64,000 nt of DNA from Oscillospiraceae bacterium. GTDB lineage: Bacteria; Bacillota; Clostridia; Oscillospirales; Ruminococcaceae. Both the position numbers and the translations under genes were made by a program. The first letter of the stretch is position 1; each line of letters starts with the position of its first letter. Location of the stretch: positions 62,001-126,000 of the forward strand of contig JAEEIA010000001.1 in the NCBI GenBank assembly GCA_016281125.1, read 5' to 3'. Below are positions 1-64,000 of the stretch, piece by piece. A model generated the notes under the pieces. That model made no database searches. It was not told where the DNA came from and saw only the letters and a program-made list of their open reading frames with translations.

Positions 1-2306
1 TCAGCGGTGCGTTCTTCCGCAGAACGATCACCGGCATCAACCCGAAAAACAAGGAATCCGTTTTCCCGTATGATAACCTTGTCCTGCAATACGGCGAAAC
101 CCTTGAAGTCCCCGGCAGCTTTATGTCGTATTCCGAGAATCCAGATTATACGGAGGAAAGAGTACCGACCGGTGCAGACGCAGATATGACTGTGGTCGGC
201 ATCATGGAAACGCCGTCCTTTGAAAAGAAGGCCGGTGCGTCCTATATCGCGATCTGCGGCATGGACGGTCTTTCACCCAGCCGCGTAAATGCCGCGATCC
301 GCTTTGCGGAGAACCGTTCGGTAGATCCGTTTGAACTGGAGGAGCAGATCCGGGAGATCACCGGACGCGATACGAAAACAGAAACCAATGATATGCTGCT
401 GGCATTTTCGGCAAACAGCTCTTACAGCGGTTTGAATGAGATGACCGTCATGATCGAGATGTTTTTCACGGTGCTGATTATGGCAGCATCCATGATCCTG
501 ATCTACAATGTGTTCAACATGTCATTTGCAGAGCGTGCAAAGTATCTCGGCATGCTCGCATCGGTCGGTGCGACGAAGCATCAGAAGCGGCAGAGTATTT
601 ACTACGAGTGCTTTGTGTTGCTGATTCCTGCGCTGCCGCTCGGCATTCTGGCGGGGCTCGGTCTGGTCTACGGTGCAATGCATCTGCTGAAGCCGGGGCT
701 TGATACGATTCTTTCTCTGACGAGCTTCGGCTTAACGGAAGGCGCTCCGGTGAAGCTCTTTGCAGACGGGAAGGCGATCGGCCTTGTGATTCTGATGAGT
801 GCAGCCACGGTGATGATCTCTGTGCTGATCCCGGCATATCAAATCGGAAAGATCCAGCCGGTCGAGAGCGTGCGCGGCAATGCTGAAATCGCGAAGAAAA
901 AGAATTTTGCGACGAAAACCCGTCTGCTTGCAAAGGGAAAGCCGGAACGTCTGCTTGCAGAAAATGCTGTCAGCAGATCCGGTCATCTGACAAAGGGCAT
1001 CATCCGCAGCATTGCCGTGTTCAGTGTGCTGACCATGGTGACGCTTTACGGCGCACAGGCTGTCATTCATGTTATGACGGCCATGTCCGAAGAAGAGGGC
1101 TGGGACTATATTCCGGAAACCTTTGATTATTACGCAATGGCAGAGGATGAAGCTGATTATCAGAACCTTTCTGCACTGGAGAAAAGCAGCATCGTAACTG
1201 CATACAAGGAGATCACCGACGGCTTCACATGGCTCAGCAGTTGTTATGTCAGTGATGCGTATATCGACGCGCTCAGGGAAATCTATTTGCAGTTTGATAA
1301 CCACACGGAGGCAGACTGGAATACGTATTATGAAAAGCACGGCGATATCCAGCAGATTCATGTGCTTGCAGTGGACGATGCCGATTTTCAGGCGCTGGCG
1401 AAAAGCGGGGATGCGGATATGCAGATTGCCGGTGACAGCAATATTCCTGCCGTTCTGGTTTATAATGAAGCACATCCTTCAACAGAGTATTTCCGGTTCG
1501 GATCGGAGAATCACGAATACCGGTATTTCACAGTGGATGACGTGATCAATGTACCGAAGGGCGGAACGATCGAGGTGAAGGGCGACCAGATCCTGGAACC
1601 CGGTACACCGATGACGGTTGCAGGCTTTGTCACGCCGGAATCCGCGAAAAATCTGATCCGGATCAGAACGGCTGTGCCGTACCTGCTTCTGAACCGCAGT
1701 GCATACGAGCTGCTCTGTGAAGAAATGGAGTTTTATTCTCCGGTGGTCTTTCTTGCAGCGGATCCTGAAAACAAAGAGAGTGTGGCTGCACAGCTCAAAG
1801 AGATCAAAACCGAAAGCGAGGCGCGCGGCAGCGATGTCGCAGTCGGGGATTACAGCAAGCGCAACATCACACTGAACATCCGGCAGGCGGTGACGGCAAT
1901 CGTTCGCGTGCTGGCATACAGCTTCACGGTGTTGGTTTCGATGATCTGCCTGCTCAACCTGTTCAATTCGATTCGAGGTAGGGCGGCTGAGCGTACACAG
2001 GAAACGGCAGTTCTGCGCTCTGTCGGCATGACCGATCATCAGCTCCGGCATATGCACGATCTGGAAATTCTGATGCTGACGGGCAGGGGACTGCTGATTG
2101 CAGGCGTCATCTGTGCGGTGCTGTTCACGGTGCTGCGTCGGTTCATCAACCGGCAGCTCGGCAGAATCAGTTTGCCGGTGCCCTGGCTGCTGATGGCAGG
2201 CATCGTCGCATGCATCTGCGCCACTGCGTTTGTGATCACAAGACTCTGCTGCGGCAAGGCAGACCGCTCGGACATCATCGCGGAGATTCGCCGCGGTACG
2301 GTCTGA
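1..2306 (+). CDS. FtsX-family ABC transporter permease (3' part)
   Basis: The reading frame is open to the left edge (first full codon at base 3), so the true start lies outside and the internal Met at 123 is not the start. The visible 767 residues carry two FtsX-type blocks. Each has a membrane segment followed by a cytoplasmic ERxxxxxxLxSVG signature (ERAKYLGMLASVG and ERTQETAVLRSVGM), separated by a large extracytoplasmic domain. This is the layout of permeases that work with a separate ATPase, which would be expected just left of the window. The two-component genes directly downstream suggest a BceAB/RS-like envelope-stress or antimicrobial-peptide module, but the substrate cannot be read from the sequence. 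Confidence 0.85.
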   Translation, partial: SGAFFRRTITGINPKNKESVFPYDNLVLQYGETLEVPGSFMSYSENPDYTEERVPTGADADMTVVGIMETPSFEKKAGASYIAICGMDGLSPSRVNAAIRFAENRSVDPFELEEQIREITGRDTKTETNDMLLAFSANSSYSGLNEMTVMIEMFFTVLIMAASMILIYNVFNMSFAERAKYLGMLASVGATKHQKRQSIYYECFVLLIPALPLGILAGLGLVYGAMHLLKPGLDTILSLTSFGLTEGAPVKLFADGKAIGLVILMSAATVMISVLIPAYQIGKIQPVESVRGNAEIAKKKNFATKTRLLAKGKPERLLAENAVSRSGHLTKGIIRSIAVFSVLTMVTLYGAQAVIHVMTAMSEEEGWDYIPETFDYYAMAEDEADYQNLSALEKSSIVTAYKEITDGFTWLSSCYVSDAYIDALREIYLQFDNHTEADWNTYYEKHGDIQQIHVLAVDDADFQALAKSGDADMQIAGDSNIPAVLVYNEAHPSTEYFRFGSENHEYRYFTVDDVINVPKGGTIEVKGDQILEPGTPMTVAGFVTPESAKNLIRIRTAVPYLLLNRSAYELLCEEMEFYSPVVFLAADPENKESVAAQLKEIKTESEARGSDVAVGDYSKRNITLNIRQAVTAIVRVLAYSFTVLVSMICLLNLFNSIRGRAAERTQETAVLRSVGMTDHQLRHMHDLEILMLTGRGLLIAGVICAVLFTVLRRFINRQLGRISLPVPWLLMAGIVACICATAFVITRLCCGKADRSDIIAEIRRGTV

Positions 2307-2310
2307 CAAA

Positions 2311-2339
2311 TTGACAGAATCATGCGGCTGTGGTATAAT
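2311..2339 (+). promoter_or_regulatory. Consensus housekeeping promoter for the two-component genes
   Basis: TTGACA at 2311-2316 and TATAAT at 2334-2339 are separated by 17 bases, a perfect sigma-A consensus. It lies right after the permease stop codon, so regulator and kinase can be transcribed independently of the transporter. Confidence 0.85.
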
Positions 2340-2372
2340 AACAGATGAATATGCCGAAAAGGAGGCCACCCC

Positions 2373-3035
2373 ATGCAGATTTTGCTCGTTGAGGATGACC
2401 CGATTATTCAGGAGGGGCTGCGGCTCGCGCTCGGCTCGGAGGGCTGCACCCTGACTGCTGCGTCATCCGTTGCGGAGGCGCGGACATATCTGAATCAGAC
2501 CTTTGATATCTGTATCCTGGACGTGATGCTGCCGGACGGCAGCGGTTACGATATCTGTGCGGAAATCCGGAAACAGAGCGATACGCCGATCATCTTCCTG
2601 ACCGCCTGCGACGATGAGGTGCATACCGTGCTGGCGCTGGAGCAGGGTGCGGATGACTACATCGCAAAGCCATTCCGGATGCGGGAACTGATGGCGCGCA
2701 TCAAGGCCGTACTGCGCAGAACCGGGAAAAAGGCGGAAACCGGCGAGGCGGTCAAGGTTGGCAGCTGTGACGTCAACATCCGGACGGGCAAGGTGTTCCG
2801 CGGCAATACGGAAATTGTGCTGACGGCAATGGAATACAAGCTGCTGCTGATTTTTCTCAATAACCGCGGGACGGTTCTCTCCCGAAAGCAGCTTCTGCAC
2901 AATATCTGGGATGTTTCCGGAGATTTTGTCACGGACAACACGCTGACCGTTTATGTCAAGCGTCTGCGCGAAAAGCTCGAGGACGGCGACGAGGTGATCC
3001 AGACCGTGCGCGGCCTCGGCTACCGGCTGGACTGA
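2373..3035 (+). CDS. OmpR/PhoB-family response regulator
   Basis: A 220-residue DNA-binding response regulator. The receiver domain (about 1-115) has the acidic pair D8/D9, the phosphoacceptor D50 in the ILDVMLPDGSG loop, the FLTA switch threonine and the AKPF lysine. A winged-helix output domain follows (about 125-220) with the LTAMEYKLL and TVYVKRLREKLE signatures. GGAGG at 2361-2365 precedes the ATG. It is cotranscribed with the kinase gene 13 bases downstream and probably controls the neighbouring transporter. Length and motifs are standard for the family. Confidence 0.93.
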   Translation: MQILLVEDDPIIQEGLRLALGSEGCTLTAASSVAEARTYLNQTFDICILDVMLPDGSGYDICAEIRKQSDTPIIFLTACDDEVHTVLALEQGADDYIAKPFRMRELMARIKAVLRRTGKKAETGEAVKVGSCDVNIRTGKVFRGNTEIVLTAMEYKLLLIFLNNRGTVLSRKQLLHNIWDVSGDFVTDNTLTVYVKRLREKLEDGDEVIQTVRGLGYRLD

Positions 3036-3048
3036 CGGGGGCTGACGG

Positions 3049-4026
3049 ATGAAGCTGTACGGAAAGCTGATTGCTGCGGCCGCAGTGCTGCTGCTCTGCC
3101 TGCTGATCCGGAGGCCGGTGCCCTGCTGCGTGATTCTTGCGGTTTTTGCGGCGGCGCTTCTCGCGGAGAACGTCATTGCAGAGCTGCGGCTGCGGCGGCA
3201 GCTGAACAGTCTGATTCAATACATTACCAGAGTGCAGGACGACCTCTCTCTGGCTGCGCCGGAATGTGCCGCCGTGGGGCTGACCGGGATTTTGCAGAGC
3301 GAGATTTATAAGGTCATTGCGCTGCTGAGAGAGCAGTATTCCGGCGAGAAAAAGCAGAAGGAATATATGACGGACATGCTCTCGGATATCTCGCACCAGA
3401 TCAAGACGCCGCTGACCGCGATTCAGCTGATGACCGAGCTGCTGGAGCAGCCGGAGCTCGACGCGGATACGCGCATGGACTATGCGGAGAAGATTGATTT
3501 GCAGGTCAGCCGGATTACATGGCTGATCCGCAATCTGCTGGCGCTGTCACGGATGGAGGCCGGTGTTCTGAGCATGAAGCCGGAGCCGTTTTCGCTGCCG
3601 GAGCTGATTGCGGAGATTACCGACGCGCTGGCGGTCATGGCGGAATTAAGAGGCGTTGACCTTCAGACGGAGATTCCTGTCCTGACGCTGGAGGCGGACC
3701 GGCACTGGTTCACCGAAGCGCTCATGAATATCATCAAAAACTGCATCGAACACACGGACGAAGGCGGGTATGTGCGGATCCGGGCATGGCAGAACAATCT
3801 GTTCACGGAGCTGACGGTCGAGGACAACGGCTGCGGCATCAAGGCTGCTGATCTGCCGCATATTTTCGAGCGCTTTTATAAAGCGGAAAACGCATCCGCG
3901 CAGAGCGTCGGCATCGGGCTGGCACTTGCAAAGCAGATTATTTTCGCGCACGGCGGTACCGTCGAAGCGGAGAGCCGGGAGGGGGAGGGAACCTGCTTCA
4001 CCGTCCGGATTTACCGCATGGGCTAA
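3049..4026 (+). CDS. Sensor histidine kinase
   Basis: A 325-residue membrane kinase. Two closely spaced hydrophobic helices (about 7-20 and 25-45) leave almost no extracellular sensor loop, as in intramembrane-sensing kinases that read the state of an ABC transporter. The H-box SDISHQIKTPLT carries the phosphorylated H116. N box (NIIKNCIEHT), G1 box (EDNGCGI), F box (IFERFYKA) and G2 box (GIGLALAK) are intact. It is the partner of the response regulator 13 bases upstream. The tiny sensor region plus the FtsX permease supports a BceS-like role, by inference. Confidence 0.92.
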   Translation: MKLYGKLIAAAAVLLLCLLIRRPVPCCVILAVFAAALLAENVIAELRLRRQLNSLIQYITRVQDDLSLAAPECAAVGLTGILQSEIYKVIALLREQYSGEKKQKEYMTDMLSDISHQIKTPLTAIQLMTELLEQPELDADTRMDYAEKIDLQVSRITWLIRNLLALSRMEAGVLSMKPEPFSLPELIAEITDALAVMAELRGVDLQTEIPVLTLEADRHWFTEALMNIIKNCIEHTDEGGYVRIRAWQNNLFTELTVEDNGCGIKAADLPHIFERFYKAENASAQSVGIGLALAKQIIFAHGGTVEAESREGEGTCFTVRIYRMG

Positions 4027-4042
4027 AACTGAACAGAAATGA

Positions 4043-4077
4043 GCCCCTTCTCCGGTTATGCTCCGGGGAAGGGGTTT
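4043..4077 (+). terminator. Intrinsic terminator after the kinase gene
   Basis: A 12-base stem (4044-4055 pairing with about 4063-4074, one G-T wobble) is followed by a short T run, 17 bases after the kinase stop codon. Confidence 0.7.
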
Positions 4078-4168
4078 CTGATATGCAGACGTGCTCTTGA
4101 AACAGCGTACCGGATGCCGTTTTGTCAGATTAGAGCCGGTTTCAGGAATGATTTGTTTAATATTACTA

Positions 4169-4198
4169 TTGACAGGGCGCGGACGGATTCTATATAAT
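4169..4198 (+). promoter_or_regulatory. Promoter of the + strand serpin gene
   Basis: TTGACA at 4169-4174 and TATAAT at 4193-4198 with an 18-base spacer. The long leader with two palindromes suggests control after initiation or by an operator. Confidence 0.75.
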
Positions 4199-4369
4199 AA
4201 AAGGGGGATTTTCGGCCGAAATCATTTTATACGGCAGGGTTTTGATCCGCGCGGATCACCGCACGGAGCTTCCGCTGTATATCGGCTATTTGATGAAGCC
4301 GGAATGAACCCGAACACATGCGGGGAATTTTTATGTACGGAACGATTGAAAAACAGGAGGACAGATCAT

Positions 4370-5938
4370 ATGAAACACAATCAGAGATTCGGCCTGTTTA
4401 TGGCCGTCTGTATGCTGGCGGGAAGCTGTATCGCACCGTTTCCGGCCAATGCAGAGGATACAGCATCCGTGCGTCCGGGCGATGCGAACACTGACGGCTT
4501 TGTGGACGTCGCAGATGCCGTGCTCGGCGCAAGATTTTCCGCAGAGGATAAGGATGCGAAACTGACAGATCAGGGCAGAAAGAACGGTGACGTCAACGGC
4601 GACGGCGAATTTGACGGCGAGGATGTTGCGCAGATCCTTGAGTATATTGCGCACAAGCGGACGTCGCTCGGAACAGCACAGCCGCCTGCGGAGAAGCTGA
4701 CCAAAACGGTCGATATGATGGCGGGCATCGAACCTTCCGGTGCATCCGGCAAAGAGGTCGATGATGCATTTGTGACTGCGCAGTTCGATCTGACCGCGAA
4801 GCTCATGAAGCAGATCAGTCAGGATTCAGAAAAGGATCAGAATATCCTGATTTCGCCGCTGTCGCTCTCATTGGCGCTGGGCATGACCGCAAACGGCGCC
4901 AAAGGTGAAACGCGTGCAGAGATGCAGAAGCTGCTCGGCGGTGAGATTGACATTGAAACCTTGAACGCGTATTATTACGACTATGTTTCCAATCTTCCGT
5001 CCGACGACAGGGAAAGACTGGAAATCGCAAATTCGATCTGGATCAAGGACGATGAATCCAGAATTGTTGTTCCTGAGGATTTTTTGCAGACCAACAAGGA
5101 TTTCTTTGATGCCGGTGTATTCCGTGCGCCGTTTGACGACGGTACAATCAAGGACATCAATGACTGGACCAGCAGCCGTACCCGCGGAATGGTTCCGGAG
5201 GTCATCCGGGAATTTGACGATCTGGAGATCATGGATCTGATCAATACGCTGTATTTTGACGCCGCATGGAAGAAGCAGTATGAAGGCTACCAGGTGACGC
5301 CCGGAACCTTCTATCTGAATGAGCAGCTGGATCTGAATGACTATGAATCTGTCAGAAATGCGAAGCCGGAGGAAGTCTGCGATGTCGATTATATGTCCAT
5401 GCAGGAGGACTTCTACGTTCAGGATGAGAAAGCAGTCGGGTTCGTAAAGCCTTACAGCAGTGACAATTACAGCTTTGTCGGACTGCTGCCGAATGACGGC
5501 GTGACGGTGCAGGATTATATTGACAGCATGGACGGCGCCTCTCTGAAAAAGCTGATGGACAGCAAAAAGGAGAACCCGCATCTTGTGTACACCTGTCTGC
5601 CGAAGTTCAAGAGCTCCTATGAGGTCACGCTGAACGACACGCTGAAAGCACTCGGCATGAAGCAGGCCTTTGATCCGTGTTCCGCTGATTTCACCGGTCT
5701 GAACGCACTCGGAGAAACCTGGATCGGTTCCGTTCTGCAAAAAACGGTGATCGAAGTGACCGAGGTCGGAACCCGTGCGTCGGCTGTCACAGCTGTCAGC
5801 ATGATGGGCGGCGGCGGATATCCGGACGGTGCCGTGTTTGTGTATCTGACAAAGCCTTTCATTTACATGATTGTGGATAACCGCACCAATCTGCCGGTCT
5901 TTATCGGAACCGTGATGCATCCGAAATATGAATCATAA
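4370..5938 (+). CDS. Dockerin-serpin A (secreted, cellulosome-type serine protease inhibitor)
   Basis: A 522-residue secreted protein. The ATG at 4370 is chosen because AGGAGG lies just upstream and the protein then opens with a signal peptide ending ANA|ED near residue 29. A type I-like dockerin occupies about 36-98 with two calcium-binding F-hand repeats starting at D38 and D74. The serpin domain fills about 125-522. Its hinge reads EVGTRASAVTA, the small-residue pattern needed for loop insertion in inhibitory serpins. Counting from the hinge puts the predicted scissile region in a Met-Met-Gly-rich stretch. The end (PFIYMIVDNRTNLPVFIGTV) is typical of serpins. It converges on the five-gene serpin operon. 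Target protease unknown. Confidence 0.9.
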   Translation: MKHNQRFGLFMAVCMLAGSCIAPFPANAEDTASVRPGDANTDGFVDVADAVLGARFSAEDKDAKLTDQGRKNGDVNGDGEFDGEDVAQILEYIAHKRTSLGTAQPPAEKLTKTVDMMAGIEPSGASGKEVDDAFVTAQFDLTAKLMKQISQDSEKDQNILISPLSLSLALGMTANGAKGETRAEMQKLLGGEIDIETLNAYYYDYVSNLPSDDRERLEIANSIWIKDDESRIVVPEDFLQTNKDFFDAGVFRAPFDDGTIKDINDWTSSRTRGMVPEVIREFDDLEIMDLINTLYFDAAWKKQYEGYQVTPGTFYLNEQLDLNDYESVRNAKPEEVCDVDYMSMQEDFYVQDEKAVGFVKPYSSDNYSFVGLLPNDGVTVQDYIDSMDGASLKKLMDSKKENPHLVYTCLPKFKSSYEVTLNDTLKALGMKQAFDPCSADFTGLNALGETWIGSVLQKTVIEVTEVGTRASAVTAVSMMGGGGYPDGAVFVYLTKPFIYMIVDNRTNLPVFIGTVMHPKYES

Positions 5939-5945
5939 GCAGGTG

Positions 5946-5985
5946 AAAAAGCTGCCGTCCCTCTGCGGGGCGGCAGCTTCTTTTT
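5946..5985 (+). terminator. Bidirectional terminator between convergent serpin genes
   Basis: The stem AAGCTGCCG pairs with CGGCAGCTT (5949-5957 with 5971-5979), with A-rich sequence on the left and TTTTT on the right. It can end transcription from both strands. Confidence 0.85.
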
Positions 5986-5996
5986 CATGCAGCGGT

Positions 5997-8903
5997 TCAG
6001 CTGTTCGGAACATAAATGATTTCGTCCAGCAGGATCCGTACATCATAGGAGCCGTTGCTGTGCTTGGTCATCTGCATGTGATTTGCCTTCAGCTCGTAAC
6101 GTCCGGACAGCGAACTGATATGTACGACCGGCCGCAGATTGTTTTCAGCATCACAGCAGTTTGCATAATTCGCAAATGTTTTCGGGTTCTCGTCCAGTGT
6201 GAGAACCGGCAGACCGAGAACCGGATCCTCCGGCTGTTCAATGTAATCCGTATAGATGAGCAGCGAATAATTTTTGTTCAGTGTGACCGGTTCCCCGGTG
6301 TACCGATCCACAACCGTGAACCGCACCTCGCCCTCTTTCAGCGCTTTCATCGGCTTTAACCGGACTGCAACATCAGCGGAGCCGTTGTCGTGCATGGTTA
6401 CCGCCATGGAGGAGAGGTCGTAGCCGGCAGGAACATTCACCCGATTAATCCCCATGGAAAAGCTGTCTGCGTCGAAATGATGTGCGAAGCTATCCACAGT
6501 CATGGGGTTCGCATTCATCCGGATCGGCGGACCGCTGGATACTTTGCCGTTCGGGGTATTGTAAGAGATGCTTGTGCTGATGACGAAAGCGTTATCATCG
6601 GTGATTGCAATCTGTTCACCGGTTTCCGTATCAACAGCAGTGAAGCGAACCTGATCGTTTTTCAGCTCTGACATTGCTTTCAGCCTGATCGTCACTTCAT
6701 ATTTGTTGTTTTCGAGCTTTGTCACGGTGACGGCGTTCTCCGGCAGCGTATAGCCTGCTGGAACGGTACCCGGCTCCACTTCTGCTGCGAACTTCGCAAT
6801 GTCGCTGTCCTTTTCAAACGCCTTGACGGTAAAGGGGTTTGCGGTCATTGCAGAGGCGAAATGGGTGGTGGAGGAGGTTTCACTGACCTCGTCCGAATAT
6901 TTCGGAGAGTAAGTTCTGACATCCACAACAAGCGGATCATTTGCGTTCAGCGGGATCAGCGCACCGGTATCCGCATCCACAGCGGTATAACGGATCTCGC
7001 CGTCGTTCAGCGCCTGTGCTTCCTTTTTCAGTCTGACCGTGATTTCTCCGGATCCGTTTTCGTTCTTTTTCCATGAGATACTGTCGTCCGGCAGTGTGTA
7101 TCCGTCCGGAAGATGGTACGGACTGACCGACATGGAAAAGACGTCAGCATTGAAATGCCGTGCAAGATCATCCTTGACGATATAAGGGTTTTCGCTGATG
7201 ATGTATACCGGCCCGGTCATCATATCGCCCTGCTCGGTGTGATAAGCGATTGTCGTATTGATCGAGATTCTGTGGTCATCGTCCAGGGGAATCAGTTCGC
7301 CGGTATCCGCATCTACGACCGTGAAGCGGATTTCATCCTTTTGCAGTTCCTGCTGCTGAGGAGGCAGCGGCGCATCATCCGTCTGCGGATCCTTGACGCT
7401 TCCGATAAAGACCGGCAGCTTGGTGCGCTCGTCAATGATCATGAAGATGAACGGACGGTCGAAGTTCAGATCGCGTGCAATGTGGGCCTTCTGCGTCATC
7501 TCACCGATTGTTGCGGCGGCAGCCTTGGTGCCGGTTTCGTTCACGTCGATGAACGTGTTGTGCAGCACTCTGCCGAGATACACATCGCCGGGATGCCATT
7601 CGCCGGATTCGCTCTGATACATTTTACTGAAGTCTGCTTTGCCGCCGTCGAATGCCTTTTGCACGCCGAGCTTTTGCAGGGTACTGCCGAGCAGCTCGTC
7701 ACCGGTATCGTAGTCGAATGTGAACTTCGGCATCCGGACACTGACCTCATCCTTGCTGCGGCTGTCCATGAGATTCCCGAGCGAATCCGCATCCATCATC
7801 CCGATGTAGTCGGAGAGCGTCACAGACTTGGATTCCCGCGGCAGAATGCCGACAAAGCTGTATGTGCCGCCCGCATACGGCTTGACAAAGCCCTCTGCGT
7901 ATTCGTCGGAGATGTAGTATTCCTCCGAGCCGGTCATCATGGTGACCTTCTGCTTGGTGTCGGTGCCGAAATCGGTTACATAGGAGCCCTTCCATGCGGT
8001 TTCCCATTCCGCATCAAATGCGAGCGCATTGATCAGATAGGTCACAGCGTTCGGATCCATGCTTTTCAGCATATTCTGAATCATGTCATCGGTCTTGTCG
8101 CTGATCCAGCTGTTGATCTCACCCATTGTGCTGTCGGTGAACGGCGCCTTGAACACATCCATATTGGGGTAGTAATCCTTGACGGTCTGCAAATACTCGT
8201 CACGGATTTGCAGTGCTTCGCTGTTCCAGATGGAATTTGCGATGTTCAGCTTGGCTTTGTCACTGCTCGGGAGATTGGCAAGGTAATTGTGGTAGTATTC
8301 GTTCAGATCCTCCATGGAGATGCTGCCGCCGAGCAGCTTTTCCAGTTCGGCTCTGGTTTCGCCGTCCGCGCCGTTGCCGGCCATCGCAAGCACCGATGCA
8401 ATCGACAGCGGCGAGATCAGGATATTGTCATGCTCCGTATCACGGAACGAGATTTCCTTCATCAGCTTGGCCGTCAGATCGTACTGGCTCTTGACGAATG
8501 CGTCGTCAACGGCCTTGTCCGTGACATCCTGTGCGGTGAGCTTTTCGGTCAGGGAGTGTGCCTTGTAGCCCTGTGTGCTTTCCTCCTTGCCGAGCACATC
8601 GCGCTTTTTGGCGATGAATTCCAGAATCTGGCTGACGTCCGAGCCGTCCACATTGCCGTCCAGATTGACGTCTGCATTCAGGCGTCCGTTGTCGGTCATC
8701 TTCGCGGATGCATCCGCAGCGGCGTATCTGGCAATCAGCACGGCGTCTGCGACGTCCACAAAGCCGTCCATGGTCGCGTCACCGTAGCGCGTCACCTTGA
8801 GCTGTGCCGGGGTGTCTGCTGCGCTGACCGCCGCCGGTGTGATGCAGCTGCCCGCCAGCATACAGACCGCGAGCATTGCTGCGAATGATTTGTGCAGTTT
8901 CAT
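5997..8903 (-). CDS. Dockerin-serpin B with four C-terminal repeat domains
   Basis: A 968-residue protein, nearly twice the length of its five neighbours. The ATG at 8903 has GGAGG upstream. The order is signal peptide (about 1-29, cut after VSA), N-terminal dockerin (about 37-100), serpin domain (about 115-505), then four divergent repeats starting near 521, 633, 748 and 854. Each repeat opens with a pattern like IRFTVVDADTGE and spans 105-115 residues, resembling prealbumin-like or Cna-B-like folds. The serpin hinge is NETGTKAAAAT, fully canonical for an inhibitory serpin. The predicted P2-P1 residues are Q-K, so a trypsin-like target is plausible. Last gene of the - strand serpin operon. 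The repeats may bind a surface or space domains; their function is unknown. Confidence 0.88.
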   Translation of the reverse strand: MKLHKSFAAMLAVCMLAGSCITPAAVSAADTPAQLKVTRYGDATMDGFVDVADAVLIARYAAADASAKMTDNGRLNADVNLDGNVDGSDVSQILEFIAKKRDVLGKEESTQGYKAHSLTEKLTAQDVTDKAVDDAFVKSQYDLTAKLMKEISFRDTEHDNILISPLSIASVLAMAGNGADGETRAELEKLLGGSISMEDLNEYYHNYLANLPSSDKAKLNIANSIWNSEALQIRDEYLQTVKDYYPNMDVFKAPFTDSTMGEINSWISDKTDDMIQNMLKSMDPNAVTYLINALAFDAEWETAWKGSYVTDFGTDTKQKVTMMTGSEEYYISDEYAEGFVKPYAGGTYSFVGILPRESKSVTLSDYIGMMDADSLGNLMDSRSKDEVSVRMPKFTFDYDTGDELLGSTLQKLGVQKAFDGGKADFSKMYQSESGEWHPGDVYLGRVLHNTFIDVNETGTKAAAATIGEMTQKAHIARDLNFDRPFIFMIIDERTKLPVFIGSVKDPQTDDAPLPPQQQELQKDEIRFTVVDADTGELIPLDDDHRISINTTIAYHTEQGDMMTGPVYIISENPYIVKDDLARHFNADVFSMSVSPYHLPDGYTLPDDSISWKKNENGSGEITVRLKKEAQALNDGEIRYTAVDADTGALIPLNANDPLVVDVRTYSPKYSDEVSETSSTTHFASAMTANPFTVKAFEKDSDIAKFAAEVEPGTVPAGYTLPENAVTVTKLENNKYEVTIRLKAMSELKNDQVRFTAVDTETGEQIAITDDNAFVISTSISYNTPNGKVSSGPPIRMNANPMTVDSFAHHFDADSFSMGINRVNVPAGYDLSSMAVTMHDNGSADVAVRLKPMKALKEGEVRFTVVDRYTGEPVTLNKNYSLLIYTDYIEQPEDPVLGLPVLTLDENPKTFANYANCCDAENNLRPVVHISSLSGRYELKANHMQMTKHSNGSYDVRILLDEIIYVPNS

Positions 8904-8941
8904 AGTGTTCCTCCGTTTCGTTTCATAGTGGTTTTTGATTC

Positions 8942-8972
8942 TGCGTCTGCCCGTGCGTGCCGGACAGACGCA
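8942..8972 (-). other. Intergenic stem-loop between serpin C and serpin B
   Basis: A 12-base stem (8942-8953 with 8961-8972, one U-G wobble in the - strand RNA) lies just after the serpin C stop codon. There is no U tract, so it looks like an RNA processing or 3'-end protection element, not a terminator. Confidence 0.5.
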
Positions 8973-8980
8973 TTTGCTGA

Positions 8981-10501
8981 TCATTCCGTTGTTTTGCCGG
9001 GATTTCTGACGCTGCCGATAAAGACCGGAAGCTGGGTACGTTCATCAATGATCATGAACAGGAACGGGCGTGTGAAGCTGAGGTTCGGCGCGCCTCCCTG
9101 CCGCGTCATTTCCACGACCGTTGCGGCCGCTGCCTGCGTGCCCGTTTCATTGACGTCGATGAACGTATTGTGCAGCACTCTGCCGATATAGACGCCCTCA
9201 CTGTCCTTTTCATAGAGCTTGCTGAAATCGGCTTCACCGGAAAATGCTTTCTTCATGCCGAGCTTCTGCAATGCATTGCCGAGCAGCGTATCGCCTGTAT
9301 CGTATGCAAACCCGAACTTCGGCAGCGCGACCTGCACGGCTTCCTCCGTGCGGCTGCCGAGCAGCTTTTGCAGCGAATCTGCATCCATCATGCCGACATA
9401 ATCGGAGAGCGTCACTGACAGCGATTCGCGCGGCAGAATGCCGACAAAGCTGTACGTGCTGCCAGCATACGGCTTGATGAATCCCTCTGCGTACTTGTCG
9501 GAGATATAGTATTTCTCAGTGCCTTTCATCAGTGTGACATCCAGCTTGGTGCCGTCATAATCCGTGAATACGCCGTCAGCGGTTTCCTTCCATGAGGTTT
9601 CCCACTCCGCATCAAATGCGAGTGCATTGACCAGATAGGTCACGGCGTTCGGATCCATGTATTTCAGCATATCCTCGATCATGTGATCGGTCTTGTCGCT
9701 GATCCAGCTGTTGATCGCGCTTCTTGTGCTGTCCGTGAACGGCGCTTTGAAAACGTCCATATCGCCGTAGTAATTCTTGACGGTCTGCAAATAATCGTCA
9801 CGGATTTGCAGTTCCTCGCTGTTCCAGATCGAATTGGCAAGGTGCAGCTTTGCATTGTCGCTGCTTGGCAGATTTGCAAGGTAATTGAGGTAGTATGCGT
9901 TCAGCTCCTCCATGGAGAGCGTGCCGCCGAGCAGCTGTTCCATTTCGGCTCTGGTTTCGCCGTCTGCGCCGTTGGCCGTCATTGCCAGTGCGGAAGCAAT
10001 CGACAGCGGCGAGAGCAGGATATTGTCATGCTCGGTATCGCTGAACGAGATCTCCTTCATCAGCTTTGCGGTCAGATCATACTGGCTTTTGAAAAATGCT
10101 TCGTCAACGGCCTTGTCCTTGACGGTCTGTGCGGTAATGTCTTTCGTCAGGCTGAAAGACTGATAACCCGGATCACTGGTTTTCGGGTATCCGAGATAGT
10201 CGCGCTTTTTAGCGATATACTCAAGGATCTGCGTCACGTCCGTGCCGTCCACATTGCCGTCCAGATTGACGTCTGCGCAAGATCTGCCCATGTCGGTGAC
10301 GGTTGCGTTCGGATCCGCAGCGACATACCTTGCCGTGAGCACGGCGTCCGCGACGTCCACGGAATTGTCCCCGTTTACGTCACCGTATTCCCGGATGCCT
10401 GCCGGGACGGCATCCTTTGCGGAAACGGCCGCGGGTGTGATGCAGCTGCCCGCAAGCAGGCTGCCTGCAAGCACCGCTGCTGTCTGTTTCAGAAATTTCA
10501 T
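8981..10501 (-). CDS. Dockerin-serpin C
   Basis: A 506-residue secreted serpin. AAGGAGG precedes the ATG at 10501. Signal peptide with a VSA|KD cut near residue 28, dockerin at about 35-100 (second repeat DVNLDGNVDGTDV; in the first repeat the usual Gly at position 6 is Asn), serpin domain to the end. The hinge NETGTQAAAAT is canonical. The predicted reactive site is around T-R-Q-G, with Arg at P2 or, if the register shifts by one, P1. The loop length matches alpha-1-antitrypsin. Its closest relative in the cluster is serpin B, from the shared DVNLDGNVDG repeat and the shared SISFSDTEHDN-like region. Fourth gene of the serpin operon. Confidence 0.9.
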   Translation of the reverse strand: MKFLKQTAAVLAGSLLAGSCITPAAVSAKDAVPAGIREYGDVNGDNSVDVADAVLTARYVAADPNATVTDMGRSCADVNLDGNVDGTDVTQILEYIAKKRDYLGYPKTSDPGYQSFSLTKDITAQTVKDKAVDEAFFKSQYDLTAKLMKEISFSDTEHDNILLSPLSIASALAMTANGADGETRAEMEQLLGGTLSMEELNAYYLNYLANLPSSDNAKLHLANSIWNSEELQIRDDYLQTVKNYYGDMDVFKAPFTDSTRSAINSWISDKTDHMIEDMLKYMDPNAVTYLVNALAFDAEWETSWKETADGVFTDYDGTKLDVTLMKGTEKYYISDKYAEGFIKPYAGSTYSFVGILPRESLSVTLSDYVGMMDADSLQKLLGSRTEEAVQVALPKFGFAYDTGDTLLGNALQKLGMKKAFSGEADFSKLYEKDSEGVYIGRVLHNTFIDVNETGTQAAAATVVEMTRQGGAPNLSFTRPFLFMIIDERTQLPVFIGSVRNPGKTTE

Positions 10502-10539
10502 TGTCGTACCTCCTTTTCCGGTTTTATGCTTTACGGCTC

Positions 10540-10570
10540 TGCGCCTGTTCAGATTGCCGGAACAGGCGCA
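10540..10570 (-). other. Intergenic stem-loop between serpin D and serpin C
   Basis: A perfect 11-base inverted repeat, TGCGCCTGTTC at 10540-10550 and GAACAGGCGCA at 10560-10570, sits just after the serpin D stop codon. No U tract follows in the - strand direction. Confidence 0.55.
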
Positions 10571-10579
10571 TTTGTTATC

Positions 10580-12115
10580 TTATGAAGCCGGATTTTCTGC
10601 TTCTGTCGGGTGCATGACAGTACCGATGAATACCGGAAGCTGTGTTTCGTTGTCGATGATCATGTAAATGAACGGGCGGTCGAGATAGACTGTCTTGTAA
10701 TCCGTCGGGCCGACTGCGTTGTCTGCGATTGCGACCATGGTGACGGCACCTGCTTTCGTGCCCAGCTCATCGACCTGAATGAAGGTTTTGTGCAGCACCA
10801 GATCAACTTTACATTCCGGATTGATGCTGTTCAGCTTTCCGAAGCGGGCGATCGGGTATATGAAGGCGTCTTTCATGCCGAGCGCGTACAGAACATCGTT
10901 CAGCGTGATGGTGTAATCATATTTGAATTTCGGGAGCATGGTGTGGACCTCGGTCTTCTTGCTGCTGCTCAGTAGATTTTGCAGGGATTCGCCGGTCATC
11001 ATACCGATATAATCGGAAACGGTCACGGACTTTTCCTGCTTCGGGAGAACCGCGGCAAAGCTGTACTTTCCGCCCTTATACTGTTTCAGGAAGCCTGTCG
11101 CGTACTCGTCCTCCAGATAGGTGCTTTCTTCACCGTACATCATCGTCGCGGTCATGTCGCCGTCGTAGGCGTGGAATACGCCGTCATGAACATCGTTTGC
11201 CATGTAGGGAGATGTCCATTCCGCTTCAAACGCAAGCGCATTGATCAGCAGCATGATCCAGTTCTGGTCGATTTCGTCGATCAGCGTCGGAATCATATGC
11301 TTTGTATTGGTATCGACCCAGTTGTTGACGTCTTCGACCGTGCTCTCATCGAACGGCGCCTTGAATGCGTCTGCATGATAGTAATCCTTTGCCGTTTGCA
11401 GGAATGCCTCCGGCACCTTGATGCGTGTTTCGTCGTTGCGCACCCACAGGGAATTTGCAATGCTCAGTTCGTCGGAGGCGGTCAGCATGGCAGTGTAGTC
11501 TGCATAATACTGATTCAGCGCCTCTATATCCAGTGTATCACCGAGCAGCTTTTCCATTTCCGTTTTGGTATTGTCCTCTGCACCGTTGGCTGTCATGGCG
11601 AGCGCCTGCGAAACGGACAGCGGGGAGATCAGCATATTATCCGTGGTCTGCGGATCCTGTGCCGCGCCCCTGAACAGATCGGCGGTCAGCTTCATCTGGC
11701 TTGCGATGAAGGTTTCGTCCGCTTTCTTTTTGGATGCGGTGCCCGGTTCAATCGCGTCCGTGAGGCAGGTTGCCTGATACTTATGTTCAGCGGGCTGCTG
11801 ATCCGGCTTGCCGAGGGCATCGCGTTCAATCTGTCTTGCGATAAACCGGATAATCTTCAGGACGTCCGCTTCATCCAGATTGCCGTCTGCATTGACGTCG
11901 CCCTGCAATTTGCCCTGATCGGTCAGCTTCAGATCATAATCCATGACGCAGTATCTTGCCACAGCGACGGCGTCTGCAACGTCTACGGACTGATCCATAT
12001 TGACATCGCCGTAAACCTGCGCCGGTTCCTGTGTATCCGCGTATGCGGGCGTGATGCAGCTGCCCGCGAGCATACAGGCGGCGAGTGCTGCGGAGATCGT
12101 TTTTCTGAATTTCAT
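10580..12115 (-). CDS. Dockerin-serpin D
   Basis: A 511-residue secreted serpin. AGGAGG upstream fixes the ATG at 12115; a more upstream in-frame Met lacks a ribosome-binding site. Signal peptide (about 1-27), dockerin (about 34-100; first repeat DVNMDQSVDVADAV without the usual Gly6), serpin domain to the end. The hinge is DELGTKAGAVT, still made of small residues. The predicted scissile bond lies near D-N-A-V. The loop is about four residues longer than in alpha-1-antitrypsin. The dockerin segment is almost identical at the DNA level to that of serpin E, which points to recent duplication or gene conversion. Confidence 0.9.
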   Translation of the reverse strand: MKFRKTISAALAACMLAGSCITPAYADTQEPAQVYGDVNMDQSVDVADAVAVARYCVMDYDLKLTDQGKLQGDVNADGNLDEADVLKIIRFIARQIERDALGKPDQQPAEHKYQATCLTDAIEPGTASKKKADETFIASQMKLTADLFRGAAQDPQTTDNMLISPLSVSQALAMTANGAEDNTKTEMEKLLGDTLDIEALNQYYADYTAMLTASDELSIANSLWVRNDETRIKVPEAFLQTAKDYYHADAFKAPFDESTVEDVNNWVDTNTKHMIPTLIDEIDQNWIMLLINALAFEAEWTSPYMANDVHDGVFHAYDGDMTATMMYGEESTYLEDEYATGFLKQYKGGKYSFAAVLPKQEKSVTVSDYIGMMTGESLQNLLSSSKKTEVHTMLPKFKYDYTITLNDVLYALGMKDAFIYPIARFGKLNSINPECKVDLVLHKTFIQVDELGTKAGAVTMVAIADNAVGPTDYKTVYLDRPFIYMIIDNETQLPVFIGTVMHPTEAENPAS

Positions 12116-12160
12116 GGTAAATCCTCCTGTTCTGTTACTGTTCGTGCTGATTTGCAATAC

Positions 12161-12195
12161 CCTTAGCCTGCTCAGTGCTTCTGAACAGGCTAAGG
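12161..12195 (-). other. Intergenic stem-loop between serpin E and serpin D
   Basis: A 15-base stem, 12161-12175 pairing with 12181-12195 (one wobble) around a 5-base loop, lies 10 bases after the serpin E stop codon and has no U tract. Confidence 0.55.
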
Positions 12196-12205
12196 AAGAT
12201 GTTTG

Positions 12206-13738
12206 TCATTCGACGACTTCTGTCGGGTGCAGGACATAGCCCATGAACACCGGCAGATTTGTCTTGTTGTCGAGAATCAGATAAATGAACGGACGGTTCA
12301 GGGACACCGTTCTGGAATCCTCCACGCAGGTTGCTTCCACGCCAATGAAGGTCACGGCGCCAGCCTTGGTGCCTTTTTCATCGACCTGGATAAAGGTCTT
12401 GTGGATCACGGCGTCAATATTGCTGCCGCCGAGTGCATTCAGACCGGAGAAGTCCGCGCTGTCAGAGAATGCAGTCTTCATGCCCAGTGCCCGGAGCATG
12501 TCATTCATCTTGAGCGAATAACCGTACTTGAATTTCGGTATGCCTGCATTTACCTTGATGTCCGTTTTGCTGCTGAGCAGCTTTTGCAGGGATTCACTGG
12601 TCATCATGCCGATATAATCGGACACAGTAACGGATTTTTCTTCCTTCGGCAGGATCGCCGCAAAGCTGTAATCGCCGCCTGCATATTCCTTGATGAAGCC
12701 GGTCGCGTACTCGTCTTCCAGATAGGCGCGCTCCTTGCTGTGCATCATTTCAACGGTCATGTCACGGTCATATGCGTGGAATGTTGCGTCGGATACTTCA
12801 AATTGGCTGTACGCCGATGCCCATTCTGCGTCAAAGGCCAGCGCATTGATCAGCATCATGATCCATCCGGGCGGGATTTCCTTCACGATCTCCGGGATCA
12901 TTTCAAAGGTGTTTTCGTTGACCCAGCTGTTGACGTCCTCCACGGTGCTGTCATCGAACGGTGCCTTGTATGCATCCGCACCGTAATAGTCATTCGTTGT
13001 CTGCAAGAATGCTTCCGGCACCTGAATTCTGCCCTCATCATTGCGGATCCAGAGTGAATTTGCAAGATGCAGCTTGGCTTTGTCAGTGCTTGCAAGATGG
13101 CTCGTGTAGTCGTAGTAATACTGATTCAGCGCGTCAATGTCCAGCGTATCGCCGAGCAGCTTTTCCATTTCCTCGCGCGTCTGCCCCTTTGCGCCGTTCG
13201 TCGCCATGGCGATTGCCTGCGAAACCGACAGCGGGGAAACCAGCAGATCCTTGCCTGCGGATTCCGGATCCTGCGCAGCGCCCTTGAACAGATCGACTGC
13301 GAGCTTCATCTGGCTTGCGAGGAATACCTCGTCAACCTGCTTGCTGTCAGCAGTTTTGGCTGTAATGCCGTCCATGAGATTGACCGCATTGTACTTGTGT
13401 TCGACCTTCGGATCCGGCTGGCCGAGCGCACCGGGCTCAATCTGTCTGGCAATATAGCGGAGAATCTTTTGCAGATCCTTCTCGTCCAGATTGCCGTCCG
13501 CATTGACGTCACCCTGCAATTTGCCCTGATCGGTCAGCTTCAGATCATAATCCATGACGCAGTATCTTGCTACGGCGACGGCATCTGCAACGTCCACGGC
13601 GGTGTCCATGTTGAGGTCGCCGAAGCTCATCTGAACAGGCGTCGGCGTGACATAATCCTCCGCCGAAACATGTGCGATGCAGCTGCCCGCAGCGATGCAG
13701 ACAGCGAGAATTGCTGAAAATACCTTCTGAAATTTCAT
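12206..13738 (-). CDS. Dockerin-serpin E
   Basis: A 510-residue secreted serpin. The ATG at 13738 has GAGGG upstream. Signal peptide ending VSA|ED near 27, dockerin about 37-105 (second repeat DVNADGNLDEKDL), serpin domain to the end. The hinge is DEKGTKAGAVT. The predicted reactive region is E-A-T-C-V, placing a cysteine at or next to P1', which is unusual for a secreted inhibitor. It belongs to the D/E/F subgroup, which shares ARYCVMDYD-like spacers and ARQ-type helix ends. Second gene of the operon; the gap to serpin F is only 43 bases with no hairpin. Confidence 0.9.
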   Translation of the reverse strand: MKFQKVFSAILAVCIAAGSCIAHVSAEDYVTPTPVQMSFGDLNMDTAVDVADAVAVARYCVMDYDLKLTDQGKLQGDVNADGNLDEKDLQKILRYIARQIEPGALGQPDPKVEHKYNAVNLMDGITAKTADSKQVDEVFLASQMKLAVDLFKGAAQDPESAGKDLLVSPLSVSQAIAMATNGAKGQTREEMEKLLGDTLDIDALNQYYYDYTSHLASTDKAKLHLANSLWIRNDEGRIQVPEAFLQTTNDYYGADAYKAPFDDSTVEDVNSWVNENTFEMIPEIVKEIPPGWIMMLINALAFDAEWASAYSQFEVSDATFHAYDRDMTVEMMHSKERAYLEDEYATGFIKEYAGGDYSFAAILPKEEKSVTVSDYIGMMTSESLQKLLSSKTDIKVNAGIPKFKYGYSLKMNDMLRALGMKTAFSDSADFSGLNALGGSNIDAVIHKTFIQVDEKGTKAGAVTFIGVEATCVEDSRTVSLNRPFIYLILDNKTNLPVFMGYVLHPTEVVE

Positions 13739-13781
13739 GTGATTACCCTCTCTCATTATGTTGTTATGTTGTGATAAAGAA

Positions 13782-15314
13782 TTATTCCGCTTCGACTTCT
13801 GTCGGGTGCAGGACATAACCGATGAAGATCGGCAGGTTGGTGCTGTTGTCCACGATCATGTAGATGAACGGACGGTCAAGATAAACGCGCTTCGGGGGTT
13901 CCGGTTCTATGGCGCAGCCGGCAGCAAAGATCGCCGTGACAGCTGCTGCCTTGGTGCCGCGGTCATCGACCTGGATAAAGGTCTTGTGCAGCACGGTGTC
14001 AATCCAGGTATTGCCGAGGCTGTTCAAACCGGTGAAGTCAGCAGAATCCGGAGAAAACGCCGCCTTCATGCCGAGGGCTTTCAGCATTTCGTTCATCGTG
14101 AGCGAATACTCATACTTGAATTTCGGGAGCATGGTTTCGACTTTGGTATTCTGCTTGCTGTTCAGCAGCTTTTTCAGGGAATCCGCGGTCATGCTGTCGA
14201 TATAATCGGAAACGGTGACGGATTCGTCCGGCAGAATCGCCGCAAAGCTGTACTCGCCGCCCTTGTAGGATTTCATGAAGCCGGTTGCGGTCAAATCCTC
14301 AAGATAGGTGTATTCTTCACCGTACATCATTTCAGCGGTCAGATCTCTGTCATAGGCGTGGAATTTGCCGTCGGAAACATTATATTCGTTGTACGGGTCT
14401 GCCCATTCTGCTTCAAATGCGAGTGCGTTGATCAGGATCATGATCCAGTTCGGGTTGATCTGATCCAGGAGCGACGGGATCATTTCGTGCGTGTGATAGC
14501 TCACCCAGTCGTTGACGTCTTTGACCGTGGAATCGTCGAACGGTGCCTTGAACGCGTCTGCGCCGTAGTAGTCAGCGGTCGTTTGCAGGAACTGTTCCGG
14601 AACCTGGATTACGGCTTCATTATCGCGGATCCAGAGGGAGTTTGCAAGGTGAACATCTGCTCCGGATGCCTGAGTCAGTTTTTTGGTGTAGCGGTAATAA
14701 TACTGATTCAGCGCGTCAATGTCCAGCGTATCACCGAGCAGCTTTTCCATTTCCTCTTTGGTCGTGCCGTTTGCACCGTTCGCTGCCATGGCGAGCGCCT
14801 GTGAAACGGACAGCGGCGAAACGAGCAGATCCTTGCCCTCGGACTGTTCATCCTTGGCAGCGCCCTTGAACAGATCGACGGTCAGCTTCAGCTGGCTGTC
14901 AATGAATGCTTCGTCAGCCTCCTTGCCGCTGACGATTTCCGCCGTGACGTTCTCCATGAGGTTCATTGCCTGATAATTCGGCTCCGAGGTCAGCTCCGGT
15001 ACGCCGAGCTCCTCCACCTGCCTTGCGATGTACAGCAGAATCTGTCTGAGGTCGGCATCGTCCAGATTTCCGTCCCGGTTGACGTCGCCCTGTATTTTGC
15101 CCTGATCCGTCAGCCGGAGATCCCAGTCCATGTTGTAATAGCGTGCAACTGCAACGGCGTCTGCGACATCGACATTCGAGTCGAGATTGACGTCACCGTA
15201 GCGGATTGGCACCTCCGGGTAATCGTCATCTGCCGATACAGCGGCCGGTGCGATGCAGCTTCCTGCAAGCATACACGCTGCAAGCATTGCGGAAAGAAGT
15301 CTTGCATGTTTCAT
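13782..15314 (-). CDS. Dockerin-serpin F (first gene of the serpin operon)
   Basis: A 510-residue secreted serpin. GGAGG precedes the ATG at 15314. Signal peptide cut after VSA (about residue 29), dockerin about 38-103 with repeats DVNLDSNVDVAD and DVNRDGNLDDAD, serpin domain to the end. The hinge is DDRGTKAAAVT. The predicted reactive region A-A-G-C-A-I has a cysteine at or next to P1, followed by a Pro/Glu-rich segment, and the loop is about four residues longer than in alpha-1-antitrypsin. As promoter-proximal gene it is probably the most transcribed of the five. Confidence 0.9.
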   Translation of the reverse strand: MKHARLLSAMLAACMLAGSCIAPAAVSADDDYPEVPIRYGDVNLDSNVDVADAVAVARYYNMDWDLRLTDQGKIQGDVNRDGNLDDADLRQILLYIARQVEELGVPELTSEPNYQAMNLMENVTAEIVSGKEADEAFIDSQLKLTVDLFKGAAKDEQSEGKDLLVSPLSVSQALAMAANGANGTTKEEMEKLLGDTLDIDALNQYYYRYTKKLTQASGADVHLANSLWIRDNEAVIQVPEQFLQTTADYYGADAFKAPFDDSTVKDVNDWVSYHTHEMIPSLLDQINPNWIMILINALAFEAEWADPYNEYNVSDGKFHAYDRDLTAEMMYGEEYTYLEDLTATGFMKSYKGGEYSFAAILPDESVTVSDYIDSMTADSLKKLLNSKQNTKVETMLPKFKYEYSLTMNEMLKALGMKAAFSPDSADFTGLNSLGNTWIDTVLHKTFIQVDDRGTKAAAVTAIFAAGCAIEPEPPKRVYLDRPFIYMIVDNSTNLPIFIGYVLHPTEVEAE

Positions 15315-15378
15315 AATGATACCTCCGTTTCGATTCATAAACATGTCAGAATAGTTCGGGTCGCCCACCCTTATACAA

Positions 15379-15425
15379 ATCTTATCACCAATAGCAAAAT
15401 CTTTCAATTCGCATACTATACGAAT
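15379..15425 (-). promoter_or_regulatory. Serpin operon promoter with overlapping near-palindrome
   Basis: Reading the - strand, TTGAAA (15402-15407) and TAAGAT (15379-15384) are spaced by 17 bases. A 19-base near-perfect palindrome at 15407-15425 (ATTCG arms, one mismatch) abuts and overlaps the -35 edge, the expected place for an operator. An AT-rich stretch lies beyond it. Confidence 0.65.
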
Positions 15426-15504
15426 AAAATTTTTTTATTTGGTGTAACCGGGAATCTGCACAAAAGATAGTCTGGTTCCTTGTGCATATTAAACAGAAAT
15501 TTTG

Positions 15505-15544
15505 GCAAAAAAACCGCGCCGTCCCGGGCAGCGGACAGCGCGGT
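15505..15544 (-). terminator. Terminator after the acyltransferase gene
   Basis: In the - strand direction a GC-rich hairpin with AACCGCGC pairing to GCGCGGTT is followed by seven T residues, directly after the acyltransferase stop codon. It separates the recN-region operon from the serpin operon promoter. Confidence 0.88.
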
Positions 15545-16714
15545 TTATGTGTCATTTATGGCTTGCAGCCTTGCTTTCTGCGCCTTCCGGCGTCTGAGCA
15601 GGAAGATTGTGAAATCATAGCCCCACTGAATCAGAACGCCGCAGAGCAGCGACCAGAAAACTGTCTTGGCAATCGTACCCGGAACATGCCGGAACCGCTC
15701 CTCGACGGTTGCATAATCATTGTTCAGACGTTTGTAGTAAACCGAGTCGAACAGGTAAGAAATGAGGTATGCAGCGAAGGTTCCGTTGCTCAGATGCTTT
15801 AAGACAGTGCGTGCGATTTTGTTCTTGATGCGGATGTCAAACAGCATCAGAAACAGCATTGCGGTCATCACTGCAACAGGCCATGCGGCATAGTCATCGT
15901 TGTGCCAGGTGCGCCAGATGCAGTCGCATTCCGTGTTCTTCAGGGATTGATAAAAAGTAACAACAGAAACCCAGACGAGCGCAGCGCCGAATATCGCAAG
16001 ATACTTCAATTTACGGCGCGGTTTGCGCTTCGGCGGAAAATCACGCAGATACGCACCGATCAGATAATACGCGAACGGGTAGCCGCGCGTGAAGAAGCTG
16101 GGGAAAATCTTGATCTGCGTGTTGAAATTTGTGCCGATATAGAACGACTGCGCAAACAGGAACAGGAAGCAGAACGTCAGCAGCATGAGCCGCTTGTTCC
16201 GCTTGCTGCGCATTCCGTGATATGCCTGATTGATGAACGGAATCAGCAGGAAGATGCAGAAATAATATTCCACATACCAGCTGTACTGCGCGTCTGTGTA
16301 CATGAACAGTCCGCGGACAGCCTGCCAGATGCTGTAATGAAACTTGTGAAAGCAGATATTGAAAATCAGGTTGACGATGCTGATGAACACGTAGATCACC
16401 AGCACGCGCAGAATGCCCTTGTAATAGCCCGCGCTCAGGCGCTTCCGGCTCATCAGATAGCCGGTGACGGTCATGAACAGCGGGACGCAGCAGAATGCAA
16501 TCCACCGGATGTAAATCTGGAACGCGCCGAAATCGGCCGAGATCGGCGTGCTGTAAAAGCCGGTATGCAGAAAGGAATGCACCGTGACAACAAGAATCAG
16601 TGCAACGATTTTGATGATGTCGATGCCGGTACTGCGTTCTTTTGTCTGCGGCGGAATCACAGAACGGCGCGGCCGTCTGCGGTAAGCGTATCTTATATCA
16701 GCTTCCGGCTGCAT
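15545..16714 (-). CDS. Membrane acyltransferase (acyltransferase-3/OafA-like family)
   Basis: A 389-residue integral membrane protein with about ten hydrophobic segments. The first helix region reads GIDIIKIVALILVVTVHSF, with the histidine typical of the family active site. Such enzymes O-acylate surface polysaccharides or peptidoglycan. The start at 16714 is supported by AAGGAGG upstream. It overlaps the recN 3' end by 17 bases, so translation is probably coupled. The acyl donor and acceptor cannot be deduced. Confidence 0.85.
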   Translation of the reverse strand: MQPEADIRYAYRRRPRRSVIPPQTKERSTGIDIIKIVALILVVTVHSFLHTGFYSTPISADFGAFQIYIRWIAFCCVPLFMTVTGYLMSRKRLSAGYYKGILRVLVIYVFISIVNLIFNICFHKFHYSIWQAVRGLFMYTDAQYSWYVEYYFCIFLLIPFINQAYHGMRSKRNKRLMLLTFCFLFLFAQSFYIGTNFNTQIKIFPSFFTRGYPFAYYLIGAYLRDFPPKRKPRRKLKYLAIFGAALVWVSVVTFYQSLKNTECDCIWRTWHNDDYAAWPVAVMTAMLFLMLFDIRIKNKIARTVLKHLSNGTFAAYLISYLFDSVYYKRLNNDYATVEERFRHVPGTIAKTVFWSLLCGVLIQWGYDFTIFLLRRRKAQKARLQAINDT

Positions 16715-18383
16715 TGCGTTCCTCCTTTCCGGATGCCGCATCCAGCGCGGCCTCTGCGGTTTTCAGCAGAAGCTCGGAGCGGTCGTCGCCGCCCATGATG
16801 CGCGCGATTTCTTCAATACGCTGACTTCTGTTCAGGACAGTGACCTCGGTGTTTGTTGCGGTATCGGTGCTGTGTTTTTCAATCAGAAGATGATGGTTTG
16901 CCTGCGTTGCAAGCTGTGCCAGATGCGTGACACAGATCACCTGATGGTGCAGCGAAAGCTCCCGCAGCTTCAGGCCGATTTTCTGGGCGGCCTTGCCGCT
17001 GACGCCGGTGTCGATTTCGTCGAAAATCAGCGTCGGGATTGCATCGCGCTCTGCAAGCACGGCCTTGAGCGCAAGCATCATGCGGGAAAGCTCACCGCCG
17101 GAGGCAATCTGCGCAATCGGCTTGGGCGGCTCGCCGGGGTTTGCAGAGATCAGGAATTCTGCGCGGTCCATGCCGCTCGGCGTCAGCTTGCCCTGCGTCA
17201 GTGCAACGGAGAGCTGCACGCGCGGCATATTCAGATACGCAAGCTCCTCTCCGACTCTGCGGGAGAAGGTTTCTGCCAGCGTCTGCCGGTGTGCGGTCAG
17301 CTGCCTTGCGAGCGCCGTCACCCGGTGCAGACGCTCTGTCCGTTCATCCGTGAGCCTGTGCAGCCGGTCAGAGTCAGTTTCGATTGCCGCAATCTCTTGC
17401 AGCGCATCGGCATAGATCTGCCGCAGACCGTCCGCATCTGTGTGATAATGCACCGCCATGCTGTTGACGGCGTTGCGGCGGTCGGAGAGCTTCTGGAATT
17501 CAGCGGGGGAGAGCATCCCGTCGGTCAGGCTGCCGACCTCGTCTGCAATGTCGCGCAGCTCGATGTTCAGCGCTTTCAGGCGTTCGTGGAGCGCCTCTGC
17601 TTCGGGTGCTGCGGACGCAAGTCTGCCGAGCTGTTCGCAGGCCGCTGCGATTGCATCAGAGATATTTTCCTCTCCGTCTGTCAGCATCCGGCAGACCGAG
17701 GACGCGGCTTCAGCGTTATCCTCTGCGCGGGCGGCAGCATGATACTGCTCATCCAGCAGGCGGTCCTCCTGCGGCTGCGGATCCAGCTCCCCGATTTCGG
17801 TGATGGTTTCCCGCAGGGCTTGCAGACGGAGCATTTTTTCCTGCTCCGTTTTTTTCAGCTGATTCAGCGTGCGCGCACAGGCCTGCAAATCGTGAAATTC
17901 CTTCTGGTATTCCGTCAGCAGTGAGGAATCGTCCCCGAAGCGGTCGAGCACCTCCAGATGCCGTTCCGGACGGAGCAGAATCTGATTGTCATGCTGCCCG
18001 TGAATGTTCACGAGCGTTTCTCCGAGCGCACGGAGCATCGCCGCGGCTGCGGGTTTTCCGTTGACCTTGCCGATGCTGCCGCCGTCCGCAGAGATCTCGC
18101 GCGTCAGCAGCAGCTCGTCGTCGGCAGTGTCCTGGCCGTATTCAGCCAGAACCGCCCTCGTTTCATCCGAGAGCGGCGAGAACTGTGCCGTAATCACGGC
18201 CTTTTTGCAGCCGGTGCGCACCAGATCCTTGCTTGTCCGCTGTCCGAGGACAGCCTGAATGCCGTGGATCAGTATGGATTTTCCGGCGCCGGTTTCGCCG
18301 GTGAAGGCATTGAAGCCCTGCTCCAGCGGGATCTGCGCCGCGGAGATGACCGCGAGGTTTTCGATCGCAAGTTCCTTTAACAT
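16698..18383 (-). CDS. recN: DNA repair protein RecN
   Basis: A 561-residue SMC-like ATPase acting early in double-strand break repair. Walker A GETGAGKS lies at about 29-36, coiled-coil arms fill the middle (about 150-380), and the C-terminal ATPase half shows the ASGGELSRMMLALK signature and the Walker B segment LIFDEIDTGVSG. Length is normal. The gene follows argR by 3 bases, the order seen in many Firmicutes. Confidence 0.95.
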   Translation of the reverse strand: MLKELAIENLAVISAAQIPLEQGFNAFTGETGAGKSILIHGIQAVLGQRTSKDLVRTGCKKAVITAQFSPLSDETRAVLAEYGQDTADDELLLTREISADGGSIGKVNGKPAAAAMLRALGETLVNIHGQHDNQILLRPERHLEVLDRFGDDSSLLTEYQKEFHDLQACARTLNQLKKTEQEKMLRLQALRETITEIGELDPQPQEDRLLDEQYHAAARAEDNAEAASSVCRMLTDGEENISDAIAAACEQLGRLASAAPEAEALHERLKALNIELRDIADEVGSLTDGMLSPAEFQKLSDRRNAVNSMAVHYHTDADGLRQIYADALQEIAAIETDSDRLHRLTDERTERLHRVTALARQLTAHRQTLAETFSRRVGEELAYLNMPRVQLSVALTQGKLTPSGMDRAEFLISANPGEPPKPIAQIASGGELSRMMLALKAVLAERDAIPTLIFDEIDTGVSGKAAQKIGLKLRELSLHHQVICVTHLAQLATQANHHLLIEKHSTDTATNTEVTVLNRSQRIEEIARIMGGDDRSELLLKTAEAALDAASGKEERNAAGS

Positions 18384-18386
18384 GTG

Positions 18387-18827
18387 TTACCCCCAGATAT
18401 GGGTTTCCAGTAAATGAATCAGTTGTTTTGCAGCATTTTCCGAGCGCGTCAGAATAAAAATCGTGTCATCACCGGCAATGGTGCCGACGATTTCCGGCAG
18501 CTGGAGCCGGTCGATGACTGCGCAGGCTGCCTGTGCGGAGCCCGCATGACAGGTGACGACGACGGTATTGATCGCATAGTCAATCCGGACGACGACGTCT
18601 GTCAGAAGCCCGCTCGGTGCGGCAGGCGCCGACGGCCCCTTCGCATAGCAGTTCTGTCCGGATGCTGTCCGCTTTTTCCGCAGCTTGAGCTGCCGGATGT
18701 CACGCGAAATTGTTGCCTGCGTGACGGAAAAGCCGTTTTCCTCCAGCAGATCGCGCAGCATTTCCTGTGTGCTGATCTCATGTGTGCCGATCAGCTGAAG
18801 GATCATTTCCTGTCTGGCATTGACCAT
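18387..18827 (-). CDS. argR: Arginine repressor ArgR/AhrC
   Basis: A 146-residue transcription regulator of arginine metabolism. The winged-helix N-terminal domain has the TQATISRDIRQLKL recognition segment. The C-terminal oligomerisation and arginine-binding domain contains GTIAGDDTIFI, with the usual Asp pair. Two adjacent ATGs occur at 18830 and 18827; the second is better spaced from GGAGG at 18835-18839. It sits in the classic nadK-argR-recN order. Confidence 0.93.
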   Translation of the reverse strand: MVNARQEMILQLIGTHEISTQEMLRDLLEENGFSVTQATISRDIRQLKLRKKRTASGQNCYAKGPSAPAAPSGLLTDVVVRIDYAINTVVVTCHAGSAQAACAVIDRLQLPEIVGTIAGDDTIFILTRSENAAKQLIHLLETHIWG

Positions 18828-18880
18828 CATTCTGCCTCCGTTTTTTGTCATGTTGCATGGTGGTTCCGGTCTGAACGGGC

Positions 18881-19768
18881 TCAGAGCATCTCCTTGATCG
18901 GTCGCATGAGCTTGCCGTTCAGTGCGTCATAAAATGCGGTGCCCTTGCAGTCCACAAAGGGCATAAAACGCTCTGAGCTGGTCACGGTAAAGGACTGTGC
19001 ATTGTGCAGCACAGCCGTATGCACGCCGTCCGCATGGACATTGAGTCCGCCGTCCCCGGCGCCGCGGTAGGTGACGCGGATGCTTCTCTGGGGTGCAAAG
19101 AGCATCGGGCGGGCAAACAGCGAATGCGGACAGACCAGGTTCATCTCAATCAGTGCAAGATCCGGCTCGATGACGGGGCCGCCTGCGGAAAGCGCATAGG
19201 CCGAGGAGCCGGTCGGCGTCGAGAAGATGATGCCGTCCGCGCGGTACACGCCGATCTGCCGGTCATCGACGGACACTGCGAAATCACAGATTCTGCCGTT
19301 TAACCGCGAGGCGTAAATATCATTGAGTACATGTGTTTCAAAGCCGTCCTGCTCTCCGCCGCAGATCGTCGCTTTCAGCATGATCCGGTGCGAGATTGCA
19401 TACTGACCGTGATACAGCCGGTCGAGCATATCCAGCTCTGAGGCTTCAAACGCTGCAAGAAAGCCGAGTGTTCCGGTATTGATGCCGACCAGCTTGACCG
19501 GCGGCGTGCTGTGCATTGCGGCGTAGTCCAGGATCCAGCCGGATGCGCGCAGGATTGTTCCGTCGCCGCCGATTGCAATGACGAAGTCTGCGCCCTCCAG
19601 AACCGATGCCGCGGGCAGGAACCGGACACCGTCAATGCCGGGAAATGCTTGCTGCACCGTATCCGACATGCGGATTTCCGCTCCGAGTGTTTTCAGCCGT
19701 TCGCAGACCTGTACGGCGGTCTGAATTGCGGCATTCTTGGAAAGATTCGGGTCGATCACACAGTTCAT
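18881..19768 (-). CDS. nadK: NAD kinase
   Basis: A 295-residue kinase that phosphorylates NAD to NADP in the cytosol. The GGDGT motif is at about 68-72, followed by GINTGTLGFL and the glycine-rich STPTGSSAYALSAGGP loop, all diagnostic. It overlaps the tlyA 3' end by 4 bases, so translation is coupled within the housekeeping operon. Confidence 0.95.
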   Translation of the reverse strand: MNCVIDPNLSKNAAIQTAVQVCERLKTLGAEIRMSDTVQQAFPGIDGVRFLPAASVLEGADFVIAIGGDGTILRASGWILDYAAMHSTPPVKLVGINTGTLGFLAAFEASELDMLDRLYHGQYAISHRIMLKATICGGEQDGFETHVLNDIYASRLNGRICDFAVSVDDRQIGVYRADGIIFSTPTGSSAYALSAGGPVIEPDLALIEMNLVCPHSLFARPMLFAPQRSIRVTYRGAGDGGLNVHADGVHTAVLHNAQSFTVTSSERFMPFVDCKGTAFYDALNGKLMRPIKEML

Positions 19769-20499
19769 GGCAGTTCTCTTTTCACATATAACAGGTATTC
19801 CGTGTTGCCGCTGCCGCCCTTGATCGGGGATTCGCAGCTGCCGGACGGCAGCAGACCGTGTTCGGCACAGCAGTTCATGATGTCCCGCAGCACCTGCTGC
19901 CGGAGCTTTTCGTCTTTGACAATGCCGTGCTTGTTCAGCGCCGCGCGTCCCGCCTCAAACTGCGGCTTGACGAGCAGCATCGCGGTGCCCTTTTCCGTCA
20001 GAAGTGCCGGCAGATGCGGGATGATCTGCCGCAGCGAAATAAACGAAACATCGCAGGATGCAAAATCCGCGGGGAGTCCGTCCGTATCCGGTGCAAGCGT
20101 CCGCAGATCGGTGCCTTCCATGACCGTGACGCGGGGATCCGTCCGGAGCTCCGGTGCAAGCTGATCGTGTCCGACGTCCACTGCGAGCACATGTGCCGCG
20201 CCGTGCTGGAGCATACAGTCCGTAAAGCCGCCGGTCGAAGCGCCGATGTCCAGACAGCGCAGGCCGTCCAGCCGGATCTGAAATTCTGCAAGCGCGAACC
20301 GCAGCTTATAGCCGCCGCGTCCGACAAAGGGCAGTTCCTCCGTGACGGCGACGGTATCCTCCGGTGCGACCTTCTGCGACGCTTTCATGCAGATGGTGCC
20401 GTTGACTGTGACGTGCCCCTCACTGATGAGCGTCTGTGCGCGGTTCCGGCTGCTGCAAAGCCCGCGCGCCGTCAGCGCGGTATCGAGCCGCTCAGCCAT
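19765..20499 (-). CDS. tlyA: TlyA-family rRNA 2'-O-methyltransferase
   Basis: 244 residues: an N-terminal S4 RNA-binding domain (about 1-60), then a FtsJ-like SAM-dependent methyltransferase with the DIGASTGGFTDCML motif I near 85 and the SCDVSFISL segment. The family was first annotated as hemolysin; the established activity of TlyA is ribose methylation of rRNA. It overlaps dxs by 8 bases. Confidence 0.93.
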   Translation of the reverse strand: MAERLDTALTARGLCSSRNRAQTLISEGHVTVNGTICMKASQKVAPEDTVAVTEELPFVGRGGYKLRFALAEFQIRLDGLRCLDIGASTGGFTDCMLQHGAAHVLAVDVGHDQLAPELRTDPRVTVMEGTDLRTLAPDTDGLPADFASCDVSFISLRQIIPHLPALLTEKGTAMLLVKPQFEAGRAALNKHGIVKDEKLRQQVLRDIMNCCAEHGLLPSGSCESPIKGGSGNTEYLLYVKRELP

Positions 20500-22402
20500 T
20501 GTGCAGTTCCTTTACGGCCTTGCAGATTTCCTCTTCGGTCAGCCCGCAGTTCGCAAGGCAGGCATTGACGGATGCCTGCTGCACGAAGCCGCTGATCGCA
20601 TGACATCGGTAATTGCCGCGCCAGTCAGAGAGCATCAGCATGGCAGCGAGCTTTTCACCGATGCTGCCGGTGCAACTGCTTTCCTCAAATACGCAGATAT
20701 TGCTGTACTGCTCCGCGATCTGCCTGACTTCATCCGGCAGCGGATAAATCTTTGTCAGACGCAGAATGCCGCAGGGGATGCCGTCCTGATGCAGCTGTTC
20801 CGCCGCAGCATACACCTGCTCGGACAGTCTGCCGTATGTGACAATGAGCGTTTCGCTGCCCGGTTCGTGTGTCAGTGCGGCGGCGGGCTTCAAAGCGGAA
20901 TGCTCCTTTTCTTTCCCGCGCGGGTACCGGACGGCGACAAGCCCTTTTTCTTCGTAGATTGCGCGCCCGAGGCAGAGCTTTAACTCCGCATAATTGGCGG
21001 GGGAATAGACTGTGCAGCCGGGAATCGCGGTCAGCATCGGAATATCGAAGATTCCCTGATGCGTTTCGCCGTCCTCACCGACCAGACCGGCTCTGTCCAC
21101 GCCGAGCACGAGATGATACCCGGCAATGGCTGCATCATGGAGCAGCTGGTCGAAGCTGCGCTGTAAAAATGTCGAATAGACTGCAAAAACCGGCAGCCTT
21201 CCCATCGAAGCAAGCGCGGCGCAGAACGTGACAGCGTGTTGCTCCGCAATGCCGACGTCGTAGAACCGGTCATGGTGATCCGCATAGAAAAATTGCAGAC
21301 CTGTGCCGTATTTCATCGCAGCGGTCACTGCACAGATGCGGTCATCGCGCTTGGCCAGCTCATTCAGATGCCTGCCGAACACGGTCGAGAAGCACTCGTC
21401 GATGGAAAGCTCCGGATCCTTGGCGTCGAGATCCACGCGGGCAATATCCGCATGGACGCTCTCGCAGCGCGGAACGCCGTGATACTCGCCGGGGTTGTCT
21501 TCCGCAGGCTTGTAGCCCTTGCCCTTGACGGTATTGACATGGACGAGCACTGGTCTGCGATAGCTTTTTGCGACCTCCAGTGCATCGTCGAGCGCCTCCA
21601 TGTCATGCCCGTCCACGGGGCCGAGATAGACAAAGCCCAGATCCTCAAAAATCGTGGACTGGACGATATTGTGGCGCATTCTGTCCTTGGTGTTTTTCAG
21701 CTTGACCGCAAGCATATCACCGATGGCCGGTGTCTTGCGGATGACGCTCTCGACTTTCCATTTTGCGCGGACATAGTCGGAGCTGCTGCGGATGCGCGTC
21801 AGATATTTTGCGATGGCACCGACATTTTTGGAAATGGCCTGATTGTTGTCGTTCAGAATGACGATCAGATTGGTCTTGGTTTTTCCGGCATTGTTGAGTC
21901 CCTCATAGAACATGCCGCCGGTCATGGCGCCGTCCCCGACAACCGCGACGGCGTAATGCGCCGTGTCGCCGGACAGCCGCATTGCCTCCGCCATGCCGAA
22001 CGCCGCGGAAACAGCCGTGCTGCTGTGGCCGGTGATAAACGTATCATGGACGGATTCTGACGGCTTCGGAAAGCCCGCAAGACCGTTTTCCTGCCGGAGC
22101 TCGGGCAGACGTCCTGCACGGCCGGTCAGGATTTTGTGTACATATGCCTGATGTCCGACATCCCATACGATTCTGTCCTTCGGGGAATGAAAGTGCCGGT
22201 GCAGCGCCAGCGTCAGTTCCACGACACCCAGGTTAGAGGAGAGGTGTCCGCCGGTCTGGAGCACCGTGTCGATCAGATATTTGCGGATCTTTTCGCACAG
22301 TGCCACACACTGGGGGAGCGTCAGCTTTTGCAGGTCGTCCGGCAGCTTCATATACTGAAGATCAGGGATGGGCATTGCCGTATTTTGACGTTCTCTGTTC
22401 AT
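20492..22402 (-). CDS. dxs: 1-deoxy-D-xylulose-5-phosphate synthase
   Basis: A 636-residue thiamine-diphosphate enzyme joining pyruvate and glyceraldehyde 3-phosphate, the first step of the MEP isoprenoid pathway. The thiamine-binding GDGAMTGG...NNAGK...ILNDN segment is present, as are the transketolase central domain (GIAEQHAVTFCAALA) and the C-terminal domain. Full length. The neighbour is directly xseB: the prenyltransferase gene ispA that usually lies between them is absent here. Confidence 0.96.
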   Translation of the reverse strand: MNRERQNTAMPIPDLQYMKLPDDLQKLTLPQCVALCEKIRKYLIDTVLQTGGHLSSNLGVVELTLALHRHFHSPKDRIVWDVGHQAYVHKILTGRAGRLPELRQENGLAGFPKPSESVHDTFITGHSSTAVSAAFGMAEAMRLSGDTAHYAVAVVGDGAMTGGMFYEGLNNAGKTKTNLIVILNDNNQAISKNVGAIAKYLTRIRSSSDYVRAKWKVESVIRKTPAIGDMLAVKLKNTKDRMRHNIVQSTIFEDLGFVYLGPVDGHDMEALDDALEVAKSYRRPVLVHVNTVKGKGYKPAEDNPGEYHGVPRCESVHADIARVDLDAKDPELSIDECFSTVFGRHLNELAKRDDRICAVTAAMKYGTGLQFFYADHHDRFYDVGIAEQHAVTFCAALASMGRLPVFAVYSTFLQRSFDQLLHDAAIAGYHLVLGVDRAGLVGEDGETHQGIFDIPMLTAIPGCTVYSPANYAELKLCLGRAIYEEKGLVAVRYPRGKEKEHSALKPAAALTHEPGSETLIVTYGRLSEQVYAAAEQLHQDGIPCGILRLTKIYPLPDEVRQIAEQYSNICVFEESSCTGSIGEKLAAMLMLSDWRGNYRCHAISGFVQQASVNACLANCGLTEEEICKAVKELHNG

Positions 22403-22443
22403 TTTCTTCTCCGTTCGGCAGATGCAGCGTCTGCCGTTCCGTG

Positions 22444-22641
22444 TTAGGTATCTGCCGGTTCTGCGGCAGGCTTTGTATATTCGGAAACCGTCAGCCTGGC
22501 CTGTTCAAGCTCCTTTTTGCAGCTTTCCGCGAGCTTTGTGCCCTCGCCGTAAAGCCGCACGGCCTCCTCCAGCGGCAGACCGCCTGCTTCGAGCTTCTCT
22601 GTAATCTCAGCAAGCTGCCGCATTCCTTCTTCAAATTTCAT
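22444..22641 (-). CDS. xseB: Exodeoxyribonuclease VII small subunit
   Basis: A 65-residue helical protein with the family pattern FEEGMRQLAEITEKLEAGGL followed by LEEAVRLYGEGTKL. It is the regulatory subunit of exonuclease VII, made with XseA. Its start overlaps the xseA stop by 4 bases. Confidence 0.92.
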   Translation of the reverse strand: MKFEEGMRQLAEITEKLEAGGLPLEEAVRLYGEGTKLAESCKKELEQARLTVSEYTKPAAEPADT

Positions 22642-23843
22642 ATCTCATCTTCCTTTCGGATCTCCGTGACCGCTGCACGGAGGCTCCCGCTTGCCAGCCG
22701 GATCTCCAGCAGATCACCCGGTTCCAGCGAATCCGCTTCCCGGACGAGCCTGTCCTGCTGATAAACGAGCGCATAGCCGCGCTGCAAAACGGCAACGGGG
22801 CTGACGGCCTCCAGTCTGCCGAGCATCAGCGCGAATGCCTGTGTGCTGCTGTCCAGCTGCTTTTCCGCCGCATGACGGAGCCGGACGGTCAGTGCAGAAA
22901 GCGCATTGCTCTGCATTGCGATTGCATACGCCGGATTCTGCTGCTTCAGTCTGCTGCCGAGCGCATCGAGCACCGCGCTTTTTTCGTCTGTCAGCGCGGA
23001 AAATGCGCTGTTCAGCCGTTCTTTTTGCCGTCCAACGGCAGAGAGCAGAACGGAAAGCTCCGGTACGGCAAGCTCAGCCGCCGCAGAGGGCGTCGGGGCT
23101 CTGAGATCTGCAACCTCATCCGCAATGCAGTGATCCGTTTCGTGTCCGACGGCGCTGATGACCGGTACCGGCGAACGGAATACGGCCTCCGCGACCGCCT
23201 CTGACTGGAAAGCGGAAAGATCCTCATTTGATCCGCCGCCGCGTCCCATGAGGATCACATCGCAGCCGTCCTGACCGGCTGCCAGCAGTGCCTCCGCAAT
23301 CGAGCGCGGGGCATCGTCGCCCTGTACGAGCGCAGGATAAATGCAGACAGTCCCGATCGGGAACCTGCGTTCCAGGATTTGCAGCATATCGTGCAGTGCC
23401 GCGCCGCTGCGGGAAGTCACAATGCCGATCTTCTGCGGCATGGGCGGAACCGGCCGCTTGCGCTCTGCTGCAAAATAGCCGAGCTTTGCCAGCTTCTCGC
23501 GCCGCTGCTGCAAAGCCAGTGCCTGCGCGCCGACGCCGTCCGGCTGAATGTCCGTGACATTGATCTGATAGGCTCCGTCCCGCTCATAGAGCGTCACCGT
23601 GCCCTGCAAGATCACATGCATCCCGTTTTCGGGTGCAAAGCGGAGCCTGTCCGCGTTGGAGCGGAACATGACCGCCTTGACGGACGCCTCCTCGTCCCGC
23701 ACGCTGAAATAGCAGTGCCCGGAACGGAAATTCCGCGTAAAATTGGCGATTTCGCCGCGCAGCAATACACCGCGCAGCTTCGCGTCCTCCTGTAAGCGGA
23801 AGGCGACATAGCGGTTCAGCTGGCTGACGGTCAGAACAGACAT
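22638..23843 (-). CDS. xseA: Exodeoxyribonuclease VII large subunit
   Basis: 401 residues: an N-terminal OB-fold (about 1-100), the catalytic core with GIVTSRSGAALHDM and the GRGGGSNEDL and AVGHETDH motifs, then a coiled-coil C-terminus for small-subunit binding. It degrades single-stranded DNA in both directions. AAGGAG precedes the ATG. It overlaps the TsaD-like gene by 13 bases. Confidence 0.95.
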   Translation of the reverse strand: MSVLTVSQLNRYVAFRLQEDAKLRGVLLRGEIANFTRNFRSGHCYFSVRDEEASVKAVMFRSNADRLRFAPENGMHVILQGTVTLYERDGAYQINVTDIQPDGVGAQALALQQRREKLAKLGYFAAERKRPVPPMPQKIGIVTSRSGAALHDMLQILERRFPIGTVCIYPALVQGDDAPRSIAEALLAAGQDGCDVILMGRGGGSNEDLSAFQSEAVAEAVFRSPVPVISAVGHETDHCIADEVADLRAPTPSAAAELAVPELSVLLSAVGRQKERLNSAFSALTDEKSAVLDALGSRLKQQNPAYAIAMQSNALSALTVRLRHAAEKQLDSSTQAFALMLGRLEAVSPVAVLQRGYALVYQQDRLVREADSLEPGDLLEIRLASGSLRAAVTEIRKEDEI

Positions 23844-24793
23844 GACGGCATCTCCTTCCGGGCGGCATAAACCGCAATGCCTGCGGCGTTGTCGCAGGAG
23901 AATTCCGGTGCCGCAAAAGCGGTCCGGAACGGCAGCATTTTCAGCTGATCCTGAATCAGCCGGTCAGAGAGCACGCCGCCTGCATACAGCACAGCCGGAT
24001 TCCCGGATTTCTGTGCGGCATCTTTGGTCATGGCAGTGAGCACGGCCGCAATGGAATTCAGGCAGTATTTTGCAATCTCCGCCGGGGGTGTCTGCCTGTC
24101 CAGCATCTGCTGACACTGATTCTGCAAGCCGGAGAGCGAGCAGCAGCCGTCCTTCAGATGTACCTGCATGTGCGCGGTGAAGCTGCTTTGCGATGCAAGC
24201 TGTTCCAGTGCGGGGCCACAGGGAAATTGCAGCCCGAGCATCAGTCCGACGCGATCAACTGCCTGTCCCGCCTTGAGATCCAGCGATTCGGAAACCGGTT
24301 CTATCCGCAGGACGGCGTCTGCATCGGGAATGCATCTGACGCAGTCCGTTGTGCCGCCGCTGACATGGAATGCAAGGAACGGCGCTGCATCAGGCTTTAA
24401 CCAGGAAAGGCAGCCTGCTGAATAGAGCGCCGCAAGAATATGTCCCATCTGGTGCGAGGTTGTGTGCAGCGGGACGTTCTCCGCTGCGGCAAGTATCCGT
24501 GCGGCGCCTGCGCCCGCGAGAAAGCAGGGCATATAGGAGCCCTCCGCGGAGCGCGGCGAAACGGATACCCCGATGGCCTGCGGGATCAGACTGCCGCCTG
24601 CATCTTCTGCAAGCTGTTCCGTCAGTGCGGGCAGCTGTCTTACATGATGAAAGACCGCATCGCTCTGCCGGAGTCCGGCCTGTCCTGCCGGAACGGGCAG
24701 GAGCTGTTTTCGCTGGCGGATTGTGCCGCTTTCTGTATCTAACCACGCACAGGAGGTTGTGTAATTGCTGGTGTCAATCCCGAGCAGCTTCAT
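23831..24793 (-). CDS. TsaD paralogue (M22/Kae1-like ASKHA protein)
   Basis: A 320-residue protein of the TsaD/Kae1 fold. It has the GIDTSNYTTS phosphate loop, the metal-binding HxxxH in SHQMGH (about 114-120), SGGTTDCVR, GGVLSDR and the final DNAAGIAVYAA motif. The true TsaD, needed for tRNA t6A, is normally encoded elsewhere; this shorter version in the nusB-xseA operon seems to be a clostridial paralogue of unknown role. It overlaps both neighbours slightly. Confidence 0.8.
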   Translation of the reverse strand: MKLLGIDTSNYTTSCAWLDTESGTIRQRKQLLPVPAGQAGLRQSDAVFHHVRQLPALTEQLAEDAGGSLIPQAIGVSVSPRSAEGSYMPCFLAGAGAARILAAAENVPLHTTSHQMGHILAALYSAGCLSWLKPDAAPFLAFHVSGGTTDCVRCIPDADAVLRIEPVSESLDLKAGQAVDRVGLMLGLQFPCGPALEQLASQSSFTAHMQVHLKDGCCSLSGLQNQCQQMLDRQTPPAEIAKYCLNSIAAVLTAMTKDAAQKSGNPAVLYAGGVLSDRLIQDQLKMLPFRTAFAAPEFSCDNAAGIAVYAARKEMPSCLF

Positions 24794-25224
24794 GATGCGC
24801 TGTCTTCCGGCTGCTGCGGGTGCTCTGCTCTGGCATATGCGCCGAGCAGGCCGTTGATAAAGCGGATGTCCTCAGTGTTATTGGAGTAGTTCTCTGCGAG
24901 CAGCAGTGCCTCAGAGATGGCCGCGTTTGTCGGCGTCAGATCGTCATAGAGAATCTCGTACACCGCAAGGCGCATGATCGAAAGCGACAGCTTGGCAATG
25001 CGGCTGATGCTGCGCTTCGGGCTGTATTTCTGAATGATCGCGTCAATCTCTGCCTGATGCGCGAGCGTGCCGTCCACCAATGCGCGGACCTCGTCATTGA
25101 CGATGATCTCGTCAATCTCCTCTGCAATCTCGTACAGGGCTTCTACGGGATCATCCCGCAGCGTGGTTTCAAACAGCAGCTTCATCGCGCTGTCGCGGAT
25201 TTCACGTCTGGTAATTTTCGGCAT
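24790..25224 (-). CDS. nusB: Transcription antitermination factor NusB
   Basis: A 144-residue all-helical RNA-binding protein used in rRNA transcription antitermination. The opening TRREIRDSAMKLLFE and the later segment ILYDDLTPTNAAISEALLLAENY are the family hallmarks. AAAGGA lies upstream of the ATG. It follows the Asp23-like gene by 18 bases. Confidence 0.95.
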   Translation of the reverse strand: MPKITRREIRDSAMKLLFETTLRDDPVEALYEIAEEIDEIIVNDEVRALVDGTLAHQAEIDAIIQKYSPKRSISRIAKLSLSIMRLAVYEILYDDLTPTNAAISEALLLAENYSNNTEDIRFINGLLGAYARAEHPQQPEDSAS

Positions 25225-25242
25225 GTTGGAATCCTTTCGTGC

Positions 25243-25587
25243 TCAGTCGTCAAATGCAATATCAGAGGCAATCACATGCACCTTGGATACGACCACGCCG
25301 GTCATGCTCTGAACATTTTCCTTGATATTCTGCTGCACCTGCTCTGCAACGGTCGTCAGGCGGACGCCGCTCATCAGCACAAGGCGGACAGTGATCTCGA
25401 CCATATCGTTGACAACGCTGACGCTGACCGGAGCCGGTGCGGGCATCAGCAGGGAGCCCTTGCTTTCCGCGAGCTCGGCCACGCCGTCCACTTCCTTTGC
25501 GGCAACGCCTGCAATGGAACGGATCACGTTTTCGGAGATCCGGACTTCACCGGCGGTGAATGCCTTTTTCGGATAATCATTACTCAT
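25243..25587 (-). CDS. Asp23/Gls24-family envelope stress protein (YqhY-like)
   Basis: A 114-residue protein with the Asp23 family pattern: GEVRISENVIRSIAGVAAKEVDGV at the start and a Val-rich second half (VNDMVEITVRLV, VQQNIKENVQSMTGV). YqhY-type members sit between accBC and nusB in Firmicutes and influence fatty-acid synthesis or the envelope. AGGAGG precedes the ATG; a promoter lies at 25672-25700. Confidence 0.9.
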   Translation of the reverse strand: MSNDYPKKAFTAGEVRISENVIRSIAGVAAKEVDGVAELAESKGSLLMPAPAPVSVSVVNDMVEITVRLVLMSGVRLTTVAEQVQQNIKENVQSMTGVVVSKVHVIASDIAFDD

Positions 25588-25625
25588 ATTGCATACCTCC
25601 TCGGTTTTTCAGCGAAGATCAGACG

Positions 25626-25649
25626 GACAGCAGGAGGCTCCCTGCTGTC
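25626..25649 (-). other. Stem-loop in the leader of the asp23-nusB operon
   Basis: A perfect 9-base stem, GACAGCAGG with CCTGCTGTC (25626-25634 and 25641-25649), lies between promoter and first gene. It may protect the 5' end of the operon mRNA. Confidence 0.45.
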
Positions 25650-25671
25650 AGCCTGCACAGATACATCTTAT

Positions 25672-25700
25672 ATTATAACAGATTTTCGCTTTTCGTACAA
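25672..25700 (-). promoter_or_regulatory. Promoter of the asp23-nusB-xseA-dxs-recN operon
   Basis: On the - strand TTGTAC (25695-25700) and TATAAT (25672-25677) are spaced by 17 bases. It marks the boundary between the spoIIIA operon and the housekeeping run; downstream genes overlap or nearly so down to 15545. Confidence 0.75.
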
Positions 25701-25739
25701 CCTTTTTTTGAAAAAAACAGGATATTTTCCAAATATTTT

Positions 25740-26339
25740 TTATGCAGGCGGGTTTCCTGCGGGCTCTGCACCGGCCGCGACCTCAAAAATCCGGATGCCT
25801 TCGGGCGCGATATCCGATTCCGAGAGCACGATTTCCTTGATTGCGGCGGCCTGCTCCGGCGCAAGACCGCTGCTTTCCACAACGACCTTTGCCGTCTGTC
25901 CGTCCAGATAAACAACGCAGTCGGAGAAGCCCTGCGACAAAATCAGATTTTCGATGACGCTTTCGCGTTCCATCTGCTTTGAGAGATTGACCGCGTCGAT
26001 TGCGTTTGTGACCATTTCGTTCTCGCTGAGGTCGCCGCCGCCGATGATGCTTTGCAGCGTCTGCACGGCGTAATCGCGGCTGCTCTGCCGGTCAAGCCGT
26101 GCCTGTGCGAAGTAGTCCGATTTTGACGGCGACGCGCTGACCATTTCCGCAGTGCCGTAATCGGCGGGATCCTCCCCGAAGGCTGCGGCAGGGTCCGGCG
26201 CTGTCCGCAGGAGCTCTGAGGAAAGCAGGCCGCTGCCGTCCGCAAGCACATAGTTCAGATAGACCGCGCCGCCGAGCAGCAGTGTCAGTGCGCTGAGGGC
26301 GATCTGTTTTTTTCCGATGATGCATGTAGGCTTTTTCAT
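25740..26339 (-). CDS. spoIIIAH: Stage III sporulation protein AH
   Basis: 199 residues: an N-terminal membrane anchor (about 11-33), a variable linker, then the conserved ring-building domain (about 90-190), including VVYLDGQTAKVVVESSGL. In sporulating cells SpoIIIAH in the mother cell membrane binds forespore SpoIIQ to form the feeding-tube channel. Last gene of the operon. Confidence 0.93.
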   Translation of the reverse strand: MKKPTCIIGKKQIALSALTLLLGGAVYLNYVLADGSGLLSSELLRTAPDPAAAFGEDPADYGTAEMVSASPSKSDYFAQARLDRQSSRDYAVQTLQSIIGGGDLSENEMVTNAIDAVNLSKQMERESVIENLILSQGFSDCVVYLDGQTAKVVVESSGLAPEQAAAIKEIVLSESDIAPEGIRIFEVAAGAEPAGNPPA

Positions 26340-26353
26340 AATACGGGCTCCTC

Positions 26354-26887
26354 TCAGAATTTGGATGCAGCGGATCTTCCGACGAAGATCCTTGTCTGCG
26401 GAATGCCGAGCAGCGCAGCGGCTGCACGGCTGACGCGTTCCTGCACGGCGGCGTGATTCCCGCCGTCGCAGAGAATGGCAGCGCCCTCAACGGCCGGGCA
26501 GACCGTTCTTGCGATGAGCGGCGATTCCGTGCTGCCGCTGCGTGTCATGACGGGCTCCGATTCCTGCCGGATGCCGTTGTCGCCGCGGGACGTCCGGATC
26601 TCCTCCGCGTAGATCTGCTCTGCGGTGCTGCTCACCGTGATCATGACCTCCGCCTGTCCGACGCCCTCCATTGCAGAGAGCAGCCCGGTCAGGCGCTCCT
26701 CCAGCTGCTCCCGGTACTGCTCAGCCTGTACGGTGCCGTCAGCCGGGGACGTCAGCGAAACCGGTTCCTTTCTGCTGTGCTGGGGCAGCAGAAGCAGCAC
26801 AGCGCCGCAGATGCCGAGCAGCAGAATCAGGCGGGATCTGTTTTCGCCGCGCAGCCGTTCCGTCAGTTCCCTGATCCGCGGATTCAT
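26354..26887 (-). CDS. spoIIIAG: Stage III sporulation protein AG
   Basis: 177 residues: one N-terminal transmembrane helix (about 20-36) and a ring-building domain with the typical LLSAMEGVGQAEVMITV stretch and the ending RVSRAAAALLGIPQTRIFV. It forms the large ring of the SpoIIIA complex. One base separates it from spoIIIAF. Confidence 0.93.
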   Translation of the reverse strand: MNPRIRELTERLRGENRSRLILLLGICGAVLLLLPQHSRKEPVSLTSPADGTVQAEQYREQLEERLTGLLSAMEGVGQAEVMITVSSTAEQIYAEEIRTSRGDNGIRQESEPVMTRSGSTESPLIARTVCPAVEGAAILCDGGNHAAVQERVSRAAAALLGIPQTRIFVGRSAASKF

Positions 26888-26888
26888 G

Positions 26889-27344
26889 TCAGCCGCCTCC
26901 TTCCGTGACGGTCACTTCGCTGCCGAGCCACTCGTGCAGATACACGCTGCCGGTCAGCCGGTCGCCGCTGACCGCGACCTCACTGATTACTATGCTGCCG
27001 TCCTCTGAAATATGTGCAGAAACAGCGATGACTTCGCAGGGAACGTTGTTTATCTGCATCTGCTGATTCAGTGCGGAGCACAGGCGCTCGCTGACTGCGC
27101 TGTCCCGTGCCTGCGCCGCAAGTCCGGTCAGTTCGGATACTGTATTATCCGGCACGGTATGTTCTGTATGCAGCAGCGGCAGATGCAGTCCGGTCAGCGG
27201 CTTCAGCAGGACGGTCAGCAGGATGGCTGCGGTCATCAGCCGGATCTGCTTTGTGTATTTTTCCAGCGGCAGTATGCTTTCCGCGAGCGTCAGCCCGAGT
27301 ACGGTCAGACAGAGGGAAAGCACGGCAGTGCGGATCTGTTCCAT
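26889..27344 (-). CDS. spoIIIAF: Stage III sporulation protein AF
   Basis: 151 residues with two N-terminal hydrophobic helices (about 7-23 and 34-52) and a small soluble domain. ESILPLEKYTKQIRLMTAAILL matches the family start. Position between AE and AG confirms the assignment. AAGGAGG precedes the ATG. Confidence 0.9.
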   Translation of the reverse strand: MEQIRTAVLSLCLTVLGLTLAESILPLEKYTKQIRLMTAAILLTVLLKPLTGLHLPLLHTEHTVPDNTVSELTGLAAQARDSAVSERLCSALNQQMQINNVPCEVIAVSAHISEDGSIVISEVAVSGDRLTGSVYLHEWLGSEVTVTEGGG

Positions 27345-27354
27345 AGGTTCCTCC

Positions 27355-28488
27355 TTATGCGGTGCCGGTCAGCAGCAGCATGACAGCGCCGGATACGATC
27401 AGCATGACCGCGCTGCATACCAGCATGGCGAATGCTGCGGCCAGCACAGACTGCATATTGCGGTACAGTCTGGAAAGCGGCTCCGCACCGGCCATATCCG
27501 AAAATACCTGCATGATGCGGAATACCAGGCGGTACATCAGCAGCGAGAGCAGCGGCGGGACGGTCAGCCAGATGATAACGAGGATGCCGAGCGCGCCGGT
27601 GCCGTTCCGGAGCAGCTGTATGCTGCCCTGCACCGTGCCGTATGCCTCGGAAACCGCACTGCCGACAATCGGGATCATGCCGGAGGTTAGCAGCCGGAAC
27701 GATTTTGCCGCGAGGGAATCCGCGGCCGATGCGACAAAGCTGCGGACGGAGAGCAGTGCGGAAAACAGTGCCATCACCGTGCCGAGGATCCATGTCACGG
27801 CGCCGCGCAGTCCGCTGACGAGATGTCCGAGCCGGAGCTGCGGGTCGGCTGCATCCGCAATGCCTGCGGCTGTTCCGGCGAGCAGCATCGGAAACAGAAT
27901 TCCGTTTGTCAGCTGCATGACGTTTTCTGTCAGAAACAGCACGAACGTCTGATACGCCGCACTGCCTGCAACCGAACCGCCTGCTGCCAGAAATGCTGCA
28001 AATACCGGGACAAAACCCGCCATAAAGCCCTGTGCCTGTGTCAGCGTATCCGCGGTTCTGGTCAGGCAGGTGCAGACCGGCCTTGCCGCGGCACTGATAC
28101 AGATCACGGTGCAGAGCAGATCAAAGATGCGCCGGACAGAGGATTTTGCAGCGGTATCCCCGAGGCTTCCGAGCAGTGCGTTCAGGACGGTCAGTGCCAG
28201 CAGCGAATGGCAGAGCCGGAGCGGGGCGGTCAGCTCGTCCAGCGCTGTCTGCTCCAGCTTTTGCAGAAATGTGTCCGGTGCCAGCGCCGCCGCCGCATTC
28301 GGATCCCCGGGATCCATGCCGGTATCCCGGAGCGCTTCTTCCGCATCTGCCGGAATCTCCAGTGTGTTCAGTGTGTCCTGCATCTGCTGAACCGGCTCTG
28401 CGGGATCTGCGGAGCAGGGGAGCGCCCCGCTGATCAGCAGTACCGTGGTGAGCAAGAAAGCTGCAATTATCCGAATGATCCCGTGCAA
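27355..28488 (-). CDS. spoIIIAE: Stage III sporulation protein AE
   Basis: A 377-residue polytopic membrane protein. I place the start at the TTG at 28488, since GGAGGAGGT lies at the correct distance and a signal-like segment (IIRIIAAFLLTTVLLISGAL) follows at once; the frame has no suitable ATG. The central and C-terminal parts carry several membrane helices and the family segment LTSGMIPIVGSAVSEAYGT. The start overlaps the spoIIIAD end by 22 bases. Confidence 0.9.
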   Translation of the reverse strand: MHGIIRIIAAFLLTTVLLISGALPCSADPAEPVQQMQDTLNTLEIPADAEEALRDTGMDPGDPNAAAALAPDTFLQKLEQTALDELTAPLRLCHSLLALTVLNALLGSLGDTAAKSSVRRIFDLLCTVICISAAARPVCTCLTRTADTLTQAQGFMAGFVPVFAAFLAAGGSVAGSAAYQTFVLFLTENVMQLTNGILFPMLLAGTAAGIADAADPQLRLGHLVSGLRGAVTWILGTVMALFSALLSVRSFVASAADSLAAKSFRLLTSGMIPIVGSAVSEAYGTVQGSIQLLRNGTGALGILVIIWLTVPPLLSLLMYRLVFRIMQVFSDMAGAEPLSRLYRNMQSVLAAAFAMLVCSAVMLIVSGAVMLLLTGTA

Positions 28489-28874
28489 GAGAGCACCTCC
28501 TCCAGAAGCGTCCGCAGCGGTGAAAGCAGCGGGAGCGCAAGCAGCAGCAGCGCCGTCTTGCCTGTCAGGCTGACCGCGGAGGCAAGCGCACTTTTCCCGG
28601 CATCCGTGCAGACGTCCGCGGCCAGCTGTGTGATGCAGCAGATGCCGACGACCTTTGTGATGCAGACCGTCTGCTGCGGCTCCAGACCGCTGTCCGCGAG
28701 CAGCGCGTCGATTTCGTTCAGAACCGGCAGCAGTGCGGTGACGGCCGCAGCGGTCAGCAGCGTACCGGTCAGCAGTACGAGCAGCAGCGCCTGCTCCGCC
28801 GCATAGCGTTCGAGCATTTTGGAGAGCAACACTGCTGTCAGGCAGATTCCTGCCGCCTGCATCGCCGTCACCAT
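28467..28874 (-). CDS. spoIIIAD: Stage III sporulation protein AD
   Basis: A 135-residue membrane protein with four hydrophobic segments. The conserved segment QTVCITKVVGICCITQLAADVC identifies the SpoIIIAC/AD family. It overlaps spoIIIAC by 7 bases and spoIIIAE by 22. Confidence 0.92.
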   Translation of the reverse strand: MVTAMQAAGICLTAVLLSKMLERYAAEQALLLVLLTGTLLTAAAVTALLPVLNEIDALLADSGLEPQQTVCITKVVGICCITQLAADVCTDAGKSALASAVSLTGKTALLLLALPLLSPLRTLLEEVLSCTGSFG

Positions 28875-29065
28875 AGGCCGAATACCGTTTTGACCGTGTC
28901 AAACAGATCCTGAATCTCCGTGACAATCAGCATCAGCACGACAATCAGTCCCGCGAGGGTCGTCAGCATCGCCTGCTCCTCACGCTCTGCCCGCTTGAGC
29001 ACGAGATTCAGAACCGCAACAATGATGCCGATGCCCGCGACCTTGAAAATCAGGTCAATATCCAT
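28868..29065 (-). CDS. spoIIIAC: Stage III sporulation protein AC
   Basis: A 65-residue protein with two membrane helices. IDLIFKVAGIGIIVAVLN and the charged stretch KRAEREEQAML are the family signature. GGAG lies upstream of the ATG. Confidence 0.93.
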   Translation of the reverse strand: MDIDLIFKVAGIGIIVAVLNLVLKRAEREEQAMLTTLAGLIVVLMLIVTEIQDLFDTVKTVFGLW

Positions 29066-29084
29066 GAGAATCGCTCCGTTTCGG

Positions 29085-29576
29085 TTACAGCAGCAGAATC
29101 ACGCAGAACAGGCCGCCGAACAGTCCAAGACTGCGGTACAGCGCGCCTTTTTCCTTCGCCGTTTGTTCTGCGTCCGCCTGCAAATCCGCGAGCCGTCCTG
29201 CACAGAGCTGCAAGGTGCAGAGCTGTCCGTCCAGATCTGTTGCACCGAGCGTCTGCCCGACCGTTTCCATGACGGCGGCGGTATCTGCGGAGAGCTGCCT
29301 GTCCTGCCTGACCGCATCCAGCCAGCTTTCCGGAAAGGTGGCGGAATGTGCCGCAGCGGTTTGCAGAAAGGTCAGCTCCCGGTAGGCGGCCTGACCGGCG
29401 AGCGTACGCAGCAGGTCACTGACCGGCGGCAGCGTATAGCGCAGTTCGTTCATCAGCGCGGTCAGAAATTGCCGGAGCAGGCGCAGATATGCTGCTTTCC
29501 GGCTGAGTAGGTTCGCTGCCGTGCATCCGCAGAACAGAGCTGAACCGAGCAGCAGCATAGCGCCGATGAGTTTCAT
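29085..29576 (-). CDS. spoIIIAB: Stage III sporulation protein AB
   Basis: 163 residues: an N-terminal membrane helix (about 2-20), a helical soluble domain with RQFLTALMNELRYTLPPVSDLL, and a C-terminal membrane helix. AAGGAG upstream supports the ATG at 29576, which overlaps the spoIIIAA stop by 4 bases. Structurally related to GspF-type secretion proteins. Confidence 0.92.
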   Translation of the reverse strand: MKLIGAMLLLGSALFCGCTAANLLSRKAAYLRLLRQFLTALMNELRYTLPPVSDLLRTLAGQAAYRELTFLQTAAAHSATFPESWLDAVRQDRQLSADTAAVMETVGQTLGATDLDGQLCTLQLCAGRLADLQADAEQTAKEKGALYRSLGLFGGLFCVILLL

Positions 29577-30502
29577 GCGGATCTCCTTTTCAGCTGTGCG
29601 ATGCCGCGGATCTGTCCGCACTGAGTACCTGTTCCGAGCAGAATGCCGCGGCGGAAGATGCCAGCTTCGGTCAGACGGCTGATCTGCGGCCGGAGCAGGA
29701 GCGTTTGCAGGTCGGCGGCATGTGCCGAAGCGATCAGACTGACGCCGGTGTGCATGGTGTGCAAAAGCATATCTGCTTCGGCCTGTCCGCCGATCTCGTC
29801 ACAGATCAGCAGCTCAGGCGACATGACGCGCACTGCAATCTCAATGGCTTCGGCTTTCGGATACCCGTCAAAGATGTCGGTCTGTGTGCCGACGTCGAAC
29901 TGCGGCATTCCGTTCCGGACGGCGGCAAGCTCGCCGCGTTCGTCCAGAATACAGACGCGCATGAGATTGCCGAGAATTCTTGCAAGATCACGCAGGAGCG
30001 TTGTTTTCCCGGATGCAGGCGGCCCCGCGAGCAGCACGCCGCCGTCTGTGCGCGGATCTCCGATTGCAGCCGCAAGCGCTTCTGCACAGCCGATGCGTTC
30101 CGAGGCGATGCGAAGGTTGATCCCGCTGATGTCGCGGAGAGTATCTGTTCCGCCGCCGCGCAGGACAGCCGTACCGCAGAACCCGGCACGGCTGCCGCCG
30201 GAGAGCGTCAGATACCCCTGCCGGATCGCGTCCTGAAAGCTGTGCAGAGAATGTGCGCAGAGGTTCCGGAACATTGTATCCACAGCCTGTCCGGTGACGC
30301 GGATGCCGTCCTGATGCGGCGGGAGCAGGCTGCCTGTCTGTGAAACAGAGAACGCCTGTCCCTGCCGGATGATTTGCAGGGATCTGCTGCGCCGCAGCCG
30401 GATTTCCTGCAAGCTGTCCGGCTCCGCAACAGCGGAGAGCGGCTGCCGGAGCTCCGGCGTCAGGTAGGGGAGAATCTGCTGATAGCTGCTGTGAATCGTC
30501 AT
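29573..30502 (-). CDS. spoIIIAA: Stage III sporulation protein AA (ATPase)
   Basis: A 309-residue secretion-type ATPase that powers the SpoIIIA-SpoIIQ channel. Walker A is GPPASGKTTLLRD (about 148-160), Walker B region ILDERGELAA, and ELLICDEIGGQAEADML follows. The start at 30502 fits the family length, and a GGCGG ribosome-binding site lies upstream inside a hairpin (30504-30537). First gene of the eight-gene operon. Confidence 0.92.
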   Translation of the reverse strand: MTIHSSYQQILPYLTPELRQPLSAVAEPDSLQEIRLRRSRSLQIIRQGQAFSVSQTGSLLPPHQDGIRVTGQAVDTMFRNLCAHSLHSFQDAIRQGYLTLSGGSRAGFCGTAVLRGGGTDTLRDISGINLRIASERIGCAEALAAAIGDPRTDGGVLLAGPPASGKTTLLRDLARILGNLMRVCILDERGELAAVRNGMPQFDVGTQTDIFDGYPKAEAIEIAVRVMSPELLICDEIGGQAEADMLLHTMHTGVSLIASAHAADLQTLLLRPQISRLTEAGIFRRGILLGTGTQCGQIRGIAQLKRRSA

Positions 30503-30503
30503 C

Positions 30504-30537
30504 GGATGTACCGCCTTTCGTCTGTCTTGGTACATCC
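30504..30537 (-). promoter_or_regulatory. Inverted repeat flanking the spoIIIAA ribosome-binding site
   Basis: A perfect 9-base inverted repeat, GGATGTACC and GGTACATCC (30504-30512 and 30529-30537), with a 16-base loop that contains the likely ribosome-binding site. It ends one base before the ATG. It could be an operator or a translational control hairpin. Confidence 0.55.
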
Positions 30538-30565
30538 TATGCCTGTCTGCTTTCCGGTAGAACAC

Positions 30566-30593
30566 AAAAACGCCCGTACCGAAGCACGGGCGT
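30566..30593 (-). terminator. Terminator after the YhfC-family gene
   Basis: The stem ACGCCCGT / ACGGGCGT (30570-30577 with 30585-30592) is followed on the - strand by five T residues. It separates the upstream gene from the spoIIIA operon. Confidence 0.85.
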
Positions 30594-30601
30594 CAGTTTA
30601 A

Positions 30602-31444
30602 TTATTCTGATAAGGATTCTTCCGCAATGGCCGTTTCTTCCGGGACAGTTTCCTGCTGTCCGCCGGCCAGATGCTTCTTCCAGACCGCATAGGCCAGGAG
30701 CGCGGACAGAACGCTTATCACAAAGAGCAGCAGCTCCAGCGCGGCAATCGGAATCTTGTCTTTGAGGAGCACGGCTACTGCGTCAAGTAAAAAGTGCAGG
30801 AGTATCGCCAGCAGGTACATCGTCGGCTTTTTCTTCACGACCGCTGTCCATACCAGCACCGAAAGCGCAATATGCAGCGTGACGGCTGACACGCGTTCTG
30901 CCGGTATTGCGGCAAACAGGGCAGGCGACGTTTCTTTCAGCTGGTTGAACGATGCCTGCACGGTTTCCTGCTGTTCCGCGGGTATCTGACTGAGCAGCAT
31001 TTGTTCCTGCCCGGCGTTGATCATGAACGAATAGATCAGATTGCTTAAAAGACTGAGCCCGCCGAGCAGAAGCGCTTCGATGCCGCCGTGACCTGCGCCG
31101 TACATCAGTGCAGTGTGCGGTTTGCTGTGTTCCTTTTTCAGCAGGAATTTCATGGCGATCAGACGGCCGGTTTCCTCAAAAACGCCCGCTGCCAGTCCGC
31201 CGTAGAGTGCATACAGCCAGATATTGTTTTGTATTTTTTCTCCGACAGGCAGCTTGAACAGCACGAGGACATGCATCAGCTGCTCGAGCACCAGCGCGAA
31301 CAGGATAAATGTCGCAGCACCGATCAGAAAGGTTGTGATTTTGGTGTGATATTTGAATTTGTAATACAGCATCAGGCAGATCACCATTACGCAGATGAAT
31401 GCGATACCGCCGAGCATGATCGCAATGGAAGCATTAGAAATCAT
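30602..31444 (-). CDS. YhfC-family intramembrane metalloprotease-like protein
   Basis: A 280-residue protein with about seven hydrophobic segments. Three motifs fit the YhfC/CPBP-like membrane protease group: VFEETGRL (Glu-Glu), YGAGHGGIEA (His and Glu) and HFLLDA (His). These residues would bind a catalytic metal in the membrane. Substrate unknown. It follows the zinc-ribbon gene and has its own terminator. Confidence 0.8.
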   Translation of the reverse strand: MISNASIAIMLGGIAFICVMVICLMLYYKFKYHTKITTFLIGAATFILFALVLEQLMHVLVLFKLPVGEKIQNNIWLYALYGGLAAGVFEETGRLIAMKFLLKKEHSKPHTALMYGAGHGGIEALLLGGLSLLSNLIYSFMINAGQEQMLLSQIPAEQQETVQASFNQLKETSPALFAAIPAERVSAVTLHIALSVLVWTAVVKKKPTMYLLAILLHFLLDAVAVLLKDKIPIAALELLLFVISVLSALLAYAVWKKHLAGGQQETVPEETAIAEESLSE

Positions 31445-31458
31445 AAGCTGCTCCTTTC

Positions 31459-31493
31459 AAAAACAGACCGCCTGCATGGTGCGGACGGTCTGT
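31459..31493 (-). terminator. Terminator after the zinc-ribbon gene
   Basis: The stem ACAGACCG / CGGTCTGT (31463-31470 with 31486-31493) is followed on the - strand by a T run, just after the stop codon at 31502. Confidence 0.8.
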
Positions 31494-31501
31494 TGTGTCG
31501 A

Positions 31502-31942
31502 TTAAATACCAATGTTGCCGGTGCTGTCGGCATTGAAGAACTGATTGCTGGTTTCGGTGTAGTAATCGTTCTCCTCCAGAGAGGTGAAATCCTCGTCATC
31601 CGGATCGGGAAGGCGGGCACCGCAGACACCGCAGAAAATATTTTTCTCGCTGTTTTCAGCATCGCACTTCGGGCACATTTTGTAGCCGCGGAGCGTGTTC
31701 AGCTCAAACTTCATCTTCTTGATGCGGCGGCGGCGTGCATCAATATCATCGCACAGCGCACGGAAAACTGCCGGATCCTCATCCGGGTTTTTATAATACT
31801 TTTTGCCGAGATCCGCAAAAATCTCAACGATTCGCTCCTCCTCGTAGAGGATCTTCCGCTTGAGGTTGCTGACCTCAGAAACATTGGACGCCTTCTCACT
31901 GAGTCCGCGGCTCATGTCACTGACTTTGTCAAAGATACTCAT
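31502..31942 (-). CDS. Zinc-ribbon protein with helical N-terminus
   Basis: A 146-residue cytosolic protein of unknown function. A helical segment rich in charged residues (about 1-90, including EEERIVEIFADLGKKYYK) precedes a CPKC...CGVCG zinc ribbon at about 92-112 and an acidic, Asp/Glu-rich tail. The ATG at 31942 is preferred since GGAG lies upstream. Transcribed from a strong promoter at 32044-32072. Confidence 0.75.
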   Translation of the reverse strand: MSIFDKVSDMSRGLSEKASNVSEVSNLKRKILYEEERIVEIFADLGKKYYKNPDEDPAVFRALCDDIDARRRRIKKMKFELNTLRGYKMCPKCDAENSEKNIFCGVCGARLPDPDDEDFTSLEENDYYTETSNQFFNADSTGNIGI

Positions 31943-32043
31943 GATACACACTCCATTCCGCGCCGCAGCCTGTACATTCTGCTGCCGCAGCGACTGTTTT
32001 GGCTGGATGCACGGATCCGGCCTTCTTTTTTCCTACATATATT

Positions 32044-32072
32044 ATTATACATGTTTTACATGCAAAAGTCAA
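32044..32072 (-). promoter_or_regulatory. Promoter of the zinc-ribbon gene
   Basis: On the - strand TTGACT (32067-32072) and TATAAT (32044-32049) are spaced by 17 bases, about 100 bases upstream of the start codon. Confidence 0.75.
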
Positions 32073-32116
32073 TAGCTCTGATGATTTTTGTATGCAGAAG
32101 GTGAAAATGCCGCGGA

Positions 32117-32551
32117 TCAGATGTCATATGCCTCTGCTTCGGTGAGCAGGTCGATGTTTTTGCTGCGAAGGATGCTGAATGCAGCCTCCTCATCATCGAC
32201 GCAGATGACCGTATCGGCTCTGCCGGGGGTGCGGTTCACGAATGCGTACATATACTCGACGTTGACATTTGCTTCATTGAGTGCCTTCAGCACGGTTGCG
32301 ACGCCGCCGGGGCAGTCCGGCACCTTGACGCCGATGACCGAGGTGATTTTGAAGGTCCAGCCGTTCTCACGGAGAAGCGCTTCGGTTTCTGCGGGCTTGT
32401 TGACGATGATGCGCAGAATGCCGAAATCGCGCGTATCCGCCAGGCTGAGCGTGCGAAGGTCAATGCCTGCATCTGCAATCAGTCTGGTCAGCTCTGCCAT
32501 TTTGCCCTGTTTATTTTCAACGAAGATAGAAAACTGCTTGATCGTTTCCAT
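32117..32551 (-). CDS. Tandem ACT-domain protein
   Basis: A 144-residue protein made of two ACT domains (about 4-65 and 70-140), the fold that binds small ligands, often amino acids. The first begins KQFSIFVENKQGKMAELT. Genes of this type often accompany phenylacetate-CoA ligase and indolepyruvate oxidoreductase, as here, which suggests sensing of aromatic amino acids or related acids. AAGGAGG precedes the ATG. Confidence 0.88.
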   Translation of the reverse strand: METIKQFSIFVENKQGKMAELTRLIADAGIDLRTLSLADTRDFGILRIIVNKPAETEALLRENGWTFKITSVIGVKVPDCPGGVATVLKALNEANVNVEYMYAFVNRTPGRADTVICVDDEEAAFSILRSKNIDLLTEAEAYDI

Positions 32552-32578
32552 AGTAGAATCCTCCTTTTTTCGGGGGTA

Positions 32579-33556
32579 TTACGGTTTTCTGACAAATCCC
32601 GGATAATAGCTTCTGCCGGTGTTGCTGTCGATATACAGAAACAGCGGATACAGATTGTCCAGCACATTTTTCGCACTCGGGTCGTCCGGCTCCTCATACA
32701 TGCTGATGAAGCCCGGATGCTGCTTGCTTTCCGTATACGCACCGTGGCTGAACGGACTGCCGTCACTTCCGGTCATCTCCCATTTCCCGCCGGTGAATTG
32801 CAGGCGGAACTGCATGTTTTCGCTGTTTTCAATACCGTAGCGGTTTGCGAGCAGCCGGAGCTCAATGTCCAGCTTTTCCGCGTCCGTCTGCTGAGAATAG
32901 CTCATTTCCGCATCATTGTAATACGCGCTGGAATACTTGTCGTCCCGGAGTGTGTCCGCCGGAATGTAATTCAGCGTAAAATCCTTGCCGGTTTCATATT
33001 TGCCGTCCACGGTCAGACCGTACATCGGGATGCAAAGAAAGTCGCCGTGCAGCTCTGTATCGGAGGGCGCTTCCGCATCGCTTCTGCGCAGAATCCCGAT
33101 CGGTAATTTGGAGTAGACTTTTGCGGCATCTGCAAGATAAATGCGCGGTGCGGCCGTATCCGGATATCCGCCTGCTTCATTCAGGGACGGGATCCGGTCA
33201 GTAAAGCGCTTCGGATCGGCATTACCGGTGACCTCTGCGCCGGTATAGCTGAATTTCAGCGCAGACTGTTCGGTGCTGTACGTGCCGTTCCATGTGACCG
33301 CAAGATTGGAACTGAGGCGCTGTGTGACAGAAAACGAATTGTCCTGATTCAGAGCAATCGTTGCTTCGGAGTCCGTTTCCTCTGCCAGGACTGCATCCAG
33401 CGCAGCGTCCGGATCTGAGCGGTATTCCGCAGCCAGATTGCGGATGCCGTTGACGGAGATAAATGTGCCGCCCTTTGCAGTGCTGCCGGTACCGCAGCCG
33501 GTCAGCAGCGCGGCTGCCGTAGCTGCGGTCAGAATTGTCAGAAAATGCTTATTCAA
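32579..33556 (-). CDS. Putative lipoprotein of unknown function
   Basis: 325 residues with a lipoprotein signal peptide ending in LLTGC (Cys21). The mature part has no motif I recognise; it is rich in Asp, Ser and Tyr and probably mainly beta. It lies between the ACT gene and paaK in the same orientation, but nothing ties it functionally to them. Confidence 0.7.
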   Translation of the reverse strand: MNKHFLTILTAATAAALLTGCGTGSTAKGGTFISVNGIRNLAAEYRSDPDAALDAVLAEETDSEATIALNQDNSFSVTQRLSSNLAVTWNGTYSTEQSALKFSYTGAEVTGNADPKRFTDRIPSLNEAGGYPDTAAPRIYLADAAKVYSKLPIGILRRSDAEAPSDTELHGDFLCIPMYGLTVDGKYETGKDFTLNYIPADTLRDDKYSSAYYNDAEMSYSQQTDAEKLDIELRLLANRYGIENSENMQFRLQFTGGKWEMTGSDGSPFSHGAYTESKQHPGFISMYEEPDDPSAKNVLDNLYPLFLYIDSNTGRSYYPGFVRKP

Positions 33557-33599
33557 CGTGGTGATGCTCCTTTATGATTTGAACAGATTGTCGTGAAGC

Positions 33600-34907
33600 T
33601 CAGTCATGCAGCTTGCGCTTGTCGATGACGCGCACGGCCTTGCCCTCGCTTCTGGTAATGGTCTTCGGGGCGACGAGATGCACCTTCGGGCTGATGCCGA
33701 GCATCGTCTTGATTGCGCCTGCAAGGCTGCGCTCCTTTTCCTGGAGATCCTTGACCTTGTCGGAGAACTGCTCCGGGTTCATCTCCACGCTGATGTCCAG
33801 CGTATCGGAGTTGTTCTTTCTGTCCACCTCGATGAGGTAGTTCGGGGAGTAGCCCTGCTCGATCAGCACGGTTTCGATCTGCGACGGGAACACATTGACG
33901 CCGCGGATAATCATCATATCGTCGCTTCTGCCCTTCGGCTTTGCCATTTTGATGAGCGTTCTGCCGCAGGAGCACTTCTTTCTGGAAAGGACGCAGAGGT
34001 CGCGTGTGCGGTAGCGCAGCAGCGGGAATGCCTCCTTTGTAATGCTGGTAAAGACCAGCTCGCCGACGGTTCCCTCCGGGAGCACCTCGCCGGTTTCCGG
34101 ATCAATGATCTCGGGGATAAAGTGATCCTCATTGATGTGCATACCGGTCTGCTCACAGCACTCGAATGCAACGCCGGGGCCGGAGGACTCGGTCAGGCCG
34201 TAAATGTCGTATGCCTTGATGCCGAGCGACTGCTCAATGGATCTGCGCATTTCCTCTGTCCACGGCTCTGCGCCGAAGATACCGGCTTTCAGCTGAATAT
34301 CGTCCGGTGTCAGACCCATGTCGTGCAGCGTTTCGCCGATGTATGCGGCGTAGGACGGCGTGCAGCAGAGGATCGTGGCACCGAGGTCGCGCATGAACTG
34401 GATCTGGCGCTCGGTGTTGCCGGAGGACATCGGCAGCGTCAGGCAGCCGACCTTGTGCGAGCCGCCGTTGAGGCCGAAGCCGCCCGTGAACAGGCCGTAG
34501 CCGTATGCGACCTGGCAGACATCGTCTGCGGTGCCGCCGGCCGCGGTAATGGCTCTGGCGCAGCAGTCCTCCCAGAGATCGACGTCATTCTGCGTGTAAA
34601 ATGCCACGACGCGTCTGCCGGTGGTGCCGCTGGTGGAGTGGATGCGGACGCAGTCCTTCATCGGGACGGCGAGCATACCGGTCGGATACGCTTCACGCAG
34701 GTCTGCCTTGGAGAGAAACGGCAGCTTGTGCAGGTCGTCAACAGACTGAATATCGTCCGGCGTGACGCCTTTTTTGTCCATGAGATCCCTGTAATAGGGA
34801 ACATTGTCGTAGACATGGCGTACCTGTTTCACGAGCCGTTCGCTCTGGAGTGCTTTCATGTCCTCGCGGGACATTGTTTCAATGTCCGCCTGCCAGTACT
34901 TTTCCAT
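33600..34907 (-). CDS. paaK: Phenylacetate-CoA ligase
   Basis: A 435-residue adenylate-forming enzyme that activates phenylacetate or related aryl acids to their CoA thioesters. The nucleotide-binding HSTSGTTGRR motif lies at about 90-99, YGLTESSGPGV near 240, and RTRDLC and the DDMMIIRGVNVFPSQIE segment follow. Full length. With iorA/iorB it forms the usual module: aromatic 2-oxoacids are converted by IorAB to aryl-acetyl-CoA, and PaaK acts on the free acids. Confidence 0.93.
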   Translation of the reverse strand: MEKYWQADIETMSREDMKALQSERLVKQVRHVYDNVPYYRDLMDKKGVTPDDIQSVDDLHKLPFLSKADLREAYPTGMLAVPMKDCVRIHSTSGTTGRRVVAFYTQNDVDLWEDCCARAITAAGGTADDVCQVAYGYGLFTGGFGLNGGSHKVGCLTLPMSSGNTERQIQFMRDLGATILCCTPSYAAYIGETLHDMGLTPDDIQLKAGIFGAEPWTEEMRRSIEQSLGIKAYDIYGLTESSGPGVAFECCEQTGMHINEDHFIPEIIDPETGEVLPEGTVGELVFTSITKEAFPLLRYRTRDLCVLSRKKCSCGRTLIKMAKPKGRSDDMMIIRGVNVFPSQIETVLIEQGYSPNYLIEVDRKNNSDTLDISVEMNPEQFSDKVKDLQEKERSLAGAIKTMLGISPKVHLVAPKTITRSEGKAVRVIDKRKLHD

Positions 34908-34996
34908 GGGGATTCATTCCTTTCAGATAAAATGGGTGATGCAGGTTTTCCGGAATATTTTACAGCCGGATCCTTACTTTCCGGCATTGTGTCCGT

Positions 34997-35572
34997 TTAT
35001 TCGGCAGCTCTGCCGAGTGCGAATGCCTTGCGGTTCATTTCGATGAACTTTTCCGGTACGCACTGGTTCAGGGCTTCCTGCCAGATCGCCTCATCAAAAT
35101 CCATCTTCTTGGATACGACGCCCATCAGCACGACGTTCGATGCCTTTGAACTGCCTGCCTGTTCTGCGAGCGAGAGCGCATCGACAGCGGTAACGTCAAT
35201 GCCCATGCCCCTGAGGTTTTCGATGATGCCGGTCGGATAGCTTGCCGCGCCGGTGATCACCGGCATCGGATCGAGCGTCTGGGTGGAGGTGACGATCTTG
35301 CCGCCCTTTTTCAGATAGCCTGCCCAGCGGGCTGCCTCCAGCAGCTCAAAAGAGATAATGACGTCCGCCTCGCCCTTTTCGACGGTCGGGGAATAGACGG
35401 CATCGCCGTATTTGACGTAGGTGACAACGGAGCCGCCGCGCTGGCTCATGCCGTGTACCTCACTGACCTTGACGGCAAAGCCCTGCTGGAGCAGTACATT
35501 GCCGAGGATGCGGCTTGCGAGCAGGGAACCCTGTCCGCCGACGCCGACGATCATAACAGATTTCGTTTCCAT
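34997..35572 (-). CDS. iorB: Indolepyruvate:ferredoxin oxidoreductase beta subunit
   Basis: A 191-residue gamma-type domain of 2-oxoacid:ferredoxin oxidoreductases. VGVGGQGSLLASRILG opens the protein and SEVHGMSQRGGSVVTYVKYG is the signature. It pairs with IorA at 35819-37546 to oxidise aryl pyruvates with CoA and ferredoxin. AAAGGAG precedes the ATG. Confidence 0.93.
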   Translation of the reverse strand: METKSVMIVGVGGQGSLLASRILGNVLLQQGFAVKVSEVHGMSQRGGSVVTYVKYGDAVYSPTVEKGEADVIISFELLEAARWAGYLKKGGKIVTSTQTLDPMPVITGAASYPTGIIENLRGMGIDVTAVDALSLAEQAGSSKASNVVLMGVVSKKMDFDEAIWQEALNQCVPEKFIEMNRKAFALGRAAE

Positions 35573-35597
35573 TTACAGAACTCCTTTACGTTCGTAA

Positions 35598-35822
35598 TTA
35601 TCGCTTTTTGTGAATGCGGAACATTTCGAGCTTTCCGCATTTCGGGCATTCATAGATCTGTACGTGAAGCGCACCGGAAAGCAAATTGTCCCAGTGCTCC
35701 AGAAACATGCCCCACTGCCCGAGCTGGATGCGCTGTGCGCCCTGGTATTCCATGCGGATGCCGCAGTACGGGCAGTCAATCTTCCGGATCCTGACGCCGG
35801 TCGTTTTCTTTATGATACTCAT
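35598..35822 (-). CDS. Small zinc-ribbon protein between iorA and iorB
   Basis: A 74-residue protein with two cysteine pairs, CPYCG near 17 and CPKCG near 61, spaced like a zinc or iron knuckle. Its ATG overlaps the iorA stop in an ATGA, so it is translationally coupled to iorA. No known role; it could help metal handling of the oxidoreductase, by position only. Confidence 0.7.
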   Translation of the reverse strand: MSIIKKTTGVRIRKIDCPYCGIRMEYQGAQRIQLGQWGMFLEHWDNLLSGALHVQIYECPKCGKLEMFRIHKKR

Positions 35823-37546
35823 TTGCCGATTGCACCGAATTTGCAGAGCTCCTCGCAGATGCCGCAGCCGACGCACTGGGTATGGTCGATGCAGGCCTTG
35901 CCGTCCTTCATGGAGATGGCATGGCAGCCGAGCTTCAGGCACATTTTGCAGCTCTTGCACTTGTCAGTATCGACATGGAGCGGCGGATTGTGCTTGACAT
36001 ATTTCAGCAGCGCGCACGGACGGCGGCTGATGATGACGGAAGGCTCATTGACGGCGAGCTCCTCGGTGATGGCCTGCTCCATTTCGGACAGTTTATACGG
36101 ATCCGCGACTCTGACGCGCTTGATGCCGATTGCATGACAGAGCGCGACCAGATCGACAGCCGCAGCCGGGTCGCCCTTGAGGTTCTTGCCCGTGGTCGGG
36201 TTCTGCTGGTGACCGGTCATGCCGGTGATGGAATTGTCAAGGATAATGACGGTGGAATTGGATGCGTTATACGCAACATTGACAAGGCTGTTCAGGCCGG
36301 TGTGCATAAAGGTGGAATCGCCGATGACCGCAACGGTCTTGTTCTGGGACTGCTCACCGAGCACCTTGTTGAAGCCGTGCAGGCAGGAAACAGAGGAGCC
36401 CATGCAGATCGTCCAGTCGATGGATTCCAGCGGCTTTGCTGCGCCGAGCGTATAGCAGCCGATATCGCCGGAAACGGTGATCTTGTGCTTGGCCAGCGTA
36501 TAGAATACGCCGCGGTGCGGACATCCCGCGCACATGACCGGCGGACGGATCGGCAGCTGTTCCGGATATGCGGTGACCTCCGGCGTCTGACCGAGCAGCT
36601 TTTCCGCGATGATGACCTGATTCAGCTCACCGATGTTGCCGAAGATCTCCTTGCCCTTGCAGTCGATGCCCAGCGCCTTTGCGTGTGCCTCGAGAATGCC
36701 GTCCAGCTCCTCAATGATGTAAACGGTTTTGCACTTTGCGGCAAAATCAAGGAAGAGCTTGTCGGGCAGCGGATTGGTCATGCCGAGCTTGAGATAGTTG
36801 ACCTTATTACCGAGCGCATCCTTTGCGTACTGATACGCAGCGCCGCAGGTGATGACGCCGATGTCGGAGCCGTTGTCCTCGACCTTGTTGATCGGAGCGG
36901 TTTCCGCGTATGCGATCAGCTTTCTTGTGCGCTCCTCCACGACAACGTGGCGGTTCTTTGCATTCGCCGGCACCATGACGTACTTCTGCGGTGTCTTGAC
37001 GTAGGGCTTGAGCTCCTTTTCCTGGCGGGGAAGCTGCTCCACGGCGCTCTGTGAGTGTGCAACTCTTGTTGCGGTGCGCACGAGCACCGGCGTATCAAAC
37101 TCCTCGGAAATTTCATAGCCGAGCATTGCGAAGTCCTTGCACTCTTGCGAATCGGACGGCTCCAGCATCGGAACCTTGGAAGCGATGGCATGATGACGGG
37201 AATCCTGTTCATTCTGAGAGGAATGCATACCCGGATCATCGGCCACGGCGATGACCAGACCGCCGTTGACGCCGGTATAGGATGCGGTGTACAGCGGATC
37301 CGCGGCGACATTCAGACCGACGTGCTTCATCGCGGCGAATGCTCTTGCGCCTGCAAAGCTCGCGCCGAGTGCAGATTCGACGGCAACCTTTTCATTCGGC
37401 GCCCATTCTGCGTATACTTCGTCGTACTTTGCAATGGTTTCGGTGATCTCTGTGGACGGGGTGCCCGGATAGCTGGACGCGAACCGGCAGCCTGCCTCAT
37501 AAAGACCTCTTGCGAATGCTTCATTTCCAAGCATCAGTTTTTTCAT
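35819..37546 (-). CDS. iorA: Indolepyruvate:ferredoxin oxidoreductase alpha subunit
   Basis: 575 residues: pyrimidine-binding domain (about 1-180), a linker domain, the thiamine-diphosphate domain with CAGCPHRG and GDIGCYTLG, then a C-terminal ferredoxin domain with two CxxCxxC-type clusters (CKSCKMC and CVGCGIC). It decarboxylates indolepyruvate and related keto acids from aromatic amino acids. AAGGAG upstream. First gene of the ior-paaK group. Confidence 0.95.
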   Translation of the reverse strand: MKKLMLGNEAFARGLYEAGCRFASSYPGTPSTEITETIAKYDEVYAEWAPNEKVAVESALGASFAGARAFAAMKHVGLNVAADPLYTASYTGVNGGLVIAVADDPGMHSSQNEQDSRHHAIASKVPMLEPSDSQECKDFAMLGYEISEEFDTPVLVRTATRVAHSQSAVEQLPRQEKELKPYVKTPQKYVMVPANAKNRHVVVEERTRKLIAYAETAPINKVEDNGSDIGVITCGAAYQYAKDALGNKVNYLKLGMTNPLPDKLFLDFAAKCKTVYIIEELDGILEAHAKALGIDCKGKEIFGNIGELNQVIIAEKLLGQTPEVTAYPEQLPIRPPVMCAGCPHRGVFYTLAKHKITVSGDIGCYTLGAAKPLESIDWTICMGSSVSCLHGFNKVLGEQSQNKTVAVIGDSTFMHTGLNSLVNVAYNASNSTVIILDNSITGMTGHQQNPTTGKNLKGDPAAAVDLVALCHAIGIKRVRVADPYKLSEMEQAITEELAVNEPSVIISRRPCALLKYVKHNPPLHVDTDKCKSCKMCLKLGCHAISMKDGKACIDHTQCVGCGICEELCKFGAIGK

Positions 37547-37585
37547 GTGTATTCTCCTTTTTTCAGTTCACGCGGAACTGTTGAT

Positions 37586-38155
37586 TTACGATTTCGGCGC
37601 GCACTCGATGCGCATGCCTTCGAGGCCGTATTCCTCATCGGTTGCCTCGCGGACATCGGTGATCTGAATTTTCTGCTCCTTGAGCGCGATGTCCTTCACA
37701 AAGCCGCCGTTGGAAAATTCCCACTGGCAAAGCTCGACGTCCTGTTCTCCGACGAGGAACGTAAAGGTTTTGTCCTCTTGCAATTTGGCGCAGAGCTCAT
37801 CGGTGAGCCTGATGACGAACGGGCCGTCCTGGAACAGCGTGACAACGGCTGCACGCGGCGTGTCGGGATCGGTCACGTAATCCGGAATCAGCTTGCGCAC
37901 GGTCGCGGTAAAGCTGCCGGAAACGGTGCAGAGCTGCGGCTGCGCGTAAGCATCCGGATCCTCCGGGACAGCCGCGGCGGAATCCTCCGTGACGACCAGG
38001 TCTGGCGCGGAGCTTGCGGCATCATCCGGGAGGCTGATGCCGACAGCGCTTTTTGCGGATTCGTCTGGCTTCGGTGTCGGGCCCTGCTTTCCGCAGCCGG
38101 TCAGGCAGACCAGCGCAGCCGTCAGCGCGATGGTTGAGCGCATTCTCGTTTTCAT
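37586..38155 (-). CDS. Putative lipoprotein
   Basis: A 189-residue protein with a lipoprotein signal peptide ending LTGC (Cys21), a Pro/Ser/Asp-rich linker, then a domain of about 125 residues that looks like a small beta-barrel (GSFTATVRKLIPDY, FVIRLTDELCAKL). Not recognised. Its start overlaps the stop of the HAD gene by 4 bases. Last gene of the pncB operon. Confidence 0.7.
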   Translation of the reverse strand: MKTRMRSTIALTAALVCLTGCGKQGPTPKPDESAKSAVGISLPDDAASSAPDLVVTEDSAAAVPEDPDAYAQPQLCTVSGSFTATVRKLIPDYVTDPDTPRAAVVTLFQDGPFVIRLTDELCAKLQEDKTFTFLVGEQDVELCQWEFSNGGFVKDIALKEQKIQITDVREATDEEYGLEGMRIECAPKS

Positions 38156-38991
38156 AGCACACCTCCGTGAAATAATGATTGCAGATATTCGGCGACGGCG
38201 TCCTCTGTGTTGCAGCCGATGATCAGATCGGCGCGTTCTTTCAGGACATCCGCTGCATTGCCGACCGCAATTTTCGTATCGCAGGCGTCAAACAGCGGAA
38301 AGTCGTTGCGGTTGTCCCCGAAGCCTGTCACATGACGGGCACCGGTCAGGCGCCGCACCTTCTGAACGCCGTGGAATTTGGATGCTTCCGGCGCGGAGAT
38401 TTCCAGATACCAGATCTCCGGCTCATATACATCCTGATAATATGCGACGGTGATGCCGCCGATTTTGCGAAGTGCCTCACGCAGCGGATCAAGCTGCGGC
38501 TTCGGCGCATTGAGCGACATATACACCGGACATTCCGATTTCAGCGATTCCATGCTCGGAACCTGATAAAACGGCTTGCCGAACCGGTCGTGCCGCGCCT
38601 GATAATAGCGCTGCATATGCGGCGTGCTGAGCGCCGTGTAGCAGCAGCGGAGCTGATCGGACGGCACACAGAACACAAAGCCGTTGAAGCCGAATTCCCT
38701 GTACAGCGCACAGACGGCAAGGAACGCGTCCTGCGGGATGCCCGCCGCATCGACAATCCGGTTTTTGACGGGGTCGTGCAGCACGGAGCCGTTTTGCAGA
38801 ATCAGCGGGAGTGTGAGCGGCAGTCCTTCCAGCAGCGGCATCACCGTAAAGGATGTGCGTGCCGTTGCGACGGTCAGCTGCAAGCCCTCTCTGAGCAGCG
38901 CACTGAGAATGGCTTTGGAGCGTTCAGAAACAGAAACATCCGGCAGGAGCAGCGTCCCGTCCAGATCGGTCACAAAAAGTGTATCAGTCAC
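38152..38991 (-). CDS. HAD-superfamily (Cof-type) phosphatase
   Basis: A 279-residue cytosolic hydrolase with HAD motif I VTDLDGTLL (nucleophile D9, acid/base D11), a C2B-type cap in the middle, and motif IV GFGDNRNDFPLF. Typical substrates are sugar phosphates or flavin/pyridoxal phosphates; the actual one is not evident. It overlaps the glycosidase-like gene by 8 bases. Confidence 0.88.
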   Translation of the reverse strand: MTDTLFVTDLDGTLLLPDVSVSERSKAILSALLREGLQLTVATARTSFTVMPLLEGLPLTLPLILQNGSVLHDPVKNRIVDAAGIPQDAFLAVCALYREFGFNGFVFCVPSDQLRCCYTALSTPHMQRYYQARHDRFGKPFYQVPSMESLKSECPVYMSLNAPKPQLDPLREALRKIGGITVAYYQDVYEPEIWYLEISAPEASKFHGVQKVRRLTGARHVTGFGDNRNDFPLFDACDTKIAVGNAADVLKERADLIIGCNTEDAVAEYLQSLFHGGVL

Positions 38992-40447
38992 GGCTTGCCT
39001 CCACAGGGTCGTATGCGATGCGGATTTCCGGCAGACTTGTGACTGTCGTATAGCTGTTCAGCAAATCGTCGCCGTGTTCCGGTTCATTTTTGCCGGATGC
39101 GGGCGGTGCGAACAGCCTGATCTGCAAATCGCAGGGCGTCATGAGCGTATCCTCATAGAATGCGGGCATCAGATCGACAAATTTCGTCTGCGGCGCCTTA
39201 TAAAACCATTTGCCGTTGCATTCCAGCATATAGTTCCCTTCGTCGGAAAAGTACAGCTCGCAGAAATGCGGGTTATCATCCAGATGCAGCGGAATCGCAA
39301 GCCCCTCTGCGTCCTCGGCGCCGCCCCAGCGGAGCGTGACGGGGAGTACAGCGGGTTCCTGTCCGGTGATTTCCGGCAGGAACATGCTGTCGCGCAGCCA
39401 GCTTTTGAAGGTCTGCATCACAGGCTGTGCAATGCCGCAGCGGGGATCGGACGGCTCCTCGGTTTCCAGTCCCAGACGGCCGCGGTCGCGGAACTGATAA
39501 AAGTTGATGGCGGTGAGCCAGCGTTCCGGATCCGCCTTCAGCAGCCGGAAGAAGCCGTCCACCATATCGCATTGCTCATACGGCCCGGTAACGTCACCGT
39601 CGGCATTGAACTCGCTCATGACCATGGGCTTTGTCTGCCCGTTGTTCAGTTCCGTGAATCTGCGGAATGAGCGTTTCGTCAGGTCATAGACATTCTGATA
39701 CGTATCCCGCCGGTGTGAGCGTCCGCCCGGCTTTGCGACATCGAACGGCCAGCCCCAGTGCAGCGCCATGTATTTGTCCACCGACCAGATATCCGCCGCG
39801 GGGATTGTGCAGGCAAACTCCGCCTCGCGCACCATTTCTGCGGATGCGGGATCCTCAATGCCGCCGATGCAGATCACGGTCTGCACATTCGGCGCATGCG
39901 CACGGATCACCTCCGATGCATGGACGAAAAATGCGGCAACCTCCTCATAGGAGGCGCGCTTGCTGAATGCGAACCAGCTGCCGGTTGCCTCGTGATTGAG
40001 CCGGAGCATCAGCGGGCCGTAGGGCTTCAGATCCTCGGCGATTGCAATGAGATGCTCGTCCGTGATGTGCGGGTCGCAGGTCAGCGTCAGCGTGACGTCC
40101 TGTCCGTGGCGGCGGATGTCCTGCATCTGCCGGAACACAGCGCCGCCGCGGGAGCCGTTCAGCCCGCCGGTATACGGAAAATAGTCGTCATAGGGATAAT
40201 CCCACTGGAAGGAAACCGCTCTGTCCGGGAAGGCATCCCTCGCCCGGAGCGGAAATCCCTCATCCAGCGGATAATAGCAGTACATCAGATTGACGGAACG
40301 CACCGGCCTTCCGAGCGTATGCAGAATATAATCCTGCGAAACATATTCGCCGCGCTCACTGCCGTCCGTCAGATCCATTGCGATGCGGGCGGAACCCATA
40401 TGAATGCGGGTCAGCGGCTGATTTGCGGAAAGATCACCTGTGCGCAT
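38984..40447 (-). CDS. GH26-like (clan GH-A) glycosidase, no signal peptide
   Basis: A 487-residue protein resembling a TIM-barrel glycoside hydrolase. LMLRLNHEATGSWFAF (about 145-160) matches the GH26 acid/base region in which Glu follows His, and MVMSEFNADG (about 277-286) fits the nucleophile strand. A C-terminal beta domain of about 120 residues follows. No secretion signal is visible, so it appears cytosolic, unlike most beta-mannanases. The start lies 1 base after the pncB stop without a clear ribosome-binding site, implying coupling. The family assignment is by motif only. Confidence 0.6.
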   Translation of the reverse strand: MRTGDLSANQPLTRIHMGSARIAMDLTDGSERGEYVSQDYILHTLGRPVRSVNLMYCYYPLDEGFPLRARDAFPDRAVSFQWDYPYDDYFPYTGGLNGSRGGAVFRQMQDIRRHGQDVTLTLTCDPHITDEHLIAIAEDLKPYGPLMLRLNHEATGSWFAFSKRASYEEVAAFFVHASEVIRAHAPNVQTVICIGGIEDPASAEMVREAEFACTIPAADIWSVDKYMALHWGWPFDVAKPGGRSHRRDTYQNVYDLTKRSFRRFTELNNGQTKPMVMSEFNADGDVTGPYEQCDMVDGFFRLLKADPERWLTAINFYQFRDRGRLGLETEEPSDPRCGIAQPVMQTFKSWLRDSMFLPEITGQEPAVLPVTLRWGGAEDAEGLAIPLHLDDNPHFCELYFSDEGNYMLECNGKWFYKAPQTKFVDLMPAFYEDTLMTPCDLQIRLFAPPASGKNEPEHGDDLLNSYTTVTSLPEIRIAYDPVEASRD

Positions 40448-40448
40448 A

Positions 40449-41930
40449 TCAGTCCGCGAAATATTTATCGAGCAGCTCGCGCTTCAGCTTCCAGAGCGGC
40501 TCGGAGAGATCGACATAGTAAGCGTGCGGGTTTTCAAAGCGCTTGACCTCGTCCCAGATCGTATCGAGCTGTGCCTCACAATAGCTGCGCATCTCACCGA
40601 TGGACGGGGATTCGTAAACGCACTTTCCCTTTTCAAAGACCGGAACCTGGAGCTTCACGGCGCGGAAATTCGTCAGCGTCTTGCGCTTGTAGGTGAACTC
40701 CGGATCGAAAATGACATACGGCTGCGTGTCGTCGATGACCTCATCGGCCAGCGTGATCACGTCCGCGATTGCCATGCCGGTTTCGCCGTCGAACAATCTC
40801 CACGGGGTTTTGAAGCCGGGATTTGTGATCTTTGCGGCGTTCTCGGAAATTTTGATCTTCGGGATCATCACATCCGGATGCTCCGCCGTTCCGGCCGCAG
40901 CGAGCTTGTATACGCCGCCGAATACCGGCTCGGAGCGCGAGGTGACAAGGCGTTCGCCGACGCCGAAGCTGTCGATCTGCGCACCCTGTACGAGCAGGTC
41001 GCGGATGATGTATTCGTCAAGGGAATTGGAGGCAACGATTTTGACCTCCGGCAGTCCGGCTTCGTCCAGCATGATGCGTGCCTTCTTGGAGAGATAGGCA
41101 ATATCGCCGCTGTCGATGCGGATACCCTGCGGGACATGGCCTGCCGCTTTCAGCTCCTTGAATACGGTGATTGCATTCGGCACGCCGGATTTCAGTACAT
41201 GGAAGGTATCGACAAGCAGCGTGCATGCATCCGGATAGACCTTTGCATAGGCACGGAATGCCTCCAGCTCGGACGGGAACAGCTGCACCCAGCTGTGCGC
41301 CATGGTGCCGAGTGCCGGAACGCCGAATTCGCGGTCGCAGATCGCGCAGGCCGTCCCTGCTGCACCTGCGATATACGCAGCTCTTGCGCCGTAAAGCGCG
41401 CCGTCGCTGCCCTGTGCTCTGCGGGAGCCGAATTCCATGACCGGTCTGCCGTCCGCCGCACGGACAATGCGGTTCGCCTTTGTGGCAATCAGCGACTGGT
41501 GATTGACCGTCAGCAGCAGCATCGTTTCGATGAACTGCGCCTGCATGGCCGGGCCGCGGACAGTCATCAGCGGCTCATTCGGGAAGATCGGGGTGCCCTC
41601 GGGGATCGCCCAGACATCGCAAGTGAATTCAAAATCTGCAAGATATTGCAGGAATGCTTCGGAGAAAATCTGCTTTTCACGCAGATACTGAATATCCGCG
41701 TCCGTAAAGCGCAGGCTTTTCAGATAGTCGATTGCCTGCTCCAGACCTGCCATGATGGCATAGCCGCCCTGATCGGGCACCTTGCGGAAGAACAGGTCAA
41801 AGCAGACGGTTACGCTGCCGAGCCCGTTTTCCAGGAAGCCGTTTGCCATGGTCAGCTCATAGAAATCGACAAGCATTGTCAGATTCCGGGCGGCAAACAG
41901 CGAGGACTGTGTATGCACTTCTGTATTCAT
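40449..41930 (-). CDS. pncB: Nicotinate phosphoribosyltransferase
   Basis: A 493-residue enzyme of NAD salvage that joins nicotinate to PRPP. The start MLVDFYELTMANGFLENG and the EFGSRRAQGSDGALYGARAAYI segment are diagnostic, and RIDSGDIAYLSKKARIMLD forms the phosphate-binding site. A promoter is visible at 42026-42054. It heads an operon with the GH26-like gene, HAD phosphatase and lipoprotein. Confidence 0.95.
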   Translation of the reverse strand: MNTEVHTQSSLFAARNLTMLVDFYELTMANGFLENGLGSVTVCFDLFFRKVPDQGGYAIMAGLEQAIDYLKSLRFTDADIQYLREKQIFSEAFLQYLADFEFTCDVWAIPEGTPIFPNEPLMTVRGPAMQAQFIETMLLLTVNHQSLIATKANRIVRAADGRPVMEFGSRRAQGSDGALYGARAAYIAGAAGTACAICDREFGVPALGTMAHSWVQLFPSELEAFRAYAKVYPDACTLLVDTFHVLKSGVPNAITVFKELKAAGHVPQGIRIDSGDIAYLSKKARIMLDEAGLPEVKIVASNSLDEYIIRDLLVQGAQIDSFGVGERLVTSRSEPVFGGVYKLAAAGTAEHPDVMIPKIKISENAAKITNPGFKTPWRLFDGETGMAIADVITLADEVIDDTQPYVIFDPEFTYKRKTLTNFRAVKLQVPVFEKGKCVYESPSIGEMRSYCEAQLDTIWDEVKRFENPHAYYVDLSEPLWKLKRELLDKYFAD

Positions 41931-42025
41931 GCCGTATTCCTCTTTTCAGTCTGTACGGGCACTGCCGTACAGCACGCTTTTGTATCTGCCGCCGCAGATC
42001 CTGCGGCGCACAAATATCCTTATAC

Positions 42026-42054
42026 ATTTTACTACAAAAACTGTTTTTCGTCAA
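42026..42054 (-). promoter_or_regulatory. Promoter of the pncB operon
   Basis: On the - strand TTGACG (42049-42054) and TAAAAT (42026-42031) are spaced by 17 bases. It is divergent to the ahcY promoter. Confidence 0.7.
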
Positions 42055-42105
42055 GTGGTTCCGGAGATTTCCGGGCGGAAGAATCAGAGAAACGGCGGTT
42101 TTCAC

Positions 42106-42134
42106 TTGCAATTCTGCTGAAAATATGGTAAAAT
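42106..42134 (+). promoter_or_regulatory. Promoter of the ahcY operon
   Basis: TTGCAA at 42106-42111 and TAAAAT at 42129-42134 with a 17-base spacer. The short leader leaves no room for a riboswitch. Confidence 0.7.
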
Positions 42135-42178
42135 AACAGCACAGGACAACTGCAATATTTTCAGGAGGTTTACTGTCT

Positions 42179-43429
42179 ATGAACAATCAGAGCGAAATCC
42201 GCGACCCTGCCCTCTGGGAATCCGGCGAGCAGAAGATCGCGTGGGTCAGAAGTCATATGCCGCTGCTGCGCGGAATTGAGGCGGAATTTGCGGAAACGAA
42301 GCCGTTTGCCGGAAAGCGCATTGCGCTGTCGATTCATCTGGAGGCCAAGACTGCTTACCTCTGCCGGGTGCTGGCGGCGGGCGGCGCGGAAATGTATATC
42401 ACCGGCTCGAATCCGCTTTCCACACAGGATGATATTGCGGCGGCGCTTGTTCACAGCGGACTGAATGTCTATGCATGGCACGGCACAACGCCGGAGGAAT
42501 ACGAAAGACACACCCGCCGCGTGATTGAATCCGCACCGCATTTCATCATTGACGACGGCGGCGACCTCGTCACGCTGATTCATCAGGAATATCCGGCGCT
42601 GCTGGAAAACGTGATCGGAGGCTGCGAGGAAACGACAACCGGCATTCTGCGCCTGAAAGCGATGGCAGCGGCCGGGGAACTGATATTCCCGATGATGCTG
42701 GTCAATGACGCAGACTGCAAGCATCTGTTTGACAACCGCTACGGCACCGGGCAGTCCGTCTGGGACGGCATCAACCGCACGACGAACCTGATTGTTGCGG
42801 GAAAGACCGTTGTCATTGCGGGCTACGGCTGGTGCGGCAAGGGTGCCGCGATGCGCGCAAAGGGACTCGGCGCGAAGGTCATCGTTACCGAGGTCGATCC
42901 GGTCAAGGCGATTGAGGCGGTCATGGACGGCTTCACGGTCATGAAAATGGAGGAGGCCGCGAAAATCGGCGACTTCTTTGTCACGGTCACCGGCTGCAAT
43001 CATGTCATCACCGAAAACAGCTTCCTCAATATGCATGAGGGCGCCATTCTCTGCAATGCCGGTCATTTTGATGTCGAGGTCGATATGGCGGGGCTCAGAA
43101 AGCTGGCCGTCAGGACATTTGAAGCGCGGAACAATATCATGGGCTACACGCTGCCGAACGGCGTGACGGTCTATGTGCTTGCCGAGGGCAGACTGGTCAA
43201 TCTGGCTGCCGGTGACGGGCATCCCGCGGAAATAATGGACATGAGCTTTGCGATTCAGGCGCTGAGTGCAAAATGGCTGATTGAGCACAGGGATTCGGTG
43301 ACGACCGTGCTGAACAATGTCCCGCGTGCGGTTGATGAGGCTGTCGCACGCCGCAAGCTGCAAAGCATGGATATTGAAATTGACACGCTGACAGAAGAAC
43401 AGCGGATTTATCTTTACGGCAATGCCTGA
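42179..43429 (+). CDS. ahcY: Adenosylhomocysteinase
   Basis: A 416-residue NAD-dependent enzyme that splits S-adenosylhomocysteine into adenosine and homocysteine. The signature VVIAGYGWCGKGAAMRAKG (NAD-binding) and the HLEAKTAYL substrate segment are present. AGGAGG upstream. First gene of an operon with the coiled-coil protein and purine nucleoside phosphorylase, which would remove the adenosine product. Confidence 0.95.
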   Translation: MNNQSEIRDPALWESGEQKIAWVRSHMPLLRGIEAEFAETKPFAGKRIALSIHLEAKTAYLCRVLAAGGAEMYITGSNPLSTQDDIAAALVHSGLNVYAWHGTTPEEYERHTRRVIESAPHFIIDDGGDLVTLIHQEYPALLENVIGGCEETTTGILRLKAMAAAGELIFPMMLVNDADCKHLFDNRYGTGQSVWDGINRTTNLIVAGKTVVIAGYGWCGKGAAMRAKGLGAKVIVTEVDPVKAIEAVMDGFTVMKMEEAAKIGDFFVTVTGCNHVITENSFLNMHEGAILCNAGHFDVEVDMAGLRKLAVRTFEARNNIMGYTLPNGVTVYVLAEGRLVNLAAGDGHPAEIMDMSFAIQALSAKWLIEHRDSVTTVLNNVPRAVDEAVARRKLQSMDIEIDTLTEEQRIYLYGNA

Positions 43430-43476
43430 GTGATAATCCGGCACAGGACTGCAAACTGGAACAGGAGGGATCTGCA

Positions 43477-44223
43477 ATGAGCGAACAGGCAAATATCCTG
43501 GCGAAGATGCTGACGGACATGGATCAGAAACTCAATGCGCTTGCGGAACAGCAGAAGGCGCTGGACGCAAAGCTGGAGCGGTATTCTGCATTCACCGTCA
43601 AAAAGCTGAACGATTCCGTTGATACGCTCTGCAACATGCAGGAGGCGGAGCTGAAGCTGGTAACCGAAAGTCTGACGCAGATCGGCAGGCAGGTCGACGG
43701 GATGGAAAAGCAGATCGCTGCACATATGGCGCCGGACGTGACAAACGAAGCGCTGCTCTCCGCGCTGACCGGCTATGCAGAGGATTTGCAGGATTCCGCA
43801 GACCGCTGCATAGAGCTGATCGGGCACCACGGAATCATGATCGAACGGAATCTGATGGACGAAACGAACCGGCTCAATGCGCTCATGGAGGCGGATATGC
43901 AGCTGGCGCAGGACAGCGCCGATGCACTCTCGAAAAAGCTCTCGCTGGCGTTCACGCATTTGTATGACCAGGTGCTGACCGGACAGGAGATGATTGAGAA
44001 TCCGGATGCGGTCATTGAGGAGGCGGAGGCGCTTCCCGAAAATCCGGAAGCGGTGCCGGAATCGCTGGATGCCGTACCGGAAAACCCGGAGGCATTCCCG
44101 GAGCAGCTTGATGCAAAGCCGGAAAATCCGGCGGCTGTGTTCATCAATCCGGAGATTGCAGTCTTTGAAAAGCCGGATGCAGTGATTCAGAACGGAAATG
44201 AAACGGAGGAGATTTTCAGATGA
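43477..44223 (+). CDS. Coiled-coil protein with Pro/Glu-rich repeat tail
   Basis: A 248-residue protein of unknown function. Residues about 1-165 are predicted coiled coil and amphipathic helices (KMLTDMDQKLNALAEQQKAL). The C-terminal 80 residues are a degenerate repeat around PENPEAVPE. No signal peptide or membrane helix. It lies between ahcY and the phosphorylase gene and overlaps the latter by 4 bases, so it is part of that operon. AGGAGGG upstream. Confidence 0.75.
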   Translation: MSEQANILAKMLTDMDQKLNALAEQQKALDAKLERYSAFTVKKLNDSVDTLCNMQEAELKLVTESLTQIGRQVDGMEKQIAAHMAPDVTNEALLSALTGYAEDLQDSADRCIELIGHHGIMIERNLMDETNRLNALMEADMQLAQDSADALSKKLSLAFTHLYDQVLTGQEMIENPDAVIEEAEALPENPEAVPESLDAVPENPEAFPEQLDAKPENPAAVFINPEIAVFEKPDAVIQNGNETEEIFR

Positions 44224-45050
44224 CAGTCAAAGAACAGCTCGATGCATGCTGCGCGTTTGTTGCGGCGCGCGTGGATTTCAAGCCGGAGATTGCTTTGGTG
44301 CTGGGCTCCGGTCTCGGCGGCTTTGCGGAAAGGATCGACGTAAAGCAGACGCTGGATTATAAGGATATTCCGGATTTCCCGGTTTCTACGGTCTGGGGAC
44401 ATGCGGGAAAATTCGTGTTCGGTTACTGTGACGGCGTGCCGGTCGCGGTCATGCAGGGCAGAGTGCATATGTATGAGGGCTATACGCCGCAGGAAGCGGT
44501 GCTGCCGCTCAGACTGCTGCACCGGCTCGGCGCAAGGGTACTGTTTCTGACGAATGCGGCAGGCGGCATCCAGCCTGGCATGAAGGCGGGCGAGTTCATG
44601 CTCATCACCGATCAGATTTCCAGCTTTGTGCCCTCTCCGCTCAGAGGGGAGAACATTGACGCGCTCGGCGTCCGGTTCCCGGATATGAGTGCAATTTACA
44701 GTGAGCGTTTGCAGAAGATTATTCGGAAGGTCGCGGTCAATGCCGACATTCCGCTGAAAGAAGGCGTGTATGTTCAGACGGCCGGCCCTGCCTATGAATC
44801 CCCGGCAGAGATCCGGATGTTCCGCCTGCTCGGCGCGGATGCCGTCGGCATGAGCACGGCGATTGAAGCAATCGCAGCAAGACACTGCGGCATGGAGATC
44901 TGCGGCGTGTCCTGCATCAGCAATCTGGCTGCGGGCATCTCCCCGCATCCGCTCTCGCATGAGGAGGTCAAGGAGGCCGCCGATAAGGCTGCGCCGCAGT
45001 TTGAACAGCTCGTGCGGCAGTCGATTGCGGAGATCCATGCGGTACTGTAA
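44220..45050 (+). CDS. Purine nucleoside phosphorylase
   Basis: A 276-residue enzyme of the trimeric PNP family. LVLGSGLGGFAERI is the phosphate loop; VMQGRVHMYEGY, NAAGGI and MSTAIEAIAARHCGM are the family motifs. It cleaves purine nucleosides with phosphate, pulling the adenosylhomocysteinase reaction forward. GGAGG upstream. Confidence 0.93.
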   Translation: MTVKEQLDACCAFVAARVDFKPEIALVLGSGLGGFAERIDVKQTLDYKDIPDFPVSTVWGHAGKFVFGYCDGVPVAVMQGRVHMYEGYTPQEAVLPLRLLHRLGARVLFLTNAAGGIQPGMKAGEFMLITDQISSFVPSPLRGENIDALGVRFPDMSAIYSERLQKIIRKVAVNADIPLKEGVYVQTAGPAYESPAEIRMFRLLGADAVGMSTAIEAIAARHCGMEICGVSCISNLAAGISPHPLSHEEVKEAADKAAPQFEQLVRQSIAEIHAVL

Positions 45051-45086
45051 TATTCCGGAGATTCTGACAGGAAAGGAGGCGGCTGT

Positions 45087-45695
45087 ATGCAGAAATATCT
45101 GAAAGAGGAAAAGGTCTTAAAGCAGATCATGAACTGGGAAAAGAAGCATCTGCGCAGCCGCACAAAGGTCAATTACGGCCTGACAGCCGACCTGCTGCTG
45201 CACGGCGGCATGGATTCCGAGTACCGTAAACATCTGATTACAAAGGAATACACGTATCTGTCCGATTCTGCGCGGACGTTTGACCTCGGCCCGTTCGGCG
45301 AGATCGTCAGGGCGTGGAGCACGGAGGCGTGCAGATTGATTACGGTATTCCATGAGCGGCACGCGATGCGGAGCAAGCTGGAAAAGCAGTTCCGTGAGGA
45401 CAGTCTTTATGAGAAAATGGAGCAGCTGTTCTATGCCTATATGGCGCAGTTTCTGCATACGGTCAGCTTTTTCCAGTATGACCGCATCATGAACGAGAGC
45501 TACCGTCAGGCGGGGATGCGGACGGTTGCGCGGATTCTGGGCCAGGCACAGTTGCTGCTTGAGCATTATGGCACGTATCTTTCCGTGCAGGGGCAGACGC
45601 TCTTTTCAGATATGCAGGATGAGATCGGCAGCATATCGCTGGCGGTGTCGTCCATGCAGGAAGCGCTGCGGCAGACGCGCGGTTTGGATGCTTAA
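45087..45695 (+). CDS. Hypothetical helical protein
   Basis: A 202-residue protein I do not recognise. It is basic at the N-terminus (WEKKHLRSRTKVNY) and helical throughout, with no signal peptide, membrane helix or cysteine motif. AAGGAGG precedes the ATG, 37 bases after the phosphorylase stop, so it is probably in the same operon. Codon use matches its upstream neighbours. Confidence 0.7.
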   Translation: MQKYLKEEKVLKQIMNWEKKHLRSRTKVNYGLTADLLLHGGMDSEYRKHLITKEYTYLSDSARTFDLGPFGEIVRAWSTEACRLITVFHERHAMRSKLEKQFREDSLYEKMEQLFYAYMAQFLHTVSFFQYDRIMNESYRQAGMRTVARILGQAQLLLEHYGTYLSVQGQTLFSDMQDEIGSISLAVSSMQEALRQTRGLDA

Positions 45696-45833
45696 AATTT
45701 CGTTCAATTCCTTATGCAGCATTATGAATGTAGGAATACTGACGCACTGTGCGCAAAGCTGCTATCATCTATAATGTGGTACCAATATAAAGCGTATCGT
45801 GAAGCATCTGCAACGATGAAAGGAAGTGTTTTT

Positions 45834-46676
45834 ATGAGTGCTAAAACATGTTGGAACTGTCGAAACCAAATCGACAGCAATGCTGTTGTGTGCCCGGTAT
45901 GCAATGCTCCGCAATCTGCACCGCAGCAGCCGAAAAAAATGAACCCTGTCATTATTGTAGCTATCATAGCCGTTTCCGCGTTCTTCGGGCTCAGAGAAGT
46001 TTTGCCGATTATTCGCGGAGTTGATAAAGCGGCGTCGTCAAAGCCTGCGAGTGAATCGTCTGTTGTTAAAGAACCGGCTAAATCAACGGCTAAAAAAGAA
46101 GAGCCTACGAAAACAGAAACAACTAAATCAATTACAGCAGAGGATTGCTTTGACGACATTGAACGCGCCGTCTATCAAAGCAAGTATTTGAATCACACAA
46201 ATATTATCGAAAAAGTATGCGGAAAAGTAGATTCACAGGTAAAACGAACCGTGATTTTAAAAGATTCAACCGGAAATGTAATAGGAAAATCGGAAGATAT
46301 AATCACGCTTGAAGCTGGCAAAAATAACTTTTTCGCATTTAACTTTGATACTGAGATAACTGACGATATGACTATGGATGAAAGCACAAAGATGCAGTCT
46401 GAATGGATGCGCGGAAAAAATGACGGCGTCGAGCTAGTTACATTCAATAGGAACGAAAAAAATATCTATTTGACATTCAGGCAAACCGTTGACGATTTAG
46501 ACGGCCTTCCTAGTTTTAAGCTGCTTTATTACAAAGACGGTCAGATTGTTGGTCACGAAAGCGGGCATTTCAGCATTTATTCAGACGAGCTATGCGGGAA
46601 AGATACCGAATCTGTCACCGAGATATATGTCGGTGATCTTGATTTCGATGATTTGGAATACATTTACGAACCATGA
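45834..46676 (+). CDS. Zinc-ribbon, single-pass membrane protein (AT-rich gene)
   Basis: A 280-residue protein: N-terminal zinc ribbon CWNC...CPVC (about 6-23), a membrane helix (about 37-60), a Ser/Lys/Thr-rich linker, then an extracellular beta-rich domain (about 115-280). The start at 45834 follows AAAGGAAG. Base composition is clearly more AT-rich than its neighbours and codons such as AAA and ATA are common, pointing to acquisition. The architecture resembles envelope-associated proteins of unknown function. Confidence 0.75.
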   Translation: MSAKTCWNCRNQIDSNAVVCPVCNAPQSAPQQPKKMNPVIIVAIIAVSAFFGLREVLPIIRGVDKAASSKPASESSVVKEPAKSTAKKEEPTKTETTKSITAEDCFDDIERAVYQSKYLNHTNIIEKVCGKVDSQVKRTVILKDSTGNVIGKSEDIITLEAGKNNFFAFNFDTEITDDMTMDESTKMQSEWMRGKNDGVELVTFNRNEKNIYLTFRQTVDDLDGLPSFKLLYYKDGQIVGHESGHFSIYSDELCGKDTESVTEIYVGDLDFDDLEYIYEP

Positions 46677-46746
46677 AGCGTGATCGCCTCGGTGTGACAC
46701 AGAGCGATACATAAATTAGTTTATACAAAAGGAGCGATGAATATAT

Positions 46747-48015
46747 ATGATTCGATTCTACAATGCAAAGATCATGACCATGGCAGACGGCTGCGCGGTC
46801 AAAGAGGGAGAACTCTGGACGGACGGCGACCGCATCTCCTACATCGGGGAAACGCCCGCGGAGCTGCCCGTATTTGAGCGGGAGATCGACGCGCAGGGCA
46901 ATCTGCTGATGCCGAGCTTCAAAAATGCGCATACGCATTCCGCGATGACGTTTCTGCGGTCGTTTGCCGAGGATGTGCCGCTCCAGACGTGGCTGTTTGA
47001 AAAGGTGTTCCCCTATGAGGACAGACTGACGCCGGACGATGTCTATGCCTTTGACCGGCTGGCGATCCTCGAATATCTCGCGTCCGGTACAACCGCTGCA
47101 TTTGACATGTATTTTTATCCGGAGAGCAGTGCCGTGGCCTTTACCGAATCCGGGATGCGGCTCGTGTTCTGCGGCAGCATCAACGGCACGGCGGCAGACG
47201 TGGAGCGCCTGAACGATCAGTTTCAGAAGTACCGGAACATGCATCCGCTGGTGAAATACCGTCTTGGATTCCATGCGGAGTATACGAGCGACGAGAGCCT
47301 GCACCGCGAGGTCGCAAGGCTGGCGCAGTCTGAGCATGAGCCGGTCTATACCCACATGAGCGAAACAAAGCGCGAGCATGAGGAATGCATTGCGCGGCAC
47401 GGCACATCTCCGGCGCAGTATTTTGAATCGCTCGGCATGTGGCAGTACGGCGGCGGCGCGTATCACTGTGTCTGGTTTGACGAAGCTGACCGCACTGTGT
47501 TCAGAAAAAACGGCCTGTGGATGGTTTCCTGCCCGTGCTCCAATGCAAAGCTGGCCAGCGGTATCGCACCGCTGAAGGAGGCATATGAGGAGGGCGTACA
47601 GCTCGCGCTCGGCACGGACGGCCCGGCATCGAATAATGCGCTGGATCCGTTCCGGGAGATGTATCTTGGTGCAGTGCTGCAAAAGCTCCGGCATGACGAC
47701 GCTGCGGCGCTCCCGGCAGCAGAAATGCTCAGGGCGGCGACCGTCGGCGGTGCGCGTGCCATGGGGCTGACAGACTGCGACATTCTGGCGGAGGGCAAGC
47801 AGGCGGATCTGATTCTGATTGATCTGAGCGCCCCGAATCTCCAGCCGCCGCATCATATTCCGGAGAGCCTTGTGCTGAGCGGCAGCCGCGCCGATGTGAA
47901 GCTGACGATGTGCGCCGGAAAGATTCTCTATGAGAACGGGCAGTATTACGCCGGAATCTCCAAGGAGGAGATTCTTGCGGATACCGCATCGCGCATTGCA
48001 AGACTGACCGGCTGA
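46747..48015 (+). CDS. SAH/MTA-deaminase-like amidohydrolase
   Basis: A 422-residue amidohydrolase. The metal-binding HTHSAM (about 58-63), the mid-barrel His in RLGFHAEYTS, THMSE and ALGTDGPASNN carry the expected His and Asp ligands. This fits the MtaD/SsnA/TrzA branch; near ahcY and a phosphorylase gene the most likely job is deamination of S-adenosylhomocysteine, methylthioadenosine or adenosine. AAGGAG upstream. Confidence 0.85.
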   Translation: MIRFYNAKIMTMADGCAVKEGELWTDGDRISYIGETPAELPVFEREIDAQGNLLMPSFKNAHTHSAMTFLRSFAEDVPLQTWLFEKVFPYEDRLTPDDVYAFDRLAILEYLASGTTAAFDMYFYPESSAVAFTESGMRLVFCGSINGTAADVERLNDQFQKYRNMHPLVKYRLGFHAEYTSDESLHREVARLAQSEHEPVYTHMSETKREHEECIARHGTSPAQYFESLGMWQYGGGAYHCVWFDEADRTVFRKNGLWMVSCPCSNAKLASGIAPLKEAYEEGVQLALGTDGPASNNALDPFREMYLGAVLQKLRHDDAAALPAAEMLRAATVGGARAMGLTDCDILAEGKQADLILIDLSAPNLQPPHHIPESLVLSGSRADVKLTMCAGKILYENGQYYAGISKEEILADTASRIARLTG

Positions 48016-48025
48016 ATCAACAAAG

Positions 48026-48057
48026 AAAGAGCATGACCGCACGGCCATGCTCTTTTT
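48026..48057 (+). terminator. Bidirectional terminator between amidohydrolase and acylphosphatase
   Basis: A perfect-ended stem, AAAGAGCATG with CATGCTCTTT, followed by TTTTT on the + strand; A-rich on the other side. The genes are convergent. Confidence 0.85.
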
Positions 48058-48329
48058 CAGTATCTGATTTCAAAGGTATGATCGTTGTGAACGGGAATGG
48101 TTTCGCTGCGGATATCATCAATCTGCGCCCAGGTGTTCCGCTCCAGCGCAAGCATCATGTCGTCAAGATCCTTTGCGCACCCTTCGGCCTCCATTTCGAC
48201 GGAGCCGTCCCAGAGATTGCGCACCCAACCGGATATGCCGTAATATCCGGCAGCCTGTTTTGCGCGGTACCGGAATCCGACGCCCTGCACGTCGCCGGAA
48301 AAGATAATATGTCTGCGGATTTTCTCCAT
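48057..48329 (-). CDS. acyP: Acylphosphatase
   Basis: A 90-residue enzyme hydrolysing acyl phosphates. The catalytic arginine is in GDVQGVGFRYRAKQ (about 12-25) and the catalytic asparagine in SGWVRNLWDGSVE. The ATG at 48329 gives the normal family length. Divergent from the CARF gene. Confidence 0.93.
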   Translation of the reverse strand: MEKIRRHIIFSGDVQGVGFRYRAKQAAGYYGISGWVRNLWDGSVEMEAEGCAKDLDDMMLALERNTWAQIDDIRSETIPVHNDHTFEIRY

Positions 48330-48360
48330 GATATTACACTCCCGTATTTGTTCTGCGACC

Positions 48361-48389
48361 ATTGTATCACAGAACCGGAAAAAGGTCAA
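48361..48389 (-). promoter_or_regulatory. Promoter of acyP
   Basis: On the - strand TTGACC (48384-48389) and TACAAT (48361-48366) are spaced by 17 bases. Confidence 0.7.
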
Positions 48390-48418
48390 GCGGAAAGATG
48401 AAGATTTTATCATTCTTC

Positions 48419-48447
48419 TTGACAATCTGTGCAAAATCAATTATAAT
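48419..48447 (+). promoter_or_regulatory. Promoter of the CARF gene
   Basis: TTGACA at 48419-48424 and TATAAT at 48442-48447 with a 17-base spacer, a perfect consensus, suggesting steady expression. Confidence 0.85.
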
Positions 48448-48486
48448 ATAACTATTCAAATTTGCAGAAACGAGGTGTGCTTTCTG

Positions 48487-50067
48487 ATGAAAATTCTGTT
48501 TTCCCCTGTCGGCGTCAACGATCCGTACAAAGAAGAACGCGATCCCGTGACCAACGCTGTCATCGGCGTTCAGGAGGGACCTCTTCTTCAGATCTGCCGG
48601 CAGGAAAAGCCGGACAAGGTCTATCTGTATTTTTCCGGTGATGCGCCGATGCTGGAGCAGCAGGACCGCCGCTTCCACAATGCGCTGGAGCAGCTCAGTC
48701 CTGCGCCGGAGGTTCAGGTCATTCTTCGCCTGGATGTGAAGGACGATGCTTCCGCAGAGTTCCTGCGCGAGGATTTCCGCGGCATTCTGACGGATATCCG
48801 CGATCAGGCGCCGCAGGGCTCGGAGCTGATCGTCAATGTGTTCTCCGGCACGGACGCAATGCGCGAGGCGTTTACCGCGCTGGCCGGTGAATGCCCGCAG
48901 GAGCCTGATCCGGAGCCTGTTGTCACGGAGGACGATGATGACGAGCTGCCGCCGGACTTCTTTGACGGCTTCGGCGAGGAGGAAGGCTCTGCACCGATTG
49001 TGCATCTGAAGGATGACGAAGAAAATGATGCAGATGCAGAGGATTCCGATGCAGCTGATGAAGCAGCGGATTCCGGCGAAGAGATTGCAGAAGCTCCTGC
49101 TGCGGACGATGCTGATGATACAGCTGACGAAGCAGCGGAGGATGCAGAGGCACCCGCTGACAATGCAGCAGAAGATACAGCTGAAGTACCGGAAACTGCG
49201 GCGGATGAACCGGATGCTGCTGCGCCGGAGGCCGCTGAGGAAACACCCGCTGAGCCGGAGGTTCCGGCGGTTGATCCTGCAGCGCTGATTGCAGACGAGC
49301 AGAAGAAGCTGCTCACGGTTCTGATTGATGCGCATGAATATGCTGCTGCACAGGCAATTTGCCTGCGCATGGAGCAGCCGCCCGCACCGGCGTTTACCGC
49401 ACTGCTGGATGCTGCCGTTCTGCGCAGCAGCGGCAGATGGCCTGCCGCCGTCCAGCGCTTCCGTGATCTGGGACAGGCAGAGCTGGCAGCGGGAATCACG
49501 CCTGCTTCGGATTATTTCCTGCGCCTGAGCATGCTGGCAGAGCGCGATGACTGCACGGCGTTCTTCCGCGCGGTGCCTGCGCTGCTGGTCGAGGTGTTCC
49601 TTGCGGTGATCCGCAAGCAGTTCGGAAACGACCTGACGCAGTACATGATCTACAATTCCCGGAAATGGGATGAGAACAAGCTGGTGATGGCACAGCTGAC
49701 CGGTAAATTCAACGAAACCTTTACCTATCACACCAAGCCGCGCCCGATGAAGGTCGGCGGATTTGTCACGACTGCGCATCTTTCCAATTATATGGAAAAT
49801 GTTTCTGATAGAAAGAAGCATTCCGCGATGATTCTGGAAACGATGAAGCTGCGGCAGTATGCGGAGGACAAGGTGAAGAATGTCACGACCTACGCGCTCT
49901 CCTCTGTCAGCGGTGCGGACATGAAGAAGTTCAATCTGTTCCCGCCCGCGGAGGTCATCACGATGATCCGGGACTACATCCGTAATTACACGGATCTGGC
50001 ACTGGACGATACGGTGCTGATGTCCTATCAGAAGATGAACGAGGCACTGAAAGCGGCACTCGAATAA
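48487..50067 (+). CDS. Csm6-like CARF protein with acidic linker and degenerate HEPN-like domain
   Basis: 526 residues in three parts. Residues 1-134 resemble the CARF domain of Csm6-type effectors: the start MKILFSPVG, GPLLQICRQEKPDKVYLYFS and the ligand-loop VNVFSGTDAM (116-125) match the pattern that binds cyclic oligoadenylate. Residues about 138-270 are a Glu/Asp/Ala/Pro-rich, extremely acidic linker. Residues about 271-526 are helical and look like the Csm6 C-terminal HEPN region, but where Csm6 has an R-x4-H nuclease motif this protein has KNVTTY (464-469). So sensing may be kept and RNase activity lost. GAGGTG precedes the ATG. Homology is judged by eye. Confidence 0.65.
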   Translation: MKILFSPVGVNDPYKEERDPVTNAVIGVQEGPLLQICRQEKPDKVYLYFSGDAPMLEQQDRRFHNALEQLSPAPEVQVILRLDVKDDASAEFLREDFRGILTDIRDQAPQGSELIVNVFSGTDAMREAFTALAGECPQEPDPEPVVTEDDDDELPPDFFDGFGEEEGSAPIVHLKDDEENDADAEDSDAADEAADSGEEIAEAPAADDADDTADEAAEDAEAPADNAAEDTAEVPETAADEPDAAAPEAAEETPAEPEVPAVDPAALIADEQKKLLTVLIDAHEYAAAQAICLRMEQPPAPAFTALLDAAVLRSSGRWPAAVQRFRDLGQAELAAGITPASDYFLRLSMLAERDDCTAFFRAVPALLVEVFLAVIRKQFGNDLTQYMIYNSRKWDENKLVMAQLTGKFNETFTYHTKPRPMKVGGFVTTAHLSNYMENVSDRKKHSAMILETMKLRQYAEDKVKNVTTYALSSVSGADMKKFNLFPPAEVITMIRDYIRNYTDLALDDTVLMSYQKMNEALKAALE

Positions 50068-50072
50068 CCGTG

Positions 50073-50108
50073 AAGCAGGCATTTCCCGGAAGGGAGGTGC
50101 CTGCTTTT
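50073..50108 (+). terminator. Terminator after the CARF gene
   Basis: AAGCAGGCA (50073-50081) pairs with TGCCTGCTT (50098-50106), followed by a short T run. Confidence 0.7.
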
Positions 50109-50155
50109 GCATCATCTCCGGTGCAGCGGGCATACTGTCTGCGGAGGTGAGATTG

Positions 50156-50335
50156 ATGAAGCAGAAGAAAAACGGCAGCTCCGGCGCACATGCGATCCGG
50201 CAGCCGCTGCCTGATGCTGAGATTCAGCGCAATGCACCGCACGGCAAAACGGCGGACGATCTGCCGGAGCAGGGCGATCTGCCGGTGAAGCTCCTTGCGA
50301 AGGAGATTCCGGCGACGGACGTTCATGACATGTGA
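50156..50335 (+). CDS. Small hydrophilic protein
   Basis: A possible 59-residue gene. GGAGGTGA lies at the correct distance from the ATG at 50156, and codon use matches the genome. The product is charged and Pro-rich, with no motif. It sits between the CARF terminator and the exporter promoter, so it would need its own promoter, which I do not see clearly. Confidence 0.5.
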   Translation: MKQKKNGSSGAHAIRQPLPDAEIQRNAPHGKTADDLPEQGDLPVKLLAKEIPATDVHDM

Positions 50336-50426
50336 ACACCTGCCGTTCAGCCGCAGACTGCAAGCGGATACAATGCGGATTCTGCGTTCAGGTTTTGTCG
50401 AAAACTCCGATAAACTGCGCGATTAC

Positions 50427-50455
50427 TTGACGCAGAGTCCGTTTTGTGCTATGCT
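50427..50455 (+). promoter_or_regulatory. Promoter of the ABC exporter operon
   Basis: TTGACG at 50427-50432 and TATGCT at 50450-50455 with a 17-base spacer. Confidence 0.65.
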
Positions 50456-50529
50456 TATCCTATTCTCACACGCCGCTGACCAAAGGCAGGGGACGCTCTG
50501 CGTACCGTATACAGAAAGAAGGTAACATC

Positions 50530-51531
50530 ATGTCTGCAATGATCGAAATCAAAAATGTCACCAAGGAATTTAAGGTGCTGAACCGGCGGGAGGGTCTGAA
50601 GGGGAGCCTGAAAGACCTGTTCTCGCGTGATTATAAAACCGTGCGCGCCGTTGACAATATCTCCATGACTGTTGAGCAGGGGGAGATTGTCGGCTATCTG
50701 GGGCCGAACGGTGCCGGTAAATCAACAACGATCAAAATGATGACCGGCGTGCTGGAGCCGACCTCCGGCGAGATTCTTGTTGCGGGAAATGTCCCGTATC
50801 AGAACCGCACGCAGAATGCACAGCAGATCGGTGTCGTGTTCGGACAGCGCACGCAGCTCTGGTGGGCGCTCCCGCTGATCGAATCGTTCCGCATTCTCAA
50901 GGATATTTACCGCATCAGCGACGAGGACTACGACAGCATGTTAAAGCTGTATCAGTCGCTGGTCGATATTGAGCCGCTGCTTCACAAGCCTGTCCGGCAG
51001 ATGTCGCTGGGACAGCGTACGCTGAGCGATATTCTCGCGGCGTTTTTACATAACCCGAAGATTGTGTTCCTCGATGAGCCGACAATCGGTCTGGATGTGT
51101 CCATGAAGGCGAATATCCGCACGCTGATTCACGCGCTCAACGAGCAGAAAAAGACGACTGTCATCCTGACGACGCATGACATGGGCGACGTGGATGCGCT
51201 ATGCCGCAGAATTGTCATCATTGACAAGGGCAAAATGCTCTACGACAACGACACGGAGCACTTAAAGCGCTTCTTCGGTTCCTACCGGACGCTGAAAATC
51301 CGCGTGAGCGGTAATCTCAAAGAGCATGCGGAGCAGATCGGCAGGAAGCTCCCGGAATGTACGGTTTCCGCGGACGACGAGTGGATTTCCGTGCTGGTCG
51401 ATGAGGAAAAGCAGCGCGTCATGGACGTTCTGACGCAGCTCCAGAAAGATTACCGCATCCGCGACATGCAGCTGGAGGAAATCTCCACGGAGGACGTCAT
51501 CAAGAAGATCTACGAGGAGGGTGTGGAATGA
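50530..51531 (+). CDS. ABC-2 type exporter ATP-binding protein
   Basis: A 333-residue ATPase. Walker A GPNGAGKS is near 63-70, the signature MSLGQR near 160, and Walker B IVFLDEPTIGLD follows; a C-terminal regulatory domain makes up the last 100 residues. It belongs to the group that pairs with two DUF990-type permeases, as here. Substrate unknown. It overlaps the first permease gene by 4 bases. Confidence 0.92.
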   Translation: MSAMIEIKNVTKEFKVLNRREGLKGSLKDLFSRDYKTVRAVDNISMTVEQGEIVGYLGPNGAGKSTTIKMMTGVLEPTSGEILVAGNVPYQNRTQNAQQIGVVFGQRTQLWWALPLIESFRILKDIYRISDEDYDSMLKLYQSLVDIEPLLHKPVRQMSLGQRTLSDILAAFLHNPKIVFLDEPTIGLDVSMKANIRTLIHALNEQKKTTVILTTHDMGDVDALCRRIVIIDKGKMLYDNDTEHLKRFFGSYRTLKIRVSGNLKEHAEQIGRKLPECTVSADDEWISVLVDEEKQRVMDVLTQLQKDYRIRDMQLEEISTEDVIKKIYEEGVE

Positions 51532-52331
51532 ACCTCAGAAAGTATCTCACCCTCACGCGTGCCGGAATCATCGAGGCATTGCAGTTCCGGCTGTCCGCCT
51601 TTGTCATGTTCGTCGGCAATATTCTGTATCTGATTGTTGTATATTTTCTCTGGAAGGCGATCTATGCCTCTGCCGGGACGGATGTCGTCAACGGCATGAC
51701 CTTTTCGGATACGCTGATCTATCTGGTACTGGCGACCGCGCTGTACAGCTTCACGGAGATGTACACCGTCTGGGAGATCGGCAGAGCGATTCAGTCCGGC
51801 AAGATTGTGCTGGATCTGTTAAAGCCGATGGAATACCGGAGCTATCTGTTCTGGTCGTATTCCGGCAGCTTTGTGACCAATTTCTGCACGACCTTCCTGC
51901 CGACCTTTCTCGCAGTCTGCATCGTGACGCACGGTGCGGTGCCGCTCGGCATCAATCTGCTGTATTTTGCGGTATCGGTCGTCATGGCCATCATCATCAA
52001 TTACAGCATTGATTTCATGGTCGGGACGGTCTGCCTGTTCACGGAGTCGATCTGGGGCATCAACATCATGAAGCAGGTGATTGTGCTGCTGCTTTCCGGC
52101 GCGACAATTCCCCTCGCGTTCTTCCCGGAAACACTGCGGCGCGTTGCATACTTCCTGCCGTTCCAGTCGATCTATAACGCACCGCTGACCATTCTGCTGG
52201 ACGGCAGCGCCCGTCCGGAAACCGTGCTGCCGGTGCTCGGGTTGCAGCTGTTCTGGTGCGTGTTTATGGTACTGCTGAGCAAGCTGTTTTGGAAGGCTTC
52301 GCTGCGGCAGATCACGGTGAACGGAGGCTGA
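51528..52331 (+). CDS. ABC-2 type exporter permease 1
   Basis: A 267-residue membrane protein with six hydrophobic segments, of the ABC-2/DUF990 kind. The membrane stretch MFVGNILYLIVVYFLWKAIY opens it, and the region VLLLSGATIPLAFFPETLRR is typical. AGGAGGG upstream. It works with the ATPase upstream and the second permease at 53148. Confidence 0.88.
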   Translation: MNLRKYLTLTRAGIIEALQFRLSAFVMFVGNILYLIVVYFLWKAIYASAGTDVVNGMTFSDTLIYLVLATALYSFTEMYTVWEIGRAIQSGKIVLDLLKPMEYRSYLFWSYSGSFVTNFCTTFLPTFLAVCIVTHGAVPLGINLLYFAVSVVMAIIINYSIDFMVGTVCLFTESIWGINIMKQVIVLLLSGATIPLAFFPETLRRVAYFLPFQSIYNAPLTILLDGSARPETVLPVLGLQLFWCVFMVLLSKLFWKASLRQITVNGG

Positions 52332-52333
52332 CC

Positions 52334-53158
52334 ATGCTGACACAGAATGATATTCATGCGTTTCTGCGCGAAAACGGCATCCGGCCGGATGACAAGGTCA
52401 CCGTTCACGCTTCACTCCGTTCGGTCGGTAAGATCGAGAACGGCGCAGACGGCCTGATCGACGGGCTGCGCACCTATCTGCACGACGGCCTGCTGATTGT
52501 TCCGACACACACCTGGGACACGGTCGTGCGCGAGCATCCGTACTACGATGTGCGGGAAACTGTTCCGTGCATCGGCACGCTGGCAAAGGTCGCGGCCTTC
52601 CGGAAGGACGGCGTCCGCTCGCTGCATCCGACGCATTCTGTTGCAGTGTTCGGCAGAAGCGCTGCAGATTATGTGAAAGGTGAGGAGTGCTGTGCTTCTC
52701 CGGCGCCGGTCGGCTGCTGTCTGAGCAGACTGTATGAGGAACACGGAAAGGTGCTGCTGATCGGTGTCGGGCATGAGCGGAATACCTATCTGCATGCTGT
52801 TGACGAGCGCCTGGGCATTTCCGACCGTTTGCGGGAGGACGGCTTTGTTATCACAATCAGGGATTACAGCGGAAACGAGATCCAGTCCCCGCCGTTCCAT
52901 ACCCATTATACCGCGGCATCCGATACCTGTGTTTCGGAGTATTATCCGAATTATAAGGACGCCTTTGACGCAGCGGGCGCTGTTTCGTATGCACAGCTCG
53001 GCAATGCACTTGTATATATCTGCGACGCCGTCAGAATGACCGATACGGTCAGAATGCTCTGGGAAAAGACCGATCACGACCTCTGCATCCGCCCCGAACC
53101 CGTCCCGCGTGAATACTATGCAGCATCGACAAAGAAAGGAGGACATTATGAACCGTAA
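52334..53158 (+). CDS. AAC(3)-family acetyltransferase
   Basis: A 274-residue protein of the aminoglycoside 3-N-acetyltransferase fold. VTVHASLRSVGKIENGADGLIDGL, VPTHTW, and RSLHPTHSVAVFG with its conserved His are family motifs. Members include drug resistance enzymes and acetyltransferases of cell-wall or antibiotic pathways. It begins 3 bases after permease 1 and overlaps permease 2 by 11 bases, so it is part of the exporter operon. Whether it acetylates an exported compound or a drug is unknown. Confidence 0.85.
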   Translation: MLTQNDIHAFLRENGIRPDDKVTVHASLRSVGKIENGADGLIDGLRTYLHDGLLIVPTHTWDTVVREHPYYDVRETVPCIGTLAKVAAFRKDGVRSLHPTHSVAVFGRSAADYVKGEECCASPAPVGCCLSRLYEEHGKVLLIGVGHERNTYLHAVDERLGISDRLREDGFVITIRDYSGNEIQSPPFHTHYTAASDTCVSEYYPNYKDAFDAAGAVSYAQLGNALVYICDAVRMTDTVRMLWEKTDHDLCIRPEPVPREYYAASTKKGGHYEP

Positions 53159-53951
53159 CGGACTGCGCTTTTATCTGCGCATTTACCGCAAAATTCTTGC
53201 ACAGGACTTAAAAAGCAAAATGAGCTACCGCGCCGACTTCATCATCTCGACAATCGGTATGATCTGCACGAACATTGCAGGCTTTGTCAGCTTCTGGATT
53301 CTGTTCCGGAACTTCCCGTCGATCAACGGCTGGAGCTATCACGAAATGCTGTTTCTGTACGGCTTTTCGCTGGTTTCCCTGACGCCGGTGCAGTGCCTCT
53401 TTGACAATAACTGGAGCCTCAGAATGCATGTGTACTCCGGTGACTTCATCAAATACTGCTTCCGTCCGATCAATCTGTTTTTCTATTATCAGTCCGAGGT
53501 GTTTGACATCAAGGGACTCGGACAGCTTGCCTTCGGCGTCGGCACGCTTGCCTATGCATGGGCAAAGCTCGGGCTGGCGCTGACGCCGCTTGCGGTGCTG
53601 AAAACGCTGACATTTCTGGTGACGGCGTCGCTGATCATGATTGCGCTGCAAAATGCAGCGGCGGCGTCCTGCTTCTGGATCCAGAATTCGTTTTACGTGC
53701 TGGATCTGGCGTTTAAATTCAAAGATTACGCAAAATATCCGATCACAATTTTCAGTCCGGTGTTCCGGTTTGTCTTTACATTTGTCATGCCGATCGCATT
53801 TATCGCGTATTATCCGAGCCTTGTGATCCTGCGTCCGGATGCGGTTCCGGTGCTTTCATGGCTTTCGCCACTGGTCGGATGTCTGTTTTTCTTCCTGAGC
53901 TATAAGCTCTGGATGTACGGCGCCCTGAAATACAGCGGCACCGGCTCGTGA
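53148..53951 (+). CDS. ABC-2 type exporter permease 2
   Basis: A 267-residue membrane protein of the same DUF990 type as permease 1. AAGGAGG precedes the ATG at 53148. The start contains LRIYRKILAQDLKSKMSYRAD, common in this family, and about six hydrophobic segments follow. Last gene of the operon, followed by a strong terminator. Confidence 0.88.
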   Translation: MNRNGLRFYLRIYRKILAQDLKSKMSYRADFIISTIGMICTNIAGFVSFWILFRNFPSINGWSYHEMLFLYGFSLVSLTPVQCLFDNNWSLRMHVYSGDFIKYCFRPINLFFYYQSEVFDIKGLGQLAFGVGTLAYAWAKLGLALTPLAVLKTLTFLVTASLIMIALQNAAAASCFWIQNSFYVLDLAFKFKDYAKYPITIFSPVFRFVFTFVMPIAFIAYYPSLVILRPDAVPVLSWLSPLVGCLFFFLSYKLWMYGALKYSGTGS

Positions 53952-53964
53952 ATTCAAACAGGCA

Positions 53965-53995
53965 CAAAAAAGCAGTCCTTCGGGGCTGCTTTTTT
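53965..53995 (+). terminator. Terminator after the exporter operon
   Basis: A 13-base stem AAAAAAGCAGTCC / GGGCTGCTTTTTT around a TTCG tetraloop, ending in six T residues. Confidence 0.9.
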
Positions 53996-54132
53996 GTGGG
54001 AACGGGCAGGTTGTACTTTTCGTTTGCAGGATGTACATACATTTTCAGAACAGACAGACAGATTCTACGGTAAAATTGCACAGAAACTGCGTATTCAGAT
54101 TGTATAGACTAACTGAAATCTTACTGATTGTA

Positions 54133-54161
54133 TTGACATATGTACTGTGAATGAGTAAAAT
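54133..54161 (+). promoter_or_regulatory. Promoter of the sugar ABC importer
   Basis: TTGACA at 54133-54138 and TAAAAT at 54156-54161 with a 17-base spacer, about 65 bases upstream of the first gene. The AT-rich region 54050-54130 precedes it; no clear operator seen. Confidence 0.75.
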
Positions 54162-54228
54162 GAAAATATAGAAGTCTGAACGTACTTCTAAAACTGGAAG
54201 AGCAATTATTTGAAGGAGGTCATTATCT

Positions 54229-55389
54229 ATGAAAACAACGGCAAAAAAGGTCTTTGCAGCACTCGCGTCCCTGACCCTGTGCGCATCCCTCGCAGCATGC
54301 GGTACGGAAACCACGCCTGCGGCGAACTCCGGTCAGAAGGCATCCGGCACCAAGACTGTCGGTATCGCAATGCCGACCAAGTCCCTCGAACGCTGGAACA
54401 GAGATGGCGAATATCTGAAGAAGCAGTTTGAGGATTCGGGCTACAAAGTTGAGCTCAAGTATTCCGATAACAAGACCGATCAGCAGAACAACGATATTCA
54501 GAGCATGATCGCCGACGGTGTTGACCTGCTCATGATCGCTGCAATCGACGGCAGCACCCTGACGCAGACGCTGGATGATGCGAAGGCAAAGAATATCCCG
54601 GTCATTGCATACGACCGTCTGATCATGAATACCGATGCTGTCAGCTACTATGTTTCCTTCGATAACTATACCGTCGGCAAGCTGCAGGGCGAGTTCGTCA
54701 GAGATCAGCTGAAACTCGACACCGAAGCTGGCCCGTTCAATATCGAGTTCACCGCCGGTGACCCGGCCGACAACAACGCCGGCTTCTTCTTCAACGGCGC
54801 TTATGACGCTCTGAAGCCGTACATCGACGAGGGCAAGCTGGTCATTCCGTCCGGCAAGACCAAGTTTGAGCAGGTCGCAACGCCGGAGTGGAAAACCGAT
54901 ACCGCGTTTGATAACATGCAGAACACGCTTGCTTCCTACTATTCTGACGGTACGAAGCTGGATGTCGCACTCTGCTCCAATGACTCCACCGCAATGGGCG
55001 TCGCAAAGGCGATTACCTCTGACTATGCTGGCGACAATCAGCCGATTCTGACCGGTCAGGACGGCGATATCACAAACCTCCGCAACATCGTTGACGGCAT
55101 CCAGACGATGACCGTTTATAAGAACGTCAATGATGAAGCAGGTGCAACGCTGGCTGTTGCCAAGGCGATCCTTGAGGGCGGTACGCCGGATGAAGGCCTG
55201 CTGAGTTCCCTCGGCGCTGATGCAAGCTATGATACCAGTTCCTACAACAACGGCGTGAAGGTCGTTCCGTCCTATCTGCTCGTTCCGTATGTCATCACCA
55301 AGGACAACCTCCAGAAGCTGGTTGACACCGGTCTGTACAAGTGGGACGCGAATGAAAAGTACCTCGAATCCACTGCAGAAACGACCTGA
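54229..55389 (+). CDS. Sugar ABC transporter substrate-binding lipoprotein (ChvE/XylF-like)
   Basis: A 386-residue lipoprotein: signal peptide ending SLAAC (Cys24), then a two-lobed periplasmic-binding fold of the ribose/xylose class. VGIAMPTKSLERWNRDGEYLK, DRLIMNTDAVSYYVSFDN and LTGQDGDITNLRNIVDG match ChvE, which binds monosaccharides such as galactose, arabinose and xylose. AAGGAGG upstream. It precedes the ATPase and permease genes. Confidence 0.92.
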   Translation: MKTTAKKVFAALASLTLCASLAACGTETTPAANSGQKASGTKTVGIAMPTKSLERWNRDGEYLKKQFEDSGYKVELKYSDNKTDQQNNDIQSMIADGVDLLMIAAIDGSTLTQTLDDAKAKNIPVIAYDRLIMNTDAVSYYVSFDNYTVGKLQGEFVRDQLKLDTEAGPFNIEFTAGDPADNNAGFFFNGAYDALKPYIDEGKLVIPSGKTKFEQVATPEWKTDTAFDNMQNTLASYYSDGTKLDVALCSNDSTAMGVAKAITSDYAGDNQPILTGQDGDITNLRNIVDGIQTMTVYKNVNDEAGATLAVAKAILEGGTPDEGLLSSLGADASYDTSSYNNGVKVVPSYLLVPYVITKDNLQKLVDTGLYKWDANEKYLESTAETT

Positions 55390-55412
55390 TCTGTAAAACC
55401 GACGATCATCTC

Positions 55413-55470
55413 AGCAGGGCGGGCCATGCCTGCCCTGCTCGTGTATGCAGACACGCCGGAGCATTCCGGC
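55413..55470 (+). other. Two intergenic stem-loops between binding protein and ATPase genes
   Basis: AGCAGGGC / GCCCTGCT (55413-55420 with 55432-55439) and GCCGGA / TCCGGC (55455-55460 with 55465-55470). No U tract. Such hairpins often stabilise the binding-protein part of the transcript. Confidence 0.5.
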
Positions 55471-55498
55471 TTATTCTCAGTTACAGGGAGGGATATCC

Positions 55499-57031
55499 TT
55501 GGCGGATCTCATTCTCGAAATGAAAAACATCACAAAGGAGTTTCCCGGCGTCAAGGCGCTTGACAATGTCAATCTCAAGGTCGAGCGCGGAGAAATCCAT
55601 GCGCTTGTCGGTGAGAACGGCGCGGGAAAATCCACGCTGATGAACGTGCTCAGCGGCACATACCCCTTCGGCAGCTATACAGGCGATATTGTCTATAACG
55701 GCAAGGTCTGTCAGTTCAAAACACTGCATGACAGCGAAACGGAGGGCATTGTCATCATTCATCAGGAGCTTGCCCTGATTCCGGAGCTTTCCATCGGTGA
55801 AAATATGTTCCTCGGCAACGAGCGCAAGGGCAGGCTCGGCATTGACTGGGACCGTACCTATCATGAAGCGGAAACGCATATGAAGCAGGTCGGGCTCAAA
55901 GAAGAAGCCACCACGCTGATCAAGGACATCGGTACCGGCAAGCAGCAGCTTGTCGAGATTGCAAAGGCACTGAGCAAGCAGGTCAAGCTGCTGATCCTGG
56001 ACGAGCCGACCTCCTCCCTCAACGAGGAGGATGCCAGAATGCTCCTGGATCTGCTCCTTCAGTTCAAGAAGGAGGGCATGACCTCTATTATCATCTCGCA
56101 CAAGCTCAATGAAATCGCCTACGTTGCGGACAAGATCACGGTCATCCGTGACGGCGCAACGATTGAAACCATTGACAATTCAGACCGGAATATCAATGAG
56201 GAGCGGATCATTCAGGGCATGGTCGGCCGTGAGCTCAGCGACCGGTATCCGTCCCGTGAGCACAAGATCAGCGACCGTATCGGCATGGAGGTGAAGAACT
56301 GGACGGTTCATCATCCGCTCTATACCGAGAAAAAGGTCGTGGACGGCGTGTCGTTCAATGTTCACCGCGGCGAGATCGTCGGATTCTCCGGCCTTCAGGG
56401 CGCGGGACGCACGGAGCTCGCCATGTCGATCTTCGGCAGATCCTACGGCACGGACATCAGCGGCGAAGTGCTGATCGACGGCGTGCCGAAGACGCTGAAA
56501 ACCGCCCGTGAGGCGATTGAAGCGGGACTTGCATATGTGACAGAGGACAGAAAGGGCAACGGACTGATCCTGACTGAAAGCATTGCCAAAAATATTACCA
56601 TGTCAAGGCTGGAAAAGGTTTGCAGCAAGGGCATCATTGATGTGGACAAGGAAAATGCCGTGGCGGAGGATTACAGGGAAAAGCTGCGCACCAAGACACC
56701 GAGCGTGCAGCAGAATGTCGGCAATCTCTCCGGCGGCAACCAGCAGAAGGTGCTGCTTTCCAAATGGATGTTTGCGGATCCCGAGGTGCTGATTCTCGAC
56801 GAACCGACCCGCGGCATCGACGTTGGTGCAAAATACGAGATTTACTGCATTATGAACGATCTCGTTGCACAGGGCAAATCCGTTGTGATGATCTCCTCCG
56901 AAATGCCGGAGCTGCTGGGCATGTGTGACCGTATCTACGTCATGAACGAGGGGAAAATGATCGCGGAAATGCCTGCTGCCGAGGCAACGCAGGAAAAGAT
57001 CATGGCAGCGATCCTCCAGTCTGATAAATAA
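55499..57031 (+). CDS. Sugar ABC transporter ATP-binding protein (GguA/XylG-like)
   Basis: A 510-residue double ATPase. I use the TTG at 55499, since GGGAGGG lies 7 bases upstream and the family starts just before [18 protein letters not shown]. The first cassette has GENGAGKST and Walker [12 protein letters not shown], and the second has [20 protein letters not shown] and [12 protein letters not shown], as usual for this class in which the second site is degenerate. It energises sugar import. Confidence 0.93.
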
Positions 57032-57049
57032 TAAGCGAGGGAATGCAAC

Positions 57050-58210
57050 ATGAAAACAAAGGCTTTTATCAAGAAGTATACTATGGTCATCGCCCTGTGC
57101 GTGGTCTTTATTCTTTTTGCAGTGCTGACGGGCGGACGTCTGCTGTATCCGCAGAACCTCTCGAACCTGCTGCTCCAGAATGCATATGTTCTGGTCATGG
57201 CTTGCGGCATGCTGCTCTGTATTCTGACGGGCGGTAACATCGACCTCTCCGTCGGCTCAACGGTCTGTCTGATCGGTGCGATTGCGGCGCAGCTCCTGGC
57301 GATGGGCATGAATTCGATTCTGGTCATTCTGCTCTGCCTTGTGCTTTCCGTTATCATCGGCGTATGGCAGGGCTTCTGGATCGGCAATATCCATATCCCG
57401 CCCTTTATCTGTACATTGGCAGGCATGTTCCTGTTCCGCGGTCTTGGCCGTGCAATCCTCGGCTCCAAGACCATCGCCATCAACAATAAGACCTTCCTCA
57501 ATATTTTTGCATCGTATATCAATGTGCCCGGACTGGACGGCGGCGAGAAGAAATGGTCGGCGTTCGTTGTCGGCATTATCATCGCAGTGCTCCTGCTTGT
57601 CAACACGGCCAGAAGCCGTGCGCAGAAGGCGAAGAAGGGCTATAAGCAGATTCCGGCTGCCTCTGAGTTCGGCAAGATCATTGCGATTGATGTGCTGCTG
57701 CTGTACTACACCTGGAAGCTCACCAATTACAAGGGCATTCCGGTTATGGCACTGTGGGTGCTGGCGGTCGTTCTGATCTATGCATTCATCACCTCCAAGA
57801 CTGCATTCGGCAGATACTTCTATGCAGTCGGCGGCAATGAAAAGGCGACCAGACTCTCCGGCATCAACACCGAGCGCGTGTATTTCCTTGCATATACGTC
57901 CATGTCTTTGCTCGCAGGTCTTTCCGGCCTGCTGATGGCAGCGCGTATCGGTTCTGTCAACGGTGATACCGGTAACTCCTTCGAGATGGACGCAATCGGC
58001 TCCTGCTTCATCGGCGGTGCTTCGGCATACGGCGGAAGCGGTACCGTTCCGGGCATCATGGTCGGTGCGATTCTGCTGGGCGTCATTAACCAGGGCATGT
58101 CGATCATCGGTCTGGACAATAACTGGCAGTATGTCGTCAAGGGCGCGGTGCTTCTCGTTGCTGTTATCTTCGACGTTGTTTCCAACCACAAGACCGGCAA
58201 GGCTGGCTGA
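57050..58210 (+). CDS. Sugar ABC transporter permease (GguB/XylH-like)
   Basis: A 386-residue membrane protein with about ten hydrophobic segments. LTGGNIDLSVGSTVCLIGA and AVGGNEKATRLSGINTERV are the family signatures. GCGAGGG lies upstream of the ATG. Third gene of the importer operon. Confidence 0.93.
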   Translation: MKTKAFIKKYTMVIALCVVFILFAVLTGGRLLYPQNLSNLLLQNAYVLVMACGMLLCILTGGNIDLSVGSTVCLIGAIAAQLLAMGMNSILVILLCLVLSVIIGVWQGFWIGNIHIPPFICTLAGMFLFRGLGRAILGSKTIAINNKTFLNIFASYINVPGLDGGEKKWSAFVVGIIIAVLLLVNTARSRAQKAKKGYKQIPAASEFGKIIAIDVLLLYYTWKLTNYKGIPVMALWVLAVVLIYAFITSKTAFGRYFYAVGGNEKATRLSGINTERVYFLAYTSMSLLAGLSGLLMAARIGSVNGDTGNSFEMDAIGSCFIGGASAYGGSGTVPGIMVGAILLGVINQGMSIIGLDNNWQYVVKGAVLLVAVIFDVVSNHKTGKAG

Positions 58211-58223
58211 TTATGATTTCAGA

Positions 58224-58262
58224 AAGCTCCGGTATCCTGCTGGCGGCAGGATGCCGGAGCTT
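58224..58262 (+). other. Strong stem-loop after the permease gene
   Basis: A 17-base stem with one wobble (58224-58240 with 58246-58262). No T run follows; probably a partial terminator or mRNA end protector, as the next gene starts 27 bases later. Confidence 0.6.
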
Positions 58263-58288
58263 ATCGGTATACGGAAGGAGTGACCGGT

Positions 58289-58555
58289 ATGAACGGACAG
58301 AACAAGGCAGCGACGGCGGCGGTGCTGCGGACAGTCGTGGCAGGGTATATTTTCTTTCTCGGCTGGAAGATCGCAGCAGGGGAGAGCGAAAGCATGAGCT
58401 CTCTGACCGCGCGGCTGATCGGCGGTGCCTTTATGCTGGCAGCGGTCTGCTTCGGCGTATACATTTTCAAGCGCTGGCAGATTGACAAGGCCGCACAGGA
58501 ATCAGAAGAAAAGGAGAAGGAAGATGCCGACAGCAGCGATCCGGAAGATCTATGA
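58289..58555 (+). CDS. Small two-helix membrane protein
   Basis: An 88-residue protein with two hydrophobic helices (about 12-27 and 41-61) and an acidic, Glu/Lys/Asp-rich C-terminal tail. AAGGAG precedes the ATG at 58289. It overlaps the next gene by 32 bases. Not recognised. Confidence 0.65.
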   Translation: MNGQNKAATAAVLRTVVAGYIFFLGWKIAAGESESMSSLTARLIGGAFMLAAVCFGVYIFKRWQIDKAAQESEEKEKEDADSSDPEDL

Positions 58556-58955
58556 CACCTATCTTGAAAAGGCAATGGCCGCTGAGAAGAACCGCAAGCC
58601 GACGGACGGGATGTTCGGCATCGGGAAAAAGCCCGGCGATGATCCCTGCCATGCGGAATTTGCCGATGCGCTGGAGGCAGCGCTGAAAGAATATGCGGCG
58701 TCCGCGCCGGATTCCGCCGCGGTGCGGGAGCTGCTCTCCTTTATGTACACGGTTCCGAAGCGGCATGAGGATCCCAAGAGCATTTACTGGATGCTGATTG
58801 CGGTTCACGGCCTGACAGCAGAGCTGATCCCGCAGCTTGAATCGGCGGATGCCGCCGCACTGCACAGGGAATACGGCGCGGCGTTCCGGCGATGGGAGCG
58901 TCTGCCGGTGCAGCAGCAGATTTTCCGTGCGCTTGCACAGGCAGCAAAAGCATAA
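58524..58955 (+). CDS. Hypothetical protein
   Basis: A 143-residue helical protein with no signal peptide or known motif. The start at 58524 follows AAGGAGAAGGAAG. Its 32-base overlap with the small membrane protein gene implies coupled translation, so the two may act together. Followed by a strong hairpin. Confidence 0.65.
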   Translation: MPTAAIRKIYDTYLEKAMAAEKNRKPTDGMFGIGKKPGDDPCHAEFADALEAALKEYAASAPDSAAVRELLSFMYTVPKRHEDPKSIYWMLIAVHGLTAELIPQLESADAAALHREYGAAFRRWERLPVQQQIFRALAQAAKA

Positions 58956-58966
58956 CGAAAACAATC

Positions 58967-59003
58967 AGCCGCATTCCGGTTTGCAGCCGGAATGCGGCTT
59001 CTG
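58967..59003 (+). terminator. Hairpin terminator after 58955
   Basis: A perfect 13-base stem (58967-58979 with 58987-58999), loop of 7, followed by TTCTGTATT. Strong stem, weak T run. Confidence 0.7.
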
Positions 59004-59036
59004 TATTCGGTGCATGCAGCCGGTTTCAGATACTTG

Positions 59037-59065
59037 TTGCATTTTTCTCCGTATTATGATATAAT
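59037..59065 (+). promoter_or_regulatory. Promoter of the ktrBA operon
   Basis: TTGCAT at 59037-59042 and TATAAT at 59060-59065 with a 17-base spacer and an extended -10 TG (59057-59058). Transcription would start near 59072. Confidence 0.75.
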
Positions 59066-59094
59066 AGACGGGTATGAGGAGGGATGGAACGATC

Positions 59095-60429
59095 ATGAAG
59101 AAACCGAAGCTGACGTCCGTGCAGGTCATTGCACTGGGCTTTCTGCTGATGATCCTGGCCGGTGCGCTTCTGCTGATGCTGCCGGTCTCGTCCGCGGCGC
59201 ATACTGTGACGCCGTTTTTTGACTGCCTGTTTACAGCAGCATCGGCCTCCTGTGTGACGGGACTTGTTGTTGTCGATACAGGCACATACTGGTCGCTGTT
59301 CGGGCAGATCGTGCTGCTCGTGCTGATCCAGATCGGCGGACTGGGATTTATGTCCGTATCTGCACTGTTTTTGCTGATGATGCGTCGTCGCATCGGACTG
59401 CGCTTCCGCGTAATTCTGGTGGACAGCATCAACTATTCGCAGATCGGTGATATTCTGCCGTTTATACGGCGGATTCTGTTTGGTACATTTCTTTTTGAGG
59501 GCATCGGCGCGGTGCTGCTCTCGATCAAATTCATTCCGATGCTTGGTGTGCCGCGCGGAATCTATTACGGTATCTTTCATGCAATCACCGCATTCTGCAA
59601 TGCCGGATTCGACCTCATGGGCAGCGTCAGCGGCGAGTATTCCTCGCTGGTGATGTTCTCCGGCGACTGGCTCGTCAATCTGACCGTCTGCACGCTGATT
59701 GTGCTCGGTGCACTCGGATTCTGGGTCTGGAGTGACCTCTGGAACCGGAAATGTCGTCTGTACCGCTGTTCGCTGCACACAAAGCTGACGCTGACGATGA
59801 CCGCAGTGCTGTTGATCTGCGGAACGCTGCTGTTCCGTGTGATGGAAAACGGCAATTTCGCCGGCTTGCCGGAGCATGAAAAATGGCTCTGCGCGCTGTT
59901 TGACGCAGTGACGCCGCGAACTGCGGGCTTCAACACGACTGATACCGCCGGGCTGACGGATGGCTCTCTGCTGCTGACCTATATTCTGATGTTTATCGGC
60001 GGCGGTTCCGGCTCGACGGCGGGCGGCATGAAGATGACTACCGTTGCGGTCGCGGTGCTCTATGTCGCGGCGGGACTTCGCAATCAGGAGGAGGCGACGG
60101 CCTTCGGACGGACGATTCCCATGACGGTGCTGCGCGCTGCGGTGACGGTCATTTCCATGAACGCGGGACTTGCCCTGACCGGCGCCATTGCGATCTGTGC
60201 GGCGGACGGCATCCCGCTGCGCGATGTGCTGTTTGAAACAATCTCCGCCGTCAGCACGGTCGGCATGACAACGGGAATCACACGGGCACTCGGCCCGGTA
60301 TCCCGTGCCATTATCATTTTCCTGATGTATCTCGGCAGAGTGGGCAGCGTTTCCTTTGCACTTGCGATGATCGCAAAGCGGCACCGGATTCCCGTTTCGC
60401 TCCCGACAGAGCAGATACAAGTCGGATAA
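59095..60429 (+). CDS. Potassium uptake membrane subunit (KtrB/TrkH family)
   Basis: A 444-residue channel-like transporter with four repeated pore loops: SASCVTGL, ITAFCNAGFD, TPRTAGFNTTD and AVSTVGMTTG, each with the selectivity-filter glycine. The start at 59095 is preferred because the predicted transcription start leaves room only for GGAGGG at 59078-59083. It works with the KtrA-like subunit downstream. Confidence 0.93.
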   Translation: MKKPKLTSVQVIALGFLLMILAGALLLMLPVSSAAHTVTPFFDCLFTAASASCVTGLVVVDTGTYWSLFGQIVLLVLIQIGGLGFMSVSALFLLMMRRRIGLRFRVILVDSINYSQIGDILPFIRRILFGTFLFEGIGAVLLSIKFIPMLGVPRGIYYGIFHAITAFCNAGFDLMGSVSGEYSSLVMFSGDWLVNLTVCTLIVLGALGFWVWSDLWNRKCRLYRCSLHTKLTLTMTAVLLICGTLLFRVMENGNFAGLPEHEKWLCALFDAVTPRTAGFNTTDTAGLTDGSLLLTYILMFIGGGSGSTAGGMKMTTVAVAVLYVAAGLRNQEEATAFGRTIPMTVLRAAVTVISMNAGLALTGAIAICAADGIPLRDVLFETISAVSTVGMTTGITRALGPVSRAIIIFLMYLGRVGSVSFALAMIAKRHRIPVSLPTEQIQVG

Positions 60430-60443
60430 AGAAAGGATCAGCT

Positions 60444-61082
60444 ATGAAACAGTTTTTGATTATCGGAATGGATACCTTCGGACATATTCTTTGCAGCAAG
60501 CTCATAAAGACGAAATGTGAAATCATGATCGCGGATAAGGATCCGTCCAAGCTGGACGATCTGCTCGCATCGGTGGACAGCGCCAAGTGCGGCGACTGTA
60601 CGAGTGAGGAGGTACTGCGTTCATACGGTATCCCGGATTTTGACGTCTGCTTTGTCTGCGTCGGCGGCAATTTCCAGGCAAGCCTTCAGATTTCCTCGCT
60701 GCTCAAGGAGCTCGGCGCGAAAAAGGTGATCACCAAGGCGTCCAATGCGATTCAGGCGAAGTTCCTGCTCCGCAACGGCGCGGATCAGATCATCTACCCG
60801 GAAAATGATATCGCGGAGCGCATTGCAACGCGGGAGAGCAATGACCGCATCTTTGACGCGGTGGAACTCGGCAATGATTACGCGATTTACGAACTGATGC
60901 CGCATAAGCGCTGGCTGGGGAAAACGCTGAAAGAACTGAATTTCCGTGCGAAATATAAATTGATTGTCGTGGCGGTCAAGGACGAGAAGGGAACAATCAT
61001 TCTGCCGCACGCAGACTATAAATTCCAGCCGGGACATCACATGCTCGTGGTCGGACGCCCGGAGGACGTTGCAGAATTCTGA
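60444..61082 (+). CDS. Potassium uptake regulatory subunit (KtrA/TrkA family)
   Basis: A 212-residue RCK protein: N-terminal Rossmann domain (about 1-130) with FLIIGMDTFGHIL in place of the usual GxGxxG loop, and a TrkA_C domain (about 140-212). It gates KtrB in response to ATP/ADP or NAD(H). AAAGGA precedes the ATG 15 bases after ktrB. Confidence 0.92.
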   Translation: MKQFLIIGMDTFGHILCSKLIKTKCEIMIADKDPSKLDDLLASVDSAKCGDCTSEEVLRSYGIPDFDVCFVCVGGNFQASLQISSLLKELGAKKVITKASNAIQAKFLLRNGADQIIYPENDIAERIATRESNDRIFDAVELGNDYAIYELMPHKRWLGKTLKELNFRAKYKLIVVAVKDEKGTIILPHADYKFQPGHHMLVVGRPEDVAEF

Positions 61083-61097
61083 GTGCATACCGGACAA

Positions 61098-61126
61098 ACG
61101 CGGGAACCTGACGGTTTCCGCGTTTT
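61098..61126 (+). terminator. Terminator of the ktrBA operon
   Basis: ACGCGGGAACC (61098-61108) pairs with GGTTTCCGCGT (61113-61123) with one wobble, followed by TTT. Confidence 0.75.
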
Positions 61127-61340
61127 GCGTTCTGTAAATTGTCCAGTTTGACGAATACAGACAAATTATAATTAGTTGTACGTGCATTTGCCGAAAAGAC
61201 GCCGGTTTCAGACTGTTTTAAGCAATACAACATCCCGATTACACATCTGCAACATAAGCGCCTTTCGGTAATATTAGAACAATTTTAAGAAGATGTATTG
61301 AAATATCTGCATTTTATCCAGTTTATCTGTGCTTTGTATG

Positions 61341-61369
61341 TTGCAGTTTGGGAAAAAATTCGTTATAAT
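61341..61369 (+). promoter_or_regulatory. Promoter of the GH43-CE1 gene
   Basis: TTGCAG at 61341-61346 and TATAAT at 61364-61369 with a 17-base spacer, about 80 bases upstream of the ATG. Confidence 0.65.
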
Positions 61370-61450
61370 GACAATAGTGTATTGTATCCTAGCGGTATAA
61401 TATACAAGAGATATTATATTTTTTTCAATTTTATTTAGGGGGAATAGAAT

Positions 61451-63919
61451 ATGAGGAAACAGCTGACGTGCGCGGTAGCTGCGTCTATCTGCGCATGCAC
61501 ACTCATGCAGACTGCGTCTTTGACGGGCTCTGCGAACAATCCGATCTGCCAGACCAGCTTTTCGCCGGATCCGGCACCTGTCGTCTTCGGGGATGAACTC
61601 TATGTTTATACCGGCATGGACAGGGACGGCAACAACGACAACTATTACATGACAGGATACCAGTGCTTTTCGACGACAGATATGCAGAACTGGACGAACC
61701 ACGGCGTGATCCTCAAGGATACCGATATCAAGTGGATCAAAGCAAATTCCGCCTGGGCATCCCAGTGCATCGAGCGCAACGGTAAGTACTATTACTATAT
61801 TACCGGTGAAAGCTCGACCGGCAGCGGCAGAGTCATCGGCGTGTTCGTTGCAGATTCTCCGTCCGGCCCGTTCAAGGATGTGAACGGCAAGGAGCTTGTC
61901 GGCCCGAACTGGGCTTACATTGATCCGACTGTCATCATTGACGACGACGGTCAGGCTTGGCTGATGTTCGGCAACCCGGACTGCTACTATGTCAAGCTGA
62001 AAGAGGACATGGTGACGCTCGACGGCCCGATTCAGAAGTTCAATCTTTCGCTCCCCGGTGGCACAAGATACGGCGAAGGCCCGTGGATCTATAAGCATGA
62101 CAGCCTTTACTATCTTGTATTTGCTTCATTTGTCGATGCATTCAGCGGTGAGAGCATTTCGTACTGCACCGGCCCGTCCGTGACTGGCCCGTGGACATTC
62201 CGCGGAACGATCCATGAGGGCTCCAACTGCTTCACGACGCACGGCGGCATCATCGACTACAAGGGACATTCCTATTCGTTCTATCACATGAACGGTCTGC
62301 GCGGTGGCGGTTCCTTCAACCGCAGCGCAGCATGTGAAGAATTTACCTATAATTCGGACGGTTCGATCCCGGCGCTGAAATCTACCAAGAACGGCCCGGA
62401 TCAGATCGAGGCTTTCAATCCGTACCGCAGGGTTGAGGCTGAAACCATGGCATGGTCCGAGGGTGTCAAGGTCGAATCTGCGGGCAACGGTTCGCAGGCG
62501 ATCGGCTTCATTGAGAACGGCGATTATATCATGCTCAAGGGCGTCGATTTCGGCGAGGGCGCAACGGAGTTTACCGCGAGTGTCGCTTCCGACGGCGAGG
62601 GCGGCAAGATTGAGCTGCATCTCGACAGCGCAACCGGCCCGATTATCGGCACGGCAACATGCCCGGTGACCGGCGGCTGGCAGGAGTTCACGGAAGTGAA
62701 GGGCAATGTCAACGGCGCAACCGGCAAGCATGACCTGTATCTCCGTTTCTCCGGCACGGACGGCTATCTGTTCAATGTGGACTGGTGGGAGTTCAAGGGC
62801 GCCGGAAGTGTCGAACCCGATCCTGAGGTTCTGCTCGGCGATGTCAATGCTGACGGCAAAATCACTTCTGCGGATCTGACACTTGCAAAGTCCGGTATCC
62901 TCAAGAGCTTTGCTGACAAGGCTGCGAAGAAGGCTGCGGACGTGGATCAGAATTCCGTCGTGGATTCGTCTGATATCAAGTGGTTTACGAAGTTCCTGAC
63001 CGGTGAAACAAAGGACTATCCGGAAAAGGTTGCTCCGACGACGACCGCTCCGCCTGCAACGACTCCTGCTCCGACAACGACGACCACGCCGGCTCCGGTC
63101 AAGAGCAATTATCAGTATAAGGAAATCAGATTCCATGAGGCTCCGGGTTATTATTTCAACAATGCGGAGCATAAGGGCAGAGTGATCAACGAGAGCTATA
63201 ACGGCGTCAACGGCGGCAATAAGCTGAACGTCTATCTGCCGTATAACTACGACGAAAACAAGCAGTACAACATCTTCTATCTGATGCACGGCGGCGGCGA
63301 AAATGAAAATACGCTGGTCGCGCAGGACGATACGATGATTCCGAATATGATTGACCACATGATCGAAGCGGGCGAAATCGACCCGATGATCGTTGTGTTC
63401 CCGACCTTCAACAGAACGCAGGCTGAGAACTTCTGGAAAGAGTGGCGTCAGAGTGTGGTTCCGTTTGTCGAGGGCAAATATTCGACCTACGCAAACAAGA
63501 ACACCTCGGATGAAAGCCTCAAGGCTTCCAGAATGCACCGCGGATACGGCGGTTTCTCGATGGGCTCTGTTTCCACATGGGGCGTTGCCAATAACTGCCT
63601 GGACATCTGTGCATATATCATGCCGCTGTCCGGTCACAGCTATCAGGGCATGGGCGCCGTGACGGATGCCATTGACAGATTCGGCCTCAAGAAGGGCGAG
63701 TATTTCATTATGTGTGCGACGGGCTCGACGGATATTGCGTGCCCGAACATGAATCCGCAGATGGAAGAACTGAGAAACGACAGCCACTTCTCTGAGGGCT
63801 GGGATCTCTCCAAGGACAACTTCTGCTACATGGTCGCAGACGGTCGTAATCACTGGTGGGGCAATGTGCGCCATTATGTGTATGACATTCTGCCTTCCTT
63901 CTTCCGGGAAGGCCAGTAA
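61451..63919 (+). CDS. Secreted GH43-CBM6-dockerin-CE1 xylan-degrading enzyme
   Basis: An 822-residue cellulosomal enzyme. Signal peptide about 1-28. A GH43 five-bladed propeller follows (about 30-310) with D40 as base, D158 in YIDPTVI and E209 in YGEGPW as acid. CBM6 spans about 325-450 (VEAETMAWSEG). An internal dockerin is at about 460-520 (DVNADGKITSADL, DVDQNSVVDSSDI), then a Thr/Pro linker (526-550). The C-terminal CE1 esterase (551-822) has the GFSMGS nucleophile S703, likely D761 and H801. It should remove arabinose or xylose side groups and feruloyl or acetyl esters from arabinoxylan. Confidence 0.93.
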   Translation: MRKQLTCAVAASICACTLMQTASLTGSANNPICQTSFSPDPAPVVFGDELYVYTGMDRDGNNDNYYMTGYQCFSTTDMQNWTNHGVILKDTDIKWIKANSAWASQCIERNGKYYYYITGESSTGSGRVIGVFVADSPSGPFKDVNGKELVGPNWAYIDPTVIIDDDGQAWLMFGNPDCYYVKLKEDMVTLDGPIQKFNLSLPGGTRYGEGPWIYKHDSLYYLVFASFVDAFSGESISYCTGPSVTGPWTFRGTIHEGSNCFTTHGGIIDYKGHSYSFYHMNGLRGGGSFNRSAACEEFTYNSDGSIPALKSTKNGPDQIEAFNPYRRVEAETMAWSEGVKVESAGNGSQAIGFIENGDYIMLKGVDFGEGATEFTASVASDGEGGKIELHLDSATGPIIGTATCPVTGGWQEFTEVKGNVNGATGKHDLYLRFSGTDGYLFNVDWWEFKGAGSVEPDPEVLLGDVNADGKITSADLTLAKSGILKSFADKAAKKAADVDQNSVVDSSDIKWFTKFLTGETKDYPEKVAPTTTAPPATTPAPTTTTTPAPVKSNYQYKEIRFHEAPGYYFNNAEHKGRVINESYNGVNGGNKLNVYLPYNYDENKQYNIFYLMHGGGENENTLVAQDDTMIPNMIDHMIEAGEIDPMIVVFPTFNRTQAENFWKEWRQSVVPFVEGKYSTYANKNTSDESLKASRMHRGYGGFSMGSVSTWGVANNCLDICAYIMPLSGHSYQGMGAVTDAIDRFGLKKGEYFIMCATGSTDIACPNMNPQMEELRNDSHFSEGWDLSKDNFCYMVADGRNHWWGNVRHYVYDILPSFFREGQ

Positions 63920-63932
63920 CCCAACGGGGGAA

Positions 63933-63966
63933 ACAGCAGCAGCACTGTCAGGGGCGCTGCTGCTGT
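63933..63966 (+). terminator. Stem-loop after the GH43-CE1 gene
   Basis: A perfect 11-base stem ACAGCAGCAGC / GCTGCTGCTGT (63933-63943 with 63956-63966). No T run follows, so termination strength is uncertain. Nothing else is visible to 64000. Confidence 0.6.
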
Positions 63967-64000
63967 GAAAAAATAGAAATTGGACATCAAGGCTTTCGGG

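Follow-up and report, generated by a model that had tools for sequence, protein, structure and literature searches.

What does a Csm6-like protein do when its gene lies outside any csm locus and its nuclease motif appears to be lost? The question is raised by a gene in a 64,000-nucleotide stretch of DNA from an Oscillospiraceae bacterium (contig JAEEIA010000001.1), the whole of which is here called the window. A preliminary description of the window had taken the gene product for a stand-alone Csm6-like CARF protein without its HEPN nuclease motif, driven by a perfect constitutive promoter, and had suggested a repurposed signal sensor, a buffer of the second messenger or a non-CRISPR regulator. 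From the comparisons below, the protein is likely a domesticated Csm6 that has lost nuclease activity and, less firmly, oligoadenylate sensing as well.

In this group of Ruminococcus-like bacteria, a homologue is present in 13 of the 30 genus genomes searched (the same 13 by profile search), leaving 17 without one. The 13 carriers encode 14 proteins, as genome G299 has two, a copy with a dead site on contig C186 and an intact Csm6 (L024) on C133. There is one dead copy per carrier, giving 13 in total, among which L002 (Oscillospiraceae RGIG5975) and L003 (Ruminococcus sp. Phil11) are each counted once. Outside the genus, relatives were sought in 297 and 396 genomes of the family and 394 of the order, and the seven that extend to the HEPN site (L006-L010, L058 and L059) have it intact. 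No relative turned up in viral contigs, plasmids or phages at the sensitivities used. One Csm6-like frame (L062, G767:C102) encodes 318 aa and stops before the HEPN motif; it is a truncated copy or an assembly error, and was dropped from the count of intact sites.

The frame in the window has its annotated start and stop confirmed, and its parts are listed in Table 1. The proposed kinship with Csm6-like CARF/HEPN proteins is borne out. The protein scores 160.4 bits with the NCBIfam Csm6 model TIGR02672 (cut-off 150) and 41.5 with the Pfam Csm6 HEPN family (PF09659, cut-off 23.4), while the Pfam Csm6 CARF family alone falls under its cut-off (PF22208, 22.3 against 27.5, covering profile positions 5-56 of 106). 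Nine of the 13 dead members were scanned, of which three pass TIGR02672 (the window protein, L002 and L005; intact L024 scores 374) and two reach the PF22208 cut-off (L015 and L005). PF09659 matches all 11 rows of the dead-clade C-terminal alignment. In comparisons with known Csm6 structures, a clade profile of 11 C-terminal halves matches Csm6_III-A (PDB 4rgp, E 6.6e-6), and a profile of five CARF halves matches EiCsm6 (6tug, E 1.3e-13). In the dead clade the linker between the halves measures 58-141 residues, of which 0-2 are Lys/Arg; in six intact relatives it measures 47-61 residues, of which 3-7 are Lys/Arg. AlphaFold2 models are poor (mean pLDDT 39.6 for the full protein and 41.4 for the C-terminal half, each run with two orthologues), so that surface, dimer and groove find no support from structure. 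A match of residues 390-453 to the RNA chaperone ProQ (E 0.021 and 0.0077) was taken as chance, because it appears in two of 11 members, no Pfam ProQ match is obtained at E up to 10, and the only PDB match of the clade profile at E up to 1 is 4rgp.

Table 1. Features discussed in the text; positions refer to the window unless a contig is named.
Feature	Position	Strand	Basis or remarks
Csm6-derived protein, 526 aa, dead HEPN site	48487..50067	+	ORF, domain scans, homologues
CARF-derived half, residues 1-133	48487..48885	+	SPVGVNDP and SGT retained; equivalent of EiCsm6 Arg173 gone; last CARF strand not clear
Acidic low-complexity linker, residues 134-262	48886..49272	+	52 Asp/Glu, 1 Lys/Arg; fast evolving
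C-terminal helical and pseudo-HEPN half, residues 263-526	49273..50064	+	Most conserved part clade-wide
Dead catalytic site KNVTTY (464-469), replacing RNxxAH	49876..49893	+	Alignments
Sigma-70-type promoter, perfect	48419..48447	+	TTGACA 48419-48424, 17-base spacer, TATAAT 48442-48447
Terminator-like hairpin	50075..50108	+	Fold (13-pair stem, GGAA loop, then TTTT); separate terminator scan listed none
Acylphosphatase-like gene, divergent from the Csm6-derived gene	48057-48329	-	
Type III-A locus csm1-csm6, intact Csm6	L043 (G299:C133) 8722-16241		Cas1 on same contig

The loss of the nuclease motif is confirmed. Three alignments (MAFFT with relatives, the clade profile against 4rgp, and profile-profile against intact Csm6) agree in placing KNVTTY at the catalytic site, and a scan of the whole 526 aa finds no R-x4-6-H. 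The ALSSV that follows (470-474) is likewise as described, but not one of the six intact relatives in the alignment has the EIVSV said to be common at this place in Csm6. The same replacement holds for the orthologues, in which position 464 is basic (Arg in eight, Lys in five) and the catalytic His at 469 has given way to an aromatic residue (Tyr in 11, Phe in two) in all 13 dead members. L002 and L003 share the KNVTTY of the window protein, and the other sites read RNVTTY (L015), RNWANY (L005), RTLASF (L016), RTLASY (L017), KTLAFY (L018, L019), RGFAYY (L020-L022) and RALASF (L023). RNxxAH is present in all eight intact relatives that reach the site (L006-L010, L058, L059 and L024, the last, in G299, with RNLAAH). 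L005 and L016 have an R-x4-H elsewhere, at a position not common to the others. In TtCsm6, changing any one of the motif residues Arg, Asn and His (the last as H422A) left no RNase activity (PMC10897365), a result in favour of inactivity in the dead clade, although His to Tyr itself is not among the mutants in the portion of that paper available. Residues invariant in the 13 dead members include W394, D395, K398, G406, K407, F408, H415, K417, P418, P420, T428 and A430. Nine of these 12 (all except K398, T428 and A430) also occur in intact L024, and few in other intact relatives; they are therefore marks of this Csm6 lineage and not of the His loss. The pI of the C-terminal half ranges from 5.7 to 9.1 across the dead members and is not always basic.

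Where this lineage came from is indicated by G299, in which L024 belongs to a csm locus where Csm1, Csm2, Csm3, Csm4 and Csm5 all score above cut-off and Cas6 is matched below it. This is the only one of the 30 genus genomes with Csm1 over cut-off; the only other Csm1 match, in G303 (E 3.1e-4), is under cut-off, and G303 has no Csm6-derived gene. The other 12 carriers have neither Csm1 nor a second Csm6 copy. In the genome of the window (draft, 95.53% complete, 3.88% contamination), a search for type III loci gave no match to Csm1, Cmr2 or Cas1; Cas1 is matched in 13 of the 30 genus genomes, the window's not among them. A crude 20-mer scan of the window found no repeat array, as had been noted, and the position of the gene outside a csm locus is likewise supported. 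When 21 C-terminal halves are placed in a tree, one branch with support 97/97 sets all 13 dead rows apart, and L024, the nearest intact row, joins them at 99/99. Support for the dead group drops to 81/89 once the motif columns are removed together with L009 and L010 (L058 and L059 not being included), and is 89/89 in a CARF-only tree. The trees were midpoint-rooted, and their outer order is unsure because of the long intact branches. The simplest history that would fit these sequences is a single His loss after separation from a type III-A csm6 of the genus.

The perfect promoter of the preliminary description is indeed there, and is a feature of the clade. TTGACA-17-TATAAT occurs with 12 of 12 letters in 12 of the 13 dead genes, 36-80 bases upstream of the start, and in each of these 12 none of 200 shuffles is as good; the promoter of L019 has 11 of 12 letters (2/200 shuffles as good). 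The best match of intact L024 has 8 of 12 letters, which is no fair control since L024 comes last in a csm operon, where no promoter is expected. In 247,974 bases searched on both strands (the window and 13 fetched stretches) there are 27 perfect sites with spacers of 16-18, of which 12 are the dead genes' own and the remainder amount to about one per 16 kb. A consensus alone is no proof of expression; constitutive production of the window protein is probable.

Elsewhere in the window, TTGACA-N16-18-TATAAT is matched perfectly at two positions only: at 2311, preceding a response-regulator-like ORF, and at 4169, inside the long 5' part of a serpin-like ORF as listed. At 4091-5938 (+) and 5997-8984 (-) lie adjoining genes whose translations, judged by eye, show a dockerin-like repeat followed by a serpin-like domain, and which are candidate cellulosome-type serpins. 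Next to the Csm6-derived gene are amidohydrolase-like and divergent acylphosphatase-like genes upstream and an ABC-transporter-like ATPase downstream, each under the curated cut-offs of the matched families. The acylphosphatase-like family (fam4) recurs in five of the 14 loci and the ABC-ATPase family (fam3) in seven, the latter probably as paralogues. A common operon or neighbour was sought and rejected: other families occur in four loci or fewer and none in all 14, some of the contigs being short.

That the gene has been repurposed in some way, as first suggested, is supported by selection. Omega was estimated for 11 pairs of dead members and is below 1 throughout, at 0.055-0.229 for the C-terminal half, 0.081-0.551 for the CARF half and 0.209-0.645 for the linker (several dS exceed 1, making those values rough), and the 13 dead frames contain no internal stop codon; retention under selection makes repurposing probable. 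The distribution of constraint differs from that in intact proteins. Mean pairwise identity among the 13 dead members is 52.3% in the C-terminal half versus 37.8% in the CARF half, and among six intact relatives 22.9% versus 44.0%. Among the 78 dead pairs the C-terminal half is the more similar in 76, and among the 15 intact pairs in none, counts that are not independent owing to shared history; with six dead representatives it is the better conserved in 15 of 15 pairs. At CARF identities of 30-40%, C-terminal means are 48.5% (42 dead pairs) versus 20.8% (six intact pairs). The two exceptions are the window protein paired with L002 and L003 (CARF 84 and 83%, C-terminal 76 and 78%), and the shift of constraint is therefore a property of the clade and not of the window's closest relatives. 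In these same pairs omega is 0.138 and 0.107 for the CARF half versus 0.166 and 0.161 for the C-terminal half, and within the window subgroup it ranges over 0.08-0.14 and 0.15-0.17, respectively.

Two alternatives turn on what the CARF half can still bind. One is that it binds a cyclic oligoadenylate, the protein acting as a sponge, a ring nuclease or a sensor that buffers or breaks down the messenger or passes a signal on through its dead HEPN half. Retention of SPVGxNDP and SGT in the window protein, L002 and L003, where the CARF half is constrained, speaks for this, as does the finding that EiCsm6 with a dead HEPN still partly degraded cA6 through its CARF domain (available text of PMC7101355). 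The same text reports that Asn10, Thr114 and Gln116 of EiCsm6 matter for cA6-dependent activity, that Arg173 reads the adenine and that Thr11 serves ring cleavage. Aligned to 6tug, the intact profile places Arg173 (with a chain offset of 3 counted by hand) at a conserved Arg that is present in all six intact relatives and, in an alignment that is unsure near the linker, in none of the 13 dead members at the aligned place. The 50 residues before Tyr285 contain no Arg in eight dead members, and in the other five Arg occurs only closer, inside the first helix. Of the five EiCsm6 residues, the window protein retains only the equivalent of Thr114, though positions 10, 11 and 116 prove little because they vary in intact relatives too; at the place of Thr11 all 13 dead members have Asn, Ser, Gln or a gap, and only four of six intact ones have Thr. 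The full SSGTP string is found in none of the 13, nor is the Q-V pair of the last CARF strand at its poorly aligned place; a similar last-strand stretch is kept in L005 (LDLKC), L016 (LDLLP) and L023 (LNLLP). In searches for a source of the messenger, 12 of 13 carriers showed no Csm1, and Cmr2 and SMODS were matched in none of the 30 draft genus genomes; mCpol was likewise matched in 0 of 30, a weak negative given that its controls reached cut-off in 0 of 14. The window's own draft genome has no Csm1, Cmr2, SMODS or mCpol match, with the same weak mCpol control. Panoptes-like and CBASS signalling were considered and set aside on the mCpol and SMODS results. Together, the absence of the base-reading Arg, the lower conservation of the CARF half clade-wide and the lack of matches, among the synthetases sought in the 30 genus genomes, outside G299 and G303 weaken the sensor and buffer roles first suggested, while constraint on the CARF half in the window subgroup speaks the other way. 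We regard such a role as unlikely, and in these hosts the protein probably does not serve as an effector of cyclic oligoadenylates.

A related and somewhat doubtful explanation is that the CARF half was retuned to another nucleotide or small ligand, whose binding state the dead HEPN half relays to a partner. The CARF half is the better conserved one in the window subgroup (omega as above), the positions of G31, R38 and N120 of L024 are retained there, and, being at least as constrained as the C-terminal half, it may bind some ligand in that subgroup. In L016-L019 and L023, however, the first CARF loop is shortened or lost and CARF omega rises to 0.25-0.55, so that this role is unlikely to be common to the whole clade. 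That the dead protein instead damps an active Csm6 in mixed dimers is suggested by the two copies of G299, but with the other 12 carriers having neither Csm1 nor a second copy, this seems very improbable. We give hardly any credence to the idea that a type III-A locus was lost and the gene is its decaying relic, or to an assembly error: the motif and CARF loop losses and the patchy distribution would suit it, and against it stand omega below 1 in every pair, 13 open frames, an aromatic residue at the site in every member and a perfect promoter in 12 of 13.

The explanation we tentatively prefer, at a little short of even confidence, is that Csm6 was co-opted for a role other than that of a nuclease, the protein probably forming a dimer that binds RNA or protein. 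A Csm6 would have left the type III-A locus in an ancestor within the genus and then been domesticated. The sequences show that the HEPN catalytic His has been lost clade-wide and that the gene sits away from csm1, with its own consensus promoter and under purifying selection. They also show that, across the clade, constraint has shifted to the HEPN-derived half at the expense of the CARF half, the closest pairs of the window being exceptions. The protein would be made constitutively and might retain dimerisation through its HEPN half, as in Csm6. The old active site (Arg/Lys with Tyr/Phe, 13/13), together with nearby invariant residues such as W394, D395, G406-K407-F408, H415, K417 and P418, may then hold an RNA or protein partner uncut, and the acidic linker may tune this holding. 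A basic and an aromatic residue are fixed in the former active site, which points to the pseudo-HEPN dimer as a holder of RNA, as is proposed for HEPN domains without the motif in the available text of PMC3710099, or else of protein. Such a role is made less sure by the spread in pI, the poor models and the conserved CARF half of the window subgroup. The explanation as a whole also has against it that most of the invariant residues recur in intact L024, that 17 of 30 genomes lack the gene and that its loci have no neighbour in common. A bolder version, which we consider possible but hold only loosely, is that a CRISPR signalling nuclease became a constitutive, lineage-specific, non-immune protein in which the dead HEPN pocket is a new RNA-holding site, with the sensing half being shed by some branches and retuned in that of the window.

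If this is true, CRISPR machinery would have been domesticated for an always-on cellular role. The orthologues of this one genus range from an intact Csm6 that is still part of a csm locus to stand-alone descendants with a dead site, which remain under selection, so that the fate of CRISPR effectors after leaving immunity can be tested on real proteins. The automatic label is probably misleading for this protein: TIGR02672, an equivalog model, calls it Csm6 despite the lost nuclease motif and base-reading Arg, and tallies of type III immunity could go astray in this way.

A literature search found no published description of this dead-Csm6 clade, while both CARF genes outside CRISPR loci and HEPN domains lacking the motif are already known, as far as the available text of PMC4012209 and PMC3710099 goes. 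Stand-alone ring nucleases of type III systems (available text of PMC7101355) are likewise of CARF type without a working RNase effector; in the dead clade, by contrast, ring nuclease and ligand residues are altered and the messenger synthetases sought were not found. Each CARF family has genes unlinked to CRISPR-Cas, and these likewise lie outside CRISPR loci, but no clade of Csm6 proteins with a dead site in HEPN is described in the available part of the paper that reports this (PMC4012209). With type III-A Csm6 (TIGR02672; EiCsm6 6tug, Csm6' 8pcw, Csm6_III-A 4rgp), the dead clade shares the CARF-helical-HEPN order and homology in both halves; it differs in lacking the catalytic His and the base-reading CARF Arg, in its long acidic linker and own consensus promoter, in standing outside a csm locus, and in its clade-wide inversion of conservation. 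Likened by description only, non-catalytic HEPN proteins such as MtlR are also HEPN-derived, without R-x4-6-H and kept by selection, with RNA binding proposed for them in the available text of PMC3710099, whereas the dead clade descends from a CRISPR ancillary effector and retains a CARF-derived half.
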